NCBI RefSeq assembly: GCF_017358165.1
Contig: NZ_CP071446.1
Location: 930,001-994,000, forward strand
DNA length: 64,000 bases
Direction: 5' to 3'
Source of the DNA: Thermosipho ferrireducens
GTDB taxonomy: Bacteria > Thermotogota > Thermotogae > Thermotogales > Fervidobacteriaceae
Part shown: positions 1-64,000 of the stretch, piece after piece
How the letters are laid out: every line of letters begins with the position of its first letter
How positions within the stretch are numbered: position 1 is the stretch's first letter
The notes under the pieces: model-generated
What the model was told of the DNA's origin: nothing
Databases searched by the model: none
Seen by the model: only the letters and a program-made list of their open reading frames with translations
Program-made: the position numbers and the translations under genes

Positions 1-694
1 AATTTTTTGGAAAGCACAAAGAAAGTAACAAATAATTTGAATCATCTTTTTGTTCAAATTTTATTTCCTCCAATTCAAAATCAAAATTTCCCAGTCCATA
101 GGTTCTTTCGCCCCCTAATCCCTCATCACTTAACAACTTTAATGATGCTAGTATTTCTTTCTCCAAAGATTCATCAACATCAAGTACAAACCAAAGTCCC
201 GCATTTTCTTTAAACCTAACAGAAGAAAAATAATAAATATTGGTTTCATTAGTGATTCTGTCAACTGCTATCCGAGGCCTTTCTTCAATGTTGAAAGGAA
301 AAATAACCTCATCATCTGAAGCAAATATTCCATCAACAATTAATTTGTCATATTTTCCTATTAAAATTTCCTCACTAACGTACTTAACTTTTTTTAATTT
401 TTTAAAATCATAACCTTGACCTTTTACAAACCTATAACCCAGAGGTTTTGGATAAAAATACTTACCGTCTATATAATAAAAAGCAGAAGATAACGAAAAA
501 ACTTCAGGGTTTTTCAATAATTTATTTACAAATTTCTCAGTTTTTTCCTTACCATATAACAAATTATATGCATTAGTTATTCCAGAAAACAAAGTATCTG
601 AATGAATAATAGAATCTGTTAAATTGTAAACTCCCTCTTTAATCCCTATATGAAAAGGAGATTTAAATTTTAATTTCACCCTATAACTTTTCAT
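1..694 (-). CDS. csm4: Csm4, type III-A effector RAMP subunit (partial, C-terminus cut)
   Basis: The reading frame is open from an ATG at 694 to the window edge (231 codons); the family is usually about 300 residues, so the C-terminus lies outside. Visible hallmarks are the N-terminal stretch SDTLFSGITNAY, typical of Csm4/Cas5-like subunits, and the glycine-rich motif GLGGERTYGLG. Csm4 caps the 5' handle of the crRNA and bridges Csm3 to Cas10 in the Csm complex. The start follows the csm3 stop by 4 nt and has a GGGGA ribosome site. csm5 and cas6 are not in the window and may lie beyond the left edge. Confidence 0.93.
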   Translation of the reverse strand, partial: MKSYRVKLKFKSPFHIGIKEGVYNLTDSIIHSDTLFSGITNAYNLLYGKEKTEKFVNKLLKNPEVFSLSSAFYYIDGKYFYPKPLGYRFVKGQGYDFKKLKKVKYVSEEILIGKYDKLIVDGIFASDDEVIFPFNIEERPRIAVDRITNETNIYYFSSVRFKENAGLWFVLDVDESLEKEILASLKLLSDEGLGGERTYGLGNFDFELEEIKFEQKDDSNYLLLSLCFPKN

Positions 695-698
695 ATTA

Positions 699-1523
699 TC
701 ATTCCCCACTTAATAATTTATTTTCTAATTCCTCCCAATTAACCTCTTCAAGATTAACTTCCACACATTTTTCACCAATTTTTGGATTTTCATAAAAGTT
801 TTTATTCCTGAACTTTATCTTTACATCTTTAAACTTTATCTTTCCATATCCCCTTGAACCACTACCACCTAAATAATCATCCTCAAGTAGCATCATTGCC
901 CTTAAAAACTCTTTTAAATATTTAATTCCATCCCCTTCATATACATTAATCACAAATTCAGATGAAAATCTTGCACCAGCTGGAACTCTTTCGGTTTTCC
1001 TTGGATGTGCAATTGCTGTAATTCTATCCAGATTATTTTCATTTTTAACTTCTGTATATTTAGTTTCCAAATACTCCATCATTTCAGGTGTAATACTATC
1101 TTCAATTAGCAAAGAATCCCTTACAATTAATCTTGTTGGCATTAAGTTTTTAAATTCTTCTTCTTTTTTTTCTTTGTCACTAACAAATTTATGTTTTCCG
1201 TGGTTTCGTCCAAACAAATTGCATACTGGACAATCCTCTTCATCGCACATATGAATTTTTATACTTTGGCTTTCACTATCTTTTTTTACTGTGTAAACTA
1301 ACAAATCAGGTTTTATCTTCTCATGATAATATTCCATCAAAGTTCTTAATTTCCCCTTTAAACTTGAACCAGGAATATACGGTCTTCCCAATGAATCTTT
1401 AATTACAGGATTATCTATACCACCAATTTCCATATTATTTTCTTCTGTGCCAATATGTAAACCTGTTTCTAATTCGATCTCACTCTCAATTATAAATTTT
1501 CCAACAAACTTTATCTCTTTCAT
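699..1523 (-). CDS. csm3: Csm3, backbone RAMP and target-RNA nuclease subunit
   Basis: The protein has a Cas7-type RAMP fold signature: GSSLKGKLRTLME near the N-terminus and YLGGSGSRGYGKIKF near the C-terminus. Csm3 forms the filament that holds the crRNA spacer, and its conserved aspartate cuts target RNA at 6-nt intervals (family knowledge). An internal CDEEDCPVCNLFG stretch probably binds zinc. I chose the ATG at 1523 (MKEIKF) over the longer frame start at 1556, because AGGGGG lies just upstream and the longer start would overlap csm2. It is translated right after csm2 and 4 nt before csm4. Confidence 0.95.
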   Translation of the reverse strand: MKEIKFVGKFIIESEIELETGLHIGTEENNMEIGGIDNPVIKDSLGRPYIPGSSLKGKLRTLMEYYHEKIKPDLLVYTVKKDSESQSIKIHMCDEEDCPVCNLFGRNHGKHKFVSDKEKKEEEFKNLMPTRLIVRDSLLIEDSITPEMMEYLETKYTEVKNENNLDRITAIAHPRKTERVPAGARFSSEFVINVYEGDGIKYLKEFLRAMMLLEDDYLGGSGSRGYGKIKFKDVKIKFRNKNFYENPKIGEKCVEVNLEEVNWEELENKLLSGE

Positions 1524-1539
1524 ATTTTTACCCCCTTTA

Positions 1540-2004
1540 TTATTCTTTCCCACCATAATATTTATGATAAGCTATAAGAGCTTCGAAAAAATCTTTAAAT
1601 CTTTTAAAAGCTTCCTCATCTTTTTCAGATACTTTCAATACAAGAGTTTTTATTGAATCTACAAATTCCTTATTGCTAAACCCCTTCTTTTTAATGCTAT
1701 ACAAGAATACAGCCATAAATCTTTTTAATTCATATTTGTAATTTTCTGTGCTAATTCGTTTTACAAAACTAAAATATTTTCTTAATTGTGTAGAAGATAG
1801 TTCTTTTTTTTCATTTTCTTTTTTATCTTTCTTTGATTTTTCACCATTTTTAGAGTCCTTTTTTGGCGCGATTAGCTTTGCCAAGCTTTTAGAATATTCA
1901 AACAAAAGTTGACCATCTGGATCTTTTTTGTCATCTAAAATTTTATCTGCAAGTTCTTCATTAATTATAAATCTGTCGTTTTGTTTAACATATTCACCAT
2001 TCAT
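1540..2004 (-). CDS. csm2: Csm2, small helical subunit of the Csm complex
   Basis: The gene encodes 154 residues, mostly helical and lysine-rich, with the Csm2-type C-terminal part (LRKYFSFVKRI ... FKDFFEALIAYHKYYGG). The central KKDSKNGEKSKKDKKENEKK stretch is a low-complexity linker longer than in most Csm2 proteins. Csm2 lines the groove between crRNA and target. The start at 2004 (MNGEY) has a strong AGGAGGG site and overlaps the end of cas10 by 11 nt, which indicates translational coupling. The assignment rests on position and weak sequence similarity. Confidence 0.88.
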   Translation of the reverse strand: MNGEYVKQNDRFIINEELADKILDDKKDPDGQLLFEYSKSLAKLIAPKKDSKNGEKSKKDKKENEKKELSSTQLRKYFSFVKRISTENYKYELKRFMAVFLYSIKKKGFSNKEFVDSIKTLVLKVSEKDEEAFKRFKDFFEALIAYHKYYGGKE

Positions 2005-4273
2005 AATATCCCTCCTTTGTTTCGTATTCAACCCATAAAGTTACAGAACCTAATTTTTCATATAACCTATTTCCATTTCTCAAAAATGTGTTACTGTGTA
2101 TAAGATTATCAATTGATTCTTTTGCATTTTTATATCTTTCCTTTAATCTCGTTAAATAATAAAATAGTCTCCATACTTTGAATATATCTTTTGATTTTTT
2201 TGAATCTTCATACATTTTTCTCAAAACAAAGAGAATCGATTTTGTAACCTTTTTATCTGTAACAATATCAAATAACATTTCTTTCATATTCTTGTATTCT
2301 TCAAACTCTTCCCAACCTATAACATCCCCTAAGAAATATAACGCACTTTTTTCCAGATCCTTTCTTTTATACTCTTTGGCTTTATCTAAATAATCACCTG
2401 CAGAACTGGCAACCCTATACACCGGAAATTTCTTTGCGGGGGCAATATCTATTGCCATTGAAATAGATAGATCTGGATTTTTTCCACAATATCTTTTAAA
2501 ACTCATATTTAGATCTTCAGCTAATGGAATTAACTCACTCCAAGGGCCAAGAATAAAAAAGTCATCCCCTCCTGAATAAATAACACTTGAATGCTTATAT
2601 TTTTGAGAGACAATATCTTCAAGAAATTTACCAAAAAATTCTTCCAGCTCTGAGGATAAAGTTGCAATTTTTGAAATTGGAGCTTTTTCACCTAAACCCT
2701 TATGAAAAATTGTTCCCAGATTATCAACATCTCCCCTTAACACCCCCCATCTTTTTAAACCTTTTGAACTACTAGCTATGGTTTCTAAATCAGAAACATT
2801 ATTATTTTCCAATTTACATACATAATTCGCAGTCTTTAAATAATATTTAGCTGTTTTTAAATTTATTTCTCCAACTTTTTCAATTAAGTATGCATCTTTT
2901 GAAGCATTTTTAGGAAATTCTATATCATATCCGAATTTATTAAATACTTTTCTGTACGAATCAATTTGTTCTATTTTTGAATTGAATGTTTTAAACCTTA
3001 AATATTTGCTCTTAGATAATTCTTGACCTAGTTCAGCGAATGATTCACAAAAACTACAAATTCCAGCCTCATTAGTATCCCTTCTACAATACGGACATGA
3101 AAATTCATTTAATTTTTTAAATTTTTCATTAAATATTTTCTCAATGATAGTATCATAATTTCTATTTTTCCTTTTTTCTAATTCTTCAGAGACTTTTTGA
3201 AAAATTTCACCAGTTAATTCATTTAATCCTAACTTAACCCCCCCAAGATGCACTGACAATTCAAGCCCATGCGCCTCATACATGACTCTATCAATATATT
3301 CTTGATACTTTCTTAAATTATTGATTGTCTTTGCTGGAACAATTAAATAAAAATGACCTCCACCATTAAATAATATGTTTGAAATGGTTAAACCTTCTTT
3401 TTCTACTATATATCTTGCGATTATTTCCATTAAATACGAAACATAGAAAGATCTTCCCCTTAATTTCTTTACCGCACCTTCTTGAGAAATGTTATAAATG
3501 AAATTTTGTATACCTGAAATATCTCCTTTTACAAACCCCAAAACCTTTTCATCATTTAAATCATTAACCAAATACTGCTCAAGGAGATCTAATGGTTTTT
3601 CATTGTTATTTTTTAAATCTTCTTCAAACTGCTTGAACAGACCCACCGCAATAGCTGCCGTAGTAGTTAAATGTGAAAACAAGGAAATATCAGGTTTTGA
3701 ATAATAAAATGCTGATGGAATATTGGAAGTATATTCTTTCAAAATATAATACATGCGTTCAAAATCATCTTCATTAACAATTAATTGTGAAAACTCTTCC
3801 CATAACTTTCTATATGAATTTTCCACATTTTCTTCTTCATTCTCGATTAAATCAGTAAATTTTGATAATTTTGTTATTTTTTTATATTTTGGATTAGAGG
3901 AATTTCTTTTTAATTTTACTTCTGAAAGTATGGAAACCATATTTTTTATTTTTTCTTCATTTTCAATATCTTCTCTCTCGGATGACGAAACTCTATCTGC
4001 TATTCTAATTAATCTTGACAAAATATTATTAGGTTTGTGATGATTTAAGATAGCAGCTTCTACCTCATCTTTAAAAGGCAAATTAGAATTTTTATAAAAA
4101 TACGCCCCCCATTCTTGATGCCTGGGAGAAAATGCGTTATCTTGTTTGATAAAATATTCATATTCTTTTAATATTTCTTTTTTTATTTTTGAGTTCTTTG
4201 TTCTCTGATAAAATTTTCCTATATCATGAAAAATTCCTGCTAAAAATATTGTTTCTGTCGATAGAATACCCAT
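1994..4273 (-). CDS. cas10: Cas10/Csm1, HD nuclease and cyclic-oligoadenylate synthase
   Basis: This is the large subunit of the type III-A complex. An N-terminal HD motif (GIFHDIGKFYQR) marks the ssDNase domain. A zinc ribbon (CPYCRRDTNEAGICSFC) sits in the middle, and an intact palm motif YSGGDDFF (GGDD at about residues 568-571) marks the cyclase that makes cyclic oligoadenylate when target RNA is bound. Both catalytic centres look intact, so signalling to the Csx1 and SAVED effectors upstream in the operon is expected. The start at 4273 (MGILS) is preferred over 4291 because AAGGGGTG precedes it. A 73-bp gap separates it from csx1. Confidence 0.96.
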   Translation of the reverse strand: MGILSTETIFLAGIFHDIGKFYQRTKNSKIKKEILKEYEYFIKQDNAFSPRHQEWGAYFYKNSNLPFKDEVEAAILNHHKPNNILSRLIRIADRVSSSEREDIENEEKIKNMVSILSEVKLKRNSSNPKYKKITKLSKFTDLIENEEENVENSYRKLWEEFSQLIVNEDDFERMYYILKEYTSNIPSAFYYSKPDISLFSHLTTTAAIAVGLFKQFEEDLKNNNEKPLDLLEQYLVNDLNDEKVLGFVKGDISGIQNFIYNISQEGAVKKLRGRSFYVSYLMEIIARYIVEKEGLTISNILFNGGGHFYLIVPAKTINNLRKYQEYIDRVMYEAHGLELSVHLGGVKLGLNELTGEIFQKVSEELEKRKNRNYDTIIEKIFNEKFKKLNEFSCPYCRRDTNEAGICSFCESFAELGQELSKSKYLRFKTFNSKIEQIDSYRKVFNKFGYDIEFPKNASKDAYLIEKVGEINLKTAKYYLKTANYVCKLENNNVSDLETIASSSKGLKRWGVLRGDVDNLGTIFHKGLGEKAPISKIATLSSELEEFFGKFLEDIVSQKYKHSSVIYSGGDDFFILGPWSELIPLAEDLNMSFKRYCGKNPDLSISMAIDIAPAKKFPVYRVASSAGDYLDKAKEYKRKDLEKSALYFLGDVIGWEEFEEYKNMKEMLFDIVTDKKVTKSILFVLRKMYEDSKKSKDIFKVWRLFYYLTRLKERYKNAKESIDNLIHSNTFLRNGNRLYEKLGSVTLWVEYETKEGYYEW

Positions 4274-4346
4274 ATTTTCACCCCTTACCATTATTTACAT
4301 ATCTAATTAAGTTCGATGTTTATATAAATTCTCAGCAACATCTCTT

Positions 4347-5735
4347 CTAACGTGCTAAACCAAGTATTTTCTTAACATCTGGGATTATAAAAACTTCAGA
4401 GTTTTCCTTTAATATTTTGAATGTTTTACTGGACATACCTGAATGAGCAAGGAAATTTCTTTTCTCGTCAAAATCAGAGTTTTTAACTTTTGTATTTTCT
4501 GTTTTGTTAAAACCCTCAGTATTTTTACCTTGAGCAAGCATTTTTATTTTGTTATAATCATATATCATCTCTTCTCCATCTTTTATATAAGGAAAGTTTT
4601 TTTCAAGCTCTTTAATCTCTTTATTTAAAAAAGAAGAAACCTGTGATTTACCTAAATTATCTTTGATTTTCCAGATGAAATTAATCATTTCCTTCAACTT
4701 ACTAAATAGAATTTTTTCGGTTTCAATTTTTCCAAACAGTTCTTCAAAGTGCTCCATAAACAATTGAGAGAATATTATATCTTTTAACCCACTGGATAAT
4801 TCTAATTTTCTAAGAACTTCACACACTTCCTCATTATTTTTTACCTCAATGAATTCTCTAAATAGGTTTATAATTTGATCAATAAATCCTTTATACTTTA
4901 TTTTCTTATGAACGATGATAAACAGAAGTGGGAGACCGTAATAAATTGATTTTAGAAAAAGATGTGAATTTTCGAGGGTATTTCTAACTGCTTCTTTTCT
5001 CGTTTCTATGATTTCACCAAGCTTTGAAAAAACTCTTTTATTAACTTCAATTTTCATTTCTTTTGGAAGTTTACTATATGGATTTGAAACCCTTTTTTTA
5101 ACTTCAGATTCAAAAATGACGTTTTGCACTATGTCTTTTTCTTCGATAATGTGAATATTTGGTGTATTTGTAGAAAACACAGGTTCTGAATTTACTACAA
5201 CAAGTTTCACAGGTTTAAAATATGCTATTACTCCAAGTATTTCATTTAGTGCTCTATATAAAATATTTGATTGATAATTAATGCCCAGGCTAATATCAAA
5301 AATGACTTTCAATTCTTTCGATTTTATAATTTCTTTTGAAGTGAATATCTTATACATTTCATATAATGCTAAAAAATACGCGTCTGTCACATTTCCCATA
5401 AAATGACAATTTTGATAAACTCCTACTCCTGGAATTATGTGAACATCAACATCTTGAGCATTTACTTTTTTATCCGTCTTTTCATTTGCTTTTTTGAGAA
5501 AATATTCTTTATATTCCTTCTTTAATTCCTTGCACATTTCGCCATAATCATTATTTATTTTGGAAAGAGTGTCCAATAAGAAAATACTTGTTAAACTGAT
5601 ATCAAAAAAATCTATCAATAATTTCTGCAGAAAATGTCCATTTTTTTCTTTATCATCATGATGTATAGTGTAAACAATGTCTTCTTTATACTGCCTTATA
5701 TTTCCCAGAGAACAAATTAATATGTTCACAATCAA
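4347..5735 (-). CDS. csx1: Csx1-family CARF-HEPN ribonuclease
   Basis: The N-terminal half is CARF-like: it opens with a beta strand and glycine turn (NILICSLGN) and carries FDISLGINYQSN, the second CARF signature of TM1812/Csx1 proteins. The C-terminus has the HEPN motif RNFLAHSG (R426, H431), the RNase active site. It should be switched on by cyclic oligoadenylate from Cas10 and cut RNA non-specifically. The first in-frame start is TTG at 5735, directly after the calpL stop; GTG at 5729 has better spacing from the GGGGG ribosome site and may be the real start. It shares the operon with the SAVED-Lon protease, so one Cas10 may feed two sensors. Confidence 0.88.
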   Translation of the reverse strand: MIVNILICSLGNIRQYKEDIVYTIHHDDKEKNGHFLQKLLIDFFDISLTSIFLLDTLSKINNDYGEMCKELKKEYKEYFLKKANEKTDKKVNAQDVDVHIIPGVGVYQNCHFMGNVTDAYFLALYEMYKIFTSKEIIKSKELKVIFDISLGINYQSNILYRALNEILGVIAYFKPVKLVVVNSEPVFSTNTPNIHIIEEKDIVQNVIFESEVKKRVSNPYSKLPKEMKIEVNKRVFSKLGEIIETRKEAVRNTLENSHLFLKSIYYGLPLLFIIVHKKIKYKGFIDQIINLFREFIEVKNNEEVCEVLRKLELSSGLKDIIFSQLFMEHFEELFGKIETEKILFSKLKEMINFIWKIKDNLGKSQVSSFLNKEIKELEKNFPYIKDGEEMIYDYNKIKMLAQGKNTEGFNKTENTKVKNSDFDEKRNFLAHSGMSSKTFKILKENSEVFIIPDVKKILGLAR

Positions 5736-7166
5736 TTACCCCCTTATATCTTCAATTTTAAATGCTTCAATGTATCCCCCTTCGTTTTTATCGTATTGAT
5801 ATATTATTCCTTTTGAAAAATCTCCATAAGCCATACCAAATCCAAACGCAATAGGTAAAGGGCAACTCATAAAAAAATAATTTCTTGCACACTCATATTT
5901 TGATTTCACATTTTGAGTTACACTCATCATTTCAGATACTATATCTGACCAATCGTCTATCTTAATATTTCCTTTCCCATGCTGGTATTCTATAAAAACC
6001 ATTTTTGCATTTAGTTTATTTTTCTCAATAAACAGCTCTGCATCTTTTCTTGGACTATGAGAAGCTAAATAAATAACAAAAGCACAATTTTTACCAGAGC
6101 CTTTTATGGAGTAATTAATTTGTTTATAATCATTTCTTATTGTTTTTATTTTCCTAATATTATCAGTCAAATCTAAAACTGGATAATATTCTGTTTGTCC
6201 ATGATAAAAAACTACCGGGTTGTGTGGACCTAATGCTATTCCTAAAGCCATCGCCATTGCAACAGGACCAATCATTGCTACATGTGGAACTCCTCTTTTG
6301 GAAATAATGTCGAATAAAACTTCTTTTGCTTTTTTTAGTGAATTTTCCCACTCATCTTTTTTTATACTTTTTGACACATAGATTTTCTTTATATCAAATA
6401 TCTTTTCAAAAATATTTACATATTTCAAAGGGTATTTCCTTGCCACTGCTTCTTTAAGTCTTTCGTATGAAGCTTCTATATAATCTTGATCAAGCTCTTT
6501 GAATACAAGTAAAACTGGTACATGGTATTTTTTTGCTTCAAAAAAGTCTTTTAATTCGTAAACGTCATTTATATCAAGAGCACTAATCAACTTTATCCCA
6601 GATTCTTCACATATCTTTTGCTTCAACTCAATATGGCTTACATTGCTTTTTACTTTTCCATTTTCAATAACTTCTCCAGAAAATGCTATATTATCTGGAA
6701 GTTTATTTACAAGTGCACCTATTGTCACCGCCAGCATATACGACTTACCTGAAAATTCATCATCAAATATGACTCCCAGGGTCTTATTAACTATTTTTTC
6801 TATATCCTTTATCTCCTCATAAAGCTCTGGAATATTAACATATGTTTTTGTTGTTTCAAATACAAGAGCTCTAACAATTTTTCCATTACTATTTCCAACT
6901 ATAGGGAACATAACTTCGGTAAATTTATTTCTATACATATCAACCGCGATTTCTTCATCAGTCATGAGCTTTACTAAGAAATTAAGTGCAATTGCCTTAT
7001 TTTTATAATTGACAAGTTTTTTAACTATTTCAAAAAAAACATATTCTTTTCCAAAAAAATCACCTGCATTTAAATAAGTTTCTACAGCTTCCTGAAAAGT
7101 TATTTGATCGCCTTTAAAAAGTTTTACAAAAGCTATTGGATCGTCTCTCATAAATTCAGAATACAA
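5736..7166 (-). CDS. calpL: SAVED-Lon protease, CalpL-like cyclic-oligoadenylate-activated effector
   Basis: The protein has 476 residues without an AAA+ ATPase. Residues ~130-210 show a Lon-type (S16) protease core: SGKSYMLA carries the likely catalytic Ser142, FSGEV matches the conserved Lon strand, and IELKQKICEESGIKLI carries the likely Lys184. The Ser-Lys spacing of 42 is close to 43 in E. coli Lon. The C-terminal half looks like a SAVED sensor, with repeated P..A...G patterns (MIGPVAMAMALGIALGPHNP; CPLPIAFGFGMAYGDF), each followed by a YY/IYQY strand. CalpL of Sulfurihydrogenibium has this layout, binds cA4 and cleaves CalpT. The next upstream genes encode CalpT- and sigma-like proteins, which strongly supports the call. 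The start is TTG at 7166 behind GGGAGGG. Confidence 0.88.
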   Translation of the reverse strand: MYSEFMRDDPIAFVKLFKGDQITFQEAVETYLNAGDFFGKEYVFFEIVKKLVNYKNKAIALNFLVKLMTDEEIAVDMYRNKFTEVMFPIVGNSNGKIVRALVFETTKTYVNIPELYEEIKDIEKIVNKTLGVIFDDEFSGKSYMLAVTIGALVNKLPDNIAFSGEVIENGKVKSNVSHIELKQKICEESGIKLISALDINDVYELKDFFEAKKYHVPVLLVFKELDQDYIEASYERLKEAVARKYPLKYVNIFEKIFDIKKIYVSKSIKKDEWENSLKKAKEVLFDIISKRGVPHVAMIGPVAMAMALGIALGPHNPVVFYHGQTEYYPVLDLTDNIRKIKTIRNDYKQINYSIKGSGKNCAFVIYLASHSPRKDAELFIEKNKLNAKMVFIEYQHGKGNIKIDDWSDIVSEMMSVTQNVKSKYECARNYFFMSCPLPIAFGFGMAYGDFSKGIIYQYDKNEGGYIEAFKIEDIRG

Positions 7167-7168
7167 CT

Positions 7169-7960
7169 CTAACCCTCCCTTATAATCTTGAGATTTTTTC
7201 TAATTGTTTCATTATCTAAATCTGCAATGTTCTCGACAATTATTGTTTTTGGTAGCTTTCCTTCATATAAAACTTCATCTTTGAACACTATTTTTCCTTG
7301 TTTTCCTACAAATTCATCTTCTGGATAGATCTTTAAAACTTCCCCTTCAAAAATAGCAAGGAAATTATATCCTCTAATTCCCTCAGTTGCGGCAACCAAC
7401 CGTTCTTTGTTCAATCCACTTTTTAATTCTTCAGAAACAGATAAGATCACAATATTATTTTTTGTTTCCTCTTGAATTATTATTTTTTCCATTCTTTCGA
7501 AAAAGATTTCAAATAATTTACTCAATTTCTTAACTTCGATCTCAAAGAACTTCTTTCTGTAACCTGTATAAAATTCATTGTTCAGCTTTGTTGAATTTTC
7601 AATTATGTCCTTCAACTTTTCCTTTTCATTTTTAATCACTTCGCAGTGCTTTTCAGCAAAATCTTTAAATACATAAAACCTAATGTGCGTAATTGCTACT
7701 ATACTTACCAGATGATCCAATTCGATTCTTTTGGCAAGAGGACTTGCCAGGAAAAGTTCTGGTGTTAAATAAATACATTCGTACATTTCACCTATTTTTT
7801 CTGCAACAATTCCATATATTGGAAAATGTGTTGTATATATAACAAATATATCTCCTATTTTTAGTGTATTACTTTTAATTTCCTTGAACTTGTAATTTTC
7901 CTCTACTTTTTCCAGATTAAATTGCTTGTATAATTCAAATTCATCTTTTAGAAAGCTCAT
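7169..7960 (-). CDS. calpT: CalpT-like MazF-fold protein, likely protease substrate and sigma-factor sequestering partner
   Basis: The protein has 263 residues. Residues ~25-110 (LKIGDIFVIYTTHFPIYGIV...) read as a small SH3/MazF-like barrel. A long charged helix follows (~115-160), then a separate beta-rich C-terminal domain of about 95 residues. This division resembles CalpT, which the protease cuts into a large and a ~10 kDa fragment to release the sigma factor. Similarity to MazF is weak by eye; the call leans on gene order (sigma - this gene - SAVED-Lon) and size. It starts with ATG and AGGAGG at ideal spacing, 17 nt after the sigma gene and 2 nt before calpL. Confidence 0.72.
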   Translation of the reverse strand: MSFLKDEFELYKQFNLEKVEENYKFKEIKSNTLKIGDIFVIYTTHFPIYGIVAEKIGEMYECIYLTPELFLASPLAKRIELDHLVSIVAITHIRFYVFKDFAEKHCEVIKNEKEKLKDIIENSTKLNNEFYTGYRKKFFEIEVKKLSKLFEIFFERMEKIIIQEETKNNIVILSVSEELKSGLNKERLVAATEGIRGYNFLAIFEGEVLKIYPEDEFVGKQGKIVFKDEVLYEGKLPKTIIVENIADLDNETIRKNLKIIREG

Positions 7961-7977
7961 GATAACCTCCTGATTTT

Positions 7978-8631
7978 TTAATTTCTTTCCATATTATCAT
8001 TACGTATCTTTTCACACGTTTCTGACATAAATTTGCGTATCGCTATGGAAAACTCTATTTCCGATATTCCACTTTCTAAAACTAATTCTCTAAGTTTTTT
8101 CTTTATTCTTTCAACAATTTTATATTTCGCGCTTGCCGATTTTTCTTTAAACAATATTTCTTTAGAGTACATAGATTTATAAAAATAATAACATAAATGT
8201 TGAATATTCATCTGATTAAGTTCCTCAACAAACGCTTCTGCAATTATTTCACTTTCAGGGTTAACATTTCCTATATCATATATGAAACGTTCTTGCATGT
8301 TTTCCTCACCATCGTAAATTTCTTTATCCAATGAGTAAGTTTCACGAGATTTTCTTAAAATATCAACTATATGATTTTTTATCATTGTATATAAATACCC
8401 TTCAATTCCTTTTTCACATTTTAAGAAAAGATCTTTTTTTTCCTTTATTTTAATTAAAATATTATTTGTTATTTCATCAATTATTGAATCTTTGTTTCCA
8501 TATTTCCCAAGTAAAGTTTTTAGATAATAAGGGTTAGTATGTACAATTTTGCTAACTATATTTTGAATCGTTTCTAAAAACCTTTCAGTTAAAATATTGT
8601 TATTTATATAGTTTGACAGATCTTTTTTCAC
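7978..8631 (-). CDS. calpS: CalpS-like ECF-type sigma factor
   Basis: The protein has 217 residues. Residues ~50-104 match sigma region 2: DEITNNILIKIKEKKDLF followed by GYLYTMIKNHIVDILRK, the usual promoter-melting helix. Residues ~153-185 (YSKEILFKEKSASAKYKIVE then RIKKKLREL) fit a region-4 helix-turn-helix. There is no region 1 or 3, as in ECF sigmas. In the described system this protein is held by CalpT and freed on phage detection. The start is GTG at 8631 after GAGGTGG, overlapping nothing and directly following the upstream stop. The C-terminal ~30 residues beyond region 4 are of unknown role. The target promoters are unknown. Confidence 0.82.
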   Translation of the reverse strand: MKKDLSNYINNNILTERFLETIQNIVSKIVHTNPYYLKTLLGKYGNKDSIIDEITNNILIKIKEKKDLFLKCEKGIEGYLYTMIKNHIVDILRKSRETYSLDKEIYDGEENMQERFIYDIGNVNPESEIIAEAFVEELNQMNIQHLCYYFYKSMYSKEILFKEKSASAKYKIVERIKKKLRELVLESGISEIEFSIAIRKFMSETCEKIRNDNMERN

Positions 8632-8632
8632 T

Positions 8633-9052
8633 TCAATACCACCTCAACAGGAAGTCTTTTATACATTTCTTACATACCCCGCAACGTGTGAAAAATCTTT
8701 TCAAAAGTTCTTTTGGTATTAAAAATACATACCTATGATTATATTCAAACACATAAGACGGTTTTTGTTGGAACTTGCAAAATTCATCACTTGAAATATT
8801 ACAATCGTTCCATATATCTACTTTAATCTTTGAATAGTTTTTGGTTGATAAAAACATAATTTTACAGTTATTGCCGGAATTTTCAACTATAACTGGCCTT
8901 TTTTCACGCTCTCCTTGTTTAGAATTCCACAGCCCATCACCGATTTTTAATTCTTTAGAAAATGATTTTAAATCTTCTATAAAGCCTATAGAGGTTTTAT
9001 AGAGCTCCTTGTACTCAGGCTTAACGAAAATATCTTCGATAAGTTTCCGCAT
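8633..9052 (-). CDS. MazF/PemK-like small protein with C-terminal Cys motif, first gene of the calp-csm operon
   Basis: The protein has 139 residues. The middle part, IGDGLWNSKQGEREKRPVIV, resembles the GD.W...G.E...RP.(V/L)V entry of MazF/PemK toxins, followed by strands typical of that fold. The tail CGVCKKC suggests a metal site or a redox pair; other cysteines occur at NDC and EFC. It could be a second MazF-type partner of the sigma factor, a toxin, or an unrelated regulator. It starts with ATG and GGAGG and is followed 1 nt later by the sigma gene, so it is co-expressed with the cassette. It is not obviously a part of the described CalpL-T-S trio. Confidence 0.6.
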   Translation of the reverse strand: MRKLIEDIFVKPEYKELYKTSIGFIEDLKSFSKELKIGDGLWNSKQGEREKRPVIVENSGNNCKIMFLSTKNYSKIKVDIWNDCNISSDEFCKFQQKPSYVFEYNHRYVFLIPKELLKRFFTRCGVCKKCIKDFLLRWY

Positions 9053-9099
9053 TAAAAAACCTCCAAGTTTTATAATTAATTCCGTAACATTCCTGATAT

Positions 9100-9105
9100 A
9101 TTATA
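9100..9105 (-). promoter_or_regulatory. Candidate -10 box (TATAAT) of the calp-csx1-csm operon
   Basis: In the 69-bp gap between the cas2 stop and the first gene of the effector operon, the minus strand reads GTTATAATAT. No good -35 is visible 17 nt upstream. It is the only gap of this kind between the adaptation genes and the effector genes, so a promoter here is plausible but unproven. Confidence 0.4.
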
Positions 9106-9121
9106 ACATATACGTTTCTAA

Positions 9122-9400
9122 TTATAAAATATTACTTGAAACATTCCATTTTTCTGTCCCATCAACCTCTTTTTTTATCACATTTTTCGAATTAAAAAAA
9201 TAAATGACAATATTATCTTCTTCTGGATTTATTTTCCTCTTTATTTCCCCTATCATCTTTTTTATGTTAGATTGTGTTATATATCCTTCAAAAGTAGAAT
9301 TTTGCTGCCAGATAATGTACTTTTTCAAAATTTTGTGAATTTTATTCACTCTTTTTTCGTTAATATCATACACAACCAATACGTACTTAATATCTATCAC
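9122..9400 (-). CDS. cas2: Cas2 (first copy, downstream of cas1)
   Basis: The protein has 92 residues with the Cas2 ferredoxin-like opening YVLVVYDINEKRVNKIHKIL and the dimer-helix part WQQNSTFEGYI. Cas2 pairs with Cas1 to integrate spacers. It begins with GTG in a GTGA overlap with the cas1 stop, so it is coupled to cas1. Its C-terminal tail (KKEVDGTEKWNVSSNIL) differs from the other cas2 at 10395-10655. Confidence 0.93.
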   Translation of the reverse strand: MIDIKYVLVVYDINEKRVNKIHKILKKYIIWQQNSTFEGYITQSNIKKMIGEIKRKINPEEDNIVIYFFNSKNVIKKEVDGTEKWNVSSNIL

Positions 9401-10383
9401 TCTCCCAAACGGAATCCTTTAAATTTTTCCTCTCCTTTAAGATGCCTGATAAGTTTATAACATTCATGCAAAATTACTGTTTTAAAAGATACCTTGTTGT
9501 CATTATATAGAGTTACTTTATGCTCAAGTCTTTTTTCAAATTCTTCAACGAACTTCTTTTTCCCTTTCCCGGATAAATAAACACCGTTCTTCACTTCCTC
9601 AAAATCTTCTTTCTTTATGACATTTGAATTTATCACTTTTAATATTACTTTATCAACAATAATTGGTTTAAAAATTTCCGCTATATCAAGCTGTAATGAG
9701 AATTTTCGTTTATTTGGCTCGTGTAAAAAACTTATACTTGGTTCAAGCGAAGTTTTATATATTTCAGCTAACACAATGTTATACAAAATGGTATTTCCAA
9801 AACTTATCAATGCATTTACTTCATCTTTTGGAGGATTCTTTCTTCTTTCTTCAAATTCAAAATCTTTTTTTCCTACTATTTTTCCAATAGCTTTATAATA
9901 AGTTTTTCGAATATTTCCTTCTATAGCCATTAACGCTGCTATATTCTTTTGTCTTTCAAATGTACCTTTCAATTTTTTTACATAATTTATCTCTCGTTGT
10001 ACTAATTTTTTATAGTTTTTAAGAACATACAACATATTATCCACAGCTGCTTCTAAAATAGATTTTGCAATTTCAAGTCTACGCTTTATATCCATATAAT
10101 GATTAAATTGAAGAATAAGCATTTCGCCTGTTTTGTTAATTTCTCGTGGATAAAAACTTCCTAAAAAATTCCCATAGTAATTGTAAAAAAATATTGGAAT
10201 ACCCTCTTTTGATAACAAATCTAAAAAACGTTTATTCATGGTTACTTCAGAAAACACCATAATCGAGGAAAAACTTTTTAATGGAATAAATATAGCTTTT
10301 TCACTCTTTTTCAAAGGGATCAAGTACAAAGCACTATTTTTTCTTTTTAACTCGCCATCTGTAAAAATATATAATGTTTCCAT
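9397..10383 (-). CDS. cas1: Cas1 integrase
   Basis: The protein has 328 residues with the two-part Cas1 fold: an N-terminal beta domain (METLYIFTDGELKRKNSALY) and a helical catalytic domain. The expected metal-site regions are visible at NALISFGNTILYN and at FLHEPNKRKFSLQLDIAE (His and Asp). It catalyses spacer insertion at the leader-proximal repeat. No reverse-transcriptase domain is fused. It lies between two cas2 genes, 11 nt downstream of the first of them and overlapping the second by 4 nt. Confidence 0.96.
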   Translation of the reverse strand: METLYIFTDGELKRKNSALYLIPLKKSEKAIFIPLKSFSSIMVFSEVTMNKRFLDLLSKEGIPIFFYNYYGNFLGSFYPREINKTGEMLILQFNHYMDIKRRLEIAKSILEAAVDNMLYVLKNYKKLVQREINYVKKLKGTFERQKNIAALMAIEGNIRKTYYKAIGKIVGKKDFEFEERRKNPPKDEVNALISFGNTILYNIVLAEIYKTSLEPSISFLHEPNKRKFSLQLDIAEIFKPIIVDKVILKVINSNVIKKEDFEEVKNGVYLSGKGKKKFVEEFEKRLEHKVTLYNDNKVSFKTVILHECYKLIRHLKGEEKFKGFRLGE

Positions 10384-10394
10384 TTGCTCCCTCC

Positions 10395-10655
10395 TTACAC
10401 AAAATTAGAGACATTTGGTTTAAAATCTCCTATTACTTTTCTATAAGGTACAAATTCCGGGTTTAAAATGTACCAGTACACTGAATCTTCTTCTGAAATT
10501 ATTTTCCTTATCTTTTCACGAAGTTCTTTATAATTTTTTTCAGTGATCATCCCTTCAAGCACAGACTTTTGCACCCATCTTAAATATTTTCTTGCAATTC
10601 TTAAAACCTTTGCTACCCTTTTAGTATTGACATCATAAATCATTATTACATACAT
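10395..10655 (-). CDS. cas2: Cas2 (second copy, upstream of cas1)
   Basis: The protein has 86 residues with the classic Cas2 start MYVIMIYDVNTKRVAKVLRI and the central RWVQKSVLEGMITEKNY. It is well diverged from the cas2 at 9122-9400, so it is not a recent tandem copy. It has ATG behind AGGAGGTGAG. It is the promoter-proximal gene of a cas2-cas1-cas2 unit. Confidence 0.94.
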   Translation of the reverse strand: MYVIMIYDVNTKRVAKVLRIARKYLRWVQKSVLEGMITEKNYKELREKIRKIISEEDSVYWYILNPEFVPYRKVIGDFKPNVSNFV

Positions 10656-10710
10656 TCTTTCTCACCTCCTACCAATAAATAAATACGAAAAAATTAAAAA
10701 ATTTCTGACA

Positions 10711-10745
10711 TAAAAAATAAAAAAATTGGGGAGATTACTCTCCCC
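10711..10745 (-). terminator. Rho-independent terminator of the 10760-11392 gene
   Basis: On the minus strand a 7-bp stem GGGGAGA / TCTCCCC with a GTAA loop (arms at 10728-10734 and 10739-10745) is followed by AATTTTTTTATTTTTTATG. It separates the barrel gene from the cas2-cas1-cas2 unit, which therefore probably has its own promoter. Confidence 0.85.
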
Positions 10746-10759
10746 CAAAAAGTAACTAA

Positions 10760-11392
10760 CTAAAAAGAATAACCTAAAGTTAAGCCAACTCCCATACTTC
10801 CATCTTTAGTCTCCGCAGCTTCATCTGAATACTCAAACCTTATAGAAGTATAGTTAAAAGTAACATAGGGTTTTATGTAAAATCCTTTCGTATAATTATT
10901 AAGCCAATATGTGTAACCTGCCGTTAGATTATAAGTATTCCCAGAAATATCCACGGTATAAGTTGAATAGAAATATTCAAAACTGGCCTCTCCATTTATA
11001 ATTCCATAACCTAAATAAGCAAATACATTTTCATAGTTTATTTCCACACCAAAACCAAAAATTGAATAATTCATACTAAAGTCCGAATAAGATAGAGATA
11101 GATCCATTGATGTTGTCGTATAACTTAAACCAAAATCATAAAGTATCCCACTAAAACTATCTTTATAATAAAATCCTCCTACAAAAGTTGTATCCGAGCC
11201 AGTCATATCAGCTAAGTCTTTTGAAACGCCAAAATAAACATTAGATAAAGTAACTCTTAATTCACCGATAAAATTGATACTACTAAAATCTGTAAATGGG
11301 TTAAGATTTAAAGCAACAATTTCTATAGAACTTGAAAACAAAATAACACTGGTAATTACTAATAAAGCAAACACCAAAAACTGCTTCGCCAA
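10760..11392 (-). CDS. Small outer-membrane beta-barrel-like protein
   Basis: The protein has 210 residues. A signal peptide is visible at residues 1-~25 (AKQFLVFALLVITSVILFSSS). The rest alternates short aromatic/hydroxyl-rich beta strands with turns and ends in a phenylalanine after LGLTLGYSF, as outer-membrane barrels do. No specific family was recognised. It starts with TTG 8 nt after AGGAGGTGA and has a clear terminator. It is followed by, but not clearly linked to, the CRISPR genes. Confidence 0.75.
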   Translation of the reverse strand: MAKQFLVFALLVITSVILFSSSIEIVALNLNPFTDFSSINFIGELRVTLSNVYFGVSKDLADMTGSDTTFVGGFYYKDSFSGILYDFGLSYTTTSMDLSLSYSDFSMNYSIFGFGVEINYENVFAYLGYGIINGEASFEYFYSTYTVDISGNTYNLTAGYTYWLNNYTKGFYIKPYVTFNYTSIRFEYSDEAAETKDGSMGVGLTLGYSF

Positions 11393-11731
11393 AATGTCAC
11401 CTCCTGCTATCAGAAAATTATTTTCAGCCTCAACAAAATAAATAAAAAATTATTTTAAAAATCACCCCCTTTCAACCTAAAACATATTGATAACTTTTTA
11501 CTGCCTTTTTCACAATTAACGCTTCTAATATAAACAACGAACAATAACACCTATTTCTGACAGATAACAAAATAAGGAATAAAATTTATCACCAGCAGTT
11601 TCTACTTTCAAAAGGAATATCCAGTAATTTTAAATGGTAGAATACATAAAAAGATGGTTTGTTATTTATAGGAAAATTCCAAACACAATTCAGTAATTTC
11701 TTAAAAACGAAAAAAGAAAGGAGCGAATTTT
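11393..11731. other. Intergenic stretch between divergent genes
   Basis: This AT-rich 339-bp stretch must contain the promoters of the barrel gene (minus) and the small gene at 11732 (plus). It begins with the barrel gene's AGGAGGTGA site. I see no convincing -35/-10 pair, RNA gene or repeat. Confidence 0.5.
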
Positions 11732-11995
11732 ATGAAAAAACAAAATTATGAAATTCTCTGGGAAGGTAAAAATTTTATTGATGGTTATAGTGTTTTATTT
11801 ACAAAAGACTCCGGTTATTACTTTTTAACAAAAAACAAAAAGACAAAACAGAAGACTATTTTGTGGAATGAAGAGCCTGAGGCAAATTTTGAAAACGAAT
11901 ATATAACTTTAGATATAATTAAACACGACGCTGAAGATCATCACAAAAAACTTGCTGTTAAAAATATAGATATTTTATCTGGTTCAAAGGATTAA
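11732..11995 (+). CDS. Small hypothetical protein at the distal end of CRISPR array 1
   Basis: The protein has 87 residues, hydrophilic and beta-rich (YEILWEGKNFIDGYSVLFTK...), with no signal peptide or membrane segment. AAAGAAAGGAGCG lies at good spacing from the ATG, so it is likely expressed. I do not recognise a family. It runs convergently with the minus-strand transcript of CRISPR array 1. Confidence 0.6.
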   Translation: MKKQNYEILWEGKNFIDGYSVLFTKDSGYYFLTKNKKTKQKTILWNEEPEANFENEYITLDIIKHDAEDHHKKLAVKNIDILSGSKD

Positions 11996-12148
11996 AACTA
12001 TAAAAAAGTGTTGTGAAAAAGACAGGTAAGTGTACTAACAGGTATAATAAATAGTTGAGGGAATATGTAGTTTATAAATTGAATATACTATGCAATAACA
12101 TAAATCTTAGTTTTTACTTTTTGTAAATAATAAACTAAATACAAACAA

Positions 12149-12176
12149 ACCCGCGGTTTAATCCGCGGGTTTTAAT
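12149..12176 (+). terminator. Strong hairpin (possible terminator) between the small gene and array 1
   Basis: ACCCGCGG-TTTAAT-CCGCGGGT forms an 8-bp perfect stem followed on the plus strand by TTTAATTTAG. On the minus strand it is preceded by the end of CRISPR array 1. It could end transcription of the small gene or of the pre-crRNA. It starts ~3 bp before the first (leader-distal) repeat. Confidence 0.6.
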
Positions 12177-12179
12177 TTA

Positions 12180-13117
12180 GTTTTCATTCCTTATAGGTAG
12201 AAGCTAAACGAATTAATAGCTAATATTGGTCTGGATATTAGACCAAGGTTTTCATTCCTTATAGGTAGAAGCTAAACTTTTGGAAGAAAACAACATTAAA
12301 TACGAAAAACTTGAGTTTTCATTCCTTATAGGTAGAAGCTAAACTGAATTTTATTAAGAGTATTGACAGCATCGAGCAGGATTATGAGTTTTCATTCCTT
12401 ATAGGTAGAAGCTAAACGTATGTTGAGAACATTAATTACAGATAACGTCAAATTTGGGTTTTCATTCCTTATAGGTAGAAGCTAAACCATCAAATATGTT
12501 CTTAAAGAATTAGGGGTCACGCACAGAATAGGTTTTCATTCCTTATAGGTAGAAGCTAAACTTATTGTTGTTTTTAGAACTGGGCATGCAGAAGTAGAAT
12601 GGTTTTCATTCCTTATAGGTAGAAGCTAAACTTTATGTTTAGAAAAGTAATAATTGTTGATGACAGAAATTTGTTTTCATTCCTTATAGGTAGAAGCTAA
12701 ACATGTACCCTCTCACCCAATTTAGTTAAATGGGAGGAGGTGAGTTTTCATTCCTTATAGGTAGAAGCTAAACTATTATTACACCCAGCAATACGCACGT
12801 GACGTGATAGAGGTTTTCATTCCTTATAGGTAGAAGCTAAACAAACATTTGATTACTTCGAAGTAATTTTTCTCCCGTATAGGTTTTCATTCCTTATAGG
12901 TAGAAGCTAAACTTTTCTCTTCGGGGATTGAGATAGAAACAGATAATCATTTGTTTTCATTCCTTATAGGTAGAAGCTAAACGAAAACTAACAGTTACAT
13001 TGACACGGGTATCAAATAAGTTTTCATTCCTTATAGGTAGAAGCTAAACTCAACATATCGCAGCAAAGCTACTCAGATTACAGCGGAGTTTTCATTCCTT
13101 ATAGGTAGAAGCTAAAC
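12180..13117 (-). CRISPR. CRISPR array 1: 14 repeats, 13 spacers
   Basis: The 30-nt repeat begins GTTTTCATTCCTTAT and ends GTAGAAGCTAAAC on the plus strand; all 14 copies look identical. Copies begin at 12180, 12248, 12315, 12388, 12458, 12532, 12602, 12673, 12744, 12813, 12883, 12953, 13020 and 13088. Spacers are 37-44 nt. On the minus strand the repeat ends GGAATGAAAAC, the usual 3' end of type I/III repeats, and the shared leader lies at the right end, so transcription is on the minus strand and the newest spacer is at 13050-13087. Spacers can be read in frame on the plus strand, so the crRNAs would be antisense to such mRNAs. Confidence 0.98.
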
Positions 13118-13417
13118 CCGTAAGAAATTATATAATATAAGGCTTTGCGAAAAGTTACATTCCGATTAGAAAGAAGTTAATTAAAAGTAAAGTCGTTTAT
13201 TTATGCGCCTTTACGTGCGTTTTTTGTCCCGATAAAATTGGCTGTTTTTCACCATTTTTCACTCGTTTACTTAAACTTTACACTGTTAAGAAAGCGTGAT
13301 TGTTTATTTATGCTGGTTTAGATATAAAATGTTAACGGATGGTGAACGAGGGTGATATGAAGATAACCTGTTAATTTTATTATTTAAGATTCCTCACCCT
13401 TCGGATTCGGAATGACA
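13118..13417 (-). promoter_or_regulatory. Leader of CRISPR array 1 (copy A of a 300-bp duplication)
   Basis: This stretch is nearly identical to 18024-18323 next to array 2; I see three base differences. Adjacent to the first repeat the minus strand reads TTATATTATATAATTTC, a promoter-like AT-rich stretch. The far end merges into a dispersed AAGATTCCTC...GGAATGACA repeat. Position next to both arrays and conservation argue for leader function (integration signal and pre-crRNA promoter). Confidence 0.85.
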
Positions 13418-13605
13418 TGGAGAAGGGGGAGCCTCGCCAGTTATAAGATTCCTCGTCGCTGAGCTCCTCGGAATGACAGGGATGGGTTAAATTCCTCGTC
13501 ACATATGCTCCTCGGAATGACGGGGGAGGGGGATCCCTTGCCTTTTACGCTCCTTGGAATGTCAACCTTTTTTGTTATCCTGAGCGTAGCGAAGGATCTT
13601 GTTTT
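13385..13605. repeat. Cluster of dispersed intergenic repeats (AAGATTCCTC...GGAATGACA family)
   Basis: At least three diverged copies of a ~33-bp element run AAGATTCCTC-(variable)-TTCGGAATGACA (13385-13416, 13445-13478, 13491-13521), followed by related pieces at 13530-13560 and an inverted-type copy GTTATCCTGAGCGTAGCGAAGGATCTTG split at 13575-13602. The same family recurs at 18290-18522. No coding potential is seen. Such elements are common in intergenic DNA of some thermophiles; I do not know their function. Confidence 0.75.
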
Positions 13606-13626
13606 TTTACCAACCTTATTTATTTT

Positions 13627-14286
13627 TTAGAAACACTCATTAAGCAATTTAGAGTATTTTTTCTTGCCAATTCCTTCTAATTTCATCAAGTCTCTGAATC
13701 TCTCTATTTTTACACCTATTTTCTTTTCAAACAAAGTATCTTTTAAAAACAATTTATTTTCTACTTTTTTTATTGCATAATTTTCAACAGGACCACTATA
13801 CAGGTCAAGTGCTATAACAATTTTTAGATTTAAAGCATGTAAATAACGTACTATTAATTCTTCAACCTTATCCCACTTGAGCTTTCCTAAACCAGCTCCT
13901 AATTTTGGAATTACAATTGTTCTTACTTTATCTTCATTTATAAATTTTAATAGTTCTTTCAAACCTTTTTCTATCCACTCATACTTTGAAGGTAATTTAT
14001 AATCATCTTTAGTTGCCATGTTATATATTAATATTTTCTTTTTACTACGCTTTTCTGGAGCTAAAGAACTATAATAAGAAATATTTTGCTCTGATTTAAA
14101 TATTCCGCCAGGTTTTATTTCATTTTTCTGGCATAACTTTTTATACTCTTCATTCATTTCTGGAAACCTCAAAGCAAATTCTAATGCTAAACCTTTTCCC
14201 ATATACCCTTTTGTATTTATGGTATTAATTATAGCATCAGCAATATCGACATGTTCAAACACAGAATAAGGTGATAATTCAATCAT
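13627..14286 (-). CDS. darG: DarG-like macrodomain antitoxin
   Basis: The protein has 219 residues. The macrodomain covers ~1-160 (DIADAIINTINTKGYMGKGL, then PGGIFKSE and VIPKLGAGLGKLKW), matching ADP-ribosylglycohydrolases of the DarG/TARG1 class that strip ADP-ribose from thymidine in DNA. The C-terminal ~60 residues (ending KLEGIGKKKYSKLLNECF) would be the toxin-binding tail; it is shorter than in DarG of Mycobacterium. The gene follows the darT-like toxin by 1 nt. I chose ATG 14286 (GAGGAG 8 nt upstream) over GTG 14295. Confidence 0.88.
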   Translation of the reverse strand: MIELSPYSVFEHVDIADAIINTINTKGYMGKGLALEFALRFPEMNEEYKKLCQKNEIKPGGIFKSEQNISYYSSLAPEKRSKKKILIYNMATKDDYKLPSKYEWIEKGLKELLKFINEDKVRTIVIPKLGAGLGKLKWDKVEELIVRYLHALNLKIVIALDLYSGPVENYAIKKVENKLFLKDTLFEKKIGVKIERFRDLMKLEGIGKKKYSKLLNECF

Positions 14287-14287
14287 G

Positions 14288-15046
14288 TTAGTCACTCCTC
14301 AACCATGATTCAAAAAACAAATCTTTTATGTGATAACATTTCGTTTCAACAGGTATTTTATAGGGATATCGCTTCAAAATACTTTTAACTTTACCTAAAT
14401 TTGCATCTTTTACAAATATTCTTTTTACATATTTTAAAGGTACATAACCTAAGACCAAAACTTCAGATTGTATTATCTTTTTTAAATTATCATCATTTTT
14501 CCAGGAATCGCTCATTATTTTTTTTATGTTTAAATTAATCATCCTGGGATTTTCACTTATTTGCGCATCAGAAGCCGACGCATTTTTATATGAATAAAAA
14601 ATATGTCTGAAATCCTCCAAAATCCTATTTGAAATTTGTAAAACAGCAAAATTTACTTTTTTTACAATATATCTATACAACATAGCATTTCGTGGATTAA
14701 TATATAATCCTACAAAGTTATGGATATTATATTTCCTATATATGTACTTCTCTGCCCTTCGCTTTTGCACATTTTTATCAGATGGGTCATTTATTCTTTT
14801 TCCTTTTTTTAAAACATTGTTTCTGCATTCTATTTTACCAGATTTTATGATATTTTCCAAATTTTCAATAGGAACTATATAATACAAAAATTTAATATTT
14901 TCTATCTTTCTTATCCTCCCTTTTTTAAAAATATCAAAAATAAAGTTTAATTCTTCATACGTAAAACTTTCTGGGTAAGGGCGGAATACATACCCTAACC
15001 TTTTTAATTTTTCATTTATATAATTTATTAATTGGCTTTTCTCCAT
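14288..15046 (-). CDS. darT: DarT-like DNA ADP-ribosyltransferase toxin with an N-terminal extra domain
   Basis: Residues ~45-250 match DarT (DUF4433): the NAD-binding entry YYIVPIENLENIIKSGKIEC, the HNFVGLYINPRNAMLYRYI block, the SYKNASASDAQISENP block, and QSEVLVLGYVP with the likely catalytic Glu195. DarT adds ADP-ribose to thymidine in single-stranded DNA and can act in phage defence. The first ~45 residues (INEKLKRLGYVF...ESFTYEELNFIFDIF) are not usual for DarT and resemble the three small proteins encoded upstream. ATG 15046 is behind GAGGTG. Confidence 0.9.
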   Translation of the reverse strand: MEKSQLINYINEKLKRLGYVFRPYPESFTYEELNFIFDIFKKGRIRKIENIKFLYYIVPIENLENIIKSGKIECRNNVLKKGKRINDPSDKNVQKRRAEKYIYRKYNIHNFVGLYINPRNAMLYRYIVKKVNFAVLQISNRILEDFRHIFYSYKNASASDAQISENPRMINLNIKKIMSDSWKNDDNLKKIIQSEVLVLGYVPLKYVKRIFVKDANLGKVKSILKRYPYKIPVETKCYHIKDLFFESWLRSD

Positions 15047-15130
15047 CAAATTAATTCACCTCTATTAATTTTATTGCAATAAACAAAATTCTTACAAAGC
15101 CAAAGGTAGGTCAATCAACAATAGATAGAA

Positions 15131-15325
15131 TCATTTAAATGTAGGAAGATTCACCAGAAATTTTAAAATAACTTTAAGTTCATACTCATTAAAAAGACTT
15201 TTTATACTAAATTTCCCAACCTCATAACCTAAATACTTTGTTATTTCGCGAATAACATGACGTATTTCATCGATATCAACATCTACTAACTTTTGTTTAT
15301 TCTTAATGTCCGGGTTTTTTTCCAT
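15131..15325 (-). CDS. Small protein C of the DarT-associated family
   Basis: The protein has 64 residues, no signal peptide. Its C-terminal half (IREITKYLGYEV...LFNEYELKVILKFLVNL) aligns with the DarT N-terminus and with the proteins at 15375 and 15571: a helix with a tyrosine, a short hydrophobic strand, then xEEL-x-x-I-hydrophobic-x-F. The ATG at 15325 has AGAGAGGTG 6 nt upstream; the longer GTG start at 15334 is less likely. Function unknown; possibly a free version of the toxin's extra domain. Confidence 0.65.
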   Translation of the reverse strand: MEKNPDIKNKQKLVDVDIDEIRHVIREITKYLGYEVGKFSIKSLFNEYELKVILKFLVNLPTFK

Positions 15326-15374
15326 TACAAACACCTCTCTTTATATTTTTAAATCCAATTTAACTTACTATTAC

Positions 15375-15563
15375 TTAATAATAATAATCTTCATCTGGAA
15401 CATATGGTTCAATAATGTTACAAAATTTTAAAATTATGAGCAGTTCTTCGCCTGTACAATTTTTCAAATAACCTTTGTCAACTTCTATATCCCGCGTCTT
15501 AAATAAAGCATACACAACTTTTTCTAGTATATCTTTTTCAATTTTCACAATTTTCTTTTCCAT
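15375..15563 (-). CDS. Small protein B of the DarT-associated family
   Basis: The protein has 62 residues. The core ILEKVVYALFKTRDIEVDK then YLKNCTGEELLIILKFC carries the same EEL-x-I-I-x-K-F pattern as its neighbours. The acidic, tyrosine-rich tail PYVPDEDYYY is unique to this copy. It starts with ATG just 7 nt after the stop of small protein A, with the GGTGG of the A gene's end as a weak ribosome site, so it is probably coupled to it. Confidence 0.62.
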   Translation of the reverse strand: MEKKIVKIEKDILEKVVYALFKTRDIEVDKGYLKNCTGEELLIILKFCNIIEPYVPDEDYYY

Positions 15564-15570
15564 AGACTAC

Positions 15571-15732
15571 CTACCACCTTCCTCCACCAAACATATGGTA
15601 AAAAAATTTAAAAATAATTTCTAGCTCTTCATCACTATAGTTATTTAACAAATATTCCTTTCGAATGTTTAATTTGTAATAACTTCTTAACCAGGATATT
15701 ATTAAACTTAACTTAACCTCTTTAAACTCCAC
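15571..15732 (-). CDS. Small protein A of the DarT-associated family
   Basis: The gene encodes 53 residues from a GTG at 15732, 10 nt after GGAGGG. The core LIISWLRSYYKLNIRK then YLLNNYSDEELEIIFKFF is the clearest member of the family; the tail is YHMFGGGRW. It is the first gene of the four-gene minus-strand unit that ends in darT-darG. It is very short, so reality depends on its similarity to the neighbouring frames. Confidence 0.58.
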   Translation of the reverse strand: MEFKEVKLSLIISWLRSYYKLNIRKEYLLNNYSDEELEIIFKFFYHMFGGGRW

Positions 15733-15781
15733 AAGTACTCATCCCTCCTCGTGTATAATGTTGTTGAGAAATTTGCAAATC

Positions 15782-15952
15782 AATCCAACTCTGAGTTATC
15801 ATATAACTAAAGTAATTCAGTCCCTCCTTGCACGTAAGTGCCTGGTTTAGTCTGACTAACTTTGGTATGAAGGTTGAATTGTTACTCGGTGAATGAGCTT
15901 TGAGCTCCTACATAGTGCGAGAGTCTTTTGCCTTCATACCCAGAGTTGGATT
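15782..15952 (+). ncRNA. Structured 5' RNA of the IS110 element, candidate bridge RNA
   Basis: The 171-nt stretch before the transposase is closed by a perfect 12-bp pairing, AATCCAACTCTG (15782-15793) with CAGAGTTGGATT (15941-15952). Directly inside, GGTATGAAGG (15864-15873) pairs perfectly with CCTTCATACC (15931-15940). This leaves two hairpin domains, one with GCAC-GTAA-GTGC (~15830) and one with GAGCT-TTG-AGCTC (~15895). IS110 elements encode a ~177-nt bridge RNA in the left non-coding end, and its two loops guide donor and target recognition. Position, size and fold fit; the loop assignment is not done. Confidence 0.72.
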
Positions 15953-15975
15953 TTATTTGAAAGGATGTGTTTTTT

Positions 15976-17136
15976 ATGTCTTTTGTTGGTATTGATATTT
16001 CCAAAGACTTTTTTTCTTTCTTTTTTAATAACTCCTTAAAAGGCATCCTTCCAAACTCTATCGATGGTTATGAATCTCTTGTTTCTTTATTCCCAGATAA
16101 GTCTACTTCTTTTGTTCTTGAATCTACTGGTGTTTATTCCAAGAATCTTTTTGGTTTTCTTTTCTCTCATGGTTTTAAGAATCTTTTTTATGTTTCTCCA
16201 TTTGATGTTTCCAAAACCAGAAAGATTCTTAATCTTCCTAAAACTGACAAACTGGATGCTATCCTTATTCAAAAAGTTGCTCTAAAGTTTCCTGAAAAAC
16301 TCGTTCCTTTTCTTCCAAATGAGTCTTTTTTTATTTCTCTTAAAGAACTTACCAGGTTTAGATTTTATCTTTCTTCTCAGCTTGTTAAAGAAAAAACTTA
16401 TCTTGCTAATCTTATTTCTTCTTATTTCCCCGGTCTTTCTTCTAATCTTAATTTGTCCAATACTTTACTCAATATCTTATCCGATTATTCTGCTGAGGAT
16501 ATTGTTAATATGTCCATTGATGAATTGTTCGATATTGTCTCTTCTCTTTCCAAAAAAAGACTTAATATTGACTTTACTAAAAAACTTAAAAGTATTATCT
16601 CTAAGGTTTATCGCTCTACTTTAAATGATTTTAATACCGCTAATTTTACTATTTCTCTAACCTTTGACAGAGTTAAACTCTTAAAAAGTCAGATTAAATC
16701 CATTGATAAACAGCTTAAGTTTTATTTTGATAGACTCAATACTACTCTCCATACTATCCCAGGTATATCTGTTGTCCTTGCTGTTTCTATTATTTCAGAG
16801 ATAGTTGATATTAATCGCTTTAAATCCCATTCTAAGTTAGCCTCATACGCTGGCCTTCGCTGGGATTTAAACGATTCTGGTAAAGTGGTTAATAACCACA
16901 AGTCACTCTCTAAGAAAGGTAATAAGTATTTACGTTATTATCTCTACCAGGCAGCTTCAAGTGCTATTAGATTCGATCCTGTGCTTAGAGATTACTACAA
17001 ATCCAAACGAAATGAAGGTAAAGCTCACAAAGCTGCTGTTGTACTTACTGCTAGAAAACTTGTAAGAAGTATCTACTATATGCTTAAAAACAACGTCCCT
17101 TACAAACCTTTTGAAACAACCCATGTGTCAAACTAA
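15976..17136 (+). mobile_element. IS110-family transposase (DEDD recombinase)
   Basis: The protein has 386 residues from ATG 15976. N-terminal RuvC-like DEDD domain: FVGIDISKDFF (first Asp), FVLESTGVYS (Glu) and TDKLDAILIQ (Asp-Asp). The C-terminal transposase_20 domain shows IPGISVVLAVSIISEI, SYAGLRWDLNDSGK and KKGNKYLRYYLYQAA with the likely serine. IS110 elements lack terminal inverted repeats and insert through RNA-guided recombination. The frame is complete with no stop, so the copy may be active. The element sits between the darTG unit and the distal end of CRISPR array 2; exact ends cannot be fixed from one copy. The alternate GTG start at 15967 is too close to the ribosome site. Confidence 0.93.
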
Positions 17137-17429
17137 TCTTTCAATGACCTTTTGTACCTTTTGTTACAATTTTGCCTTTTTCTCTTTTTGCTCTTGACTT
17201 ATTACCGGTGACTGATAAATATTATTCTTCTTCTATAAATATACTTGCACTCTTCATTGATAGAAGCTAAACAAAAAGGGGGGCCCTCCTCACCCATAAT
17301 CCGACATCTCCGCCCATTATCCCCACCCATCGTCCCCGTCACTCCCCATCCTTTACATCCTACTCCCTCATCAATTGTCATTTGTCATTCGCTTTTTTAT
17401 TCCCCCCTTACCCATCCTTACAACACATC
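17137..17429. other. IS right flank and degenerate CRISPR-like stretch
   Basis: After the transposase stop comes ~110 bp of AT-rich DNA probably containing the IS right end. Then CTTCATTGATAGAAGCTAAAC (split at 17250-17270) repeats the last 13 bases of the CRISPR repeat. The next ~155 bp is unusually C-rich on the plus strand (CCCACCC, CCCCGTCACTCCCC) and unlike the rest of the window. No gene is credible here. Confidence 0.6.
17250..17270 (-). repeat. Degenerate terminal CRISPR repeat
   Basis: The 3' part TAGAAGCTAAAC matches the array repeat exactly, while the 5' part is reduced to CTTCATTGA. It lies on the leader-distal side of array 2, where worn repeats are common. It could be the remnant of the oldest repeat, or the junction made when the IS inserted. 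Confidence 0.65.
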
Positions 17430-18023
17430 GTTTTCATTCCTTATAGGTAGAAGCTAAACAGAAAAGCCGCAAAGTACAAGGAGTGTGAGTTAACAAGAAA
17501 CAAGTTTTCATTCCTTATAGGTAGAAGCTAAACACGTAAATTACCGTCAAAATTGTTAAAAGTTATAAGAAAAGTTTTCATTCCTTATAGGTAGAAGCTA
17601 AACAGAAGATTTAAGCTATCAAGACTTAAGAATAGTTGAAGATTTGTTTTCATTCCTTATAGGTAGAAGCTAAACAAAATTACCATTATCGATGATAGGA
17701 ATTTTGTCCCCGGGAGTTTTCATTCCTTATAGGTAGAAGCTAAACAGGATTTGATGAAATTTGGTTTCTCCAAGATGGAAGTCTTGGTTTTCATTCCTTA
17801 TAGGTAGAAGCTAAACTAATTGTGTCGGCAATAGTAAAAAACGCCTTGCAAGATCGTTTTCATTCCTTATAGGTAGAAGCTAAACTGGTTAGCGATGAAG
17901 CAATTGATGTAGAAAAAGTTGAGTTTTCATTCCTTATAGGTAGAAGCTAAACAACAGTGAAAGTTTTTTTGACAGAGATAAGCTACTCTATAAGTTTTCA
18001 TTCCTTATAGGTAGAAGCTAAAC
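17430..18023 (-). CRISPR. CRISPR array 2: 9 repeats, 8 spacers, same repeat as array 1
   Basis: Repeat copies begin at 17430, 17504, 17574, 17646, 17716, 17787, 17856, 17923 and 17994; all look identical to array 1 repeats. Spacers are 37-44 nt. The leader (18024-18323) lies at the right end, so it is transcribed on the minus strand and the newest spacer is 17953-17993. The spacer at 17676-17715 encodes KITIIDDRNFVPG on the plus strand, close to the peptide encoded by a spacer in array 1. Confidence 0.98.
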
Positions 18024-18323
18024 CCGTAAGAAATTATATAATATAAGGCTTTGCGAAAAGTTACATTCCGATTAGAAAGAAGTTAATTAAAAGTAAAGTC
18101 GTTTATTTATGCGCCTTTACGTGTGTTTTTTGTCCCGATAAAATTGGCTGTTTTTCACCATTTTTCACTCGTTTACTTAAACTTTACAATGTTAAGAAAG
18201 CGTGATTGTTTATTTATGCTGGTTTAGATATAAAATGTTAACGGATGGTGAACGAGGGTGATATGAAGATAACCTGTTAATTTTATTATTTAAGATTCCT
18301 CACCCTTCGGGTTCGGAATGACA
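18024..18323 (-). promoter_or_regulatory. Leader of CRISPR array 2 (copy B of a 300-bp duplication)
   Basis: Base-by-base comparison with 13118-13417 at a constant offset of 4906 shows three substitutions and no gaps. It contains the same promoter-like TATATTATATAA on the minus strand beside the first repeat. A duplicated leader means either array can probably gain spacers from the same Cas1-Cas2. Confidence 0.85.
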
Positions 18324-18530
18324 CAGAGGAAGAATTCCTTGCCTTCTTGCTCTTTGGAATGACATTCTCTTTTTTTGTCATCCCGAGGAACGAAGTGACG
18401 AGGGATCTTGTTTTTGCCAACCCTCGCTAACTTCGCTAAACTCGCCAATCTCGCCAATCTCGCCAATCTCGCTAACCCCGTCAATTATAAGATTCCTCAC
18501 CCTTCGGGTTCGGAATGACATGGGGAAGAG
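18290..18530. repeat. Second cluster of dispersed intergenic repeats
   Basis: Copies of the AAGATTCCTC...TTCGGAATGACA element occur at 18292-18323 and 18489-18521, with a diverged one at 18334-18363. An opposite-strand copy (TGTCATCCCGAGGAACG...GGGATCTTG) lies at 18377-18408. The cluster sits between the array 2 leader and the tRNA-Thr promoter. No protein gene is present; the minus frame 18290-18484 is an artefact of the repeats. Confidence 0.75.
18423..18476. repeat. 9-bp tandem repeat, six units
   Basis: Six consecutive 9-bp units: CTCGCTAAC, TTCGCTAAA, three exact CTCGCCAAT, then CTCGCTAAC. It lies inside the dispersed-repeat cluster. Probably a slippage product. Confidence 0.85.
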
Positions 18531-18548
18531 GTAACCTCGCTAATAATA

Positions 18549-18577
18549 TTGACAATGTATATTGATGTTGTTAAAAT
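18549..18577 (+). promoter_or_regulatory. Sigma-70-type promoter of tRNA-Thr (and perhaps obg)
   Basis: TTGACA (18549-18554), a 17-bp spacer and TAAAAT (18572-18577) form a near-consensus promoter 24 bp before the tRNA. Confidence 0.85.
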
Positions 18578-18601
18578 AAACAATGTATTGGGATATTAGT
18601 T

Positions 18602-18677
18602 GCCAACGTAGCTCAATCGGTAGAGCGGCGCATTCGTAATGCGTAGGTTGAGGGTTCGAGTCCCTCCGTTGGCTCCA
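18602..18677 (+). tRNA. tRNA-Thr (anticodon CGT)
   Basis: The acceptor stem GCCAACG pairs with CGTTGGC, followed by T and an encoded CCA. The anticodon stem-loop is GCGCA-TTCGTAA-TGCGT, giving anticodon CGT (codon ACG). The T arm has GGTTCGAGTCC. Length 76 nt. It marks the right border of the CRISPR/IS island. Confidence 0.97.
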
Positions 18678-18685
18678 GTTAAAGA

Positions 18686-18714
18686 ATTCCCCCGAAATAG
18701 GGGGATTTTTTGTT
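18686..18714 (+). terminator. Terminator after tRNA-Thr
   Basis: TTCCCCC-GAAATA-GGGGGA stem (CCCCC 18689-18693, GGGGG 18700-18704) followed by a run of T. It lies before the obg start, so obg expression needs readthrough or a separate promoter. Confidence 0.85.
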
Positions 18715-18746
18715 TTGATGGTAAAATACTATGTAGAGGTGATTAT

Positions 18747-20054
18747 ATGAAAAGAGCGGATTTTATAGATAGGGTTAAAATTTATGTGAGAGCTGGAAAA
18801 GGCGGAGACGGAGCTGTAAGTTTTAGACATGAAAAATATGTTCCAAAAGGTGGGCCAGATGGTGGCGATGGCGGAAATGGTGGTTATGTTTTTTTAAGGG
18901 CTAATCCAAATCTTTCCACTTTGTTGACTTTAGCAGAGAAAAGAAAGTATATAGCAGAAAATGGAAAAAATGGTATGGGAAAGAAGATGCATGGAAGAAA
19001 TGGTGAAGATGTGATTATTGATGTTCCAGTTGGTACTATTGTGATAGAGGAAAGTACGGGAAAAATTATAGCAGATATGGACACCCCTGGCATGGTAGTT
19101 TGTGTAGCAAGAGGTGGCCGAGGTGGTAGGGGTAACGTTCACTTTAAAAGTTCTACAATGCAAGCCCCAAGAATTGCTGAAAAGGGGGCAGAAGGTGAAG
19201 AGAAGAATCTTATATTAGAACTAAAGCTTTTAGCTGATGTAGGACTTGTTGGGTATCCTAATGTTGGTAAAAGTTCTTTTATAGCTCGTGTGAGTAATGC
19301 GAAACCGAAAATAGCAGAATATCCGTTTACAACTCTGATACCGAACCTTGGAGTTGTCGAAGTTGAGGATACTCAATTTGTAATAGCTGATATCCCAGGC
19401 CTTATAAAGGGGGCCAGTCAGGGAGTTGGACTTGGAAATCTCTTTTTAAGGCATGTGGAAAGGTGTTCTGTTATAGCTCATATTGTGGATATTTCAGGCT
19501 ATGAAGGTAGAGATCCCATAGAAGATTATTTTGATATAAGAAAAGAGCTGGAATATTTTAGCGAAAATTTAGCGAAAAAAGAAGAAATAATTATAGCCAA
19601 TAAAATTGATCTTATAGATAAAGCAATATGGAAAGAAAGAGTTAAGTTGCTTTCTGACAGAACCGGGAAAAAGGTATACCCAACAAGTACAATTACTGGA
19701 GAAGGGCTCAAGGAAGTACTTTATGAATTGTATAATCATGTGAAAAAAAGTAAAGTTTTGGTGCATACTAAAAAGATTGTAAATGAACATATAAGAAGGC
19801 CTAAACCAATCTGGAAAAAGTTACCTGAGCGTTTTCCTATTGAGATAAAAAGAGATTCAGATGGTGAATTTATTGTTGGAGGTAAATATGTGGAAGAATG
19901 GGCAAAGAGATTTAACCTTTCTCAAAGAGATGGATTTGATAAGTTTATGGAACTTCTTCAAAAGAATGGTATAGACCAGAAATTAAAAGAGGCTGGTGCA
20001 AAAGATGGCGATACAGTTTGGATTGCCGGAAGAGCTTTTGAATTTAGAGAATAG
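18747..20054 (+). CDS. obg: Obg GTPase (ribosome assembly)
   Basis: The protein has 435 residues. The glycine-rich Obg domain is at ~1-160 ([32 protein letters not shown]), the G domain at ~160-330 (P-loop GYPNVGKS, switch II DIPGL, NKID), and the OCT domain at the C-terminus (~345-430). Obg acts in 50S assembly and stress response. ATG 18747 with GAGGTG is chosen; the open frame runs upstream into the tRNA and that part is spurious. It overlaps nadD. Confidence 0.96.
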
Positions 20055-20637
20055 TTTAATCATTTTTGGTGGCTCGTTTAATCCACCCCACAACGGACAT
20101 GTGATGATTGCAAATTTAGTGATAGAACTGTTTAAAGGTATGGAATTTCATATTGTTCCAAGTGCGACTCCACCTCATAAAAAAGTGAGTATAGAATTTT
20201 TAAAGCGATATGAGATGGCCCGGATAGCATTTTCAAAAATAAAAGGTGTAAAAGTTGTAGATACCGAATACAAGTTGGGTGGGATAAGTTATGCTGTAAA
20301 CACAGTTAATTATTATAAAAAGTTTTTTGATAACATTTTTTATCTTGTAGGTGAAGATGCTCTGGCGAGTATAGAAAAATGGTACAAATATGAGGAACTT
20401 TTGAAAAAAGTGATAATGATTGTTTATCCTCGTTATAAAGATGAGAGTCTTGTGGAAAGGGCTAATTCAGTACTTGGAGAGCTTGCAGAAAAAATTTATA
20501 TGCTTGATTTACCAATTATTCAGATTTCGTCCACGTTTATACGTGATCGTGTGAAAAAAGGGCTTAGTGTTTATGGTTTTGTACCAGAAAGTATAATACC
20601 AATTGTTGAGGAGGTTTATAAAAAAAGTGCTCGGTGA
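20005..20637 (+). CDS. nadD: NadD, nicotinate-nucleotide adenylyltransferase
   Basis: The nucleotidyltransferase motif [11 protein letters not shown] is near the N-terminus and [13 protein letters not shown] near the C-terminus, both diagnostic for NadD, which makes deamido-NAD from nicotinate mononucleotide and ATP. The start is uncertain: ATG 20005 overlaps obg by 50 nt; TTG 20023 or TTG 20038 would shorten the overlap. Overlap shows coupling to obg, an arrangement seen in other bacteria. Confidence 0.93.
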
Positions 20638-21517
20638 AATTGGATTAGCTCCTATGGCCGGAGTGACTAATTGGAGTTTTAGAAAGTTGTGTTTTGAATA
20701 TGGTGCGCAATTTGCATTTACTGAAATGATAAGCGCTGATAGTGTTGTGAGAAATATATCAATTAATAATAAATATTTTCCCAGATGTGAAGAGAAAGAT
20801 AAAGTGGCTGTCCAGATTTTTGGTTCTGATCCTTTTATTATGGCTCAAGCTGCGAAAATCGTTGAAGGAAAAGGTGCCTGGATAGATATAAATGCTGGAT
20901 GTCCTGTTAAAAAAATAGTAAAACGAGGGGCGGGTAGTGCTTTATTAAGGGATTTAAAAAGGTTGAAACAAATAATATATGAAGTGAAAAAGAATGTCAA
21001 TTGCAAGGTGTCTGTAAAGGTTAGACTTGGCTGGGAGAAAAATGAGTTTGAAAAAATATATAATGCGGTGGTGGAAGCAGGTGCTGATGCAATCTTTGTT
21101 CATGGAAGAACAGCAAAGCAAATGTACTCAGGGAAGGCAACATGGGAGTTGAAAAACGAAGGTTATATACCATTTTACATAAATGGAGATATTAACTCTC
21201 TTGAAATAGCAAAAATAGCAAAGGAAATTTCAGGAGCTGATGGGGTTTTGATAGGAAGAGGAGCGATAGGAAGTCCGTGGATATTTTCTAAGAATCAAAT
21301 TGGTTTGGTTGAACGCCTGGAAATAATATTGAGGCACATAGATTTACTTTACGAAGAAGTCGGTGAAAGGGCAGCTGTGGAGTTCAGGAAATTTGTTTCT
21401 GGATACACTAAGAATCTAAGGAATGCCCGGGAATTTCGTGTAAGTGTTATGAAGATTTTAGATGTTGAAGAGTTAAAAACGACATTTACGTTGTATTTTG
21501 AGAAATTAGCAGCATAA
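20627..21517 (+). CDS. dus: tRNA-dihydrouridine synthase (DusB-like)
   Basis: The protein has 296 residues with the Dus signature: GLAPMAGVTNWSFR at the FMN barrel start, INAGCPVKKIVKRGAGSALL around the catalytic cysteine, HGRTAKQMYSGKA and ADGVLIGRGAIGSPWIF. It reduces uridines in tRNA D-loops using NADPH and FMN. The start is probably GTG 20627 after GAGGAGG; it overlaps the nadD end by 11 nt, so obg-nadD-dus is one operon. Confidence 0.95.
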   Translation: MLGEIGLAPMAGVTNWSFRKLCFEYGAQFAFTEMISADSVVRNISINNKYFPRCEEKDKVAVQIFGSDPFIMAQAAKIVEGKGAWIDINAGCPVKKIVKRGAGSALLRDLKRLKQIIYEVKKNVNCKVSVKVRLGWEKNEFEKIYNAVVEAGADAIFVHGRTAKQMYSGKATWELKNEGYIPFYINGDINSLEIAKIAKEISGADGVLIGRGAIGSPWIFSKNQIGLVERLEIILRHIDLLYEEVGERAAVEFRKFVSGYTKNLRNAREFRVSVMKILDVEELKTTFTLYFEKLAA

Positions 21518-21640
21518 AGTAGAGTTCTTGACATTTTTAAGTATATGTTTGTTAAAAAAAGTTTTATAGCCTTAGAAGCTTTTGTTAGAGTATTATATAA
21601 TAAAATCGAGAGATAAGTTGCGAGTTAAAGGAGTGGATTC

Positions 21641-22639
21641 ATGAGACGTATAATCTTTTTTTTGTTGTTAATAATCTTATCATTTACATCATTTTCTAAC
21701 ATTGTGATTTTTATTTATCATAGATTTGATGATGAGAGATATCCCACGACTAATACATGGATTTCTGAGCTTGAGCTTCACATAAAAATGGTTAAGAGGC
21801 TTGGATATAAAGTCTGGACACTCAAAGATTTAGAGGATTATATTTACGGTCGTAAAGAAAAAGAAAATGCTGTAATTTTTACAATTGATGATGGATATGT
21901 TACGGTTTATACGAAAGCTTTCCCTGTGTTTAAAAAATATGATGTACCATTTTCTGTTTTTCTTTATTTTAAAGGAGTGGGAAATTCTTCAGAATACCTT
22001 ACATGGGATATGATACGTGAGATGAAAGAATGGGGAGTAGAATTTGGGAACCATTCCTATTCGCATGAAAAGTTTCCTTCGTTTTATGAAAAACTGGGAA
22101 GAAAGAAATTTATAGAATTTTTTGAAAAAGATTTGCAACAAGGTGAAGAAATATGGGAGAAGCATATGGGAACAAGATTAAAATATTACGCATATCCTTA
22201 TGGTTATTATAACAAAGACATGATTAACATTTTGAAAAAACATGGGTATGTACTTGCTTTTATGCAGCTATCAGGACCATATACGAAAGAAATTTCACCA
22301 TATGAAATTCCAAGAGAAGCCTTACTTGAAGATTGGGCAACAGAGGAGCATGTAAGATATATATTATCTCGTGAAGCACTGATTGTTGAAGGGACGCCTT
22401 ATTATTGGAAAGATGGAAAATTTTATGTAAAAGCCCGAATAGTTTATCCAGAATATATAAAAAATCAGGTTGTATATATAAGAGAAAAAGGAATTGTAAG
22501 TTCAAAGAAAGCTGGTGATAATATAGTAGCCGGTCCTTTTGTAATTAATAATGAGTATAATAGTTTGATGATTAGTGTTCGAGGAAAAGATAATAAAGAG
22601 TATGTAAGATATTTTCTTATAAGAAAGCAAAGTTATTAA
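21641..22639 (+). CDS. Secreted polysaccharide deacetylase (NodB-type)
   Basis: The protein has 332 residues. Signal peptide MRRIIFFLLLIILSFTSFS. The NodB domain carries FTIDDGY (catalytic Asp and metal Asp), GNHSYSH (metal histidines) and YYAYPYGYYN. It should remove acetyl groups from peptidoglycan or another cell-surface glycan. A TTGACA at 21532 may be part of its promoter; AAAGGAG precedes the ATG. It is followed 13 bp later by an aminotransferase gene. Confidence 0.9.
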   Translation: MRRIIFFLLLIILSFTSFSNIVIFIYHRFDDERYPTTNTWISELELHIKMVKRLGYKVWTLKDLEDYIYGRKEKENAVIFTIDDGYVTVYTKAFPVFKKYDVPFSVFLYFKGVGNSSEYLTWDMIREMKEWGVEFGNHSYSHEKFPSFYEKLGRKKFIEFFEKDLQQGEEIWEKHMGTRLKYYAYPYGYYNKDMINILKKHGYVLAFMQLSGPYTKEISPYEIPREALLEDWATEEHVRYILSREALIVEGTPYYWKDGKFYVKARIVYPEYIKNQVVYIREKGIVSSKKAGDNIVAGPFVINNEYNSLMISVRGKDNKEYVRYFLIRKQSY

Positions 22640-22652
22640 GGAGGTATCTATA

Positions 22653-23789
22653 GTGGATATTATTGATTCCATCCCAACATCCAAGACATTAGAAATAAAT
22701 GCGATTGCTAAGAAATTAAAGTCTCAGGGAAAAGATATAATAAATTTAACAACAGGCGAACCGGATTTCCCTACACCAGAACCAATTAAGGAAAAAGCAA
22801 AAGAAGCTCTTAAAAACAATTTTACAAAATATACAGATAGTAAAGGAATATATGAATTAAGAGAAGCGATTTCTACAATGCTTAAAGGTAAAGGTATTTA
22901 TTTTTCTAATGATGAGATTGTTGTTACAAATGGAGGAAAACAGGCTATTTTTAATTCTATTATGTCTATTCTGGATAAAGGTGACGAAATTATTCTCTTT
23001 TCCCCGCTGTGGGTTAGTTATATTCCAATGGTTATGCTTGTTGGTGCAGAACCTGTGATTGTTGAGACAAAATTTGAAAATGATTTTCTTCCTACAAAAG
23101 AAGATATAATATCGAAACTTACAGATAAAACTAAGGTTATACTTATAAACTCACCAAATAATCCTACAGGATCAGTTTATTCAAAAGAGATTTTAGAAGA
23201 GATAGCAGAAATTGCCAATAAAAATAATATTTTTGTTATAGCAGACGAGGTTTATGATTCACTTGTGTACGATGGAAGTTTTACTTCACTTTACGGTATG
23301 GTGAATGAGGATTTGTTAATATATGTGAATGCGTTTTCAAAAGCATATTCAATGACTGGCTGGCGAATAGGCTTTGTTGCGACTAAAAATGAGGTTGTAT
23401 ATAGAAGAATTGCAAAACTTCAAAGTCATACAACATCTTCGACAAATTCGATATCACAATATGCTGCTATAGAAGCTACAGTTACAGACAATTCAAAAAT
23501 GGTTGAGGAATTTCGAAAAAGAAGAAATTTTGCTGTAGAAAAAGCAAAAGAAATAGGTTTAGATTTTGTGAACCCAAAAGGTGCGTTTTATCTTTTCTTT
23601 AAATCTCCTGTTGAAGATGATGAAGCTTTTTGTAAGGAACTTCTTGAAAAGAAGCTTGTGGCTCTTGTACCTGGCAGTGCTTTTAATGCAAATGGATTTG
23701 TCAGATTATCTTTTGCAAATTCAATTGAAATTCTTTCTGAAGGTTTTAAAAGGATAGGTGAATTTTTAAAAGAGAATATAAATCCTTGA
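22653..23789 (+). CDS. PLP-dependent class I aminotransferase (aspartate aminotransferase-like)
   Basis: The protein has 378 residues: TGEPDFPTPEPIKEKA at the start, the PLP lysine in NAFSKAYSMTGWRIGF, INSPNNPTGSVYS and the C-terminal arginine in GFVRLSFANS. Aspartate/aromatic aminotransferases of thermophiles look like this; substrate cannot be fixed by eye. Starts with GTG 9 nt after GGAGG. Confidence 0.93.
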   Translation: MDIIDSIPTSKTLEINAIAKKLKSQGKDIINLTTGEPDFPTPEPIKEKAKEALKNNFTKYTDSKGIYELREAISTMLKGKGIYFSNDEIVVTNGGKQAIFNSIMSILDKGDEIILFSPLWVSYIPMVMLVGAEPVIVETKFENDFLPTKEDIISKLTDKTKVILINSPNNPTGSVYSKEILEEIAEIANKNNIFVIADEVYDSLVYDGSFTSLYGMVNEDLLIYVNAFSKAYSMTGWRIGFVATKNEVVYRRIAKLQSHTTSSTNSISQYAAIEATVTDNSKMVEEFRKRRNFAVEKAKEIGLDFVNPKGAFYLFFKSPVEDDEAFCKELLEKKLVALVPGSAFNANGFVRLSFANSIEILSEGFKRIGEFLKENINP

Positions 23790-23811
23790 TTATTAGGAGA
23801 TAGGTGAATAT

Positions 23812-24414
23812 ATGACATTGAAAAAACTGAATGCTGTAAAACCTGGTCTAAATTTAATAAAAACTTCTGGAATATTTATGACAAATACGTATATTTTTGA
23901 GTACAAAAACAGGCTGCATGTAGTAGACCCAGGTAAAGGAATAGGGGACTTTGTGAAAGAAAAGGTAGTGGTACTGTTAACTCATGGACATTTTGATCAC
24001 ATTCTCGGTTTATCTGAATTGAACATTGAAAGTGTATTTGTTTCGCTTGAAGATAGGGAACTTTTGCAAGATCCGATAGCAAATTTTTCGCAGTTTTTCA
24101 ATCAACCATTTGTTTATGAAGGAAAAATTGAGAACATAGATGATTATATTGAAACAATTAAAGTTCCGGGACATACAATTGGATCGAGAATTATCAGAGT
24201 TAATAACTACGTATTTACAGGCGATACTGTTTTTTGCAATACTATTGGGCGTAGTGATCTTGGCGGATCAAAAAAATTAATGGAAGAGACTATAAGAAGT
24301 TTAAATGGTTTGTTTAGAAAATGGTCGCCGGATTATGTTATATTACCAGGACATGAAAATATTTGTACTTTGAAAGAGTTGCTCAAAGTTAATCCATTTT
24401 TTAAAGGAGTTTAA
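23812..24414 (+). CDS. MBL-fold metallo-hydrolase
   Basis: The protein has 200 residues with metallo-beta-lactamase fold motifs: LTHGHFDHILG (Zn ligands), VPGHTIGS, FTGDTVF and LPGHEN. Glyoxalase II-like hydrolases have this set, but the C-terminal domain of true GloB is missing. ATG after AGGAGATAGGTG. The next gene starts 7 bp after its stop. Confidence 0.9.
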   Translation: MTLKKLNAVKPGLNLIKTSGIFMTNTYIFEYKNRLHVVDPGKGIGDFVKEKVVVLLTHGHFDHILGLSELNIESVFVSLEDRELLQDPIANFSQFFNQPFVYEGKIENIDDYIETIKVPGHTIGSRIIRVNNYVFTGDTVFCNTIGRSDLGGSKKLMEETIRSLNGLFRKWSPDYVILPGHENICTLKELLKVNPFFKGV

Positions 24415-24421
24415 GCGTAAA

Positions 24422-26329
24422 ATGAAGTACTGGTTGGCTTTTTTTACGGGAATTTTTGTTGGGTTCATAACTCTTTTTGGTGCCTATTATTATTTTACTC
24501 ATTCACTTCCTGAACCTGAGTCGGTGGTACCATCAAGTCTGGTTATTCAATATTCTGATGGTACGCCTTTTTACCTTCCTCGTGCTTTATGGTACGACCT
24601 CTCTAAATATCCTCAGGAGTTGATAAATACTCTTATTCTTTCGGAAGATGAGGATTTTTACAATCATATGGGAATAGATACCCTTGGCTTTTTAAGAGCA
24701 ATATATGTTACATTATTTAGAAAAACACTTCAGGGGGGCAGTACCATAACTCAACAGCTTGCCAGAAGTTTATATTTAACCCAGCATAGAACAATTGAAA
24801 GAAAAGTTCGAGAGTTTTTTGTTGCATTTTATTTAGAAAAGATAAGGACAAAAGATGAAATATTGGAACTTTATCTTAATACCGCCTATATGGGAAATGG
24901 TATTTACGGTTTTGGAACTGCTGCGAAATATTATTTTGGTAAAGAACCAGGTGAATTGACACTTCCGGAAATTGCTATACTTGTTAATACTGTAAAATCT
25001 CCTGAAAATTTTAATCCTAAAGCGTTGAGGGGTAATTACAATAGAGCAAAGATAGTTCTAAAAAGACTTTTAAACGAGGGGGTAATTTCAGATAAGAAAT
25101 TTGATGATTATGTTAATGAACTTGGTTCTGTTAATGTAAAAAAAGTAACGGATTTTTCTTACAATGAGCAAGTTTTTTGGCGGTGTATAGAGGAACTCAA
25201 AAATATAGGTTTTTCACTTGATTATTTAAGAAAAGGGTTTGTTGTAAAAACCACGTTGAACAAAAAATATACCAGCTATGTAGAAAAGTTTTCCGAGGAA
25301 AATAATGGTGTTCTTGTGGTCAATTATTTAACAGGAGAAATACTTGCTTATTTTGGTGAAGGAATTAATAAAGGTCGCAGGCAAACTGGTTCTCTTATAA
25401 AACCTTTGTATTATTATAAAGCCTTACTTGATGGGTATAATCTTGATACGAAATTGTTTGATATGCCTATAAAAATAGGCGATTGGACTCCACAAAACTT
25501 TGAAAAAAATTTTACAGGCCAGGTTACTCTGGAAGATGCTCTTGTGCATTCTAAAAATGTTCCTTCTGTGAATTTATATTTGATGATGGGAGATAATAAT
25601 ATACGAAATTTTTTGATAAATGAATTAAAGATAAGCGGTTATTATCCCCCGGATTTAACACTTGCACTTGGAACTTTAGAAACAAGTCATGAGGAGCTCT
25701 TTAAAGGATTTTCCGCTATTTTAAACGGTGGAATAGTAATTAGCCCCAGAATGATTGATGAAATAATAGGCAATGATGGAATGGTATATTATAGGGCTTC
25801 TCCTAAGATAATAAATGTAATTACTCCTGAGAAAAGATCCGCTTATGAGGCAAGTTCAATGATGATAAAGCTTCTTAGAGAAGTTGTGGTAAAGGGTACA
25901 GGAATAAGGGCAAATATTCCTGGAAAATATATTGTTGGAAAAACAGGAACGGCGGCGCAATTTGCCTGGTTTATGGGAGCTGATGGGGCAACGCTTATGA
26001 TAGTATCTAAGGATGGAAGAGATCTACTTGGTGGAAGGGATGTAGCACCTTTATGGAAGAAAATAGCCAGGGAAATAAGTATAGGTTCTACTCCATTTTT
26101 TGTTAGTAAGGACTATACTAAGGTGGAAGTTCTAAAAAACAATCCTTTAAAATATATTGATTACAATTATCTGGTTGAGAAGATTAAAAAAGGAGAAATT
26201 TCTTTAAATGAAATGGTATCGCTTTTAAAAACATTTGATCAACAGTCCATGATCGAATTTTTGTCATATGTAAATCAGGTGTCTCAGGAGATAACTCTTC
26301 AATTATGGGAAAGGTTAAGGGGTGATTGA
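24422..26329 (+). CDS. Penicillin-binding protein 1 (bifunctional glycosyltransferase-transpeptidase)
   Basis: The protein has 635 residues. One N-terminal membrane anchor (~3-27). GT51 domain at ~50-220 (LSEDEDFYNHMGID, QGGSTITQQLARSLY, LNTAYMGNGIYGFG). Transpeptidase domain at ~290-560 with GSLIKPLYY (SxxK), HSKN (SxN) and VGKTGTAAQ (KTG). It polymerises and cross-links peptidoglycan. It is compact compared with the usual 700-800 residues. RBS is weak (AAAGGAG within the previous gene end). Confidence 0.94.
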   Translation: MKYWLAFFTGIFVGFITLFGAYYYFTHSLPEPESVVPSSLVIQYSDGTPFYLPRALWYDLSKYPQELINTLILSEDEDFYNHMGIDTLGFLRAIYVTLFRKTLQGGSTITQQLARSLYLTQHRTIERKVREFFVAFYLEKIRTKDEILELYLNTAYMGNGIYGFGTAAKYYFGKEPGELTLPEIAILVNTVKSPENFNPKALRGNYNRAKIVLKRLLNEGVISDKKFDDYVNELGSVNVKKVTDFSYNEQVFWRCIEELKNIGFSLDYLRKGFVVKTTLNKKYTSYVEKFSEENNGVLVVNYLTGEILAYFGEGINKGRRQTGSLIKPLYYYKALLDGYNLDTKLFDMPIKIGDWTPQNFEKNFTGQVTLEDALVHSKNVPSVNLYLMMGDNNIRNFLINELKISGYYPPDLTLALGTLETSHEELFKGFSAILNGGIVISPRMIDEIIGNDGMVYYRASPKIINVITPEKRSAYEASSMMIKLLREVVVKGTGIRANIPGKYIVGKTGTAAQFAWFMGADGATLMIVSKDGRDLLGGRDVAPLWKKIAREISIGSTPFFVSKDYTKVEVLKNNPLKYIDYNYLVEKIKKGEISLNEMVSLLKTFDQQSMIEFLSYVNQVSQEITLQLWERLRGD

Positions 26330-26330
26330 T

Positions 26331-26876
26331 TTGAAGTTTTTTTATAATCTGGCTCGTTCCGAATTTGGAGAATACGTTGTTGTAGAAGTAACTGATGGAA
26401 ATAATTCCGGGCTTGGTGCAATTTTTCCCGAGAAGGTAAGAGGTGAAAACTATAAGACAATAATGGGAGCAATAGAAGAGTATAGGCCAATTGTCGAAAA
26501 AGCTGATTATGAAGATGCATTTTGGATTGTAGACAAATTGAATTTGCATTTTCCAGATCATCCTAAGGTAACTTTTGCAATAGATGCAGCGTTTAGAGAG
26601 TTGTACAGCAAAATTTCAGGTATTTCGTTGGAAAAGTTGATAGGATATCCAATTGTTCAGGAACATAAAAATCTCGAAAAATATAAGAGTAAAATTTATC
26701 CAGAATATTTGGGTTCTTTAAATATTGTGAAGGACATTCCGAAAATTTATGAGGATAATTTTATTTTTGTATTAACCAAATATCCCCATGGTGAAATGTG
26801 GGAAGTTTTAAAAGCATTGTCCACGAATTATCAATATACGGAGGTGATGACATGGAAAGAACGTTTGTTTTCTTAA
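26331..26876 (+). CDS. Enolase-superfamily N-terminal domain-like protein (truncated relative to family)
   Basis: The protein has 181 residues. Residues ~1-115 look like the capping domain of mandelate racemase/dipeptide epimerase enzymes (GLGAIFPEKVRGENYKTI, IDAAFRELYSKISGISLEKL). The catalytic TIM barrel is absent; the last ~65 residues are of unknown origin and overlap ndk by 25 nt. It is likely a decayed or repurposed relative. TTG 26331 follows AAGGGGTG. Confidence 0.6.
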   Translation: MKFFYNLARSEFGEYVVVEVTDGNNSGLGAIFPEKVRGENYKTIMGAIEEYRPIVEKADYEDAFWIVDKLNLHFPDHPKVTFAIDAAFRELYSKISGISLEKLIGYPIVQEHKNLEKYKSKIYPEYLGSLNIVKDIPKIYEDNFIFVLTKYPHGEMWEVLKALSTNYQYTEVMTWKERLFS

Positions 26877-27295
26877 AACCAAATGCTGTGAGAAGAGGCT
26901 TGATAGGTGAAATAATAAAACGTTTCGAACAACGTGGAATAAAGATAATAGCGTTAAAAATGATGTGGCTTACGGAAGAACAAGCTGAAAGACTTTATGA
27001 AATGCATAAGGGGAAATCATTTTATGAAGAGTTAGTCGAATTTGTTACAAGCGGACCTGTTGTTGCTATGATTCTTGAAGCTCCAAGAGTTATTGAAATG
27101 GTAAGACATATAATAGGTAATACTGACCCCTTAAAAGCAGAGGCCGGGACTGTAAGAGGAGAGTTTGCTTTAACCATTACAAAAAATCTTATTCATGCAA
27201 GTGATTCAAAAGAAAATTTTGAAAGAGAATCAAGAATTTTCTTTGAAGATACAGAAAAAGTGGATTATTACCTGGACGTTCAGGATGATATATAG
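26852..27295 (+). CDS. ndk: Nucleoside diphosphate kinase
   Basis: The protein has 147 residues: RTFVFLKPNAVRRGLIGEII, then TVRGEFALTITKNLIHASDS with the NDK signature in which the phosphorylated histidine sits in NLIHASDS (Gly to Ala versus the usual HGSDS). It balances NTP pools. The ATG at 26852 has GGAGGTGATG; the longer frame start at 26798 is unlikely. The gene overlaps the previous one by 25 nt. Confidence 0.95.
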   Translation: MERTFVFLKPNAVRRGLIGEIIKRFEQRGIKIIALKMMWLTEEQAERLYEMHKGKSFYEELVEFVTSGPVVAMILEAPRVIEMVRHIIGNTDPLKAEAGTVRGEFALTITKNLIHASDSKENFERESRIFFEDTEKVDYYLDVQDDI

Positions 27296-27317
27296 TTTTT
27301 TCGTTAATTTGTAGTGG

Positions 27318-28415
27318 TTATTTTTTTGAGAATTCTTTTTTGATTATCAAAAGCATACCTATAAGTGTGATGATAGATACGATACTAATATACTTGAGTT
27401 CGGCTGAAATTGGAGAATTAGTAAGCTGATAGTTTCTGATAGCATAGATAGTTTTATATATTGGGGTAAAAGTTGATATTTTGTAGATATAAGATGGTAA
27501 AGTACTTACAGGTGTTATGCTTCCACTTGTGAAAAAGAAAAACATTGACAGAGCTATGCTGGAAATGTTGGCTATTGTGCGAGTGGGTGATAGGGAAGAT
27601 AGTATAAGAGCTAAACTTGCATGGAAAATTGAACATAAAAGACTCAAAGGTAAAAATATTTTCAATGGTATTTTAATTCCGAAAATATATCCTATAGTGT
27701 AAACTATAAAGGAGACTAATAATCCCAATACCATGAGAGGTAGAAACTTTAAAAGGGCGTACCAATACCATTTTTCGTTGTTCACTTTAAAAATAGCAAT
27801 TAAACCGTTTTCTCTATCGTTGATTATACTTAAAACTCCTATTGAAAGTGTTAAGAATACAACTGAAAGGAATAAAATAGCTGGAGAAAATAAGTTACCA
27901 AAGGTTGTTTCAAAATTTTCGGTTTTTGGAACGATTTTTGGAGCAGGTGTTCCTTCACCAACAAACAGATATTTTAGAACCTGCGGGTTGAAAAAGGGGC
28001 TTCCACTTAAATCTTTGAAAATGGAGTTTATTACGTTGTAAATTCCAACGGATAATTGCAGGTCAACTGGACTTGGTATAAAACTGATATTTACCTGTTC
28101 TCCATTATAAAGACCATCTGTAAAATTTTCTGGTATTACCAGAATAGCATTAAGACTACCATTTTGAAGAAGAGCCTGATAGTTTTCATCCACATAGGTT
28201 AAAGTACTCCCCTGAAAAAAGGACATTACAAGTTTTATTGTGAATCGCGAAAATGGAGAGTTATCTTTGTTATAAACACCAAGTTTTATAGAACTTACTC
28301 CAAAGCCATTAAAAAATATTATTCCACCAATTGTAAGCAGCGCTGGAACCATCAAAATCAACAGTAAATTTGCTGGTTTTCTGATAATTCTTTTTAATTC
28401 TAACCAGAATCTCAT
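27318..28415 (-). CDS. ABC-2 type transporter permease
   Basis: The protein has 365 residues. One N-terminal membrane segment (NLLILMVPALLTIGGIIF), a large outside loop (~40-185), and five or so segments in the C-terminal half, as in ABC-2/YhgE-type exporters (DUF3533-like). No ATPase is adjacent, but other ABC genes lie at 36.2-37.9 kb. Minus strand, convergent with ndk; 15 bp after the next gene. Confidence 0.88.
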   Translation of the reverse strand: MRFWLELKRIIRKPANLLLILMVPALLTIGGIIFFNGFGVSSIKLGVYNKDNSPFSRFTIKLVMSFFQGSTLTYVDENYQALLQNGSLNAILVIPENFTDGLYNGEQVNISFIPSPVDLQLSVGIYNVINSIFKDLSGSPFFNPQVLKYLFVGEGTPAPKIVPKTENFETTFGNLFSPAILFLSVVFLTLSIGVLSIINDRENGLIAIFKVNNEKWYWYALLKFLPLMVLGLLVSFIVYTIGYIFGIKIPLKIFLPLSLLCSIFHASLALILSSLSPTRTIANISSIALSMFFFFTSGSITPVSTLPSYIYKISTFTPIYKTIYAIRNYQLTNSPISAELKYISIVSIITLIGMLLIIKKEFSKK

Positions 28416-28430
28416 GGTAGATACTCCTTT

Positions 28431-29615
28431 CTAATTCTTTAGTACTATAACTGAAGATTTTCCATAAATTTTAATAGCGTCTTCCAGAAATTCATGATTG
28501 TACTTTGAAGATAAAACAAAAAGCGCTCTCCTTTTTATATGGGGAATATCTACGAACCCGTCTGTAAAAATAATTAGTCCTTCTATGTTGAGTTCTTTTT
28601 CAGCATAATCAATTGCCGGTTGTAAATTAGTCTCCCCTCCACCGTATACTTCCAGATTTTTCCATTTGCCGGAAATATATTTTGTAACCAGAGTAACAGA
28701 TTTATCTATCTGAATGAGAACTATGTCAACATCATATTTTGATAATTTTTCTATTTCGGTTATAAATTGATTTAATTCTTCATCTATTATGCTTGCACTT
28801 GTATCCATAATTACGGCTATTTTGGATTTATATTCTTGTTTCCAGCCAGGGAGGTTTTCATACCGGCGATTCGGCCGTAAAGGCGTCATATATCTTTCAC
28901 CTTTTTTTGATGCGCCAGAAAATTTTCTTAGTGCTGTTTTCCAGTCAACTTTTGAGTTTTGCAAAGAGAGTGAAATCATTTGTTTTAAACCAGAATCTAA
29001 TTCTTTTCCGAACATGTTAAAGGCTTTTCCTATCTTATTTTGTGTTATTTCAAGTATCATTTCAAGAGTTGTTTCGGGATTGTTATATAAGGAAGAGTGA
29101 TCATCAAATGTGTCTGGAAGAGCTTCAACGTCAAAGTCTTTGCGTTTTTCGAATTCATTCATTATCCATTCAAAATATTCCTCGGCAGTAGCGTTTATCA
29201 TAAAGGCAGGAGGCCCTACAAAAATGGTATCATTGTCAGTTCCATGGCCTTCTTCAATTAACACATTTAATGGAACGCTTCTTGCATCAAGTTCTGGAAT
29301 ATATTGATTTATGGCAGCATCCATTGCAAGATCCCATATCTTTTTTTCTTTAGCATTTTTTGGTTTAATACGGAAGTGCTGGTTTATTATGTGCATTATT
29401 TCATGCAAAATAAGTGCTTTTAAAAACCACAATGGCTTTTTCTTTACAGAAGAAGGATTGTAAAGTAACACAATATCACCGGTTCTGGCAAACTTGATAG
29501 CCAGATTTCTAATGCTATAGTTTTCCTGAAATTGGATACCGAGTAAAAGGTATGTATAAAAAGGACTTTCTTTCTTGATTTCATTTAGAGCCTTGTCTAT
29601 CACGCCATCTACCAC
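28431..29615 (-). CDS. VWA-like/metallopeptidase-like protein (DUF2201 type)
   Basis: The protein has 394 residues. The N-terminal half has a zinc-peptidase motif LHEIMHIINQH (HExxH). The C-terminal half resembles a VWA domain with a MIDAS-like MDTSASI and a second GLIIFTDGF strand. Such proteins usually sit next to a MoxR AAA+ ATPase and act together; none is adjacent here. ABC permease follows 15 bp downstream. Confidence 0.85.
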   Translation of the reverse strand: MVDGVIDKALNEIKKESPFYTYLLLGIQFQENYSIRNLAIKFARTGDIVLLYNPSSVKKKPLWFLKALILHEIMHIINQHFRIKPKNAKEKKIWDLAMDAAINQYIPELDARSVPLNVLIEEGHGTDNDTIFVGPPAFMINATAEEYFEWIMNEFEKRKDFDVEALPDTFDDHSSLYNNPETTLEMILEITQNKIGKAFNMFGKELDSGLKQMISLSLQNSKVDWKTALRKFSGASKKGERYMTPLRPNRRYENLPGWKQEYKSKIAVIMDTSASIIDEELNQFITEIEKLSKYDVDIVLIQIDKSVTLVTKYISGKWKNLEVYGGGETNLQPAIDYAEKELNIEGLIIFTDGFVDIPHIKRRALFVLSSKYNHEFLEDAIKIYGKSSVIVLKN

Positions 29616-29617
29616 CT

Positions 29618-30241
29618 TTAAAATTTTACAACGATTCCTGCGTCAAAAAATTCATTTCCCAGTATAGGGAAGGATAGGTAAGGGACCCATTTGTAATTTG
29701 TTCCAAGAGATATACTTAATTCTATATCAGGTGTTATGTGGTGTTTTATTCCAGCTGTTACTTTATATCTGAAAATATCGTCTGAATTAAAAATTGAACC
29801 AAAATCTATTCCAGTGGATGGATCGTAATAAAGGTAAAAGGTTGACGTTTCAAGAATAAGAAATGTTTTTGTATTTTTAAATTGAAATTCTGGATTTATT
29901 CCAAAATACATTCTTCCAATTTCTGTTGTACCATCTACATTTCTTAAATTATGGAAAGTTATTTTTATAAAACTTTTAAAACTGAAAAATTCAACTTTTG
30001 AAAAAAGGCCAAATGAACCTATAAATTGCTCGTTTGCAAAACTATAACCGAAATCTCCTTCAAAAGATAAAAGCCCTTCTTTGAAAAATTTTATTGAGGA
30101 GTAAGGGTAACCAATTCGCATTTCAACATTTTTAAAAGTTTCTTTTACCCATATTCCTTCGTTTACTGAAAAACCAAAATAAGTCCCCAATATTAAAGAA
30201 CTTATCAAGAGTAAAACAACCACAACAAAAATTCTGGTCAT
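29618..30241 (-). CDS. Predicted outer-membrane beta-barrel protein
   Basis: The protein has 207 residues with a signal peptide (MTRIFVVVVLLLISSLILG) and alternating strands with many aromatic residues, ending in VVKF. No named family recognised. ATG with AAAGGAG. It ends 2 bp before the VWA-like gene starts, so the three minus-strand genes 27318-30241 form an operon. Confidence 0.75.
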   Translation of the reverse strand: MTRIFVVVVLLLISSLILGTYFGFSVNEGIWVKETFKNVEMRIGYPYSSIKFFKEGLLSFEGDFGYSFANEQFIGSFGLFSKVEFFSFKSFIKITFHNLRNVDGTTEIGRMYFGINPEFQFKNTKTFLILETSTFYLYYDPSTGIDFGSIFNSDDIFRYKVTAGIKHHITPDIELSISLGTNYKWVPYLSFPILGNEFFDAGIVVKF

Positions 30242-30337
30242 CTGGGTACTCCTTTCTCAAATAGTATCATGCATTTTTGATTATATCATATTTATAAAGG
30301 TGAAAAACGTGTAATTTTTATGGTATTATTAATTGTA

Positions 30338-30350
30338 TGGAAACGTTCCA
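30338..30350. promoter_or_regulatory. LacI-family operator-like palindrome before cinA-lacI
   Basis: TGGAA-ACG-TTCCA overlaps the expected transcription start, 9 bp after a TATTAT box (30324-30329). LacI-family operators carry such CG-centred palindromes. The second gene of the unit is a LacI-type repressor, so autoregulation is likely. Not tested. Confidence 0.6.
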
Positions 30351-30373
30351 TTTTTTAATGGGGAGTGTTTTTT

Positions 30374-31594
30374 ATGAAAAAAGCAATAATTCTTGCTGTT
30401 GGAAATGAACTGGTACAGGGACTTATCGTTGATACAAATTCTAAATATATTTCTCGTGAGTTGTTTAATGTAGGTTATGAAACTTTACTAATTAAAAGTG
30501 TTCCAGATGATTTTGATTTGTTAGTTTATGAGTTAAAAGATTCTATATCACGATCCGATTTAGTTATAACTATAGGAGGATTGGGCCCAACAGAGGACGA
30601 TTTAACAAGGGAAGCAGTTGCCGAAGCTCTCAATAAAAAGTTGGTTTTTTCTAAAAATTTATCTGAGAGTATAATAAAAAAAGCAAAAGCCTTTTATGAA
30701 AATGTTCCTGAAATTATAAACAGACAGGCTTATGTAATAGAAGGCGCGGAAATAATAGAAAATCCAGTAGGTACAGCTCCTGGACAGTTCTTGAATATTT
30801 CTGGTAAACATATAATCCTTTTACCAGGGCCACCTTCTGAACTTATTCCTATGTTTAAAAAGGCAATAGAAAATTTAAGGGAATTGCCGGGATTTTATAT
30901 GAGAAGAGTTAAAACCGTTGGAATTCCAGAAGTTGTTCTTGTTGATGAATATAAACACATAATTTATTCCAATAAGAATGTAAACGTTGCAACTATGGCG
31001 AGCCACAAAAGTGGGGTAGAATTGCGATTTACCGGACCCGTTGAATTGAAGGATGTTATAGATAATATAGTCAAGGAACTTACACTGGCAATAAAAGATA
31101 ATATATATGCTTATGACGATTCTACAATAGAAGAAGTGGTTTATAAACAACTTTTGGAAAGCAACATGACAGTTTCATTTGCTGAGTCATGTACTGGAGG
31201 TCTTTTATCATCAGAGTTTGTAAAAATACCTGGTGTTTCTTCCGTGTTTAAAGGAGGTATAATAGCATATTCAAATGAAGTGAAGATAAATTTATTAGGT
31301 GTTCGTTTAAAAACCATAAAAAATTATGGAGCTGTTAGCAGAGAATGTGTTGAGGAGATGAGTAAAGGAGTTGCCGAATTATTACGGAGTGACTTCGGCG
31401 TGGCGATTTCTGGTGTAGCGGGTCCTTCTGGTGGTACTCCTCAAAAGCCTGTTGGTACAGTCTGGATTTGCATTTATAATGTTAGAAATGATGTGCATTA
31501 TTCTCAAAAATATAATTTTAGAGGAGATAGAAATATGATAAGAAGCAGGAGTGTTCTCCAGGCTTTTGATATGCTAAGGAGGGCGTTGAGATGA
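30374..31594 (+). CDS. cinA: CinA-like protein (competence/damage-inducible; NMN deamidase family)
   Basis: The protein has 406 residues. N-terminal MoCF/MoaB-like domain (AVGNELVQGLIVDTNSKYI, GGLGPTEDDLTREA) and C-terminal CinA amidase domain (AESCTGGLLSSEF, AISGVAGPSGGTPQKPVGTV). CinA recycles pyridine nucleotides in many bacteria. ATG 30374 with GGGGAGTG upstream. Overlaps the lacI gene by 4 nt. Confidence 0.94.
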   Translation: MKKAIILAVGNELVQGLIVDTNSKYISRELFNVGYETLLIKSVPDDFDLLVYELKDSISRSDLVITIGGLGPTEDDLTREAVAEALNKKLVFSKNLSESIIKKAKAFYENVPEIINRQAYVIEGAEIIENPVGTAPGQFLNISGKHIILLPGPPSELIPMFKKAIENLRELPGFYMRRVKTVGIPEVVLVDEYKHIIYSNKNVNVATMASHKSGVELRFTGPVELKDVIDNIVKELTLAIKDNIYAYDDSTIEEVVYKQLLESNMTVSFAESCTGGLLSSEFVKIPGVSSVFKGGIIAYSNEVKINLLGVRLKTIKNYGAVSRECVEEMSKGVAELLRSDFGVAISGVAGPSGGTPQKPVGTVWICIYNVRNDVHYSQKYNFRGDRNMIRSRSVLQAFDMLRRALR

Positions 31595-32574
31595 GGAAAA
31601 AAGGACTCACAATAAAAGATGTAGCAAAAAAGGCAGGGGTTGGGGTTGGTACAGTTTCAAGAGTATTAAACAATAGCCCGCATGTGAATCCAAAAACCCG
31701 AATGCATGTTTTGAAGGTTATCGAAGAGCTTGGATATATTCCAAATCCACATGCCAGGAGACTTTCAAGTGGACATTCTGGAATAATTACCACAATATTT
31801 CCACAGATGGTTGGAGAGTTTCATCAGTTACTATTAATGGGGATAGACAGAGTTTTAGAAAACGAAGGGTATACGTCTTTTGTTTATCCGCTTTACAGTG
31901 ATAATAGATACAGGTTTGTAAAAGAATCTTCAGATTTTGTTCTCGGTACAGACGGGTTGATAATTGATGCATTGAATGTTGATAGGTTACTTTCTCAGTA
32001 CATTCCAAGAAATACCCCTGTAGTTTCTCTGGAATATGAGTCGTCCAATTATGATTCAGTTTTGGTTGATAATTTTTATGGTGGTATGCTTGCTGGAGAT
32101 TATATAGCATCTTTTGAAGGTGAAATTTTTATTGTTACCCATAGGCCTGAAAGTGAGCTTGAAAGTACAGTGTTTGACGAAAGGGTTAATGGTTTTATTG
32201 AGTCGATAGAGAGAAAAGGAAAGAAGGTATCAGAAATTTTTGAAATACCTCTTGATTGGCTTCAGGCTTTTAACATAGCCAAGGGAATATTCAGACGTGT
32301 AAAAAGGAGCTTGATTTTTGCCGCTACTGATTATTTTGCTTTTCCTATAGTTGAAGTTGCAAGATTGCTCGGACTTGAGGGAAAAAAAGACTTTTATTTG
32401 TGTGGATTTGATAATTTAACATTGTCGAATATTTTAAATATAACAACGATAAAGCAACCGATTTATGAAATGGGAAGAATGGCAGGTGAAATTCTTTTAA
32501 AGAGAATTAAAGGGTACTCGAGAAAGCCAAGAGCAATTGTTTTAAAACCAGAGTTGATTGTGAGAAAAACATAA
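31591..32574 (+). CDS. LacI-family transcriptional regulator
   Basis: The protein has 327 residues. N-terminal helix-turn-helix with IKDVAKKAGVGVGTVSRVL and the hinge NPHARRLSSG; the rest is a periplasmic-binding-protein-like sensor (~60-325) with the C-terminal LKPELIVRKT typical of the family. Ligand unknown. ATGA overlap with cinA. A palindrome before cinA is its likely operator. Confidence 0.92.
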   Translation: MRKKGLTIKDVAKKAGVGVGTVSRVLNNSPHVNPKTRMHVLKVIEELGYIPNPHARRLSSGHSGIITTIFPQMVGEFHQLLLMGIDRVLENEGYTSFVYPLYSDNRYRFVKESSDFVLGTDGLIIDALNVDRLLSQYIPRNTPVVSLEYESSNYDSVLVDNFYGGMLAGDYIASFEGEIFIVTHRPESELESTVFDERVNGFIESIERKGKKVSEIFEIPLDWLQAFNIAKGIFRRVKRSLIFAATDYFAFPIVEVARLLGLEGKKDFYLCGFDNLTLSNILNITTIKQPIYEMGRMAGEILLKRIKGYSRKPRAIVLKPELIVRKT

Positions 32575-32575
32575 T

Positions 32576-34258
32576 TTAAGTTCTTTCGAAGAACTTATCA
32601 ATTTCGGTGTATGTTATTTTAAGGAACAGTGGACGCCCATGAGGACATGTTAATAATTTCCTGTCAAAAACAGTTTTTATGAGTTTTTGAGCCTCTTCAA
32701 AAGTTATGTCATAGCCTGTTTTTACCGCTGCTTTACATGCTTTGTCAGCGATTATGTGTCTGAGTTCTTTTGAGCTCTTTTCAGAAACCTGTAGTTCATT
32801 AACGGCTTCCTGGATAATTTCCGGAACAAGTGATAATTTTATGAATCGAGGTACTGATAAAACCAGAATTTCGTTTTTCTCTATTTTTATTTCAAATCCC
32901 AGGGAGGTAAAGTCCGGAAGTTTTTCATTTATCAATTCTTTAAAGCTTTTTCCAGCTTGAATCTTTATTGGAACAATTAAATTTAAAGAATCTACTTTTT
33001 TTTCAAAGTTTTTTAGAAGTTCTTCATAAAGTATTCTTTCATGTGCAGCGTGAAAGTCCATTATATAAATTCCATCTTCCCCTTCAAATAGGACATATCG
33101 TTTTTTAATTATCAACAAATTATTTTTGTATTCTATGTTTTTCTGATTGGCATTGAGCAGAAATTGTTCAACATATTTGTTTTCTTCAGATTCGTTTTTT
33201 GTACTTTGAAATATTTGTTGAGATTTAAAGGTATTTTTTGTTATGTAATCTTTCTGACTCTCTTTAAAAGAGTGCTCGTTGATAATATAAATTTTTTTGG
33301 AAATGAAAGTTTTTATTGCTTCTCTTATAGTTCTTATTATGTCAGAATAGATTTCTTTTGGATTTGAAAATTTCACTTCCAGTTTTTGTGGGTGTACGTT
33401 TACATCAACTTTTTCTGGGGGGATATTTATAAAAATTACGCCGTATGGATGCCTCCCTGTAGTAATGGCTTCGCCATACCCAGTTTCAAATACTGAATAT
33501 AGCATTTTATCTACGACATATCTTCCCTGGACAAAAAAGATTTGTCCAGTTCTATTTTTTCTGTAATAATCCGGTGAAGAAATTATTCCGCTAACATATG
33601 TTCCTTTCATTTCGGTAAATTCTTTAACTTCTGGAAATACGAGTGTAAACCTTTCTTTCAGGGTGCCTGTTTTTGCGTGGTAAATTATTTCTTGTTCGTT
33701 TTTGTACAGTATACTTATTTGAGGGGTACTTAAAATAAATTTTTCAACAATTTCTGTAACCATTCTTTGTTCTGAAATTGCTGATTTTAAGAACTTTCTT
33801 CTTGCCGGTACGTTGAAAAACAGGTCATACACTTCTATTGTGGTGCCACGACTGTGAGGGTATTCTTCTATACTTTTTACTCGACCTCCTATTATTTCCA
33901 GTCTATGAGATTCAACCCCGCTACTGGAGGTAATTATTAATCTACTTACTCTTGCAATTGCAGAAAGAGCTTCTCCCCGAAAGCCGTACGTTGATAATTT
34001 ATAAATATCTTCGAATTTTTCTATTTTGCTCGTTGTATGTTCTTTAACGGCTATAATAAGTTCATCTTTTGACATTCCGTGGCCGTTATCTTTTACTTTG
34101 ATGTAACTTTTTCCGCCGTTGCGTAGTTCTATTTCTATAGAATTTGCTCCGGCGTCAATTGAATTTTCTACAAGTTCTTTCACAACAGAAAATGGGCCTA
34201 TGACAACTTCTCCAGCTGCAATTCTGCTAACTACCGACTCAGGTAGACGTCTGATCAT
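32576..34258 (-). CDS. mutL: MutL DNA mismatch repair protein
   Basis: The protein has 560 residues. N-terminal GHKL ATPase (VVKELVENSIDAGA, VKDNGHGM, STYGFRGEALSAI). C-terminal endonuclease signature MDFHAAHERILYEE, one residue off the usual DQHA start, plus CPHGRP at the end. It cuts the new strand after mismatch recognition by MutS. Its first codon overlaps the GH13 stop (ATGA region). Confidence 0.95.
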   Translation of the reverse strand: MIRRLPESVVSRIAAGEVVIGPFSVVKELVENSIDAGANSIEIELRNGGKSYIKVKDNGHGMSKDELIIAVKEHTTSKIEKFEDIYKLSTYGFRGEALSAIARVSRLIITSSSGVESHRLEIIGGRVKSIEEYPHSRGTTIEVYDLFFNVPARRKFLKSAISEQRMVTEIVEKFILSTPQISILYKNEQEIIYHAKTGTLKERFTLVFPEVKEFTEMKGTYVSGIISSPDYYRKNRTGQIFFVQGRYVVDKMLYSVFETGYGEAITTGRHPYGVIFINIPPEKVDVNVHPQKLEVKFSNPKEIYSDIIRTIREAIKTFISKKIYIINEHSFKESQKDYITKNTFKSQQIFQSTKNESEENKYVEQFLLNANQKNIEYKNNLLIIKKRYVLFEGEDGIYIMDFHAAHERILYEELLKNFEKKVDSLNLIVPIKIQAGKSFKELINEKLPDFTSLGFEIKIEKNEILVLSVPRFIKLSLVPEIIQEAVNELQVSEKSSKELRHIIADKACKAAVKTGYDITFEEAQKLIKTVFDRKLLTCPHGRPLFLKITYTEIDKFFERT

Positions 34259-35625
34259 TACAACACCTTCGTTTCATAAGCTTCTAATTTTATTCCATCT
34301 ATTTCCTCACTATGCCCTGCAATGTTGTGGTAAATTCTCATTGAGTTTTTTCCATCAGTTATCGTATATCCTATTATGAATTGAGAGTTGTGTATGTCTT
34401 CTATCCATGAATTAGTAAGCCATGAATTTTCTTTTCTAAATTTTATCCAGTACTTAACTGTATTTAAAAGACTATCAGCCCTTTGTGATTGTTCCTCTAC
34501 AGAAACACCTGTAAAAGCATAATTGAATCCTATGGATTTCCATAAAGTTTGCCCTTCCCCGGAAAGGGAGGCATACCATGGCATTGGTTCAAGTACATGT
34601 TCAGTAAAATATGGATCATAAACTCCTTTCATTCCGAGCTCATCTCCGTAATATATAAAAGGTATTCCAGGAGTGGTTAATAACATGGCAAAGAAGACTT
34701 TTCTCTGTTCTTCAGACTGGATTACTGAAGCAACTCGTGTCATATCGTGATTTCCGCTAAAATTTGCCTGAATATAGACTTGTTCTTTGTTTGTTAGTGT
34801 TTTTGAAAAGCAATCGACGATTTTATAAGTTGTACCATGACTTATCGATTCTCTTAAAGCTTCTGTGAAATAGAAATTAAAAGAACATCCTATCGTTTTT
34901 GCATATTCGGAAACTATTTCTGGATTATCCCAGACTTCTGTAACAGCAAAGACGTCGTTTTTTATATTTTTTGCTTTTTCCATGATAAGATTCCAGAATT
35001 TTATATTTTTTTCATGATTATAATGGAACCGACCTTCTGCTAAGTTATAATCGTAAATATGTTTAGCAGCATCAAATCTAAAGCCATCAACTCCCACTTT
35101 TAGCCAGAATTCAACTATTTCTAAAGCTTTTTCAATTACTTCTGGATTTTCATAATTAAGATCTGGTGAAGAGCCCCCGAAAACTCCATAATACCATTTG
35201 CCTTTCATATTATGCCAGAGCGGTTCATTATCCCACGGTCTTTTTTCATAGAGATTGATCTTCTCGTTTCCCCAGAGAAAAAAGTCTTTATATTTCTGGC
35301 TTCCATTTAAAGCTTCTTTGAACCAGGGATGTCTTGAAGATACGTGATTTAAAGGGAGATCTATTATTACTTTTATTCCATGTTCTTTGAGTGTTTTTAT
35401 CATAGCCTTCATATCGTCTATGTTACCATATGTGCTATTTGTGTCGAAAAAGTCGATGATATCGTAGCCATGATAACTCGGTGATTTAAAATGGGGCATT
35501 AGCCATACAAGTTCAACTCCAAGTTCTTTTAGATACCATACAGCTTTGGCTATACCGTTGAAGTCACCTGTTCCATTGCTATTTGAATCGTAAAAGGATC
35601 TTATATAAATCTCATATCCTACCAT
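34258..35625 (-). CDS. GH13 alpha-amylase family glycoside hydrolase
   Basis: The protein has 455 residues with the alpha-amylase (beta/alpha)8 barrel: region I DLPLNHVSSRHPWF, region II DGFRFDAAKH (nucleophile Asp), region III VTEVWD (acid/base Glu), region IV SGNHDMTR. There is no signal peptide, so it acts in the cytoplasm on maltodextrins; alpha-glucosidase or glucanotransferase activity cannot be told apart by eye. It overlaps the phosphoesterase gene and mutL. Confidence 0.93.
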   Translation of the reverse strand: MVGYEIYIRSFYDSNSNGTGDFNGIAKAVWYLKELGVELVWLMPHFKSPSYHGYDIIDFFDTNSTYGNIDDMKAMIKTLKEHGIKVIIDLPLNHVSSRHPWFKEALNGSQKYKDFFLWGNEKINLYEKRPWDNEPLWHNMKGKWYYGVFGGSSPDLNYENPEVIEKALEIVEFWLKVGVDGFRFDAAKHIYDYNLAEGRFHYNHEKNIKFWNLIMEKAKNIKNDVFAVTEVWDNPEIVSEYAKTIGCSFNFYFTEALRESISHGTTYKIVDCFSKTLTNKEQVYIQANFSGNHDMTRVASVIQSEEQRKVFFAMLLTTPGIPFIYYGDELGMKGVYDPYFTEHVLEPMPWYASLSGEGQTLWKSIGFNYAFTGVSVEEQSQRADSLLNTVKYWIKFRKENSWLTNSWIEDIHNSQFIIGYTITDGKNSMRIYHNIAGHSEEIDGIKLEAYETKVL

Positions 35626-36104
35626 GAAAGCCCTCCTTTGATTTTTTTGACTGTAAATGTTAGTTTGTCTCCTTTAACTTCTATTATACCGTATGTTTTG
35701 TGCCCTGCACCAGGATTTATGAAACGCTTTCCAAATTTTGTTGAATCGTCGACTAAATGACTATGACCGTATAAAATAACATTCACTTCATTATCGAAAT
35801 GATTTTTAATTCTCTCAGGTATATTAAAATGAGAACCACTTCCATGGATCAGTCCTATTGTGAAGTTACCTATTTGAACAATTTTTTGAGAAGTCAGATA
35901 ATCTTTTACATCAGGTTCATCCATATTTCCGTAAACTGCAAAAAAATTTTTGTTTGTTTGTTGTAGTAAAAGAACTGTATTTATGTCTACAAAATCACCA
36001 AGGGCGAATATTCCATCGCATTTTTCCGCTTCTTCTAAAATCACATCAGGTATTTCTCTGTTTCTTGTGGGAACGTGAAGATCAGAGACAACAAGATATT
36101 TCAT
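35619..36104 (-). CDS. YfcE/MJ0936-type metallophosphoesterase
   Basis: The protein has 161 residues with a compact calcineurin-like fold: VVSDLHVPTR, ALGDFVD, VYGNMDEPD, LIHGSGSH, LYGHSH. All metal ligands are present. Substrate is unknown (cyclic or mono-phosphodiester). Starts with ATG behind AAAGGAGG and heads the unit with GH13 and mutL. Confidence 0.92.
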   Translation of the reverse strand: MKYLVVSDLHVPTRNREIPDVILEEAEKCDGIFALGDFVDINTVLLLQQTNKNFFAVYGNMDEPDVKDYLTSQKIVQIGNFTIGLIHGSGSHFNIPERIKNHFDNEVNVILYGHSHLVDDSTKFGKRFINPGAGHKTYGIIEVKGDKLTFTVKKIKGGLSW

Positions 36105-36165
36105 TTTTTACCTCCTTTCATTAAATAATATTTTATCATTTATCATTTCTATATAAATCTATATA

Positions 36166-36191
36166 AAAAGCGAGACATCTGCCTCGCTTTT
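36166..36191 (-). terminator. Terminator of the ABC exporter operon
   Basis: AAAAGCGAG (36166-36174) pairs with CTCGCTTTT (36183-36191); the minus strand then continues TATATAG. Lies between the permease stop (36210) and the phosphoesterase start (36104). Confidence 0.75.
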
Positions 36192-36209
36192 GTGAAAATT
36201 GTGAGAGCG

Positions 36210-36965
36210 TTAATATACAGCTATTTCTCCTTTTTTCCTTACTTTGTTTGAATAATAAGAAAATATCAACATTCCAATTGTTAAATAAGCTAAAGTTGAG
36301 ACTATCATTCCAATCCAATAATAAGAATCTATTGGTTTATTATTCATAGTCATCCTCATAGCGACAACATAGGCATTAGCTGGTACAAGGAATTTGTATA
36401 TTCCATCGAAAGAGGCTATTAAAAATGATATTATTGCAAACTGAACTATCTGAAGCAGTGCCTGAGTTCTTTTGAATCTTAAAGTTATTCCACTTAGTAT
36501 AAATCCTATGCCATAACCCTGAAATATCAGTAAAATCAGTATTATGAAAAATTCTTTTGGAACTAATATTGAAAGACCCGCCATCTTAAAAATAACTACC
36601 ATCATAAACAGAGTAAGTGGCATCATAAATATAAAATTTGATAATTGATAGAAAAGATAAATAACACCTGGCCCCAGTGGAGATAAAAACGATTGTTCGA
36701 TTATGCCTATACTCATTTCATTTATGATTGTCCATGAAAGATCAACCAACGCACCAAGTAAAGCTATCCAGACAAAGTATCCCACCGCAACTCCCTGGAG
36801 ATTATTTCCCAGAGAAGCGGGACTTCCAAATCGATTAATTCCTATTACCATAAAGTAGAATATTAAAATCATGACTGCAAAAGTTGAAAGAGTATTCAAA
36901 TAATACCTTTTGATTTCTGCTATTACCCTTAAGAGGGTTCCTTTGAAAAGGTTCAAATATTTCAT
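36210..36965 (-). CDS. ABC-2 type transporter permease
   Basis: The protein has 251 residues and six predicted membrane segments, with a start in ATGA overlap with the ATPase gene. It would form an exporter with the ATPase at 36962-37906. Substrate unknown. Confidence 0.88.
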   Translation of the reverse strand: MKYLNLFKGTLLRVIAEIKRYYLNTLSTFAVMILIFYFMVIGINRFGSPASLGNNLQGVAVGYFVWIALLGALVDLSWTIINEMSIGIIEQSFLSPLGPGVIYLFYQLSNFIFMMPLTLFMMVVIFKMAGLSILVPKEFFIILILLIFQGYGIGFILSGITLRFKRTQALLQIVQFAIISFLIASFDGIYKFLVPANAYVVAMRMTMNNKPIDSYYWIGMIVSTLAYLTIGMLIFSYYSNKVRKKGEIAVY

Positions 36966-37906
36966 AGATTTTTCCCCCTTTGAACCAGACTAACAAATAC
37001 TTTTTCAAAGTTAACCATTATACTTTCTAAATGCTTGAGTTCGAGCTCCATTTCTTTAAATTTATCAAATATCTCGTAAAGTTCTTTAATATCTTCAAGC
37101 TGGATTTCAAGTGTGGTATCTCCATCTTCGTGATATACATTTCCATACATCTGGAGATAAGAAAGTTTATTTTTATCGGGGATTCCAGTTATGGTTATTT
37201 TATAAGCTTTTTTTCTAAAGGCGTTTAATAAATTATCCTTTTTATCGTAAGCAACGATTTTTCCATCGTTTATTATCATTACACGATCTGCTATACTTTC
37301 AACAAGATGCATATCATGTGATGATAACAATACGGTTTTACCATTTTCCGATAGTTTTTTTAATATTTCTCTTACCTTTATTGTCGATTCAACATCAAGT
37401 CCAAGAGTAGGCTCGTCAAGAAGAACAATAGGAGTGTCGGGTAATAATGCTATGGCTATAGCGAGTCTTTGTTGCATCCCACGAGAAAGTTTGCCTGCTA
37501 ATTCTTTTTTCTTGTGAGACAGTTCAACAAGTTCTATTACTTCATTGATACGATTTTTCAGATATTTTCCTCCAAGACCCCGTATATAGCCAAAATACTT
37601 TAAATTTTCCATCACAGTTAAACGCCAGTGAATATTTCTGTTACCTTCAAGAACTGCGCTCATGTTTTCAAGAGCCTTTTTTGGGTGTTTTTTTAAATTT
37701 ATTCCCATCACGGAAATTTCTCCATCTTCTGGAATAACGAGCCTTAAAATAGATTTTATTGTTGTCGTTTTGCCGGCACCGTTAGGTCCTAAAATCGCAA
37801 AAATTTCTCCTTTATAAGTAGAAAAAGATATATTTTTAACTGCTTCAATGACTTTCTTTTTAGTTTTGTATATTTTCTTTAAATTTTTGACTTTTAACGT
37901 TTCCAT
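36962..37906 (-). CDS. ABC transporter ATP-binding protein
   Basis: The protein has 314 residues: Walker A GPNGAGKTT, signature LSRGMQQRLAIAIAL, Walker B IVLLDEPTLGLD, switch HDMHLVESIADRV. The C-terminal ~80 residues are the extra domain common in drug/lipid exporters. RBS GGGGGA. Operon with the permease. Confidence 0.94.
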   Translation of the reverse strand: METLKVKNLKKIYKTKKKVIEAVKNISFSTYKGEIFAILGPNGAGKTTTIKSILRLVIPEDGEISVMGINLKKHPKKALENMSAVLEGNRNIHWRLTVMENLKYFGYIRGLGGKYLKNRINEVIELVELSHKKKELAGKLSRGMQQRLAIAIALLPDTPIVLLDEPTLGLDVESTIKVREILKKLSENGKTVLLSSHDMHLVESIADRVMIINDGKIVAYDKKDNLLNAFRKKAYKITITGIPDKNKLSYLQMYGNVYHEDGDTTLEIQLEDIKELYEIFDKFKEMELELKHLESIMVNFEKVFVSLVQRGKNL

Positions 37907-37961
37907 AAAGACTCCCCCTTGATTATTTACTAATTTGTTTGAATTTTTTGATATTTAAAAA

Positions 37962-38018
37962 TGGTGCGGTTTTTATCTTGTTTTTTGCTACCGCATTGAT
38001 AAATAACAAACCGCACCA
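37962..38018. terminator. Long hairpin downstream of the bactofilin-like gene
   Basis: TGGTGCGGTTT (37962-37972) and AAACCGCACCA (38008-38018) are perfect inverted arms; inside, TTATC and GATAA can also pair. On the minus strand the hairpin is followed by TTTTTAAATATC, so it may terminate the 38116-39445 operon. The nested loop holds GCTACCGC. Confidence 0.55.
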
Positions 38019-38115
38019 GATGATTTTTGCAAATATAAAATGCTAAAAAGGAAAATTCTTTTTAACAAAAAAAGCTAAGTTGTATATATAAAAGGGGCGT
38101 GAGTATAGTAATTAA

Positions 38116-39081
38116 TCAGTTTTTCAGTTCGTTGCTTTCGGCTGAAATAAACCCGGCATTTACTTTCCCTTTTCCATATATATGTTCACAATTTACGTAA
38201 CCTGCAGAAATTTTTCCATTTACATTAATAGTTTCGCTTGAAATGTTGCCACAACTAATCTTTGCATTTTCTTCAACAACAATCTCTTCTGCTGAAATAT
38301 TTCCGCATTTTAGTATTGCACCTTCGTTTAAGTAAAGTGATTCTGTAGAAACATTTCCGCATTTAAGATTGCCACTTATTATTATTTCTTCTGCTTCAAC
38401 ATTTGTTCCTATAAATTCTCCTTTAACTACAATTCTTTCTGCAAACAATTCATCTTCTGTTTCGTATATTTCTCCTTCTTTAACAACGAGCTCTTCAATT
38501 TCTTTTTTTCTTCTTTTTTTACCTGACATAATGTTTGTTATGAGTCCATAATTTTTTGAGAAAATTTTTCCGTTACGAACTTCAAGACCTGAGAGAAATG
38601 GTTTAACAAAAAAGCTAAGAATACCTTTGATGAAAGCGTTATTGTATCTTACAAGATTTCCATTTACAACAGGCGGTTTTCCAGATTCTTTACACCCTAC
38701 AATATTAAGATCCCCTTCTATAATTCCACCATTCCAGTTCACAGTGGAGCCAACAACATTTGCATCTTTGGTTACTTTTCCAGAAAATTCCAGCTTTCCC
38801 ATAACAACAGAAAGTTCTCCCTGGATAGTTCCTTTTACAACAACATCACCTTTAACAACATTTAAATCTCCTTCATGAACTTCGCCTTCATCAATAACTA
38901 TTTTTCCACCTATTACATCTTTTGAACCAGTCCACTTTTTGTATTCTTCTTCGTCGAAATCAATAACTTTTTCAGCTTCAGTGTTTCCAGTTTTGACGGC
39001 TGCGATTAACGCTTCTGCTTCTTCCTTGGTAATTTCTCCTCTTTCTAAAGCTTCAAGAATTTTTTTAATATCATCCATCAT
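38116..39081 (-). CDS. Bactofilin-like polymer-forming protein with N-terminal SHOCT-like helix
   Basis: The protein has 321 residues. It starts with DDIKKILEALERGEITKEEA, a short alpha-helical oligomerisation-like domain. The rest is a repetitive beta-helix with GDLNVVKGDVVVKGTI and later INVNGKISAGY-type turns, as in bactofilins. The start is ATG 39081 behind GGGGGG; it overlaps the DUF2089 gene by 11 nt. Role in cell shape is inferred only. Confidence 0.8.
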   Translation of the reverse strand: MMDDIKKILEALERGEITKEEAEALIAAVKTGNTEAEKVIDFDEEEYKKWTGSKDVIGGKIVIDEGEVHEGDLNVVKGDVVVKGTIQGELSVVMGKLEFSGKVTKDANVVGSTVNWNGGIIEGDLNIVGCKESGKPPVVNGNLVRYNNAFIKGILSFFVKPFLSGLEVRNGKIFSKNYGLITNIMSGKKRRKKEIEELVVKEGEIYETEDELFAERIVVKGEFIGTNVEAEEIIISGNLKCGNVSTESLYLNEGAILKCGNISAEEIVVEENAKISCGNISSETINVNGKISAGYVNCEHIYGKGKVNAGFISAESNELKN

Positions 39082-39445
39082 TTTCCCCCCTTTTCTTTTT
39101 TCTAAGGATGGCAAGTGCGTCATCAATTGAGATAAGTCTTTTCTCTAATTTTGTGAAAACATCTTCTTCATCAACTACATCATCACCGATTGGTTTTAGG
39201 CCTAACTTATTGAGAAGCTTATCAAGTTTACCTCTTAAGGTGAAATATCCTACACCTGTTACTCTTTCCATTTCTTTTAGATTTCCTCTGCTTCTTAAAA
39301 ATAGTATTACAAATTTCATATCTTCTTTGTCTAAAAAGGCTAATGGTGAGACCTGGAACATTCCTGAAACTTTCACATTATCGTGGGTGCATTTTAATTC
39401 AGTTATTTTCATTGGCTTTCCGCATACCGGACATGTTGGTAGCAA
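39071..39445 (-). CDS. DUF2089 domain protein
   Basis: The protein has 124 residues. The zinc-ribbon start LPTCPVCGKPMKITELKC and the following helix-turn-helix-like part (GNLKEMERVTGVGYFTLRGK) are the DUF2089 pattern, probably DNA-binding. TTG start after GGAGGTGA. It may regulate the bactofilin-like partner. Confidence 0.85.
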   Translation of the reverse strand: MLPTCPVCGKPMKITELKCTHDNVKVSGMFQVSPLAFLDKEDMKFVILFLRSRGNLKEMERVTGVGYFTLRGKLDKLLNKLGLKPIGDDVVDEEDVFTKLEKRLISIDDALAILRKKKRGENDG

Positions 39446-39532
39446 AATAATTCACCTCCTTTCAAAAAATATTGTATAATATCCCAAAAAATTTGTCAAG
39501 CATTTCAAAAAATTACAGTTGATTTTGTAAAA

Positions 39533-39564
39533 TAAAAAAAGCAGTAACACCGTAGTGCTACTGC
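39533..39564 (-). terminator. Terminator of the nitronate monooxygenase-like gene
   Basis: GCAGTAACAC (39541-39550) pairs with GTGCTACTGC (39555-39564) with one mismatch. The minus strand then runs TTTTTTTATTTT. Confidence 0.85.
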
Positions 39565-39596
39565 CTTTTATCAGAAAAAATTAAGTAGAAAATTAT

Positions 39597-40703
39597 TTAT
39601 ACATTCGCGTTTGATGTCTCTATATATTCATTTAATAGCGTTTCTATTAATTTTTTTACCGGGATAATTTCGTTAATTTTGTAAGCGTTAGCCCCTGCAA
39701 AAGCGAACCCTTCAGACAATCTCCCTTTTTTAGCGTTAGTTAAAGCGAGTGCTATACAGTATGGAACTTTTCTAAAATCGCATGTTTTTAGACATCTCCA
39801 GAGACAGGTGATTGGTTTTTTTATTCCTGCTGCAACATCTTCCAGGAATTTATTTTTTATAGCTCTGCCTGGAAGTCCTACAGGGCTATCTATAATTGTT
39901 AGGTCCTCTTTTTTACAGTTTAAATACGCTTGCTTAAATTTTATATCAGCATCACATTCGTAAGTAGCTACAAATCGAGTGGCCATTTGTACTCCGTTAG
40001 CTCCTAATTTCAAAAATTTATATATATCTTTTCCTGTGTATATTCCTCCCGCAGCAATAACAGGGATTTCTTTCTTGAAATCTTTTTCATATGGTTTTAT
40101 TGTTGAAATAACTTTTGGTATTATTTTTTCTAATGAATAGTCTGGATCGTTTATTTGTTCTTTTTTAAACCCAAGATGTCCTCCTGCGAGGGGTCCTTCA
40201 ACAACAACAGCGTCTGGTACGTGATTGTAATGTTTTGCCCAGTATCTAAAAATAGTGGAAGCTGCTCTTTCTGAGGATACAATAGGAACGAATTTTGTGT
40301 AAATTTTTTTAAGGCCTTCTGATAATAGTTTTTTGGGAAGTTTTAAGGGAAGACCAGCTCCAAGGAAAACTAAATCTATTTTTTCTTCTATAGCAGTTAT
40401 TAAGAGTTCGTAGAAATCAGATAAGGCAACCATTATATTTACTCCTATGATGCCGTTTGTCTTTTTCCGTGCCTTCTTAATTTCTTTTTTTAAAGCTCTT
40501 TTATTTGCTTCTTTTAGGTTGGTTTGAAAATCTGGTTCAAACATTCCTATTCCTGCAGCTCCAATAACACCTATTCCACCTTCATTTGCAACAGCAGAAG
40601 CCAGACCTGATAAGGAAATACCTACACTCATTCCCCCCTGGATTATAGGAATTTTGGCTTCGAAATTTCCTATTTTCAATTTCGGGATTTTTTTTAAAAA
40701 CAT
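39597..40703 (-). CDS. Nitronate monooxygenase family FMN protein (2-nitropropane dioxygenase-like)
   Basis: The protein has 368 residues with the barrel start IPIIQGGMSVGISLSGLASA, GAAGIG and FMN site VIAAGGIYTGKDIYK then GANGVQMATRFVAT. The C-terminal Cys-rich part CLWRCLKTCDFRKVPYC is of the FabK/PfaD-like subset. Could also serve as an enoyl-ACP reductase. ATG 40703 after GGAGG is chosen. Confidence 0.87.
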   Translation of the reverse strand: MFLKKIPKLKIGNFEAKIPIIQGGMSVGISLSGLASAVANEGGIGVIGAAGIGMFEPDFQTNLKEANKRALKKEIKKARKKTNGIIGVNIMVALSDFYELLITAIEEKIDLVFLGAGLPLKLPKKLLSEGLKKIYTKFVPIVSSERAASTIFRYWAKHYNHVPDAVVVEGPLAGGHLGFKKEQINDPDYSLEKIIPKVISTIKPYEKDFKKEIPVIAAGGIYTGKDIYKFLKLGANGVQMATRFVATYECDADIKFKQAYLNCKKEDLTIIDSPVGLPGRAIKNKFLEDVAAGIKKPITCLWRCLKTCDFRKVPYCIALALTNAKKGRLSEGFAFAGANAYKINEIIPVKKLIETLLNEYIETSNANV

Positions 40704-40876
40704 AAATCTCAACCTCCGTTCAATAAATTAATCTAAAATATTGATAAGTTGAATTATTAATCTTTACTAACAAAGTTAAATTCCTCAAACTTATTTAAAC
40801 GTCATTGATTGTCCTTATTTTACCATAAATATTTTTAAGTGCAAATGTGGTAAAATTTTAAGAAGGAGGTGAAATT

Positions 40877-41815
40877 ATGAAGTGGGGAGTTTTAGGTGGC
40901 GGGAATATTTCAAAAACTTTTATAGATAGTATTAAACGTTTGTCATCTGAAAAATTTGTTGCTCTTGCAAGTAAATCTGGAAGGGTTGTAGGGGAACCGG
41001 AAAAATTTTATGATGATTATGAAAAGTTGTTGGAAGACCCAGAAATTGACGCTGTTTATATTGCCCTTCCCAACAACATGCACGCAAAATATGCAATAAA
41101 TGCAATGAAAGCGGGAAAACATGTTTTATGTGAGAAACCTGCTTTTATGAAAAAAGAAGAAGGCATCAAAGTAAAAGAGGTATCAAGAGAAACAGGTAAG
41201 TTCTTTATGGAAGCTTTTATGTACAGATTTCATCCGATACATAAAATATTAAAGGGTATGGTAATGAGTAAAAGATATGGAAAATTAAAACATATTGATT
41301 TTCTATTTGCCATAGATAAATGGAATCAATGGAAAGCACAAAATTTTTCAAATTACAGATGTTATCCTGAGTATGGTGGAGGAGCAATGTATGATCTTGG
41401 ATGTTATTTTGTAGACTTTGTTCGTTGGATAACTGGAAAAATGCCTGAACTTGTCTATAAAAATATGAGACACGATAATGGTGTTGACATAGAAGATATT
41501 ATAGTTACGAAATTAGATGACATTTTTGCAACTGCTTATTTATCATTTGTATCCTTTTCCGCGTCAATTACTCTTATTTTTGAAAAAGCGTATGTAACAG
41601 TTCCTTATGGAGTTCTTGGCAGAGAAAATCATAAGCTTATTATTATAAGTAAAGAAAAAAATTCAGAAAACGAGAAAGTAATAACAGAAAATGCTTTGCC
41701 ATATGTTCTGGAAATTAAGCACTTTTCTGAGACAGTAAGTGCTGGAAAAGATCCGGAAATAAGTATAGATGAGTCTATAGAACTTGCCGCTTTTACTGAA
41801 AATGTGTTGAGTTAA
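40877..41815 (+). CDS. Gfo/Idh/MocA family oxidoreductase
   Basis: The protein has 312 residues: Rossmann start GVLGGGNISKTFIDSI, then AVYIALPNNMHAKYAINAMK, GKHVLCEKP (catalytic Lys) and YDLGCYFVDFVRWI. It should oxidise or reduce a sugar or inositol-like substrate with NAD(P). AAGGAGGTG 6 nt before the ATG. Confidence 0.92.
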   Translation: MKWGVLGGGNISKTFIDSIKRLSSEKFVALASKSGRVVGEPEKFYDDYEKLLEDPEIDAVYIALPNNMHAKYAINAMKAGKHVLCEKPAFMKKEEGIKVKEVSRETGKFFMEAFMYRFHPIHKILKGMVMSKRYGKLKHIDFLFAIDKWNQWKAQNFSNYRCYPEYGGGAMYDLGCYFVDFVRWITGKMPELVYKNMRHDNGVDIEDIIVTKLDDIFATAYLSFVSFSASITLIFEKAYVTVPYGVLGRENHKLIIISKEKNSENEKVITENALPYVLEIKHFSETVSAGKDPEISIDESIELAAFTENVLS

Positions 41816-41892
41816 TTATCAAAATAAGTAAGGAATTTTTCAGATAGCGTATGCAATAAGACCTTGTACTTTTTTAAGAGGAGGGAGAAATA

Positions 41893-42771
41893 TTGAAAAT
41901 AAAGATGTTTAACAAGAATATTTTTGAAAAATTATGGTGGTTAGGAGTTCTTGGATTATTTGGAACGTTTTATGAGAAATTGAAGATTTTTGAGTTTTTC
42001 TATTTATTTTTTTTGCTACTCGGGATACCACTAATATTCGATTTTTTTAAAAATCCCGTATTTTTCAATTTCCATCTTTTATATCAGATCTCGCTTCATA
42101 CAATTGGTCAACTATTGGTAAGTTTAAGATATATGTTTAGATTTCAAAAACCAGAAAATTATAAGCAAAGCACAGAATTTTCTTTACCATTTAAAGGATT
42201 CTGGTTTGTTGAAAATGGTGGAGTGACTAAAGATACTTCACACTCCTGGGAAGTTATTAATCAGCGATATGCTTACGATTTTGTAATAAAAGATAATCAT
42301 GGTAAAACATATAGAAATAATGGAAAAAAACTTGAGGATTATTATGCGTATGAAAAACCAATAATGGCACCGGCAGATGGGGTAATCGTTCAGATAAGAG
42401 ATGATGTGCCAGATAGTGCAAAAATTGGGAAGATTGATTGGAAAAGTAAAGATTTTAGAGGCAATTTTGTTATTATACAGCACAGCAAAAATGAATACAG
42501 TTTTCTTGCTCATTTAAAACAGGGAAGTGTAAAGGTTAAGGTAGGAGACAAAGTTAAAAGAGGACAGATAATAGGACTATGTGGAAATTCTGGACATTCT
42601 ACCGAGCCTCATCTTCACTTTCATGTACAGGATCGTCCAAACTTTTTCTTTTCAATGGGTCTCCCAATAAGGTTTACAAACTTTATTTCAAAAACTCTGA
42701 ACATGGAAGATAAAAAGTTTATAAAATCAGGGTATATTAATAAGGGAATGCAAGTCAAAAATTTGGAATAA
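41893..42771 (+). CDS. M23-family peptidase with N-terminal membrane segments
   Basis: The protein has 292 residues. Two hydrophobic segments at ~10-55; the LytM/M23 domain at ~150-260 shows APADGVIVQI, GNFVIIQHSK, HLKQGS, GQIIGLCGNSGHSTEPHLHFHV (zinc His). It cleaves peptidoglycan cross-links or regulates such enzymes. TTG start after GAGGAGGG. Confidence 0.9.
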   Translation: MKIKMFNKNIFEKLWWLGVLGLFGTFYEKLKIFEFFYLFFLLLGIPLIFDFFKNPVFFNFHLLYQISLHTIGQLLVSLRYMFRFQKPENYKQSTEFSLPFKGFWFVENGGVTKDTSHSWEVINQRYAYDFVIKDNHGKTYRNNGKKLEDYYAYEKPIMAPADGVIVQIRDDVPDSAKIGKIDWKSKDFRGNFVIIQHSKNEYSFLAHLKQGSVKVKVGDKVKRGQIIGLCGNSGHSTEPHLHFHVQDRPNFFFSMGLPIRFTNFISKTLNMEDKKFIKSGYINKGMQVKNLE

Positions 42772-42839
42772 GTTTTACAAATCTTATAAAAAATGGGTTG
42801 TTGTATTTCTGATTATTTAAGCAATGTAGCAAAAATATA

Positions 42840-42860
42840 GTGGAGCCAGAGAGGCTCCAC
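42840..42860 (-). terminator. Terminator of tRNA-Met (possibly bidirectional)
   Basis: GTGGAGCC (42840-42847) pairs with GGCTCCAC (42853-42860). The minus strand continues TATATTTTTG after the stem. Also lies downstream of the M23 gene on the plus strand. Confidence 0.8.
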
Positions 42861-42868
42861 ATTTATTT

Positions 42869-42944
42869 TGGTGGCGGCGATGGGACTCGAACCCATGACA
42901 CACTGATTATGAATCAGTTGCTCTAGCCTCTGAGCTACGCCGCC
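42869..42944 (-). tRNA. tRNA-Met (anticodon CAT)
   Basis: On the minus strand, GGCGGCG pairs with CGCCGCC, with an A discriminator and encoded CCA. Anticodon stem-loop CTGAT-TCATAATCAG gives CAT. T arm GGTTCGAGTCC. The G1-C72 pair suggests an elongator Met rather than initiator; a lysidine-modified Ile tRNA cannot be excluded. Confidence 0.9.
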
Positions 42945-43125
42945 GCGAAAATTATATTATCACAAAACTGAGACTGTGTCAATGTTTTAAGGGGGCCTTA
43001 TTTGAAAGTCATAGATATGATTACCCACAATTAATTTCTGTAATTTTCTAATAAAATTTTTCCTATTTAGAATCTTTATAACTGTTAACTTTAAGATTTA
43101 GGAGACTCCGATTAATAAAGCAATT

Positions 43126-43892
43126 GTTTCAATTCCTCATAGGTACGGTAAAAACATACATGGTAATTCTGTTGTTTTTAGAATTGGGACAGAGTTTCAA
43201 TTCCTCATAGGTACGGTAAAAACCGAAGAATACTACAACTACAACATTGTATACGACTTGTTTCAATTCCTCATAGGTACGGTAAAAACTTATCGCAGCT
43301 AAAAAAGAAAGCAAAAGAAATGTACGTTTCAATTCCTCATAGGTACGGTAAAAACTTATCGCAGCTAAAAAAGAAAGCAAAAGAAATGTACGTTTCAATT
43401 CCTCATAGGTACGGTAAAAACTTAAACACATGGAGATGGGACTACAAATACAATAGATCGTTTCAATTCCTCATAGGTACGGTAAAAACAATATTTTCGC
43501 CTAACATACCATTCCTTTGCTTGTCAACGTTTCAATTCCTCATAGGTACGGTAAAAACGTGTAAAAACTGCTGTTTCAATACCTTTCCATGCAATCATGT
43601 TTCAATTCCTCATAGGTACGGTAAAAACATAGCAGGATGGCCTGACACATATACACCTACAGAAGAGTTTCAATTCCTCATAGGTACGGTAAAAACGATG
43701 GCAGGGTGCATATGATAATTTGAAAGAAATTTGTTTCAATTCCTCATAGGTACGGTAAAAACTTTACGCCAGCGTTGCAACCAATCAATGTAGAAACGTT
43801 TCAATTCCTCATAGGTACGGTAAAAACGGATTCTTGCCGTATCTCTATATCATCATATACTTGTTTCAATTCCTCATAGGTACGGTAAAAAC
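43126..43892 (-). CRISPR. CRISPR array 3: 12 repeats, 11 spacers, second repeat type
   Basis: The 30-nt repeat begins GTTTCAATTCCTCATAGG and ends TACGGTAAAAAC on the plus strand. Copies begin at 43126, 43194, 43260, 43326, 43392, 43460, 43529, 43599, 43667, 43733, 43798 and 43863. On the minus strand the repeat ends GAATTGAAAC, the standard 3' motif, so transcription is on the minus strand from the right. It shares the core ATTCCT-x-ATAGGTA with arrays 1 and 2. Spacers are 35-40 nt; those at 43290-43325 and 43356-43391 are identical. No cas genes are adjacent. Confidence 0.98.
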
Positions 43893-44152
43893 ACTAAAAA
43901 TCATATAAACTTAGTTACATTTTTTATATTTTTATTACTTTACTTTCCTGTGTTGTTAATTCTAACATATAATAATTTTTTTAAGGTTAATTAAATGTTA
44001 ATTCAAAATAAAATATTTTGCTATTTTTCTGTCGATCCCCAGGGATTTTTTTCGTACTTCATATCGACAGAATTTTTCTAATAGGTTCACATTTTGTGTT
44101 AGTTACCTTTTTGAAAAATATTTAATCTTTTGATAAAAAACGACAAGAAATT
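43893..44152 (-). promoter_or_regulatory. Leader of CRISPR array 3
   Basis: AT-rich stretch directly right of the last repeat, with runs TTTTTTATATTTTTATT. It is unlike the leader of arrays 1 and 2. It also holds a hairpin at 44027-44072. No gene is present between the array and the radical SAM gene. Confidence 0.6.
44027..44072. repeat. Perfect 10-bp inverted repeat beyond array 3
   Basis: TTCTGTCGAT (44027-44036) and ATCGACAGAA (44063-44072) flank a 26-nt loop with CCCCAGGGA. No T-run ideally placed for a terminator; function unknown. Confidence 0.7.
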
Positions 44153-45568
44153 TTATTTTGTTCTTATATAATTCTCAACAAAATTTTCTGCTTCTTTTTC
44201 ATTAAAATTATTGAGAGTGTATTGTAACTCTGCAGATTTATAACTTTCGGAGATAATTTTAACTGCTTTTAAATTTTCTTTAAGCCATTTTATTTTTCTG
44301 GTATAACTTTTTCGATCTATAAGCTTGCGTTCAGAAAATGGTGTACATTTTTTTGGAATAAGCGGATTAACGCTTAAAGTGATTTTCTTATAGCCCAATT
44401 TTTTAACTTTTTTTATAAAACTTTTTAGTTCTAAAAAATCTTCGGGAGTTTCTTCTTGAAGGCCTATGATATAATAAGCTTTAACATTTTTAAAGCCAAT
44501 TTGTCTTCCAAGTTCTAAAGCGTTTAAAATCTCGCTTTCTTGTAAGTCTTTTAACATGACCTGTCTCAGTTTTTCTGAAATGCCTTCTGGGGCAATAGTG
44601 AATGAATTTTGTCCGCCTTTTTTTAAAAGCTCTAAGAGTTTTATATTTACTTTGTCAGCTCGCATGGAAGATACGGAAAATGTCACTTTATATTTTTCTA
44701 AAATATTGAGAAGTTTATCTATCCAGGGATAATCTGTTATTGTAGCGCTTATTATCCCGATTGGGTATTTATATTTTTTGATAAGTTCTTCTAAGAATTC
44801 TGGTTTTACAAATTTGACAGGCTTTTTTGTATAACCTGTAACACAAAAAGCACATCTTCTGATACAACCTCTTCCAATCTCTATAAGGACTTTGTTCGGA
44901 AATTCTGAATAAGGGGTTATAAAGTGGGAAATGGGAACTTTTTTCTGAATGTCGAAATTTAAAATCTCTTTTTTTGGCTGTAATGTGTTTTTCTCATTAA
45001 CATGCGAGAGAATATAAGGAAATTTTGAAAGATGTTTTATTCCTTCTTTTTTATTTCGGAGTAATATTTTTATACCTTCGGAGAATTGGCTTACATTATT
45101 TTCAAGATCACCGACATAAATTATATCTGCTATAGGTTTTACAATATCAGGGTTGAATAGTGTTACCGGGCCACCTATTATTATGGTAGGATGATTTTCG
45201 TTTCGATTATACCACAAAGGAGGGATGCCTAATTTTAGGAGCGTGTCTATTATATTAAAAAAATCTAATTCAAATTGAAAGGAAAACATTAAAATTCTGA
45301 ACTCGTCAAGAGGGGTTTGAGTTTCTATGGAATAAAATTTTTTAAACCATTTTTCATAGAAAAATCTTTCAACTGCAACATCATTTTGTACAAGCAATTG
45401 TTGAACCCAGCTCCATGCTAAGGAAGATGCAGCAACTCGATAGGTAGAAGGGAAAATTAAAGCAACCTCACGGTTGCCACTGAACTTTAAGAATCTAATC
45501 TCACTTGAAGAAAATTTCTGGACATATGAGAATTCTTTAAAATCTTCACTCCTTCGAGGCCGTCTCAA
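44153..45568 (-). CDS. Radical SAM protein with B12-binding-like N-terminus
   Basis: The protein has 471 residues. N-terminal ~170 residues resemble a cobalamin-binding-type Rossmann fold (ALIFPSTYRVAASSLAW, IIIGGPVTLFNPD). The radical SAM cluster motif is GRGCIRRCAFCVTGY (Cys-x3-Cys-x2-Cys), followed by FSVSSMRADKVN and GGQNSFTIAPEG. Target unknown. It overlaps the thioesterase gene by 23 nt. Confidence 0.9.
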   Translation of the reverse strand: MRRPRRSEDFKEFSYVQKFSSSEIRFLKFSGNREVALIFPSTYRVAASSLAWSWVQQLLVQNDVAVERFFYEKWFKKFYSIETQTPLDEFRILMFSFQFELDFFNIIDTLLKLGIPPLWYNRNENHPTIIIGGPVTLFNPDIVKPIADIIYVGDLENNVSQFSEGIKILLRNKKEGIKHLSKFPYILSHVNEKNTLQPKKEILNFDIQKKVPISHFITPYSEFPNKVLIEIGRGCIRRCAFCVTGYTKKPVKFVKPEFLEELIKKYKYPIGIISATITDYPWIDKLLNILEKYKVTFSVSSMRADKVNIKLLELLKKGGQNSFTIAPEGISEKLRQVMLKDLQESEILNALELGRQIGFKNVKAYYIIGLQEETPEDFLELKSFIKKVKKLGYKKITLSVNPLIPKKCTPFSERKLIDRKSYTRKIKWLKENLKAVKIISESYKSAELQYTLNNFNEKEAENFVENYIRTK

Positions 45569-45947
45569 CAGCTTTCCTCCTGAGATAGTTTCTCGATACT
45601 ATGGAACGTGAAAACTCTACGTCTGCGACCTTTTTGTTGTTATATGTCACAATGCCGCGAAAATAAATTTGATTTTCTTTTACATCGATGACTCTTACGC
45701 CTATTACCAGAGTTTTCCCGGATATAACAGGTGAAATATGTTTAATCTGAGCGCTTGTAACTACAGAGATCAAATCTTCTGGTAAAACGTCGTGTAAGAT
45801 ATCGGCGCCAACTTTAACAACCTGTTTTAAAATGGTTGATGTTGATACAAAGTGAAAAGCTTTCATTTCTTCATCTTCATCCCATATATTAAATTCATCT
45901 GGAGTAAAGTCAACTGTTCGGCTCAATCCAAGGATTTTCCTCCACAA
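45546..45947 (-). CDS. FlK-like hot-dog thioesterase
   Basis: The protein has 133 residues. Core FHFVSTSTILKQVVKVGADI, IKHISPVISGKTLVIGVRV and the end KVADVEFSRSIVSRN fit FlK-type thioesterases. The N-terminal ~27 residues overlap ftsH; start TTG 45947 has AAGGGGA upstream, ATG 45866 is an alternative. Substrate unknown. Confidence 0.78.
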   Translation of the reverse strand: MWRKILGLSRTVDFTPDEFNIWDEDEEMKAFHFVSTSTILKQVVKVGADILHDVLPEDLISVVTSAQIKHISPVISGKTLVIGVRVIDVKENQIYFRGIVTYNNKKVADVEFSRSIVSRNYLRRKAVETASKE

Positions 45948-47763
45948 CTATACCATCCCCTTCGAGTAACTTTCGTAATTCTTCTCCACTTATTTCTTCT
46001 TTTTCAAGCAATATTCTTGCGAGTTCATCGAGTTTTTCTCGATGCTTTTGCAAAATTTCTTTAGCTTTTCCATAACATTTATTTATTATCTTTTGAACCT
46101 CTTCGTCTATCCATCTTGCAACCTCTTCACTATAATTTTTTATCCTTGTTAACTCTTTACCGAGGAATATTTCCTGCTCTGTTTTTCCCCAGGCAAGAGG
46201 GCCAAATTTTTCACTCATGCCAAGCTCGCATACCATTTTTCTGGCCATTTCTGTTGCTCTTTCTATATCATTTGCTGCACCACTTGTTACATCGTTGAAT
46301 ACAATTTCTTCAGCAGCTCTACCTCCAAGAATTGCGGTAATATTATCAAGAAGTTCGTTTTTGCTTATAAGATATTTATCTTCAACAGGTAAGTGAAGTG
46401 TAAAACCAAGTGCTCGATATCCTCGAGGGATTATTGAAACTTTGTGAACAGGGTCTGAATGAGGAAGAGCTGTTCCAACTATTGCATGTCCCAGTTCATG
46501 ATATGCCACTATTTCTTTTTGCTTATCGGATATGACACGGGACTTTCTTGCAGGGCCTGCTATTACCCTGTCAATTGCTTCTTCAAAATCGACCATCTTC
46601 ATTTTGTCTCTGCCTTCTTTTGCAGCAAGCAGTGCAGCTTCGTTGATTAAGTTTTCCAGGTCAGCACCTACAAATCCTGTGGTTCTTTTAGCAAGTACTT
46701 TAACATCTACATCTTCTTCTAAAGGTTTACCTCGAAGATGTATTTTTAAAATTTCTTCTCTTCCTTTAACATCAGGTGGATCTATAATTACTTTTTTATC
46801 GAATCTTCCTGGTCGAAGTAATGCAGGATCTAAAATATCAGGTCTATTTGTAGCCGCCATAACTATTATACCTTCTTTTACATCAAAACCATCCATTTCT
46901 ACAAGTAGCTGGTTAAGTGTTTGTTCTCTTTCATCATGTCCGCCACCAAGCCCAGCGCCTCTATGTCTTCCAACTGCATCTATTTCGTCTATAAAGACAA
47001 TACATGGAGCGTTTGCTTTGGCCTGGTTAAAAAGGTCTCTTACACGTGCAGCACCAACACCGACAAAAAGTTCAACAAAGTCAGAGCCACTTATATGGAA
47101 AAATGGAACGTTAGCTTCACCAGCAACAGCTCGTGCGAGCAAAGTCTTACCTGTCCCTGGAGGTCCAACGAGGAGGATACCTTTTGGCATTCTTGCACCA
47201 ATTTTGTTAAAACGCAAAGGATTTTTTAGGAATTCTACGACTTCTTTTAATTCCTCTACTGCTTCGTCTACACCAGCTACATCTTTAAATGTAATTTTTT
47301 TCTTACCTGGCAATACTTTCTCGGCACGGCTTTTAGTGAAACTAAAAGCTTGCGTATTTCTTCCGCCAAGGCCTCTTATAAGGAAACCGAAGATAAATAA
47401 CATTAGCACAAAAAATAGTAAATTTCCAACTATATTTACCCAGAAAGAACTGTCAATTCCTTTTTCACCGGTAACCCGTATCCCTTTATCTACAAGATTG
47501 TTAATTAAAGTTATGTCGTATTGAACCCAGGGGGCATATATGTTGTATTTCCTTCCAGAAATAGTTGTGATACTTATGTTACCATCATCTTTTATCGTCA
47601 CATTAGTGATGTCTGATTCCGAGCTGTTTACCCTTTTTATGAACTCGCTGTAAGGCATATTAACTTCTGGCATTTTGTTCCCCGTGAAGATCCCTTCAAA
47701 AATCCAGAAAAGTGCCAAAATAATAAGCAATCCTATGATTAATGAACCAATTCCTTTATTCAA
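45910..47763 (-). CDS. ftsH: FtsH, membrane-bound ATP-dependent zinc protease
   Basis: The protein has 617 residues: two membrane segments (~6-24 and ~112-132), AAA+ domain with Walker A GPPGTGKT and Walker [16 protein letters not shown] region [10 protein letters not shown], and protease motif HELGHA. It degrades membrane and regulatory proteins. TTG start 9 nt after GGAGGG, overlapping the tilS stop, a classic tilS-ftsH pair. Confidence 0.97.
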
Positions 47764-49061
47764 AATAAAAGCCCTCCTTTCAAAACCACACGTACCGATA
47801 TTCCTTTTCTTGAATCTTTAGTTAATCCGTCTTTCCAGATGTATACCTTTGGCACGTAAATTATTCCATCGTTGTCTGTTAGAACAGGTATTATCCTTCT
47901 TATAAAAGAAGGAATTTTTTTTGCAACAAATATTTTTTTTAATTTTTTTCCACTTTTTGTTTTGTCGCCATCTCGCCAATTTCTCAAAATTAAATCTCCA
48001 TTTATTTTTTCTTTATTAAATATTATACCACCTTTTCCTATTTCTACCAGATAAGGATCTATGTAATATTTCTGGTTCATTAAATTAGTATTTATTTTGT
48101 ATTCATATTCTTTTCTTTCAACGAATTCTCCTAAAAGCACTTTTCCATACGATATTTCCACTCCAAAATTTCCCCAGAAACTAATTTTAAAAGTTGTTTT
48201 TCCTAAATTTGCTTTTAGTCTATCAAGTTTTTCTTTATCGGGAACTTTTTTAAAATATTTAATGCACAATCGTCTTATAGTTTCAATTATTATTGTTTTT
48301 TCTTCTGGAAGGTCAAAGTATAATCTTCCGCGTAATCTTTCTGCTTTAATATTCGTTTTTTTATCTATATATTCGTCTAATTCCCACACATTTTCTGAAA
48401 GATGAAGTATTGCCTTTTCCAGATTTGGGTTTATGTTTTTTAGGAGTGGTACAATTCTGTGCCTTATGAAATTTCTCGTATATTTAATATCTTTATTTGT
48501 ATAATCTTCAACGTATTTTAGGTTGTTCTTGTAAATGTAATCTAAAATTTCAGAGCGAGAGAAAAAAATCAGAGGGCGTATATATGGCAAATTCACAGGT
48601 TTCATGCCAGGTATTCCAAATGTTCCTGTACCACGAGAAATTCTAAAGATTACATTCTCGACAAGGTCATTTAAATTATGTGCTATAGCAATTTTATTGC
48701 ACTTCAATCTTTGCGAAAGCTTTATTAAAAAATCATATCGCAATATCCTTCCTGCCTCTTCTAAAGATAATTTATTTGATTTTGCATAATTTATGGTATC
48801 TATTTTTCCTTCAAAACACTGTACGTTCAATTCTTTGCAAAACTTTTTTACAAATTCCACATCTTTTTCAGCGTCATCTCTTATTCCATGATTTAAAGTG
48901 GCGCAAAAAATTTCAAAATTCTTTTCTTTTTTTAAAGCATAAAGCAGGTGCAGTAATGTGATTGAATCAGCACCACCTGAAACTGCTATCAGAATTTGAT
49001 CATTTTCTTGTATTATATTCCATCTGGTGATTTTTTCTTTAAACGTGATCAGGTTTAACAT
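47760..49061 (-). CDS. tilS: TilS, tRNA(Ile) lysidine synthetase
   Basis: The protein has 433 residues: PP-loop AVSGGADSITLLHLL, ATLNHGIRDDAEKD, AHNLNDLVENVIFRISRGTG, RNFIRHRIVPLL, and the C-terminal TilS domain (ILRNWRDGDKTKSGKKLKKI). It modifies C34 of tRNA-Ile (CAT) to lysidine. ATG start. Coupled to ftsH. Confidence 0.96.
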   Translation of the reverse strand: MLNLITFKEKITRWNIIQENDQILIAVSGGADSITLLHLLYALKKEKNFEIFCATLNHGIRDDAEKDVEFVKKFCKELNVQCFEGKIDTINYAKSNKLSLEEAGRILRYDFLIKLSQRLKCNKIAIAHNLNDLVENVIFRISRGTGTFGIPGMKPVNLPYIRPLIFFSRSEILDYIYKNNLKYVEDYTNKDIKYTRNFIRHRIVPLLKNINPNLEKAILHLSENVWELDEYIDKKTNIKAERLRGRLYFDLPEEKTIIIETIRRLCIKYFKKVPDKEKLDRLKANLGKTTFKISFWGNFGVEISYGKVLLGEFVERKEYEYKINTNLMNQKYYIDPYLVEIGKGGIIFNKEKINGDLILRNWRDGDKTKSGKKLKKIFVAKKIPSFIRRIIPVLTDNDGIIYVPKVYIWKDGLTKDSRKGISVRVVLKGGLLF

Positions 49062-49384
49062 TTTATCATCCCGACTTTTCTTTATTAACTATCCGAGTTT
49101 TACTAAAACAATTATATCATTTAAACTTTAAAATTAAATTAGAATAATCTTAATTAATTTCGCTGGCAAAAGAATAAATAAATGGGTGTTCTTTTTAAAG
49201 GTTTCATATGTTGTTCAAAAAAATTTATAATCAAAGTGTTGAAAACCCTCTGCTTAGCTGTTGTAAAAGCAAGAAATACTAATATCAAGATTATATATTT
49301 ATTCTGGTTAATTGTTTTTATTTGTCAAAACGGTTTTTGTTAGTGTATAATTTAAACTGAATGAAAATATGAGGAGGTATTAAA
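49062..49384. other. Intergenic stretch between divergent tilS and M42 peptidase
   Basis: The 323-bp AT-rich stretch contains a good plus-strand promoter (49322-49351). The left part must hold the tilS promoter on the minus strand, but I see no clear box. No RNA gene or repeat. Confidence 0.5.
49322..49351 (+). promoter_or_regulatory. Sigma-70-type promoter of the M42 peptidase operon
   Basis: TTGTCA (49322-49327), 18-bp spacer, TATAAT (49346-49351). It lies 33 bp before the ATG with GAGGAGG. Confidence 0.85.
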
Positions 49385-50389
49385 ATGGATGAGTTGATTA
49401 AAAAGTTAACAGAAACAACCAGCCCAAGCGGTAGGGAGGATACCATAAGAAAGGTTATTATTAATGAATTAGAAGGATTTATAGACGGTTATCGTGTGGA
49501 TAAACTGGGGAACTTGATTGTCTGGAAAAATGGAAAGACAGATAAAAAAGTTCTTTTAGATGCTCATATGGATGAGATAGGTGTGGTTGTAACAAACATT
49601 GATGAAAAAGGTTTTTTAAGAATAGATAAAGTTGGAGGTGTTTCTCCATATACTTTGTTCAATCGTAGAATAAAATTTGGTGACGTAATAGGTGTTGTTG
49701 GGATAGAAAGTGAAACACTGTCTGATTATACAAATAACGTTAAAAATTTAAGTTTTGATGTCCTATATGTTGATATTGGTGCTAAAAGCAAGGAAGAAGC
49801 AGAAAAATTGTGTCCAATAGGAACGTTTGGCACATTTGATAGTTATTTTACCAGACAAGGCGATTTTTATATATCTAAATCTATGGATGATAGAATAGGT
49901 TGTGCGGTGATAATAGAGGTTTTTAAAAGACTGAAAGAACCAACTAACACAGTCTATGGAGTTTTTGCTGTTCAGGAGGAAATAGGCTTGGTAGGAGCTT
50001 TTGTTGCAGGATATGACATAGATCCAGATGTTGCTATTGCTATAGATGTAACTGGAGCGGGAGATACTCCCAAAGGTTTTAAAAGAGTTTCTATGGAACT
50101 TGGTAAAGGGGTATGTATAAAAATAAAGGATGGGTATTCGATAAGCGATAGGAGAATAGTGGAAAAACTTAAAGAAATAGCGACTAAATATAATATTCCT
50201 TATCAAATGGAAGTTTTAATTTTCGGTGGGACTGATGCGGCAGGTTACCAAAAAACAAAAGCAGGTGTACCAAGCGCTACAGTTTCTATAGCTACAAGGT
50301 ATTTGCATACTCCAAATGAATTGGTCCATAAGAAAGATGTTGAGGCTACTGTGGATTTGCTCTCAAAATATGTTGAGGAGGGAATATAA
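49385..50389 (+). CDS. M42-family metallo-aminopeptidase
   Basis: The protein has 334 residues: LDAHMDEIGVVV, SMDDRIGCAVIIEV, VQEEIGLVGAFVAG, AIDVTGAGDTP, LIFGGTDAAGYQ and the final TRYLHTPNE, all M42 hallmarks with two metal sites. Forms dodecameric tetrahedra in thermophiles; trims peptides. Starts the long plus-strand run. Confidence 0.94.
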   Translation: MDELIKKLTETTSPSGREDTIRKVIINELEGFIDGYRVDKLGNLIVWKNGKTDKKVLLDAHMDEIGVVVTNIDEKGFLRIDKVGGVSPYTLFNRRIKFGDVIGVVGIESETLSDYTNNVKNLSFDVLYVDIGAKSKEEAEKLCPIGTFGTFDSYFTRQGDFYISKSMDDRIGCAVIIEVFKRLKEPTNTVYGVFAVQEEIGLVGAFVAGYDIDPDVAIAIDVTGAGDTPKGFKRVSMELGKGVCIKIKDGYSISDRRIVEKLKEIATKYNIPYQMEVLIFGGTDAAGYQKTKAGVPSATVSIATRYLHTPNELVHKKDVEATVDLLSKYVEEGI

Positions 50390-50390
50390 T

Positions 50391-51104
50391 CTGGCCAAAC
50401 GTAAATTTCAGCCATTTGAAATACGGGTCCTTGCGTTGATAATAATAGTTCTGTCACTTTTATCATTAGGGCTCACTATTTCAACAATATATTTGTATTT
50501 TAAAAAGTCCTCAGTTGATGTAAAGGTTGTTTATATACCAGAGGAATCAAAGTTACCAGAGATAGAAGTTCCAGCAACAGAGGAAAATGAAGCAATAGTT
50601 GCTGATTTAGAAGCGAGTGATGTTGGAATATCATTTGAAAAATTTGATTATCCCACCATTGTGGCATATACACTGGATGTCATAGAAGCTGGTACTGTGG
50701 TTTCCACTTTTGTTGTGAATTCTGAGGATGCACTAAAAATAATACGTTCGTATCAAGGTAATTATCTTATAAATAAACTTTCTGAAGAATCATATTTTGT
50801 TGTTGTTGAGGGGAATAGGAAGTATCCTGGATTACTTGCTGGGAAATCTGTTTATACGATTTTTTTAAAGTCAGGAACAAACGCAAGGCAGATATTTGAG
50901 GATATTATCAATTTAAGAAGCAAAGGGTACACATCGTATGCTATGAAATTTAAAAAAGGTGATGTAACATATTACGCTTTGTGTTTAGGGGCATTTCCTG
51001 ATAAAGATGCTGCCCAGTATTATTATGATAATGTGTTTGATCTTGAGGAAATTAGAAAATCTATCTATGTTTATGGAGCTTATGTAGGAAGAGTTACACC
51101 CTGA
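50391..51104 (+). CDS. Single-pass membrane protein with C-terminal SPOR-like domain
   Basis: About 237 residues. One membrane segment near the N-terminus (VLALIIIVLSLLSLGLTIS); acidic linker; C-terminal SPOR-like part (YTIFLKSGTNARQIFEDIIN, YYALCLGAFPDKDAAQYYY), expected to bind denuded septal glycan. The start is unusual: CTG 50391 sits 8 nt after GAGGAGGG, with no ATG/GTG/TTG at that spacing; the upstream ATG 50373 has no ribosome site. Confidence 0.75.
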   Translation: MAKRKFQPFEIRVLALIIIVLSLLSLGLTISTIYLYFKKSSVDVKVVYIPEESKLPEIEVPATEENEAIVADLEASDVGISFEKFDYPTIVAYTLDVIEAGTVVSTFVVNSEDALKIIRSYQGNYLINKLSEESYFVVVEGNRKYPGLLAGKSVYTIFLKSGTNARQIFEDIINLRSKGYTSYAMKFKKGDVTYYALCLGAFPDKDAAQYYYDNVFDLEEIRKSIYVYGAYVGRVTP

Positions 51105-51122
51105 GCGTGGAAGGAGTTGACA

Positions 51123-51869
51123 GTGTTGAAGGAATTAATATTGGGGATAATTCAAGGAGCAACTGAATTTCTCCCTATATCGAGTTCCGGTCATTTAGCG
51201 ATAATTTCTCACATATTAGATATTGATACGAATGTAGCTATGTTTGCAGTCTTGCATTTAGCCACATTTTTTGCTGTATTGGTGTTTGTCTGGCAAGAAT
51301 TGGTTGAAATAATAAAAGGAATCTTTAGTTTTAATAGAAAAGTGTATTCTTTGATTATGAAACTTGTTATTTCAACATTACCCGCTGCAGTTTTTGGGGT
51401 ACTGGCAGAATCTAAGGTAAATGAGGCTTTTAGTATGACAAAGATAATAGCTATATTCTTTTTTATGACATCTGCGGCACTTTACATATCCGATAAACTT
51501 GGGAAAAATAAAGACTTTTACTCATTAACTTTTTTTGATGCATTAATCATCGGGTTATTTCAAGCTTTTGCCATTTTTCCGGGTATTTCGAGAAGTGGAT
51601 TTACACTTTTTGGAGCGTTGCTCATTGGTATGGGAAGAGAAAAGGCGTTAAAATATTCATTTTTAATGAGTTTACCTATTATATTTGGAGCTGGAATGCT
51701 TGAGATGAAAAAAGTGACTGTTTCAACACAAATATTATGGGCTGGTGTAGCGGCCTTTTTAGTTGGATTGTTAGGACTTTATTTGCTTAAAAAGTTTACA
51801 TTAAATAAAAAGTTAAAATATTTTGCATATTATTGTTTTGTCATAGGAATAGTAACTTTAGTTATTTAG
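51123..51869 (+). CDS. uppP: UppP, undecaprenyl-diphosphate phosphatase
   Basis: About 248 residues, polytopic. Motifs GIIQGATEFLPISSSGHL and FPGISRSGFTLFGALL are those of BacA/UppP, which recycles the lipid carrier for cell-wall synthesis. GTG 51123 is chosen 6 nt after GGAAGGAG; TTG 51117 or 51126 are also possible. No clear gap to the SPOR gene. Confidence 0.95.
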   Translation: MLKELILGIIQGATEFLPISSSGHLAIISHILDIDTNVAMFAVLHLATFFAVLVFVWQELVEIIKGIFSFNRKVYSLIMKLVISTLPAAVFGVLAESKVNEAFSMTKIIAIFFFMTSAALYISDKLGKNKDFYSLTFFDALIIGLFQAFAIFPGISRSGFTLFGALLIGMGREKALKYSFLMSLPIIFGAGMLEMKKVTVSTQILWAGVAAFLVGLLGLYLLKKFTLNKKLKYFAYYCFVIGIVTLVI

Positions 51870-51884
51870 TTGGGGTGATAAGAA

Positions 51885-53084
51885 ATGATTTATGTACATG
51901 CGGAACGGTTGCTTACACCGATAGGAGAAGCTCCTAAGAAAGGGAAAGAAATGTCAAAAATAATGGAAGAGTTTGACGTTGATATAGTGCTTGAGAAAGG
52001 AAAAGTTGTTGATATATTAAAGCACAAGTCTGTCAAGGATTTCACATTACATGTTAAACTTGCGACTCCTGGACTTATAGATCCACATACTCATATACCA
52101 TTTTATGGGAGAAGAGCAAAAGAGTTTTATATGCGAAGTAGAGGGAAAAGCTATTCAGAGATATTTTCAGAAGGTGGAGGTATACACAGTACTGTAAGAT
52201 TTGTGAGAAATGCGACAATTGGAGAAATAGTAAATTTTAATTTACCTTTTTTGAAAGAATTTTTAAGAAGAGGTGTGGTTGCAATTGAAGGAAAAAGCGG
52301 GTACGGTCTCGACAAATTCACAGAACTAAAGCAACTCAAAGCGTTAAAAATTCTCAACGAGGTACAGGAAGTTCATATTGCGCCAACTTTCCTGGGATTT
52401 CACGCTATTCCGCTGGATAGAGAAAAAGAAGATTATGTAGGTACAGTAAAGACGTGGCTTGATGATGTAAAAGCTTTTTCAGATACTGTAGATGTGTTTT
52501 GCGATTACGGAGTTTTTCTTCCAGAGGATATAGAAGGGTTTTTTGTAGAGCTTAAGAAAAATGGTTTTAAGTTAAGATTTCACGCAGATGAAATTAAAAA
52601 TGTTGGAGCCACAAGACTCGCGGTAAAACTTGGGGCAGTTTCAGCAGATCATCTTTTGAAAATCACAGATGATGATATAAGAGAAGTAAGTAATTCGGAC
52701 ACTGTTGCTGTGCTTATGCCTGGGACAAGCTTTTATCTGGGAGAAGAATATGCTCCTGCAAGAAAGTTAATAGAATATGGAGCAGCAGTTGCTCTGGCAT
52801 CTGATTTTAATCCAGGTTCCTGTCCAGTTTATGAGCCAGCGTTTGTTATGCACCTTGCATTAAAATTCTTGAAAATGGAACCAGAAGAGATACTCACTGC
52901 TTATACCTTAAATGCAGCGTATGTGCTTGGAATTGAAAATGGTGCAATACTTCCTGGTAGAAAATGCGATATTGCATTGTGGAATACTACAGAGTTTTTA
53001 GATATTCCATATATGTTTCAGTATAACTTTTTGTCAGGGGTTGTTATAAATGGAAAGGTGAAATTATATGAAAATGTTCCGTAA
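51885..53084 (+). CDS. hutI: HutI, imidazolonepropionase
   Basis: The protein has 399 residues of the amidohydrolase family: PGLIDPHTHIPFYGRR, SYSEIFSEGGGIHSTVR, IEGKSGYGLD, RFHADEIKN, SADHL and ALASDFNPGS. It converts imidazolonepropionate to formiminoglutamate in histidine breakdown. The other hut genes are not in the window. Ends inside the next gene's start. Confidence 0.92.
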   Translation: MIYVHAERLLTPIGEAPKKGKEMSKIMEEFDVDIVLEKGKVVDILKHKSVKDFTLHVKLATPGLIDPHTHIPFYGRRAKEFYMRSRGKSYSEIFSEGGGIHSTVRFVRNATIGEIVNFNLPFLKEFLRRGVVAIEGKSGYGLDKFTELKQLKALKILNEVQEVHIAPTFLGFHAIPLDREKEDYVGTVKTWLDDVKAFSDTVDVFCDYGVFLPEDIEGFFVELKKNGFKLRFHADEIKNVGATRLAVKLGAVSADHLLKITDDDIREVSNSDTVAVLMPGTSFYLGEEYAPARKLIEYGAAVALASDFNPGSCPVYEPAFVMHLALKFLKMEPEEILTAYTLNAAYVLGIENGAILPGRKCDIALWNTTEFLDIPYMFQYNFLSGVVINGKVKLYENVP

Positions 53085-53436
53085 AGCAGATATATTGTTT
53101 CTTCTGGTGCTCATTACATTGACTTTTGGAGGATTGTTGTATAGCTTTCGTGGAGGTTCTGATCAGGTAGACATAGTTCAGGTAAGAGTTGCCGGAGAGC
53201 TTTATAAAACTATAAGAACGCCTGGAACTTATGAGATACGTGGCAAAGATGGAAAGGTGCATAGTATAGTGCATTTTGATGGAAAAGTTGCCTGGGTGAC
53301 CAACTCAGATTGTCCTTTAAAAATATGTGAAAAGACTGGAAAAGTAGGCGGAGGAGGAAAAATAATCTGCGTTCCCAACAAAATAGTAATAGAAGTAGGC
53401 AATACCAGAGAAAAGCAAGATATACAAACGTGGTAA
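53068..53436 (+). CDS. NusG domain II-containing membrane-anchored protein
   Basis: The protein has 122 residues. One N-terminal membrane segment and an extracytoplasmic NusG_II domain (VHSIVHFDGKVAWVTNSDCP ... KTGKVGGGGKIICVPNKIVI). Such proteins pair with the Gx transporter encoded next; they resemble electron-transfer/FMN-binding helpers. ATG 53068 overlaps hutI. Confidence 0.88.
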   Translation: MKMFRKADILFLLVLITLTFGGLLYSFRGGSDQVDIVQVRVAGELYKTIRTPGTYEIRGKDGKVHSIVHFDGKVAWVTNSDCPLKICEKTGKVGGGGKIICVPNKIVIEVGNTREKQDIQTW

Positions 53437-53987
53437 TTTATTCTTTCCTGATTTCTATATCTTCAGTTATGTATGTTGTTGAAACCATCATTCCCTATCC
53501 TGTTCCAGGAGGAAAATGGGGATTTTCAAATTTTGTTGTGCTTTTTAGCGCTGTAAATCTGGGAGTGATTCCTGCGATTGTTGTAGCAACTTTAAAATCT
53601 TTACTTGGCTCTTTATTTACAGGTACACTATTTTCTCCAGCGTTTATGATGGGATTTACAGGAGTATTATTTGCAGCAATTTTGCAAGGTATTCTGGCCA
53701 GGTTGTTTATTTTTGGATATGTAGGTTTGAGTATAGGAGGAATGATAGTAAATAACCTGGTTCAGCTCTTGATAGGGTCTTTTCTTATAAAAAGCTCGGC
53801 AATATACGCATTTTTGCCTGTGATGATGTTTCTTGGAACCATTTCAGCTATTGCCAATGCATACTTAGCAAAGAAGATGGAGGATGTAATGAATGAGAAT
53901 AGTGTTAGCTTCTGGATCCCCAAGAAGGAGAAAACTAATAAAACTTCTTGGTCTTCCGTATCGAATAGAAATACCAAAAATAGATGA
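53430..53987 (+). CDS. Gx transporter family membrane protein
   Basis: The protein has 185 residues, about five membrane segments, with GGKWGFSNFVVLFSAVNLG and MGFTGVLFAA, typical of the family once called heptaprenyl diphosphate synthase component I. The start is GTG 53430 with a weak ribosome site. Its last 32 codons overlap maf by 95 nt and encode a charged, unusual tail (FWIPKKEKTNKTSW...). Confidence 0.85.
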   Translation: MVIYSFLISISSVMYVVETIIPYPVPGGKWGFSNFVVLFSAVNLGVIPAIVVATLKSLLGSLFTGTLFSPAFMMGFTGVLFAAILQGILARLFIFGYVGLSIGGMIVNNLVQLLIGSFLIKSSAIYAFLPVMMFLGTISAIANAYLAKKMEDVMNENSVSFWIPKKEKTNKTSWSSVSNRNTKNR

Positions 53988-54489
53988 AAAAATCACTGGT
54001 ACTCCAGAAAGTATTGTGATCTCTCTTGCCCGGAAAAAAGCAATGGCGGTTAATTATGGAGAAGAAGAAATAATAGTGGCTGCTGATACAGTGGTTTCTA
54101 TAGAAAATAAAGTTTTAGGAAAGCCCGATAATTTTGAAGAAGCATATGATATTTTGAAATTGCTTTCTGGAAATTGGCATCAGGTTTACACAGGAGTTTT
54201 TGTGATAACAAATTTTGAAAGTTTTGGCTTTTTTGAAAAAACTTATGTAAAGTTTAGAGACATACCTGATGAATTTATACGATATTACATTGCCAGTGGT
54301 AATCCTTTTGACAAGGCAGGAGGATATGGGATCCAGGAGGTTGGGGGGCTATTTGTTGAAAAAATAGTTGGAGATTATTACAATGTTGTTGGGTTACCAA
54401 TATCTCGTTTATGGTTTGAGTTATATTCGAGGGGGTATATAAGATATGATGGGGGGGCCACGCGAAAAACTTTTGAATCACGGAGCTGA
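53893..54489 (+). CDS. maf: Maf family nucleotide pyrophosphatase
   Basis: The protein has 198 residues: RIVLASGSPRRRKLIKLLGL, VAADTVVSIENKVLGKP, VYTGVFVI, DKAGGYGIQEVGGLFVEKI and YNVVGLPISRL. Maf removes pyrophosphate from modified nucleotides. ATG 53893 lies inside the Gx transporter gene. Overlaps radC by 44 nt. Confidence 0.95.
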   Translation: MRIVLASGSPRRRKLIKLLGLPYRIEIPKIDEKITGTPESIVISLARKKAMAVNYGEEEIIVAADTVVSIENKVLGKPDNFEEAYDILKLLSGNWHQVYTGVFVITNFESFGFFEKTYVKFRDIPDEFIRYYIASGNPFDKAGGYGIQEVGGLFVEKIVGDYYNVVGLPISRLWFELYSRGYIRYDGGATRKTFESRS

Positions 54490-55093
54490 AAGATTAACCA
54501 ATGAAGAGTTAATAGCGATTGTACTTCGGACAGGTAGTTCTGGACAAAACGTGGTAAGAACAGCTACGTTACTTTTGGAGAAATATGAAGGAAGTTTAAA
54601 GAAGTTGGCTGATGCAAGCCTGGAAGAGTTGACAGAGATTAGAGGTCTTGGCGTTGTTAAAGCAATTACAATTAAAGCTGTGATGGAGATCGCCAAAAGA
54701 GTTGTTAGGGAAAATTATGAAGGAAGGGTTTTAAATAAGCCTGAGAAAGTCTACGAATATTGCCTTGATATGACTTTTTTAAAACAGGAAACAGTTCGTG
54801 TTATACTTTTAGATAGTAAGTTAAAAGCTTTCAGTTATAGGGATGTTACACTGGGAACAGTAACAAGTAGTTTAGTTCATCCGCGAGAGATTTTCAGAGA
54901 AGCTATTAGAAGTGGTGCAGTATCTATAATAATGGTACACAATCACCCTTCAGGAGAAGTCTCTCCGAGTTCTGAGGATATAAAAGCTACTCAAAAAATA
55001 AAAGAAGCTGGAAAAATAATTGATATAGAATTAGTTGATCATATAATAGTAGGGAACGGCTATTACAGTTTTAAACAAAAGGGATTATTATGA
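54446..55093 (+). CDS. radC: RadC-like JAB-domain protein
   Basis: The protein has 215 residues: N-terminal PREKLLNHGAERLTNEELIA, a helix-hairpin-helix (LTEIRGLGVVKAITI) and the C-terminal JAB motif SIIMVHNHPSGEVSPSSEDI with DHIIVG. ATG 54446 with GAGGGGGT 8 nt upstream. A run of seven G lies in the overlap with maf. Confidence 0.94.
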   Translation: MMGGPREKLLNHGAERLTNEELIAIVLRTGSSGQNVVRTATLLLEKYEGSLKKLADASLEELTEIRGLGVVKAITIKAVMEIAKRVVRENYEGRVLNKPEKVYEYCLDMTFLKQETVRVILLDSKLKAFSYRDVTLGTVTSSLVHPREIFREAIRSGAVSIIMVHNHPSGEVSPSSEDIKATQKIKEAGKIIDIELVDHIIVGNGYYSFKQKGLL

Positions 55094-55102
55094 GGTGGAA
55101 AA

Positions 55103-56278
55103 ATGGATGACAAACTAAAAAATATTTTGAAACTTAAGGAAGAATTAGAAAAAGATTTAAAAAAGAAAGGTTTAATAAAAAAAATAGAAAAACGTTCAGG
55201 TTCAGGGAAAGGCAAAGACAGTATTTCAAAAGAGTTAAGAGAAAAGATTATGGGGTTTGCTAATATATTACCTGAAAAGAGTTATAGCATTTTTGATATA
55301 AATTCTCAGGATTATGATGCTGATATTGAAAGTGTTAAAAGAACTCTGAAAAAATTTTCAGCTGAATCTCGTGATTTATGGAAAGTTAATATTTACAATG
55401 GTTTAATAGAGCTGCTTGACGGTAACTTTAAAGTGGCTTTTGAAAAGTTTAAAGAATCTGATCATTTTATTGGAGAATATAATGCGATTTTATCAGAATT
55501 ATATGATGGTAAAAATGTAGCCCAAGAAATTTTGAATTTTATTAAACAATATCCGAAAAGTATTTACCCGTACTTATTGCTTTTAGAGTATGAACTATCT
55601 CAGGGTAATTCTAATCAATTTTCAAGGATACTGAATATTTTGGAAAAAATGAGCAAAGTTTTTGCTTTTGTGAAAGATGTCTACATGAAGAAAAAAAATG
55701 AAGAATCTTTGAAATTTATGATTAGAGAAAAACTGTTTATTCCTTTAATTTTTCTTTTTAATGCGTATATTTCAGGTGAGTCGCCAGACAAATTTCAAAG
55801 CAAACATACATGTTTGGCTTTCCATAAATCATATCTGAAAGGAGACTATTTTTCGAAGATTCCAAAATATTGTGTAAAGGGAAATATGGCGGTAGCTGCA
55901 AAAAGTTATTTATCAGGGAAAGAAATTGATCTGGATTTTCTAAATTTATTTGCTAAAACCCCAGAATATAAACTGTTTTTTGGATTTTATTATTATAATA
56001 AAAATGAAAAAGATAAGGCTAAAAAGTTCTTTGAGGATTTTGAAAATAGCGTGGAATTTTTTGAGATACACGTGAAAGAATTAAAAGATAAAAAGGTTGG
56101 AATCAGGCAGTTTTTTCAATTCTTTACGGGAAGCACAATAGTAAAAATGGGGATCTTTTCTGCCCTTGAAAAGTTTGAGAATAAGGATCTATTCGTTCAT
56201 TATTACGATTCAGAAATGATAAGACTGCTTTTTTCAGAAAAACATTGTAAAAGTTTATATGGGGAAGGAAACAAATGA
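55103..56278 (+). CDS. Predicted TPR-like repeat protein
   Basis: The protein has 391 residues: an N-terminal lysine-rich coiled-coil (1-~45), then helical repeats that read like TPRs (YNGLIELLDGNFKVAFEKFK, FFGFYYYNKNEKDKAKKFF). No signal peptide. It may organise the envelope or cell-division proteins encoded around it. ATG with GAGGTGG. Confidence 0.7.
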   Translation: MDDKLKNILKLKEELEKDLKKKGLIKKIEKRSGSGKGKDSISKELREKIMGFANILPEKSYSIFDINSQDYDADIESVKRTLKKFSAESRDLWKVNIYNGLIELLDGNFKVAFEKFKESDHFIGEYNAILSELYDGKNVAQEILNFIKQYPKSIYPYLLLLEYELSQGNSNQFSRILNILEKMSKVFAFVKDVYMKKKNEESLKFMIREKLFIPLIFLFNAYISGESPDKFQSKHTCLAFHKSYLKGDYFSKIPKYCVKGNMAVAAKSYLSGKEIDLDFLNLFAKTPEYKLFFGFYYYNKNEKDKAKKFFEDFENSVEFFEIHVKELKDKKVGIRQFFQFFTGSTIVKMGIFSALEKFENKDLFVHYYDSEMIRLLFSEKHCKSLYGEGNK

Positions 56279-57738
56279 GGACAGTTTTTTTCCTGATATT
56301 TTTGATTCCAGGAGTTTTATTTTCAGGTTTGCTGTATAATTCGTTCGTGTCTCCAATTCCTGAGCAATGGTCAGAGGAAAGTAATATTAATTTCAATGGA
56401 GTAGTTTTTAAAGTGACCCCATGGATTTCTATAGGAAACTGGGAAACAAATTTTGTAACTAAATATGTCTGGGGATGGGGAACTCCTACAAACCCCGGGG
56501 AAAAGGTTTTTTACATCTCTACGGAAATACCACCGCTTATAGACATTATATTTAATTATAATAGTAATGGGTTCTCTCTTTTTTTAGATATTTCTGTTCA
56601 AAGAGAATATTTTACTCGTGTAAAAGAGTATAGTACAAATCTTTTATCGGCGGAATTATTTGATTTGTCTAAATATTCGTTTGATATGAACTTTCCAGAG
56701 CTTGCGTACATTTATTATGCAAATGACAATTTTTTTGTATCAGTTGGCAGGTTTCCAATAAAATGGGGCGTGGCACATTATCCTGTTACAATTTCTGATA
56801 CAACATATCAGGATAATATCACATTTTCCATTAAATTTGAAGATATGAGGTATACTTTCCATTTTATATCTTCTTATCCCCTTCTTTCAAACGAAGAATT
56901 ATATATTCAAAAAAATTATTATGACGGGCATACACCAGAACGCTATTTTTTTGAACCGTGTAAATCTATAATAGCCCACCGATTTGATTTTAAGCTTGGG
57001 AATTTTAGATGGGGAATTGGCGAACTAAACGTCGTTGGAGGGAAATATCCTGATTTAATAGATTTTAACCCAATAACAATTTTTCATAATACATATGGAG
57101 AAGGTTTTTCCAATGTTGTTGCTTCTTTAGATTTTGATTATGAAGTTTCTGATTCCGTATTTTTATATGGTGAATTTTCTTTAGATGATTACCAGGTACC
57201 TTTTACCGAAGGTGGTTCTGATTACAAACCTACTGCTTATGCATATAATTTTGGATTCAAATATTCATTGAAAAATTTCAGTTTCTGGGGGGAATACACT
57301 TTTTCAAGTGAGTGGATGTATATTACAAATTATTTACCTTATTTGAGAATAAATGTAAGGCATTTTTATATGGACAACAAAACTTCTCCGCAGCGTGCAC
57401 TTGTGGATTATCCGCTTGGATTTAAATATGGACCAGATGCGACAATGGTTTCTTTGGGGTTTCAAACAGACATTTTTGATACTAAAATATCGTTTGAATA
57501 TAATTTTTTGTTAAAGGGAACAGTAGTTGATGGAGATGTTGAAAGGTGGAAATGGTTCTGGGACTCGTGGCCAGGAAATGTAGATAAAAAAGAAGATATT
57601 CCTGAACCTGAAATTCCTTATAAAGGAAAGGATATACTTTACAATATAGTGACTTTTAGTGTAAAATATCACAGTGTGGTTTTATATACAAAAGTTGTCA
57701 ATGAAAGGTATTTGATAGGGATTTCATTTGGGTTTTAA
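56275..57738 (+). CDS. Outer-membrane beta-barrel protein (capsule-assembly-like)
   Basis: The protein has 487 residues. Signal peptide MRTVFFLIFLIPGVLFSG. The rest is dense in aromatic beta strands, with VGRFPIKWGVAHYPVTIS and FGFKYSLKNFSFWGEYTFS, and ends LIGISFGF, as in outer-membrane barrels. It recalls Wzi-like capsule-assembly proteins, but this is not certain. ATGA overlap with the TPR-like gene. Next to glycosyltransferases. Confidence 0.75.
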   Translation: MRTVFFLIFLIPGVLFSGLLYNSFVSPIPEQWSEESNINFNGVVFKVTPWISIGNWETNFVTKYVWGWGTPTNPGEKVFYISTEIPPLIDIIFNYNSNGFSLFLDISVQREYFTRVKEYSTNLLSAELFDLSKYSFDMNFPELAYIYYANDNFFVSVGRFPIKWGVAHYPVTISDTTYQDNITFSIKFEDMRYTFHFISSYPLLSNEELYIQKNYYDGHTPERYFFEPCKSIIAHRFDFKLGNFRWGIGELNVVGGKYPDLIDFNPITIFHNTYGEGFSNVVASLDFDYEVSDSVFLYGEFSLDDYQVPFTEGGSDYKPTAYAYNFGFKYSLKNFSFWGEYTFSSEWMYITNYLPYLRINVRHFYMDNKTSPQRALVDYPLGFKYGPDATMVSLGFQTDIFDTKISFEYNFLLKGTVVDGDVERWKWFWDSWPGNVDKKEDIPEPEIPYKGKDILYNIVTFSVKYHSVVLYTKVVNERYLIGISFGF

Positions 57739-57757
57739 GAATGATGAGGTGAGATAA

Positions 57758-58897
57758 ATGGAAAATTGGATTTTGTACGTTCTTTATAATGTGTTGGTGT
57801 CGCTTATAATTGTTTTACTTGGTAAGTATAAAAATGAAAAGAGAACAAACTACTTGCATGAGAACAGGAATCCTGATTATAATCCTTTGGTTAGTGTTGT
57901 GATTCCAACATGGAATGAAGAAGAGGTTATAGAAAATACTATTAAAACTGTTATGAAAAGTAGTTATGGAAAAATTGAAGTTATAGTGATCGATGATAAT
58001 TCTACTGATATGACATATGAAATTGCTAAAAAATTAGAAAAGGATTATGATAATCTTGTTGTTGTAAAAAAGCAAGGAGTTCGTGGGAAACCACAATCTA
58101 TTAATGAAGCAATGAAAATAGCAAAAGGTGAAATAATATTGTTTCTTGATGCAGATGCGAGGATTCCAGAAAATTATATTTCATCACATATATTCTGTTT
58201 TTCCAATCCAAATGTAGATATGATTTTCACAAATTTTGAGTCATATAATTTTAGATTTAGACCAGTGTTTATTGTGCAGGAAATATATTTTAATTTTGTA
58301 AAAGCGATATTTTATTCTAATTTGTTTGTTAGAATGATCTTTATGGGGAATGGCCTGTTTTTCCGAAGAAAGCTTATAGAGAAATTATTACCTATTGATC
58401 CTCAAACATTAGTAGATGATTTTAGTATGGCAACGAAGTTATCAAAAATGAAAGTTAAAGAATACTATTCTACATATCCTTATATAGAAATTCAATATGC
58501 ATTAAATTTTAAAGATCTCTGGAAGCAACACAAGAGGTGGTATGTTGGCGGTTTTAGAGAGATGTTTAAAAAGTATAAGGAAGGAAATAAAGGTTATTTG
58601 TTTCTCTATTTGTTTGTTGGTTTTATAGTACTTTTGCCTGTTCTTTCATTAATTTTTGACATTTTGTTTGGTCTGCATACCTTCACATTTGTCAGTGCGC
58701 TTCTATTTGGAATTTATGCTTTGATCTCTGTAAGTTCATTTGACAGCAGAAAAATGGGATTGTTTTCTCTTTTTTATGCGATACTTTACACTCCAGTAAT
58801 GATGGGATTTGAATTTTTGGTATTACTTGTAAGTTTAATTCTTGGTCCATTTAACAAAGTTAAGAAGTGGCATAGAGTTGAGCGTGATAGAATATAA
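57758..58897 (+). CDS. GT2-family membrane glycosyltransferase (BcsA/NdvC-like)
   Basis: The protein has 379 residues: N-terminal membrane segment, GT-A domain SVVIPTWNEEEVIENTIK, VIDDNSTD, LDADARIPENY and the Q-x-x-R-W type motif QHKRWYVGG, then three membrane segments at the C-terminus. Processive or lipid-linked sugar transfer is likely. RBS GAGGTGAG. Confidence 0.9.
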   Translation: MENWILYVLYNVLVSLIIVLLGKYKNEKRTNYLHENRNPDYNPLVSVVIPTWNEEEVIENTIKTVMKSSYGKIEVIVIDDNSTDMTYEIAKKLEKDYDNLVVVKKQGVRGKPQSINEAMKIAKGEIILFLDADARIPENYISSHIFCFSNPNVDMIFTNFESYNFRFRPVFIVQEIYFNFVKAIFYSNLFVRMIFMGNGLFFRRKLIEKLLPIDPQTLVDDFSMATKLSKMKVKEYYSTYPYIEIQYALNFKDLWKQHKRWYVGGFREMFKKYKEGNKGYLFLYLFVGFIVLLPVLSLIFDILFGLHTFTFVSALLFGIYALISVSSFDSRKMGLFSLFYAILYTPVMMGFEFLVLLVSLILGPFNKVKKWHRVERDRI

Positions 58898-58908
58898 GGA
58901 GGGCTTAA

Positions 58909-59658
58909 ATGGCACTAATAAGTATAATTGTTCCTGTATTAAACGAAGGAGAAATCCTTGAACAGACTTTGAAAAAATTAAAACTTCAAAAATTTAGAGA
59001 CTTTGAATTAATAGTGGTAGACAATGGTAGTACAGACGAAAGTGTTGAGATAGCTAAAAAATATGCAGATAAGGTATTATTTGAGAGTAAGAAGGGGTCT
59101 ATAAACGCTATGAAGAAAGGCTTTGAAAATGCAGATGGGGAAATAATACTGGCTTGTGATGCGGATAGTGTTTACGATGAAAATTATTTAGAAAAGATTG
59201 TAAGTACTTTTCAAAAAACTAAAAACATAGTAGCATTGTATGGACCTTTTGTTTTTGTTGAGAAAGGTCCAATTTTTAATTTTTTTATCTGGGTTTCTTA
59301 TGTTATTCTTGACTTTTTATCAAGAATATTTACAAAAACTTACATAGTAGGTGCGGCAAATTTTGCTATAAAAAAATCGGCATATTTTGAGGTGGGTGGA
59401 TATACGGCTCAAGAGAATCTTGCTTCTCAAGACTTTAGGCTTGCAAAAAGGTTATCAAAATTAGGAAAGGTAAAATTTTTACCGTTACTTATTGTGAGAA
59501 CGTCTTATAGAAGATATGAAAAAGCAGGGATGATCAAAGGCTTTTTCCAATCCCTTAAGTTCTGGGCGGATGTTGCCTTCAATAAGAATAAATTGACTTA
59601 TGAGGACTATTATACAAAAGATTATTACAGGGAAAAAGAAAGGAAGAACGGGAAATGA
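58909..59658 (+). CDS. GT2-family glycosyltransferase
   Basis: The protein has 249 residues: SIIVPVLNEGEILEQTLKKL, VDNGSTDESVEIAK, ACDADSVYDENYL and one or two hydrophobic stretches (~120-150). It lacks the long C-terminal membrane part of its neighbour. ATGA overlap with the flippase-like gene. Confidence 0.92.
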   Translation: MALISIIVPVLNEGEILEQTLKKLKLQKFRDFELIVVDNGSTDESVEIAKKYADKVLFESKKGSINAMKKGFENADGEIILACDADSVYDENYLEKIVSTFQKTKNIVALYGPFVFVEKGPIFNFFIWVSYVILDFLSRIFTKTYIVGAANFAIKKSAYFEVGGYTAQENLASQDFRLAKRLSKLGKVKFLPLLIVRTSYRRYEKAGMIKGFFQSLKFWADVAFNKNKLTYEDYYTKDYYREKERKNGK

Positions 59659-60659
59659 GAAAAGAAACAAGAGTAATTGTTGGAAGTATAATTGCGGTAA
59701 TTATAAGCGCTATTGTTATATATATTTATAGCTTTTCTTTAAACAAGAATATAATACTCAATATTTTTAGTTCGGTTAAACTTTCCCAGATATTTATTGC
59801 CATATTATTAACATTGTTTGCTTTCGGGTTTGATGGAGTGAAGCATTATATAGTTTTGAAAACGTTAGGTCAGGAAATCACTTTGTTAGATGCTATAAAT
59901 TCTTGTTTTATTCTCGCTTTTTTTTCTGCGGTGACTCCTTTTTCTGCAGGTGGTCAACCATTTCAAATGGTATATTTAAACAAAAAAGGTGTTGAATCAA
60001 CATACTCAATGAATGTTGTAATGTTGCGTTTTTTTGAGATGATTTTTCTTATGTTTTTGATAGACGCGACTTATATTTTCCTTTTTTCAGGAAGTATTAG
60101 CGGTATTTCAGGCAGTTTAATAAATCTGGGTTTAGTTCTTACTCTGGCAACTTCTATTGTGGTGATTCTTGGTATGCTTTTTCCAAAAAAAATAGCAAGA
60201 ATTTTGTCACTTATTAGAATTCCTTTTCTGGAAAAATATATAGATAGAAACTCAATAGAGGAGTGGTTTTATAAATTAGATTATGTGGTAAAAACAACTT
60301 TTCTGGAGCATAAATGGTTAGTGTTTTTGGATTTTATTATGATGTTTGTTCTATTAATTATCCAAAGTTGGGTTTTTTATTACGCCATTAAGATATTTGT
60401 ACCAGTACATATTAACTTTTTACAGTTTCTTTCAATTGTAAATATTGTAAACACAGTTGTTTTTCTTGTACCAACCCCGGGTGCTAGTGGAAGTTTTGAG
60501 TTTATTTATTCACAGGCACTTGCACCCTTTGCTCAAAATACTGAAGCCATAATTAAAGGTGTTTTGTTTTATAGATTTCTTGTATATTATTTAGTTTTAG
60601 CTGTTGGGATAATTATTCTTATTGTTTTTGCAAAAAAGAGTGCTACTTCGAAATCTTGA
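59655..60659 (+). CDS. Lysylphosphatidylglycerol synthase TM region / flippase-like (UPF0104) protein
   Basis: The protein has 334 residues and about eight membrane segments. SAVTPFSAGGQPFQMVYLNKKG and LVPTPGASGSFEFIY are the family signatures. With two glycosyltransferases upstream it is likely to move or support a lipid-linked glycan. Convergent, 17-nt overlap with the MMPL gene. Confidence 0.9.
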   Translation: MRKETRVIVGSIIAVIISAIVIYIYSFSLNKNIILNIFSSVKLSQIFIAILLTLFAFGFDGVKHYIVLKTLGQEITLLDAINSCFILAFFSAVTPFSAGGQPFQMVYLNKKGVESTYSMNVVMLRFFEMIFLMFLIDATYIFLFSGSISGISGSLINLGLVLTLATSIVVILGMLFPKKIARILSLIRIPFLEKYIDRNSIEEWFYKLDYVVKTTFLEHKWLVFLDFIMMFVLLIIQSWVFYYAIKIFVPVHINFLQFLSIVNIVNTVVFLVPTPGASGSFEFIYSQALAPFAQNTEAIIKGVLFYRFLVYYLVLAVGIIILIVFAKKSATSKS

Positions 60660-62970
60660 TTTTATCTTCACTGTTTAAATATAGGAATATGCTCACAAAC
60701 CATGATATTATCAATCCTATAACTACTAAAATTCCAAATTCTCTCAAAAGTTCACCTTTTGCAAACAAAAAGCTTCCAAATGCTATTATGGTAGTTAAAT
60801 TTGAAACAGTAACTGCCTTTTCAGTTTTTACAATGCTTTCCCTTCCATATTTTATACTGTGAGATAGGTGAATCATACTATCAACACCAATACCCATGAA
60901 AATAGGGATTATTAGTAGATTTAAGAATGTAAGTTCGATGTTGAATACAAAATATCCAAGACCTATAGCAGAAGCAATGGTTAAAAAGACATAGAAAGTA
61001 ATCTTGATTCCTTTAATAAGATTGAGTTGGTCTATCATAAGAACAATTAATATTGCAACAATTACAAAATAAGCGGCTTTTATCGTGGAATTGATTAAAT
61101 ATTTCATCACTTTATAAAATAAAGCGGGATAACCAAAGACTTTATAGTTTTTTAATACATCTCCATATATTAATTGAAGGCCATTGTTTTCCCATAAAGG
61201 TACTGTTTCTTTTGCATAAATCAAAAAATATCTATTCCCTTTTGTATCATAGAAAAATAATGTGGGGATATCTTTTTCTAAACTAACAAAAATATCTTCA
61301 AAAGTTTTTGCATTTCGCAATAAAGTTAGTGTTTCTATAAGACTGTCGTACAGTTTATATTTTCTAAAAACTATATCAAGCATTGGTTCATTTATGATAT
61401 CAAAGAGTTGTTTGTAGAAGGTTTCTTTTACTTCTGCAAGCATTTGTGGATTTTCAACAAAGTTTAATATAGAAAAGGTACCTGAGAATAAAGGACTCTT
61501 GTCTAAATCTTCTTTTATTTTTTTCAGTTCTTCGAAAGTTTTTGCACCAATAATCACATTTCCAATACCAAATTCTCCAAATTTTTTCAGTGCTATTTCT
61601 CCAGCAATTATTGATTCAGATTTCCCTGGAATAAGCCCAGGAGGTGTGTAAGAAAAATTTTTCATAGCTTCGTAACCAAAATAAGAGAAACCAATCAGTA
61701 TTACCCATATAGCAATTGTAATAGGTTTGAACTTTCTAACAAGCTCTATAAATCTTGAAAAATATTCTTTTTTTGGAACTCTAATTCTATGCAAAAAGGT
61801 TATATAAAACGAGGGGATTAATAAATTCATGATAAGATAAAAAATAATAACTCCAACGGCAGAAGATATTCCCATTTGCTTTAAAGGTTGAGATGGACTT
61901 AGAGCTATAACACCAAGTGCCACTGATGTTGTAATTGCTGAAACGCTTGAGGGGACTAAATTTTCTTTTATGGCTTCTGTAATACTTTGCTTTGTTTTTC
62001 CGTGCAATCTAATGTTTTCGTGTATTTTAGCTGTTATATGAATACCATAATCTATTCCAAGCCCCAAAAGCATAGCATTAACAAAAGAAGTGATAATATT
62101 AATCTTTTTAAACAATAAAACAATAATACCCATACTTATTCCCATGCTAAGAAGCATTGAAACGAAAAGGAAAAGCATTGTAGAAGTACTTCCATAAGAT
62201 AACAATAAAAGTAAAGAGATTCCAAAAAGAGAAATAAGAGTAGTTATTTGAAAATCTTTAGTAACCTGAATATTTCCCTCATAGTTGCTCATTGCTGAAC
62301 CGCTAAATAAAATTTGACTATTCCATTTTTCTGATATTTTTTTTGATAAATTTTTTAAATAAGGAATTGCTTTGTTGACAAAATTAACATCTGTTACAGG
62401 CTTTGCCATAGAAAAATTCATCAATAAGATGTCTTTATCTGAAGATATTAAATAGTATTTTTTTATGCCGCTTCTTGAAAGAAAAGCGTTAGCAAAGCTT
62501 GTAACATTATAAAGTGCTGTTCCAACATTTCTCCAGAAGCGAAAATCTATGATTGATCTTGGTTCTATAAAAAATAATGATTTATAGTAATTTATGACAT
62601 TATTCAAGTTTTTTTTGTCAACTGCAAAGAGTCCGTATTTTATCAATGTTTCAGGATTATCAAAAGGTTCCGCCATAGATACATAGGGAGTATTCTCAAA
62701 CATTTCTTTTAGTTCAAAAACAAACTTATCTATGTCGTTGACGTTTGAAACTTTTGCTACCACAAGCAATGTATTGGATATCACTTTCTCTGCTGTAAAT
62801 TTTAGCTGATCGTTGAAATCTGCCTCATCAGCTGGGGCAAGTTGAGTTAACTCCGCATCTACTTTTAAGTTTAAAAGGCTGTAGAGTCCTAAAAAACTTC
62901 CCAGTATAAAAATTATAAGTATTACTATTTTTGAGTTTTTTATAATAAAATTTGAGATAATATTGACCAA
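60643..62970 (-). CDS. MMPL/RND-family transporter
   Basis: The protein has 775 residues with 12 predicted membrane segments in two halves; each half has a large outer loop (residues ~50-215 and ~420-610). Motifs GLGIDYGIHITAK and GIGVDSMIHLSHS are typical of MMPL transporters of lipids or hopanoids. TTG start 8 nt after GGGGGTGA, overlapping the next gene. Confidence 0.92.
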   Translation of the reverse strand: MVNIISNFIIKNSKIVILIIFILGSFLGLYSLLNLKVDAELTQLAPADEADFNDQLKFTAEKVISNTLLVVAKVSNVNDIDKFVFELKEMFENTPYVSMAEPFDNPETLIKYGLFAVDKKNLNNVINYYKSLFFIEPRSIIDFRFWRNVGTALYNVTSFANAFLSRSGIKKYYLISSDKDILLMNFSMAKPVTDVNFVNKAIPYLKNLSKKISEKWNSQILFSGSAMSNYEGNIQVTKDFQITTLISLFGISLLLLLSYGSTSTMLFLFVSMLLSMGISMGIIVLLFKKINIITSFVNAMLLGLGIDYGIHITAKIHENIRLHGKTKQSITEAIKENLVPSSVSAITTSVALGVIALSPSQPLKQMGISSAVGVIIFYLIMNLLIPSFYITFLHRIRVPKKEYFSRFIELVRKFKPITIAIWVILIGFSYFGYEAMKNFSYTPPGLIPGKSESIIAGEIALKKFGEFGIGNVIIGAKTFEELKKIKEDLDKSPLFSGTFSILNFVENPQMLAEVKETFYKQLFDIINEPMLDIVFRKYKLYDSLIETLTLLRNAKTFEDIFVSLEKDIPTLFFYDTKGNRYFLIYAKETVPLWENNGLQLIYGDVLKNYKVFGYPALFYKVMKYLINSTIKAAYFVIVAILIVLMIDQLNLIKGIKITFYVFLTIASAIGLGYFVFNIELTFLNLLIIPIFMGIGVDSMIHLSHSIKYGRESIVKTEKAVTVSNLTTIIAFGSFLFAKGELLREFGILVVIGLIISWFVSIFLYLNSEDKIKISK

Positions 62971-63359
62971 TTAGTTGTCACCCCCGTCAAAAAAATTAAT
63001 AAAGCGCCTGCCCTTACTATGATAACCCAGAGTCGTTTTTCAAAATTCGCTTTATACGTATTCGAAATTACAAAACATATAATAAACGAGAAATATACAT
63101 TTGCATTTATCAGATTTAATAAATATGCGAACACCGGGACGAAAATATATACCCAGAATCTTTCTATTTCTGCAAATAAAAATTCTTTACCTTTGACACT
63201 TACAATAAAACTGAATAAAATGAAATATATGGAATAGAATATTAATATCATCTTTTGAACAGTGAATAAATTCACTTTCAGGGCGTATGAGGATACCACA
63301 TAACTTAAAAAAGAAAATAGCAATATTAAAATCGTATACTGCCACTTTTTCTGCTTCAT
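62940..63359 (-). CDS. Small multi-pass membrane protein
   Basis: The protein has 139 residues and four predicted membrane segments (SFLSYVVSSYALKVN, LIFYSIYFILFSFIVS, and others). No family recognised. It overlaps the MMPL gene by 31 nt and the next gene by 4 nt, so it may be a partner of the transporter. Confidence 0.7.
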   Translation of the reverse strand: MKQKKWQYTILILLFSFLSYVVSSYALKVNLFTVQKMILIFYSIYFILFSFIVSVKGKEFLFAEIERFWVYIFVPVFAYLLNLINANVYFSFIICFVISNTYKANFEKRLWVIIVRAGALLIFLTGVTTNWSILSQILL

Positions 63360-63886
63360 TTTATTTCAACTCCGTATCTTTTTAAAATTGTTTTTAAAGT
63401 TTTATTCTCCTCGATGTCTAAATTCAGTTTCTGCGGTATACCTTTGAGAGCAGAAACCACTGCTTTTCCAACGTTTTTGGTCCCGTTTTCATCAAAGGTT
63501 AAATTTGGAATGTAATAAAAGATTTTGCCATTAACATTTATATAAATTATTTTATATGTTTTTCCCCACCACAATGTTTTTGTTTTTTCACTTTTTTTGT
63601 AATGAATCCCGAATCTTTTTATAGCCTGTTCAAGTTCAGATAGCTTTTTTACATTTTCAACTAAATAGGCTTGTTTCCCAACCAGATTAAATTCAGATAT
63701 AAGTTTTTGAGATATCATTTGCTTTTTTATATTGAGAAAGTAATCTCTGAAAGGGTTATTCAATAGAACTTGAGGAGGAGAAAGTATTTCCATACTTTCT
63801 CCTTCCTGCATAATTATTGTTTTGGTCAATATTAAAAATGCAAAGGTAATAAGTAAGAGTATAAATACTCCAAATGTGCCTTTCAT
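63356..63886 (-). CDS. Predicted membrane-anchored extracytoplasmic protein
   Basis: The protein has 176 residues. One N-terminal membrane segment (GTFGVFILLLITFAFLILTK) and an outside domain with WWGKTYKIIYINVNGKIFYY. No family recognised. ATG 63886 lies 1 nt after the upstream stop; a TTG at 63901 is an alternative. It overlaps the 62940-63359 gene by 4 nt. Confidence 0.65.
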   Translation of the reverse strand: MKGTFGVFILLLITFAFLILTKTIIMQEGESMEILSPPQVLLNNPFRDYFLNIKKQMISQKLISEFNLVGKQAYLVENVKKLSELEQAIKRFGIHYKKSEKTKTLWWGKTYKIIYINVNGKIFYYIPNLTFDENGTKNVGKAVVSALKGIPQKLNLDIEENKTLKTILKRYGVEIK

Positions 63887-63887
63887 T

Positions 63888-64000
63888 TTAACGATTTTCA
63901 ATTAAATATTTTAAGGCTTCCTTAATGTAAGGATCGTCGACATTAACACTTATATGAGTTTTTGTGTACTCAACAACTTCTTGCTTGTGGTTGTTTTCAG
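63888..64000 (-). CDS. Partial hypothetical protein (C-terminus only)
   Basis: The last 36 residues of a minus-strand gene that continues past the window: ...EVVEYTKTHISVNVDDPYIK EALKYLIENR. The stop TAA is 1 nt before the next ATG, so it belongs to the same operon. Too short to name. Confidence 0.6.
   Translation of the reverse strand, partial: ENNHKQEVVEYTKTHISVNVDDPYIKEALKYLIENR

Follow-up and report, generated by a model that had tools for sequence, protein, structure and literature searches.

The 64,000-nucleotide stretch that we analysed (the window), from the genome of the thermophilic bacterium Thermosipho ferrireducens, carries, in a type III-A CRISPR locus, what is best explained as a four-gene Calp signalling cassette in the order X-S-T-L, a reading that we consider probable and that is based on homologies, active-site residues, gene order, the association of gene X with CalpS and purifying selection on gene X. 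The three known genes by themselves are a further case of an already known Calp system. The initial annotation had stopped at these three and overlooked the adjoining gene X (8633-9052), which very probably belongs to the system; the loci compared suggest four genes as the usual make-up of Calp.

Results

The calpS, calpT and calpL reading frames (217, 263 and 476 aa) adjoin on the minus strand, at exactly the coordinates given in the initial annotation (5736-7166, 7169-7960 and 7978-8631). The downstream csx1-cas10-csm genes described there were also recovered: csx1 follows calpL without a gap, and then come cas10, csm2 and csm3. The cassette is thereby linked to a cyclase-positive type III-A locus (cas10 with GGDD, csm2, csm3, arrays and csx1). 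The features are:

699..1556, minus strand: csm3 (profile matches)
1540..2031, minus strand: csm2 (profile matches)
1994..4291, minus strand: cas10/csm1, with HD and GGDD motifs (profile matches, motifs)
4347..5735, minus strand: csx1, a CARF-HEPN RNase (profile matches; R426-x4-H431)
5736..7166, minus strand: calpL, a Lon protease fused to SAVED (PADLOC, PDB CalpL, family alignment)
6621..6623, minus strand: CalpL Lys182 codon, replacing Lys184 (aligned with K193)
6741..6743, minus strand: CalpL Ser142 codon (counterpart of S152 in the Sulfurihydrogenibium protein)
7169..7960, minus strand: calpT, homologue of the two-domain anti-sigma factor (PADLOC, family profile)
7385..7399, minus strand: CalpT LVAAT, residues 188-192, a conserved interdomain stretch and suspected CalpL cleavage region (A190 conservation)
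7978..8631, minus strand: calpS, an ECF-like sigma factor (profiles, structure model, alignment with Sulfurihydrogenibium CalpS)
8633..9052, minus strand: gene X, 139 aa, first gene of the cassette (conserved place upstream of calpS)
9100..9108, minus strand: TGTTATAAT, an extended -10 type promoter element upstream of gene X (TGnTATAAT pattern)
9122..10383, minus strand: cas2 (9122-9400) and cas1 (9397-10383), upstream of the cassette (profile matches)
12156..13117, unstranded: CRISPR array, 30-nt repeat, 14 copies in the window (repeat search)
17406..18023, unstranded: second CRISPR array, same repeat as the first, 9 copies (repeat search)

The known Calp proteins

The assignment of CalpL as a Lon protease with a SAVED-like sensor was borne out by a Lon-SAVED match in PADLOC (E 1.6e-155) and a match to the solved CalpL (PDB 7qda, E 9.3e-47). 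The window protein is 32% identical to Sulfurihydrogenibium CalpL over 453 columns. S142 aligns with S152 and K182 with K193 of that protein, the pair which we take to be its dyad, and both are invariant in 13/13 sequences; the Ser142/Lys184 dyad first proposed for the window protein is thus correct in its serine, while the lysine is K182 (spacing 40) and K184 varies. The residues H345, S391, H392, R361 and K364, tied to ring-nuclease activity or oligomerisation (PMC11417357), align with H322, S369, H370, R338 and K341 of the window protein, which are invariant or almost so among the 13 CalpL sequences; K366 corresponds to Ile343. No CalpL was found in viral contigs, phages or plasmids; a scan of genome contigs gave only 3 loci.

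Similarly, the 263-residue protein annotated as CalpT-like proved to be a CalpT homologue, with PADLOC matches to CRISPR-T (E 1.2e-27) and Unk_02 (E 4.1e-51) and with a family profile that matches the C-terminal domain of the solved CalpT10 (8b0u, E 7.6e-6); the single window sequence gave no match among PDB chains. A190, within LVAAT, is invariant in 9/9 sequences, and CalpL would probably cut CalpT near this stretch.

For CalpS, described beforehand as a sigma region-2/4 protein, region 2 was supported weakly by sequence and by the structure model, and region 4 less well, by the model. The NCBIfam sigma-70 models that match the window protein, with E 6e-8 at best, all stay below their curated cut-offs, and among 11 relatives 7 have a Pfam Sigma70_r2 match, the best at E 7.9e-5; Pfam region 4 gave no match in the window protein or its relatives. 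In the model (pTM 0.49), region 2 matches SigW (5wuq; Z 8.3, rmsd 2.7, 89 residues) and residues 123-189 match WhiG (7lq4; Z 5.5), VIA Z scores below about 13 being weak for helical folds. CalpS is 28% identical to its Sulfurihydrogenibium counterpart over 207 columns.

The proposed match to the CalpL-T-S system of Sulfurihydrogenibium held, with three homologues in the same order as in the locus of Sulfurihydrogenibium sp. YO3AOP1 (L180; PDB 7qda, 8b0r and 8b0u), which was identified by a CalpL without any difference from 7qda over 495 residues. This founding locus also carries gene X and shares the order X-S-T-L, the domains and the protease and ring-nuclease residues of CalpL; in contrast to it, the window cassette runs on into csx1 and cas10 of the III-A locus. 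The Cloacimonas-type system (L125; its CalpL identical to PDB 9eyi over 505 residues) shares S-T-L and a Lon-SAVED protein beside a type III locus, but has no gene X, and its CalpS (289 aa) and CalpT (299 aa) are longer. As judged from sequence, the window cassette is almost certainly a genuine CalpL-CalpT-CalpS cassette with the Calp cascade.

Distribution of gene X

Of the 58 Calp loci with CalpS that were examined, 54 have gene X immediately before calpS, and these span three phyla: 12/14 Thermotogota genomes with CalpS, 6/6 loci of a second phylum (the X frame being broken in one) and all 36 loci retrieved from the phylum of Sulfurihydrogenibium in which CalpS is clear. The latter comprise 35 loci assigned by distance and L193, in which CalpS is split in two; 40 loci were retrieved there out of 53 CalpL match rows, and of the remaining four L184 and L219 end at a contig end, L215 has no CalpS and L216 would be a 37th case, the gene after X matching CalpS weakly (E 1.7e-4). 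Gene X is missing from the Cloacimonas-type locus and from G402, G064 and G077, so some Calp systems can do without it. Outside the 58 are G077:C17, a CalpS-like gene that has neither CalpT nor CalpL beside it, and G229 (CalpL, no S or T); the G308 and G309 contigs begin within the cassette. The loci include near duplicates (G069/G071 and G079/G080) and so are not independent.

Genome-wide searches covered 103 and 390 genomes (for the other phyla, the retrieved loci) and found gene X only at Calp loci, save for four weak matches that were discarded (G056 and G026 in the 103 genomes, G048 and G049 in the 390). In the 390 genomes 13 of 15 profile matches adjoin CalpS, the other two being weak. 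No gene X was found in plasmids.

The end of the X frame ranges from 61 nt within the CalpS frame to 3 nt ahead of it (35 loci, earliest possible starts), and in the window the two are 1 nt apart. The X-S-T block stays together when it is apart from CalpL and the csm genes. In mirror-tree analysis the partial correlations were 0.51 for X-S, 0.38 for X-T, -0.09 for X-L and 0.05 for S-T; these weigh little, since the known S-T pair itself scores 0.05, and they exclude L189, L193, L217, some Thermotogota loci and loci lacking any of the four genes.

Of 11 Thermotogota loci, 10 have TGnTATAAT, a pattern picked after the sequences had been inspected, in the 200 nt upstream of gene X, against 0.24 expected from shuffles. 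In the Sulfurihydrogenibium phylum the raw count of X frames with TA[AT]AAT within 120 nt is only 19/38. No promoter of the ECF type, as CalpS would use, was recognised by eye upstream of X; the conserved element is of the housekeeping type.

Sequence and fold of gene X

Purifying selection acts on gene X, whose Ka/Ks is 0.05-0.30 across 7 pairs (an eighth pair was saturated); in 5 of the 7 this value is the highest among the compared genes. R52, P53 and S/T69 are invariant in 54/54 sequences, and R52-P53 and S69 align with the RP and Thr of PemK; the R52 and S/T69 positions are presumably the catalytic positions of MazF. The X profile scored 32.2 (P 8.6e-5) against 34 PemK proteins. After column shuffling of the 54-sequence alignment 197 of 200 scores were at most 15.7, and the other three, near 130, came from 3-7 terminal columns and were judged an aligner artefact; 30 shuffles of a 16-sequence alignment reached a maximum of 15.8. 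Among 45 X proteins Pfam PemK (PF02452) matched a single one, at E 0.063 and short of its cut-off, and the window X gave no Pfam match at E 1.

In VIA, a model built from 7 X sequences had only MazF, CcdB or CptIN toxins in rows 1-42 (Z from 5.9 down to 4.1), the first unrelated row standing at Z 3.6; Z below 8 may reflect a common arrangement only. Foldseek with this model gave no significant match (best E 1.8). A MazF-like fold seems likely for gene X. Beyond the fold (by model) and the RP and Ser/Thr positions shared with MazF/PemK toxins, and unlike these, gene X has four conserved cysteines (C84, C92, C124 and C127), likely a zinc site, and no MazE-like gene was seen adjoining it. Zinc sites are not a known feature of MazF.

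The X protein of the founding locus matches PADLOC C3a162 (PDLC01080, "Unknown function"; E 4.3e-58), as do 15 of 45 X proteins in all. The window X gave no match to PDLC01080 at E 1 and is tied to C3a162 through intermediate sequences only. A paralogous relation of gene X to the N-terminal part of CalpT was considered and is unsupported (hhalign probability 2%).

Discussion

By analogy with published work on the homologues, target detection would cause Cas10 to make cA4, which would bind SAVED and let CalpL oligomerise; its Ser142/Lys182 dyad would then cut CalpT, probably near LVAAT, the CalpT fragment would be degraded, and CalpS would be freed to bind RNA polymerase, after which the SAVED ring nuclease would destroy cA4. 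We infer from this that type III detection here would also reprogram transcription, as the initial annotation had it, Calp tying CRISPR detection to transcription. Gene X would open the operon and be a fourth functional component of the system, with transcription from a housekeeping-type promoter and translation beside CalpS. We prefer to see it as a MazF-fold, zinc-binding protein that acts with CalpS, as a binding partner or a second restraint; a role as RNA-cleaving effector is nearly as likely. Binding of X to CalpS is a prediction with somewhat less than even chances, and RNase activity of X a slightly less probable one.

In the RNase reading, which we hold possible though not favoured, gene X is a MazF-type effector restrained by CalpS or CalpT in the place of MazE, so that cA4-triggered proteolysis would free an RNase along with the sigma factor. 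The invariant R52, P53 and S/T69 with their PemK counterparts, the MazF-like model and the position of calpS directly beside X, with no separate MazE-like gene seen between them, speak for it, but the RP may be structural, the zinc site is not a known MazF feature, and the similarity to PemK is modest. That gene X is a dispensable, lineage-specific neighbour of an ordinary three-gene Calp system is unlikely: its absence from 4/58 loci and the three proteins described in the published accounts, as far as these were available, agree with this, but X occurs in three phyla at nearly all loci examined and is under purifying selection. Least likely is that gene X is carried along as a passenger or serves acquisition or interference instead of Calp. 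Gene X does adjoin cas2 in Thermosipho-type loci (69 bases away in the window), but it keeps its place beside calpS where X-S-T is separated from CalpL and the csm genes, as well as in the 36 loci of the other phylum, where the flanks vary; it has its own promoter element, and its genome-wide matches fall at Calp loci with the four weak exceptions.

A more far-reaching version, in which Calp is normally four-component and X a catalytically active, zinc-binding RNase of MazF fold that CalpS or CalpT restrains, a single cA4-triggered cut freeing this RNase and the sigma factor alike, seems rather unlikely as a whole. If it were true, the described three-protein Sulfurihydrogenibium system would be without a native component. 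Gene X is conserved, constrained, translated beside the sigma factor and also present in the founding locus, which suggests that a native part is missing from the accounts of that system; in the available portions of these X is unmentioned, and the primary papers or the 2019 survey of accessory genes might mention it. Release of a MazF-like toxin by Calp was an early idea, proposed for CalpT23 (PMC9704534), and it would return with another protein if gene X is a MazF-type RNase.

A conserved fourth gene in the Calp cassette

Our analysis adds a conserved fourth gene, X, to the CRISPR-associated Lon protease signalling (Calp) cassette, most loci examined having a four-gene and not a three-gene system. 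The Thermosipho ferrireducens genome is a single contig of 1.98 Mb, of which the window covers bases 930001-994000, and ORF calls confirmed the three minus-strand ORFs of the initial annotation, with X one base upstream of calpS:

8633-9052, minus strand, X (139 aa)
7978-8631, minus strand, calpS (217 aa)
7169-7960, minus strand, calpT (263 aa)
5736-7166, minus strand, calpL (476 aa)

The cassette is packed with csx1, cas10, csm2 and csm3, in agreement with the adjacency claimed before. Cas10 carries the HD and GGDD motifs, Csx1 has the R-x4-H motif, and two CRISPR arrays in the window have a 30-nt repeat in common. Both the detection half and the signalling half of the system look complete. 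The window also holds a second Cas2-like ORF upstream of cas1 (10395-10655, 86 aa), which occurs in related loci too, and a short array with a different unit (43260-43424, 2.5 copies of a 66-nt period), which may be another CRISPR array.

The proposed Lon-type protease with a SAVED sensor was borne out by a match to PADLOC SAVED_LON over residues 2-475 (E 1.6e-155) and to the solved CalpL (E 9.3e-47), with 32% identity to Sulfurihydrogenibium CalpL over 453 columns. Within the proposed Ser142/Lys184 dyad the serine stood (S142 aligns with S152, invariant in 13/13 sequences) but the lysine did not: K184 is not invariant, whereas K182 aligns with K193 and is invariant in 13/13. Residues H345, S391, H392, R361 and K364, tested or implicated in PMC11417357, have their counterparts in H322, S369, H370, R338 and K341, and the K366 position is occupied by isoleucine. 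The 263-aa protein matched CRISPR-T (E 1.2e-27), in line with the suggested CalpT; as a single sequence it had no match among PDB chains, and the CalpT family profile matched the solved CalpT10 (8b0u, E 7.6e-6). LVAAT lies between the two CalpT domains, with A190 invariant in 9/9 sequences, and we infer that CalpT is cleaved near it. For the 217-aa protein, similarity to sigma factors was weak but repeated. Foldseek with the CalpS AlphaFold2 model (pLDDT 81.7, pTM 0.49) gave a best E of 0.17, the first 15 rows being sigma factors or transcription complexes by title, as were nearly all of the 50 rows in a second look with VIA (region 2 with SigW 5wuq, Z 8.3, rmsd 2.7, 89 residues; region 4 with WhiG 7lq4, Z 5.5; for helical folds a Z below about 13 is weak). 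The assignment of the cassette as a new member of the Calp family is well supported.

Several variants of these genes were seen in related genomes. In G064, CalpL is split over two ORFs, divergent from those of CalpS and CalpT; G079 has in-frame stops in CalpS and a split csx1. SAVED-only proteins (223-265 aa), one of them at a contig end, occur in G076 and G077 and may be stand-alone ring nucleases similar to the proposed Crn5. In four Fervidobacterium-type genomes a small stand-alone ORF (79-109 aa) that resembles only the CalpT10 domain lies next to cas2, where the III-A locus ends; its product might compete with CalpT for CalpL. Positions are those of the fetched loci (L-numbers):

L032:8898-10435, plus strand, split CalpL of G064
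L034:9691-10488, minus strand, SAVED-only protein
L035:9606-10274, plus strand, SAVED-only protein
L033:10374-11168, plus strand, SAVED-only protein
L054:11031-11270, plus strand, stand-alone CalpT10-like ORF
L055:2911-3213, minus strand, stand-alone CalpT10-like ORF
L057:11057-11386, plus strand, stand-alone CalpT10-like ORF
L028:368-697, plus strand, stand-alone CalpT10-like ORF

Distribution of X

At E 1 the window X matched nothing in Pfam, PADLOC or NCBIfam. Of 103 Thermotogota genomes searched with an X profile, 14 matched, 12 of them strongly (E 2e-9 or better); the two weak matches were rejected. CalpL was also present in all 12, with X directly upstream of CalpS in each; in Fervidobacterium-type genomes and in G059 the X-S-T block lies about 10 kb from CalpL, X still being beside CalpS. 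CalpS matches occurred in 14 Thermotogota genomes, of which G064 and G077 lacked X. The X ORF of G081 lacks its N-terminal part. Over 390 genomes a profile that contained many of the 12 Thermotogota X sequences themselves matched 15: 12 Thermotogota and G197 of a second phylum, each at a Calp locus, plus two weak matches inside ORFs of about 1160 aa.

In the second phylum CalpL was found in 8 of the 25 genomes searched, and X was upstream of CalpS in 6/6 loci showing the CalpS region; the X frame is broken in G197, and a profile that left out the G305 CalpS confirmed this protein (E 6.1e-31). In the phylum of Sulfurihydrogenibium, 52 of 121 sampled genomes had CalpL. Forty of the 53 matched CalpL places were fetched, 36 with a clear CalpS, and X was directly upstream in 36/36 (35 by distance, plus L193, where CalpS is split in two ORFs and X precedes the first). 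At L216, X is followed by a gene that matches CalpS weakly. When the profile was built from the first and second phyla only, 32 X ORFs were found here at E <1e-4, and one more profile round gained six.

Locus L180 is the founding locus, because its CalpL is identical to PDB 7qda over 495 residues (zero differences). Here the stop codon of X shares one base with a possible calpS ATG, and X matches the PADLOC profile C3a162 (E 4.3e-58). X is missing from the S-T-L cassettes of the Cloacimonas-type locus (CalpL matching PDB 9eyi) and of its relative G402. In total X was present in 54 of the 58 loci having CalpS beside CalpT. CalpL, CalpT and CalpS are described in the available text of PMC11417357, PMC12751052 and PMC11229360, and CalpL and CalpT in that of PMC9704534; these portions do not mention a further Calp gene, of which the primary papers may hold an earlier report. 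A literature search did not find C3a162 by name among the matches listed, and searches for CalpL with 'fourth' or 'operon' had no CalpL text among the matches listed.

Some loci deviate in copy number or length of X, with two tandem copies upstream of calpS in one genome and an X lengthened by about 90 residues, to 230-234 aa, in three loci:

L189:5403-5849 and 5873-6340, plus strand, tandem X copies
L198:10908-11600, minus strand, longer X
L201:5310-6002, minus strand, longer X
L202:4596-5300, plus strand, longer X

Ka/Ks of X was 0.05-0.30 (7 usable of 8 pairs) and exceeded that of every other gene compared in 5/7 pairs; therefore constraint is clear, yet looser than on CalpS, CalpT and CalpL. 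The pattern TGnTATAAT, selected after the sequences were viewed, is present in the 200 nt preceding X at 10 of 11 Thermotogota loci (0.24 expected), and in 8 of those 10 it lies 27-56 nt upstream. We infer that X opens the transcription unit and that this unit has a housekeeping promoter.

Fold and possible role of X

An AlphaFold2 model of X from 7 sequences (pLDDT 82.8, pTM 0.80; two of five models poor) had no significant match in Foldseek. In a second look with VIA, rows 1-42 were MazF, CcdB or CptIN (Z 5.9 to 4.1), the best being E. coli MazF (rmsd 3.8, 90 residues), and the first unrelated row had Z 3.6. Compared with 34 PemK proteins, a 54-sequence X profile scored 32.2 (P 8.6e-5) versus 19.4 for CalpL, 16.9 for CalpS and 10.9 for CalpT; 197 of 200 column shuffles of X scored at most 15.7, the other three being artefacts. 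R52, P53, S/T69, C84 and C127 were found in 54/54 X sequences, C124 in 49 and C92 in 48. We tend towards a MazF-like fold carrying a putative zinc site, in which, judged from the sequence, the RNase residues are possibly intact. The adjacency of X to CalpS, reading frames that touch or overlap and the mirror-tree partial correlations over 43 loci (X-S 0.51, X-T 0.38, X-L -0.09) point to CalpS as a putative partner, but the known S-T pair reached only 0.05.

Follow-up and report, generated by a model that had tools for sequence, protein, structure and literature searches.

Introduction

What is the small gene that stands directly in front of the sigma-factor gene calpS at a type III CRISPR locus of Thermosipho ferrireducens, and does it belong to the Calp signalling pathway? 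In the accessible parts of the CalpL literature the pathway has three components (PMC11417357, PMC12751052, PMC11229360), with CalpT published as an anti-sigma factor (PMC11417357, PMC12751052, likewise in their accessible parts). The same parts of these three papers make no mention of a fourth component, and the papers that first described the two Calp systems may contain one. The gene, here termed mazL, was singled out in a preliminary description of a 64,000-nucleotide stretch of the T. ferrireducens genome (the window) as the first gene of a calp-csm operon, encoding an extra MazF/PemK-like protein.

The Locus and Its Gene Order

The mazL open reading frame (ORF) lies at 8633–9052 (−), with an ATG start and a GGAGG ribosome-binding site just 5′, and encodes 139 residues, as the preliminary description had it; the Arg-Pro motif (R52-P53, codons at 8894–8899 (−)) and the CGVCKKC tail (residues 124–130, 8663–8683 (−)) are likewise as described. 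The ORF is real: its occurrence in 18 genomes across two phyla and dN/dS ratios of 0.20 (L015/L016 pair) and 0.05 (L106/L107 pair) argue against a chance reading frame, and the ratios indicate purifying selection between close copies. Residues conserved in the family are R49, R52-P53, F67, S69-T70, F110 and the cysteines 84, 97, 124 and 127, while the “GD.W” start that had been read as MazF/PemK-like is particular to the window copy.

On the same strand mazL is followed by calpS (7978–8631 (−)), whose start lies 1 nt past the mazL stop codon, and then by calpT (7169–7960 (−), 263 residues), calpL (5736–7166 (−)), csx1 (4347–5735 (−), a CARF-HEPN RNase), cas10/csm1 (1994–4291 (−), with an HD domain and a GGDD motif, the likely source of cyclic oligoadenylate), csm2 and csm3. 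The naming of the operon as calp-csm holds. CalpL, a SAVED-Lon protease with S142 and K182 invariant among seven aligned sequences, matches the CalpL structure (PDB 7qda, E 9e-47); the CalpT family profile matches CalpT10 at its C-terminus (PDB 8b0u, E 7e-5); CalpS is an ECF-like sigma factor (best NCBIfam E 6e-8, below cutoff); and Csm1 is identified at E 6e-191. The locus thus has what defines the Calp systems of Sulfurihydrogenibium and Cloacimonas (PMC11417357, PMC12751052): a SAVED-Lon protease, an anti-sigma CalpT with a C-terminal CalpT10 domain, an ECF-like CalpS and an adjoining type III CRISPR locus. That mazL heads this operon is true of the run from mazL to csm3, but a same-strand cas2-cas1-cas2 group lies upstream past a 69-nt gap. 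At this gap, 5′ of mazL, stands a sigma-70-like promoter match with an extended −10 element (9100–9128 (−), TTTATA-17-TATAAT with TG), which is a consensus match only.

Elsewhere in the window, two CRISPR arrays (12154–13117 and 17245–18023) share the same repeat, GTTTTCATTCCTTATAGGTAGAAGCTAAAC, and each is followed by a copy of a duplicated 300-nt stretch (99%); an IS110-family transposase lies between them. Also between the arrays, at 13627–15049 (−), a DarT ADP-ribosyltransferase (PF14487, E 7e-30) adjoins a macro-domain protein (PF01661), the two forming a DarTG-like toxin-antitoxin pair.

Distribution of mazL and Linkage to calpS

Homologues of mazL occur in 12 of 103 genomes of the window's phylum and in 6 of 25 genomes of a second one (that of genome G197). 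Searched with the protein, 101 genomes of the window's phylum gave 11, including the window's own and all in the window's family; the ten other loci, once opened, each had mazL directly upstream of calpS, as did a further homologue (G028) added by a profile search. CalpL itself extends beyond the window's phylum, to G197 and others, and is found in 8 of the 25 genomes of G197's phylum, where five opened loci have a mazL homologue upstream of calpS (E 6e-10 to 7e-7); the sixth, in G197 itself, was recovered with a refined profile and is frameshifted. In all 18 genomes, across two phyla with otherwise different gene orders, mazL is directly upstream of calpS, with a gap or overlap within about 50 nt. 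As for the suggestion that this family always precedes calpS, every mazL does so, but not every calpS has a mazL. The preliminary description had named a lack of co-occurrence with the calp genes, together with a structure unrelated to MazF, as grounds for rejecting its proposal; co-occurrence is found. Co-occurrence of mazL and CalpL gives Fisher p values of 1e-11 and 2e-4, uncorrected for shared ancestry; in G404, G405 and G019 the contigs end before calpS, so that the presence of mazL there cannot be judged. In four genomes of the g3 group and in G028, calpL lies about 10 kb away beside cas1/cas10 and mazL is still with calpS and calpT, and mazL is therefore tied to these two genes rather than to calpL.

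Could mazL be an unrelated passenger, present in the operon by chance? It is missing from some calpST loci and damaged in two, as a passenger might be, but the unbroken linkage to calpS in two phyla, the purifying selection and the lack of any convincing copy away from a Calp locus in a profile search of 390 genomes make this very improbable. That search gave two weak extra matches, both inside a protein of about 1160 residues. No MazL was found in the phage and plasmid records searched; viral contigs, searched for CalpL only, gave no match, and a CalpL scan of genome contigs returned only two Thermosipho loci.

Four calpST loci lack mazL (L060, L061, L097 and L098, in genomes G005, G022, G242 and G379), two of them in Thermotogota and two in presumed Cloacimonadota, with calpL split in G022; the known Calp pathway hence runs without it. 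No mazL was detected in 125 genomes of G242's phylum, presumably Cloacimonadota, although an empty search is weak evidence for so diverged a family. A fourth conserved gene coupled to calpS thus sets the present loci apart from those of the presumed Cloacimonadota genomes searched. Since mazL lies beside the sigma-factor gene in 18 of 18 genomes, a fourth, optional part seems to belong to the three-protein pathway.

In two genomes a frameshifted mazL stands next to open calpS, calpT and calpL (G008, L017 at about 6000–6405; G197, L095 at about 12185–12660), and these frameshifts could be sequencing errors. Unless they are, CalpS probably stays silent without MazL, and a role as essential inhibitor of CalpS was set aside as unlikely; tolerance of a broken copy is rather what would be expected of an effector.

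Other features of the Calp loci deserve mention. In G011 (L016, about 6234–6911) it is calpS that is apparently frameshifted, at a run of A's and possibly through a sequencing error, with the mazL-type gene, calpT and calpL open. A separate CalpT10-like protein of 79–109 residues is encoded in four g3 genomes, close to cas2 in the same CRISPR locus and on the other strand (L018 11031–11270, L019 10868–11197, L020 11057–11386, L021 5911–6213); it could serve as a decoy for CalpL or as another docking protein. Several loci also encode proteins of 131–146 residues that resemble Csx20-type ring nucleases by eye (L060 6386–6826, L106 6820–7224, L108 12603–13001, L109 15–410); the one tested against Pfam gave no match.

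Relationship of MazL to MazF

By its sequence core, in which an Arg/Thr pair is kept, MazL looks like a distant cousin of MazF. Aligned by hhalign with 12 real MazFs, the MazL family scored 27.3 with 11 members and 27.9 with 16, values reached by none of 200 column shuffles (maxima 17.4 and 18.9, respectively), against 18.4 for the best unrelated family; with eight other families compared, CalpT was next best after MazF. The aligned core (residues 47–80, about 35 residues) lays the MazL Arg-Pro on that of MazF, and FLST, within F67-L-S-T-K71 (codons at 8840–8854 (−)), on the PITS/PLTS strand, so that R52 corresponds to MazF Arg25 and T70 to Thr48, which are the catalytic residues (PMC7354611); R52-P53 would thus match the Arg25-Pro26 catalytic/recognition pair (PMC7354611, PMC8634880). 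In the 16-member alignment R52 is conserved in 16/16 and T70 is Thr or Ser in 15/16, both being among the nine best-conserved columns; the sole exception at T70, an Ala, is the G008 copy, whose start is also frameshifted.

Other results mark the distance between the families. The window protein has no match to PF02452 (MazF/PemK), and searches of PDB, Pfam, NCBIfam and PADLOC with single sequences and profiles gave nothing for MazL beyond one sub-threshold PemK match, in one of the 16 members (E 0.063, 13.9 bits against a cutoff of 23.1, over the stretch from RP to FLTT). The fold search proposed in the preliminary description did not return MazF: the AlphaFold model of MazL (pLDDT 84) retrieves none in Foldseek, whereas a CalpT model used as control does: behind CalpT10 it brings up many MazF structures, with probabilities close to 1. 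Nothing came of a fold search against viral proteins, nor does the C-terminal half by itself resemble MazF to a significant degree. The MazF/PemK likeness is thus seen in the core profile and was not confirmed by the fold search, and the protein is termed MazF-like rather than a MazF. It further differs from MazF toxins in a shorter Arg-Thr hairpin, in a four-cysteine site and in having no adjoining MazE-like gene, its neighbours being cas2 and calpS. Gly18 and Glu20, required for RNase activity in one MazF (PMC8634880), have no conserved equivalents in MazL, which counts against reading it as an RNase.

A rival reading is a non-catalytic role, in which the MazF-like core of MazL would pair with the MazF-like domain of CalpT or grip CalpS, tightening the complex or tuning release. 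CalpT is itself a MazF-like protein turned anti-sigma factor, its N-terminal domain shows distant profile similarity to MazL over the same core (weaker than that of MazF, at 25.6, but above the shuffle maximum of 19.4), and the gene order and coupling with calpS would suit a complex subunit. A purely structural role, in contrast, needs no Arg/Thr pair, and this pair ranks with the best-conserved positions in both phyla; the frameshifted mazL genes tolerated beside open calpS, calpT and calpL also speak against it. A structural or regulatory partner is a serious contender, if a doubtful one. CalpT, for its part, has Tyr-Gly in the place of Arg-Pro, lacks the four-cysteine site and has helical and CalpT10 parts in addition. 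The two proteins seem to have parted ways: MazL, with its catalytic residues retained, would have remained an RNase, and CalpT, with its Arg lost, would have taken on the anti-sigma role.

The Cysteines of MazL

The CxxCxxC tail noted in the window protein proved to be part of a wider pattern: C124 and C127 are conserved and C130 is not, and most members have C84, C97, C124 and C127, among them the closer relatives of the window copy. In the second phylum a similar C-x4-C and C-x2-C pattern is found, and in the branch of g3 and G028 C84 and C127 persist, with other cysteines nearby but without C97 and C124. Judged from this pattern, the four cysteines are likely to form a zinc site. In MazF terms the first pair would lie in the loop that follows the catalytic strand, the second close to the C-terminus, so that zinc would staple the two together. 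For a zinc sensor that sets basal expression, as first proposed, nothing speaks beyond the cysteines themselves. The other two roles of the preliminary description, a partner of CalpS and CalpT and a toxin released by the protease, both stay viable.

The same cysteines would also suit a zinc-ribbon-like protein that binds nucleic acids and has a fold other than that of MazF, whether ToxN-like or new, serving as co-regulator at CalpS-dependent promoters. The MazL model, having no MazF match, has as its top Foldseek match the toxin ToxN (4ato), weakly (probability 0.20 as reported by Foldseek), and its predicted beta-alpha-beta-beta order of first elements resembles ToxN by eye. Membership of the ToxN/AbiQ family (PF13958), considered on the strength of that match, was rejected: the score against real ToxN sequences was 11.0, which 124 of 200 shuffles reached, and no tandem-repeat array of note, such as a toxI-like RNA antitoxin would need, was found at 7900–9600. 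With profile similarity to MazF, none of significance to ToxN and no toxI-like repeats upstream, a zinc-ribbon-like co-regulator is unlikely.

A Proposed Role for MazL

That the Calp (CRISPR-Lon) system has in MazL an accessory fourth subunit, which acts with CalpS and CalpT, is well supported, the linkage pointing to these two as its partners. Most likely MazL would be a MazF-type RNase that stays inactive until the action of CalpL. MazL would be a divergent MazF-superfamily protein with the Arg/Thr catalytic pair and a stapling four-cysteine, probably zinc, site, and would be co-translated with CalpS. The CalpS-CalpT complex would most likely bind it and hold it inactive, as MazE holds MazF. 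Cyclic tetra-adenylate made by Cas10 would then lead CalpL to cleave CalpT, whereupon the complex would fall apart and free both CalpS, for transcription, and MazL, for RNA cleavage, giving two outputs from one cut. Binding by CalpS and CalpT, release by CalpL, RNase activity and zinc are the parts of this scheme that we infer, and the whole of it, from accessory subunit to CalpL-released RNase, is held tentatively, as plausible but short of probable. A further idea, possible but rather unlikely, is that a MazF-type RNase has its antitoxin in an ECF sigma factor together with the matching anti-sigma factor, in which case a single CRISPR-triggered proteolytic cut would switch on a transcription programme and RNA degradation together.

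The finding bears on the action of CalpS during infection and on why CalpT resembles a MazF toxin. With the catalytic residues of MazF and its coupling to calpS, MazL suggests a toxin-antitoxin module as the origin of the Calp switch, from which both a sigma factor and an RNase may be set free. For in vitro reconstitutions, which so far have three components, MazL is a concrete addition.
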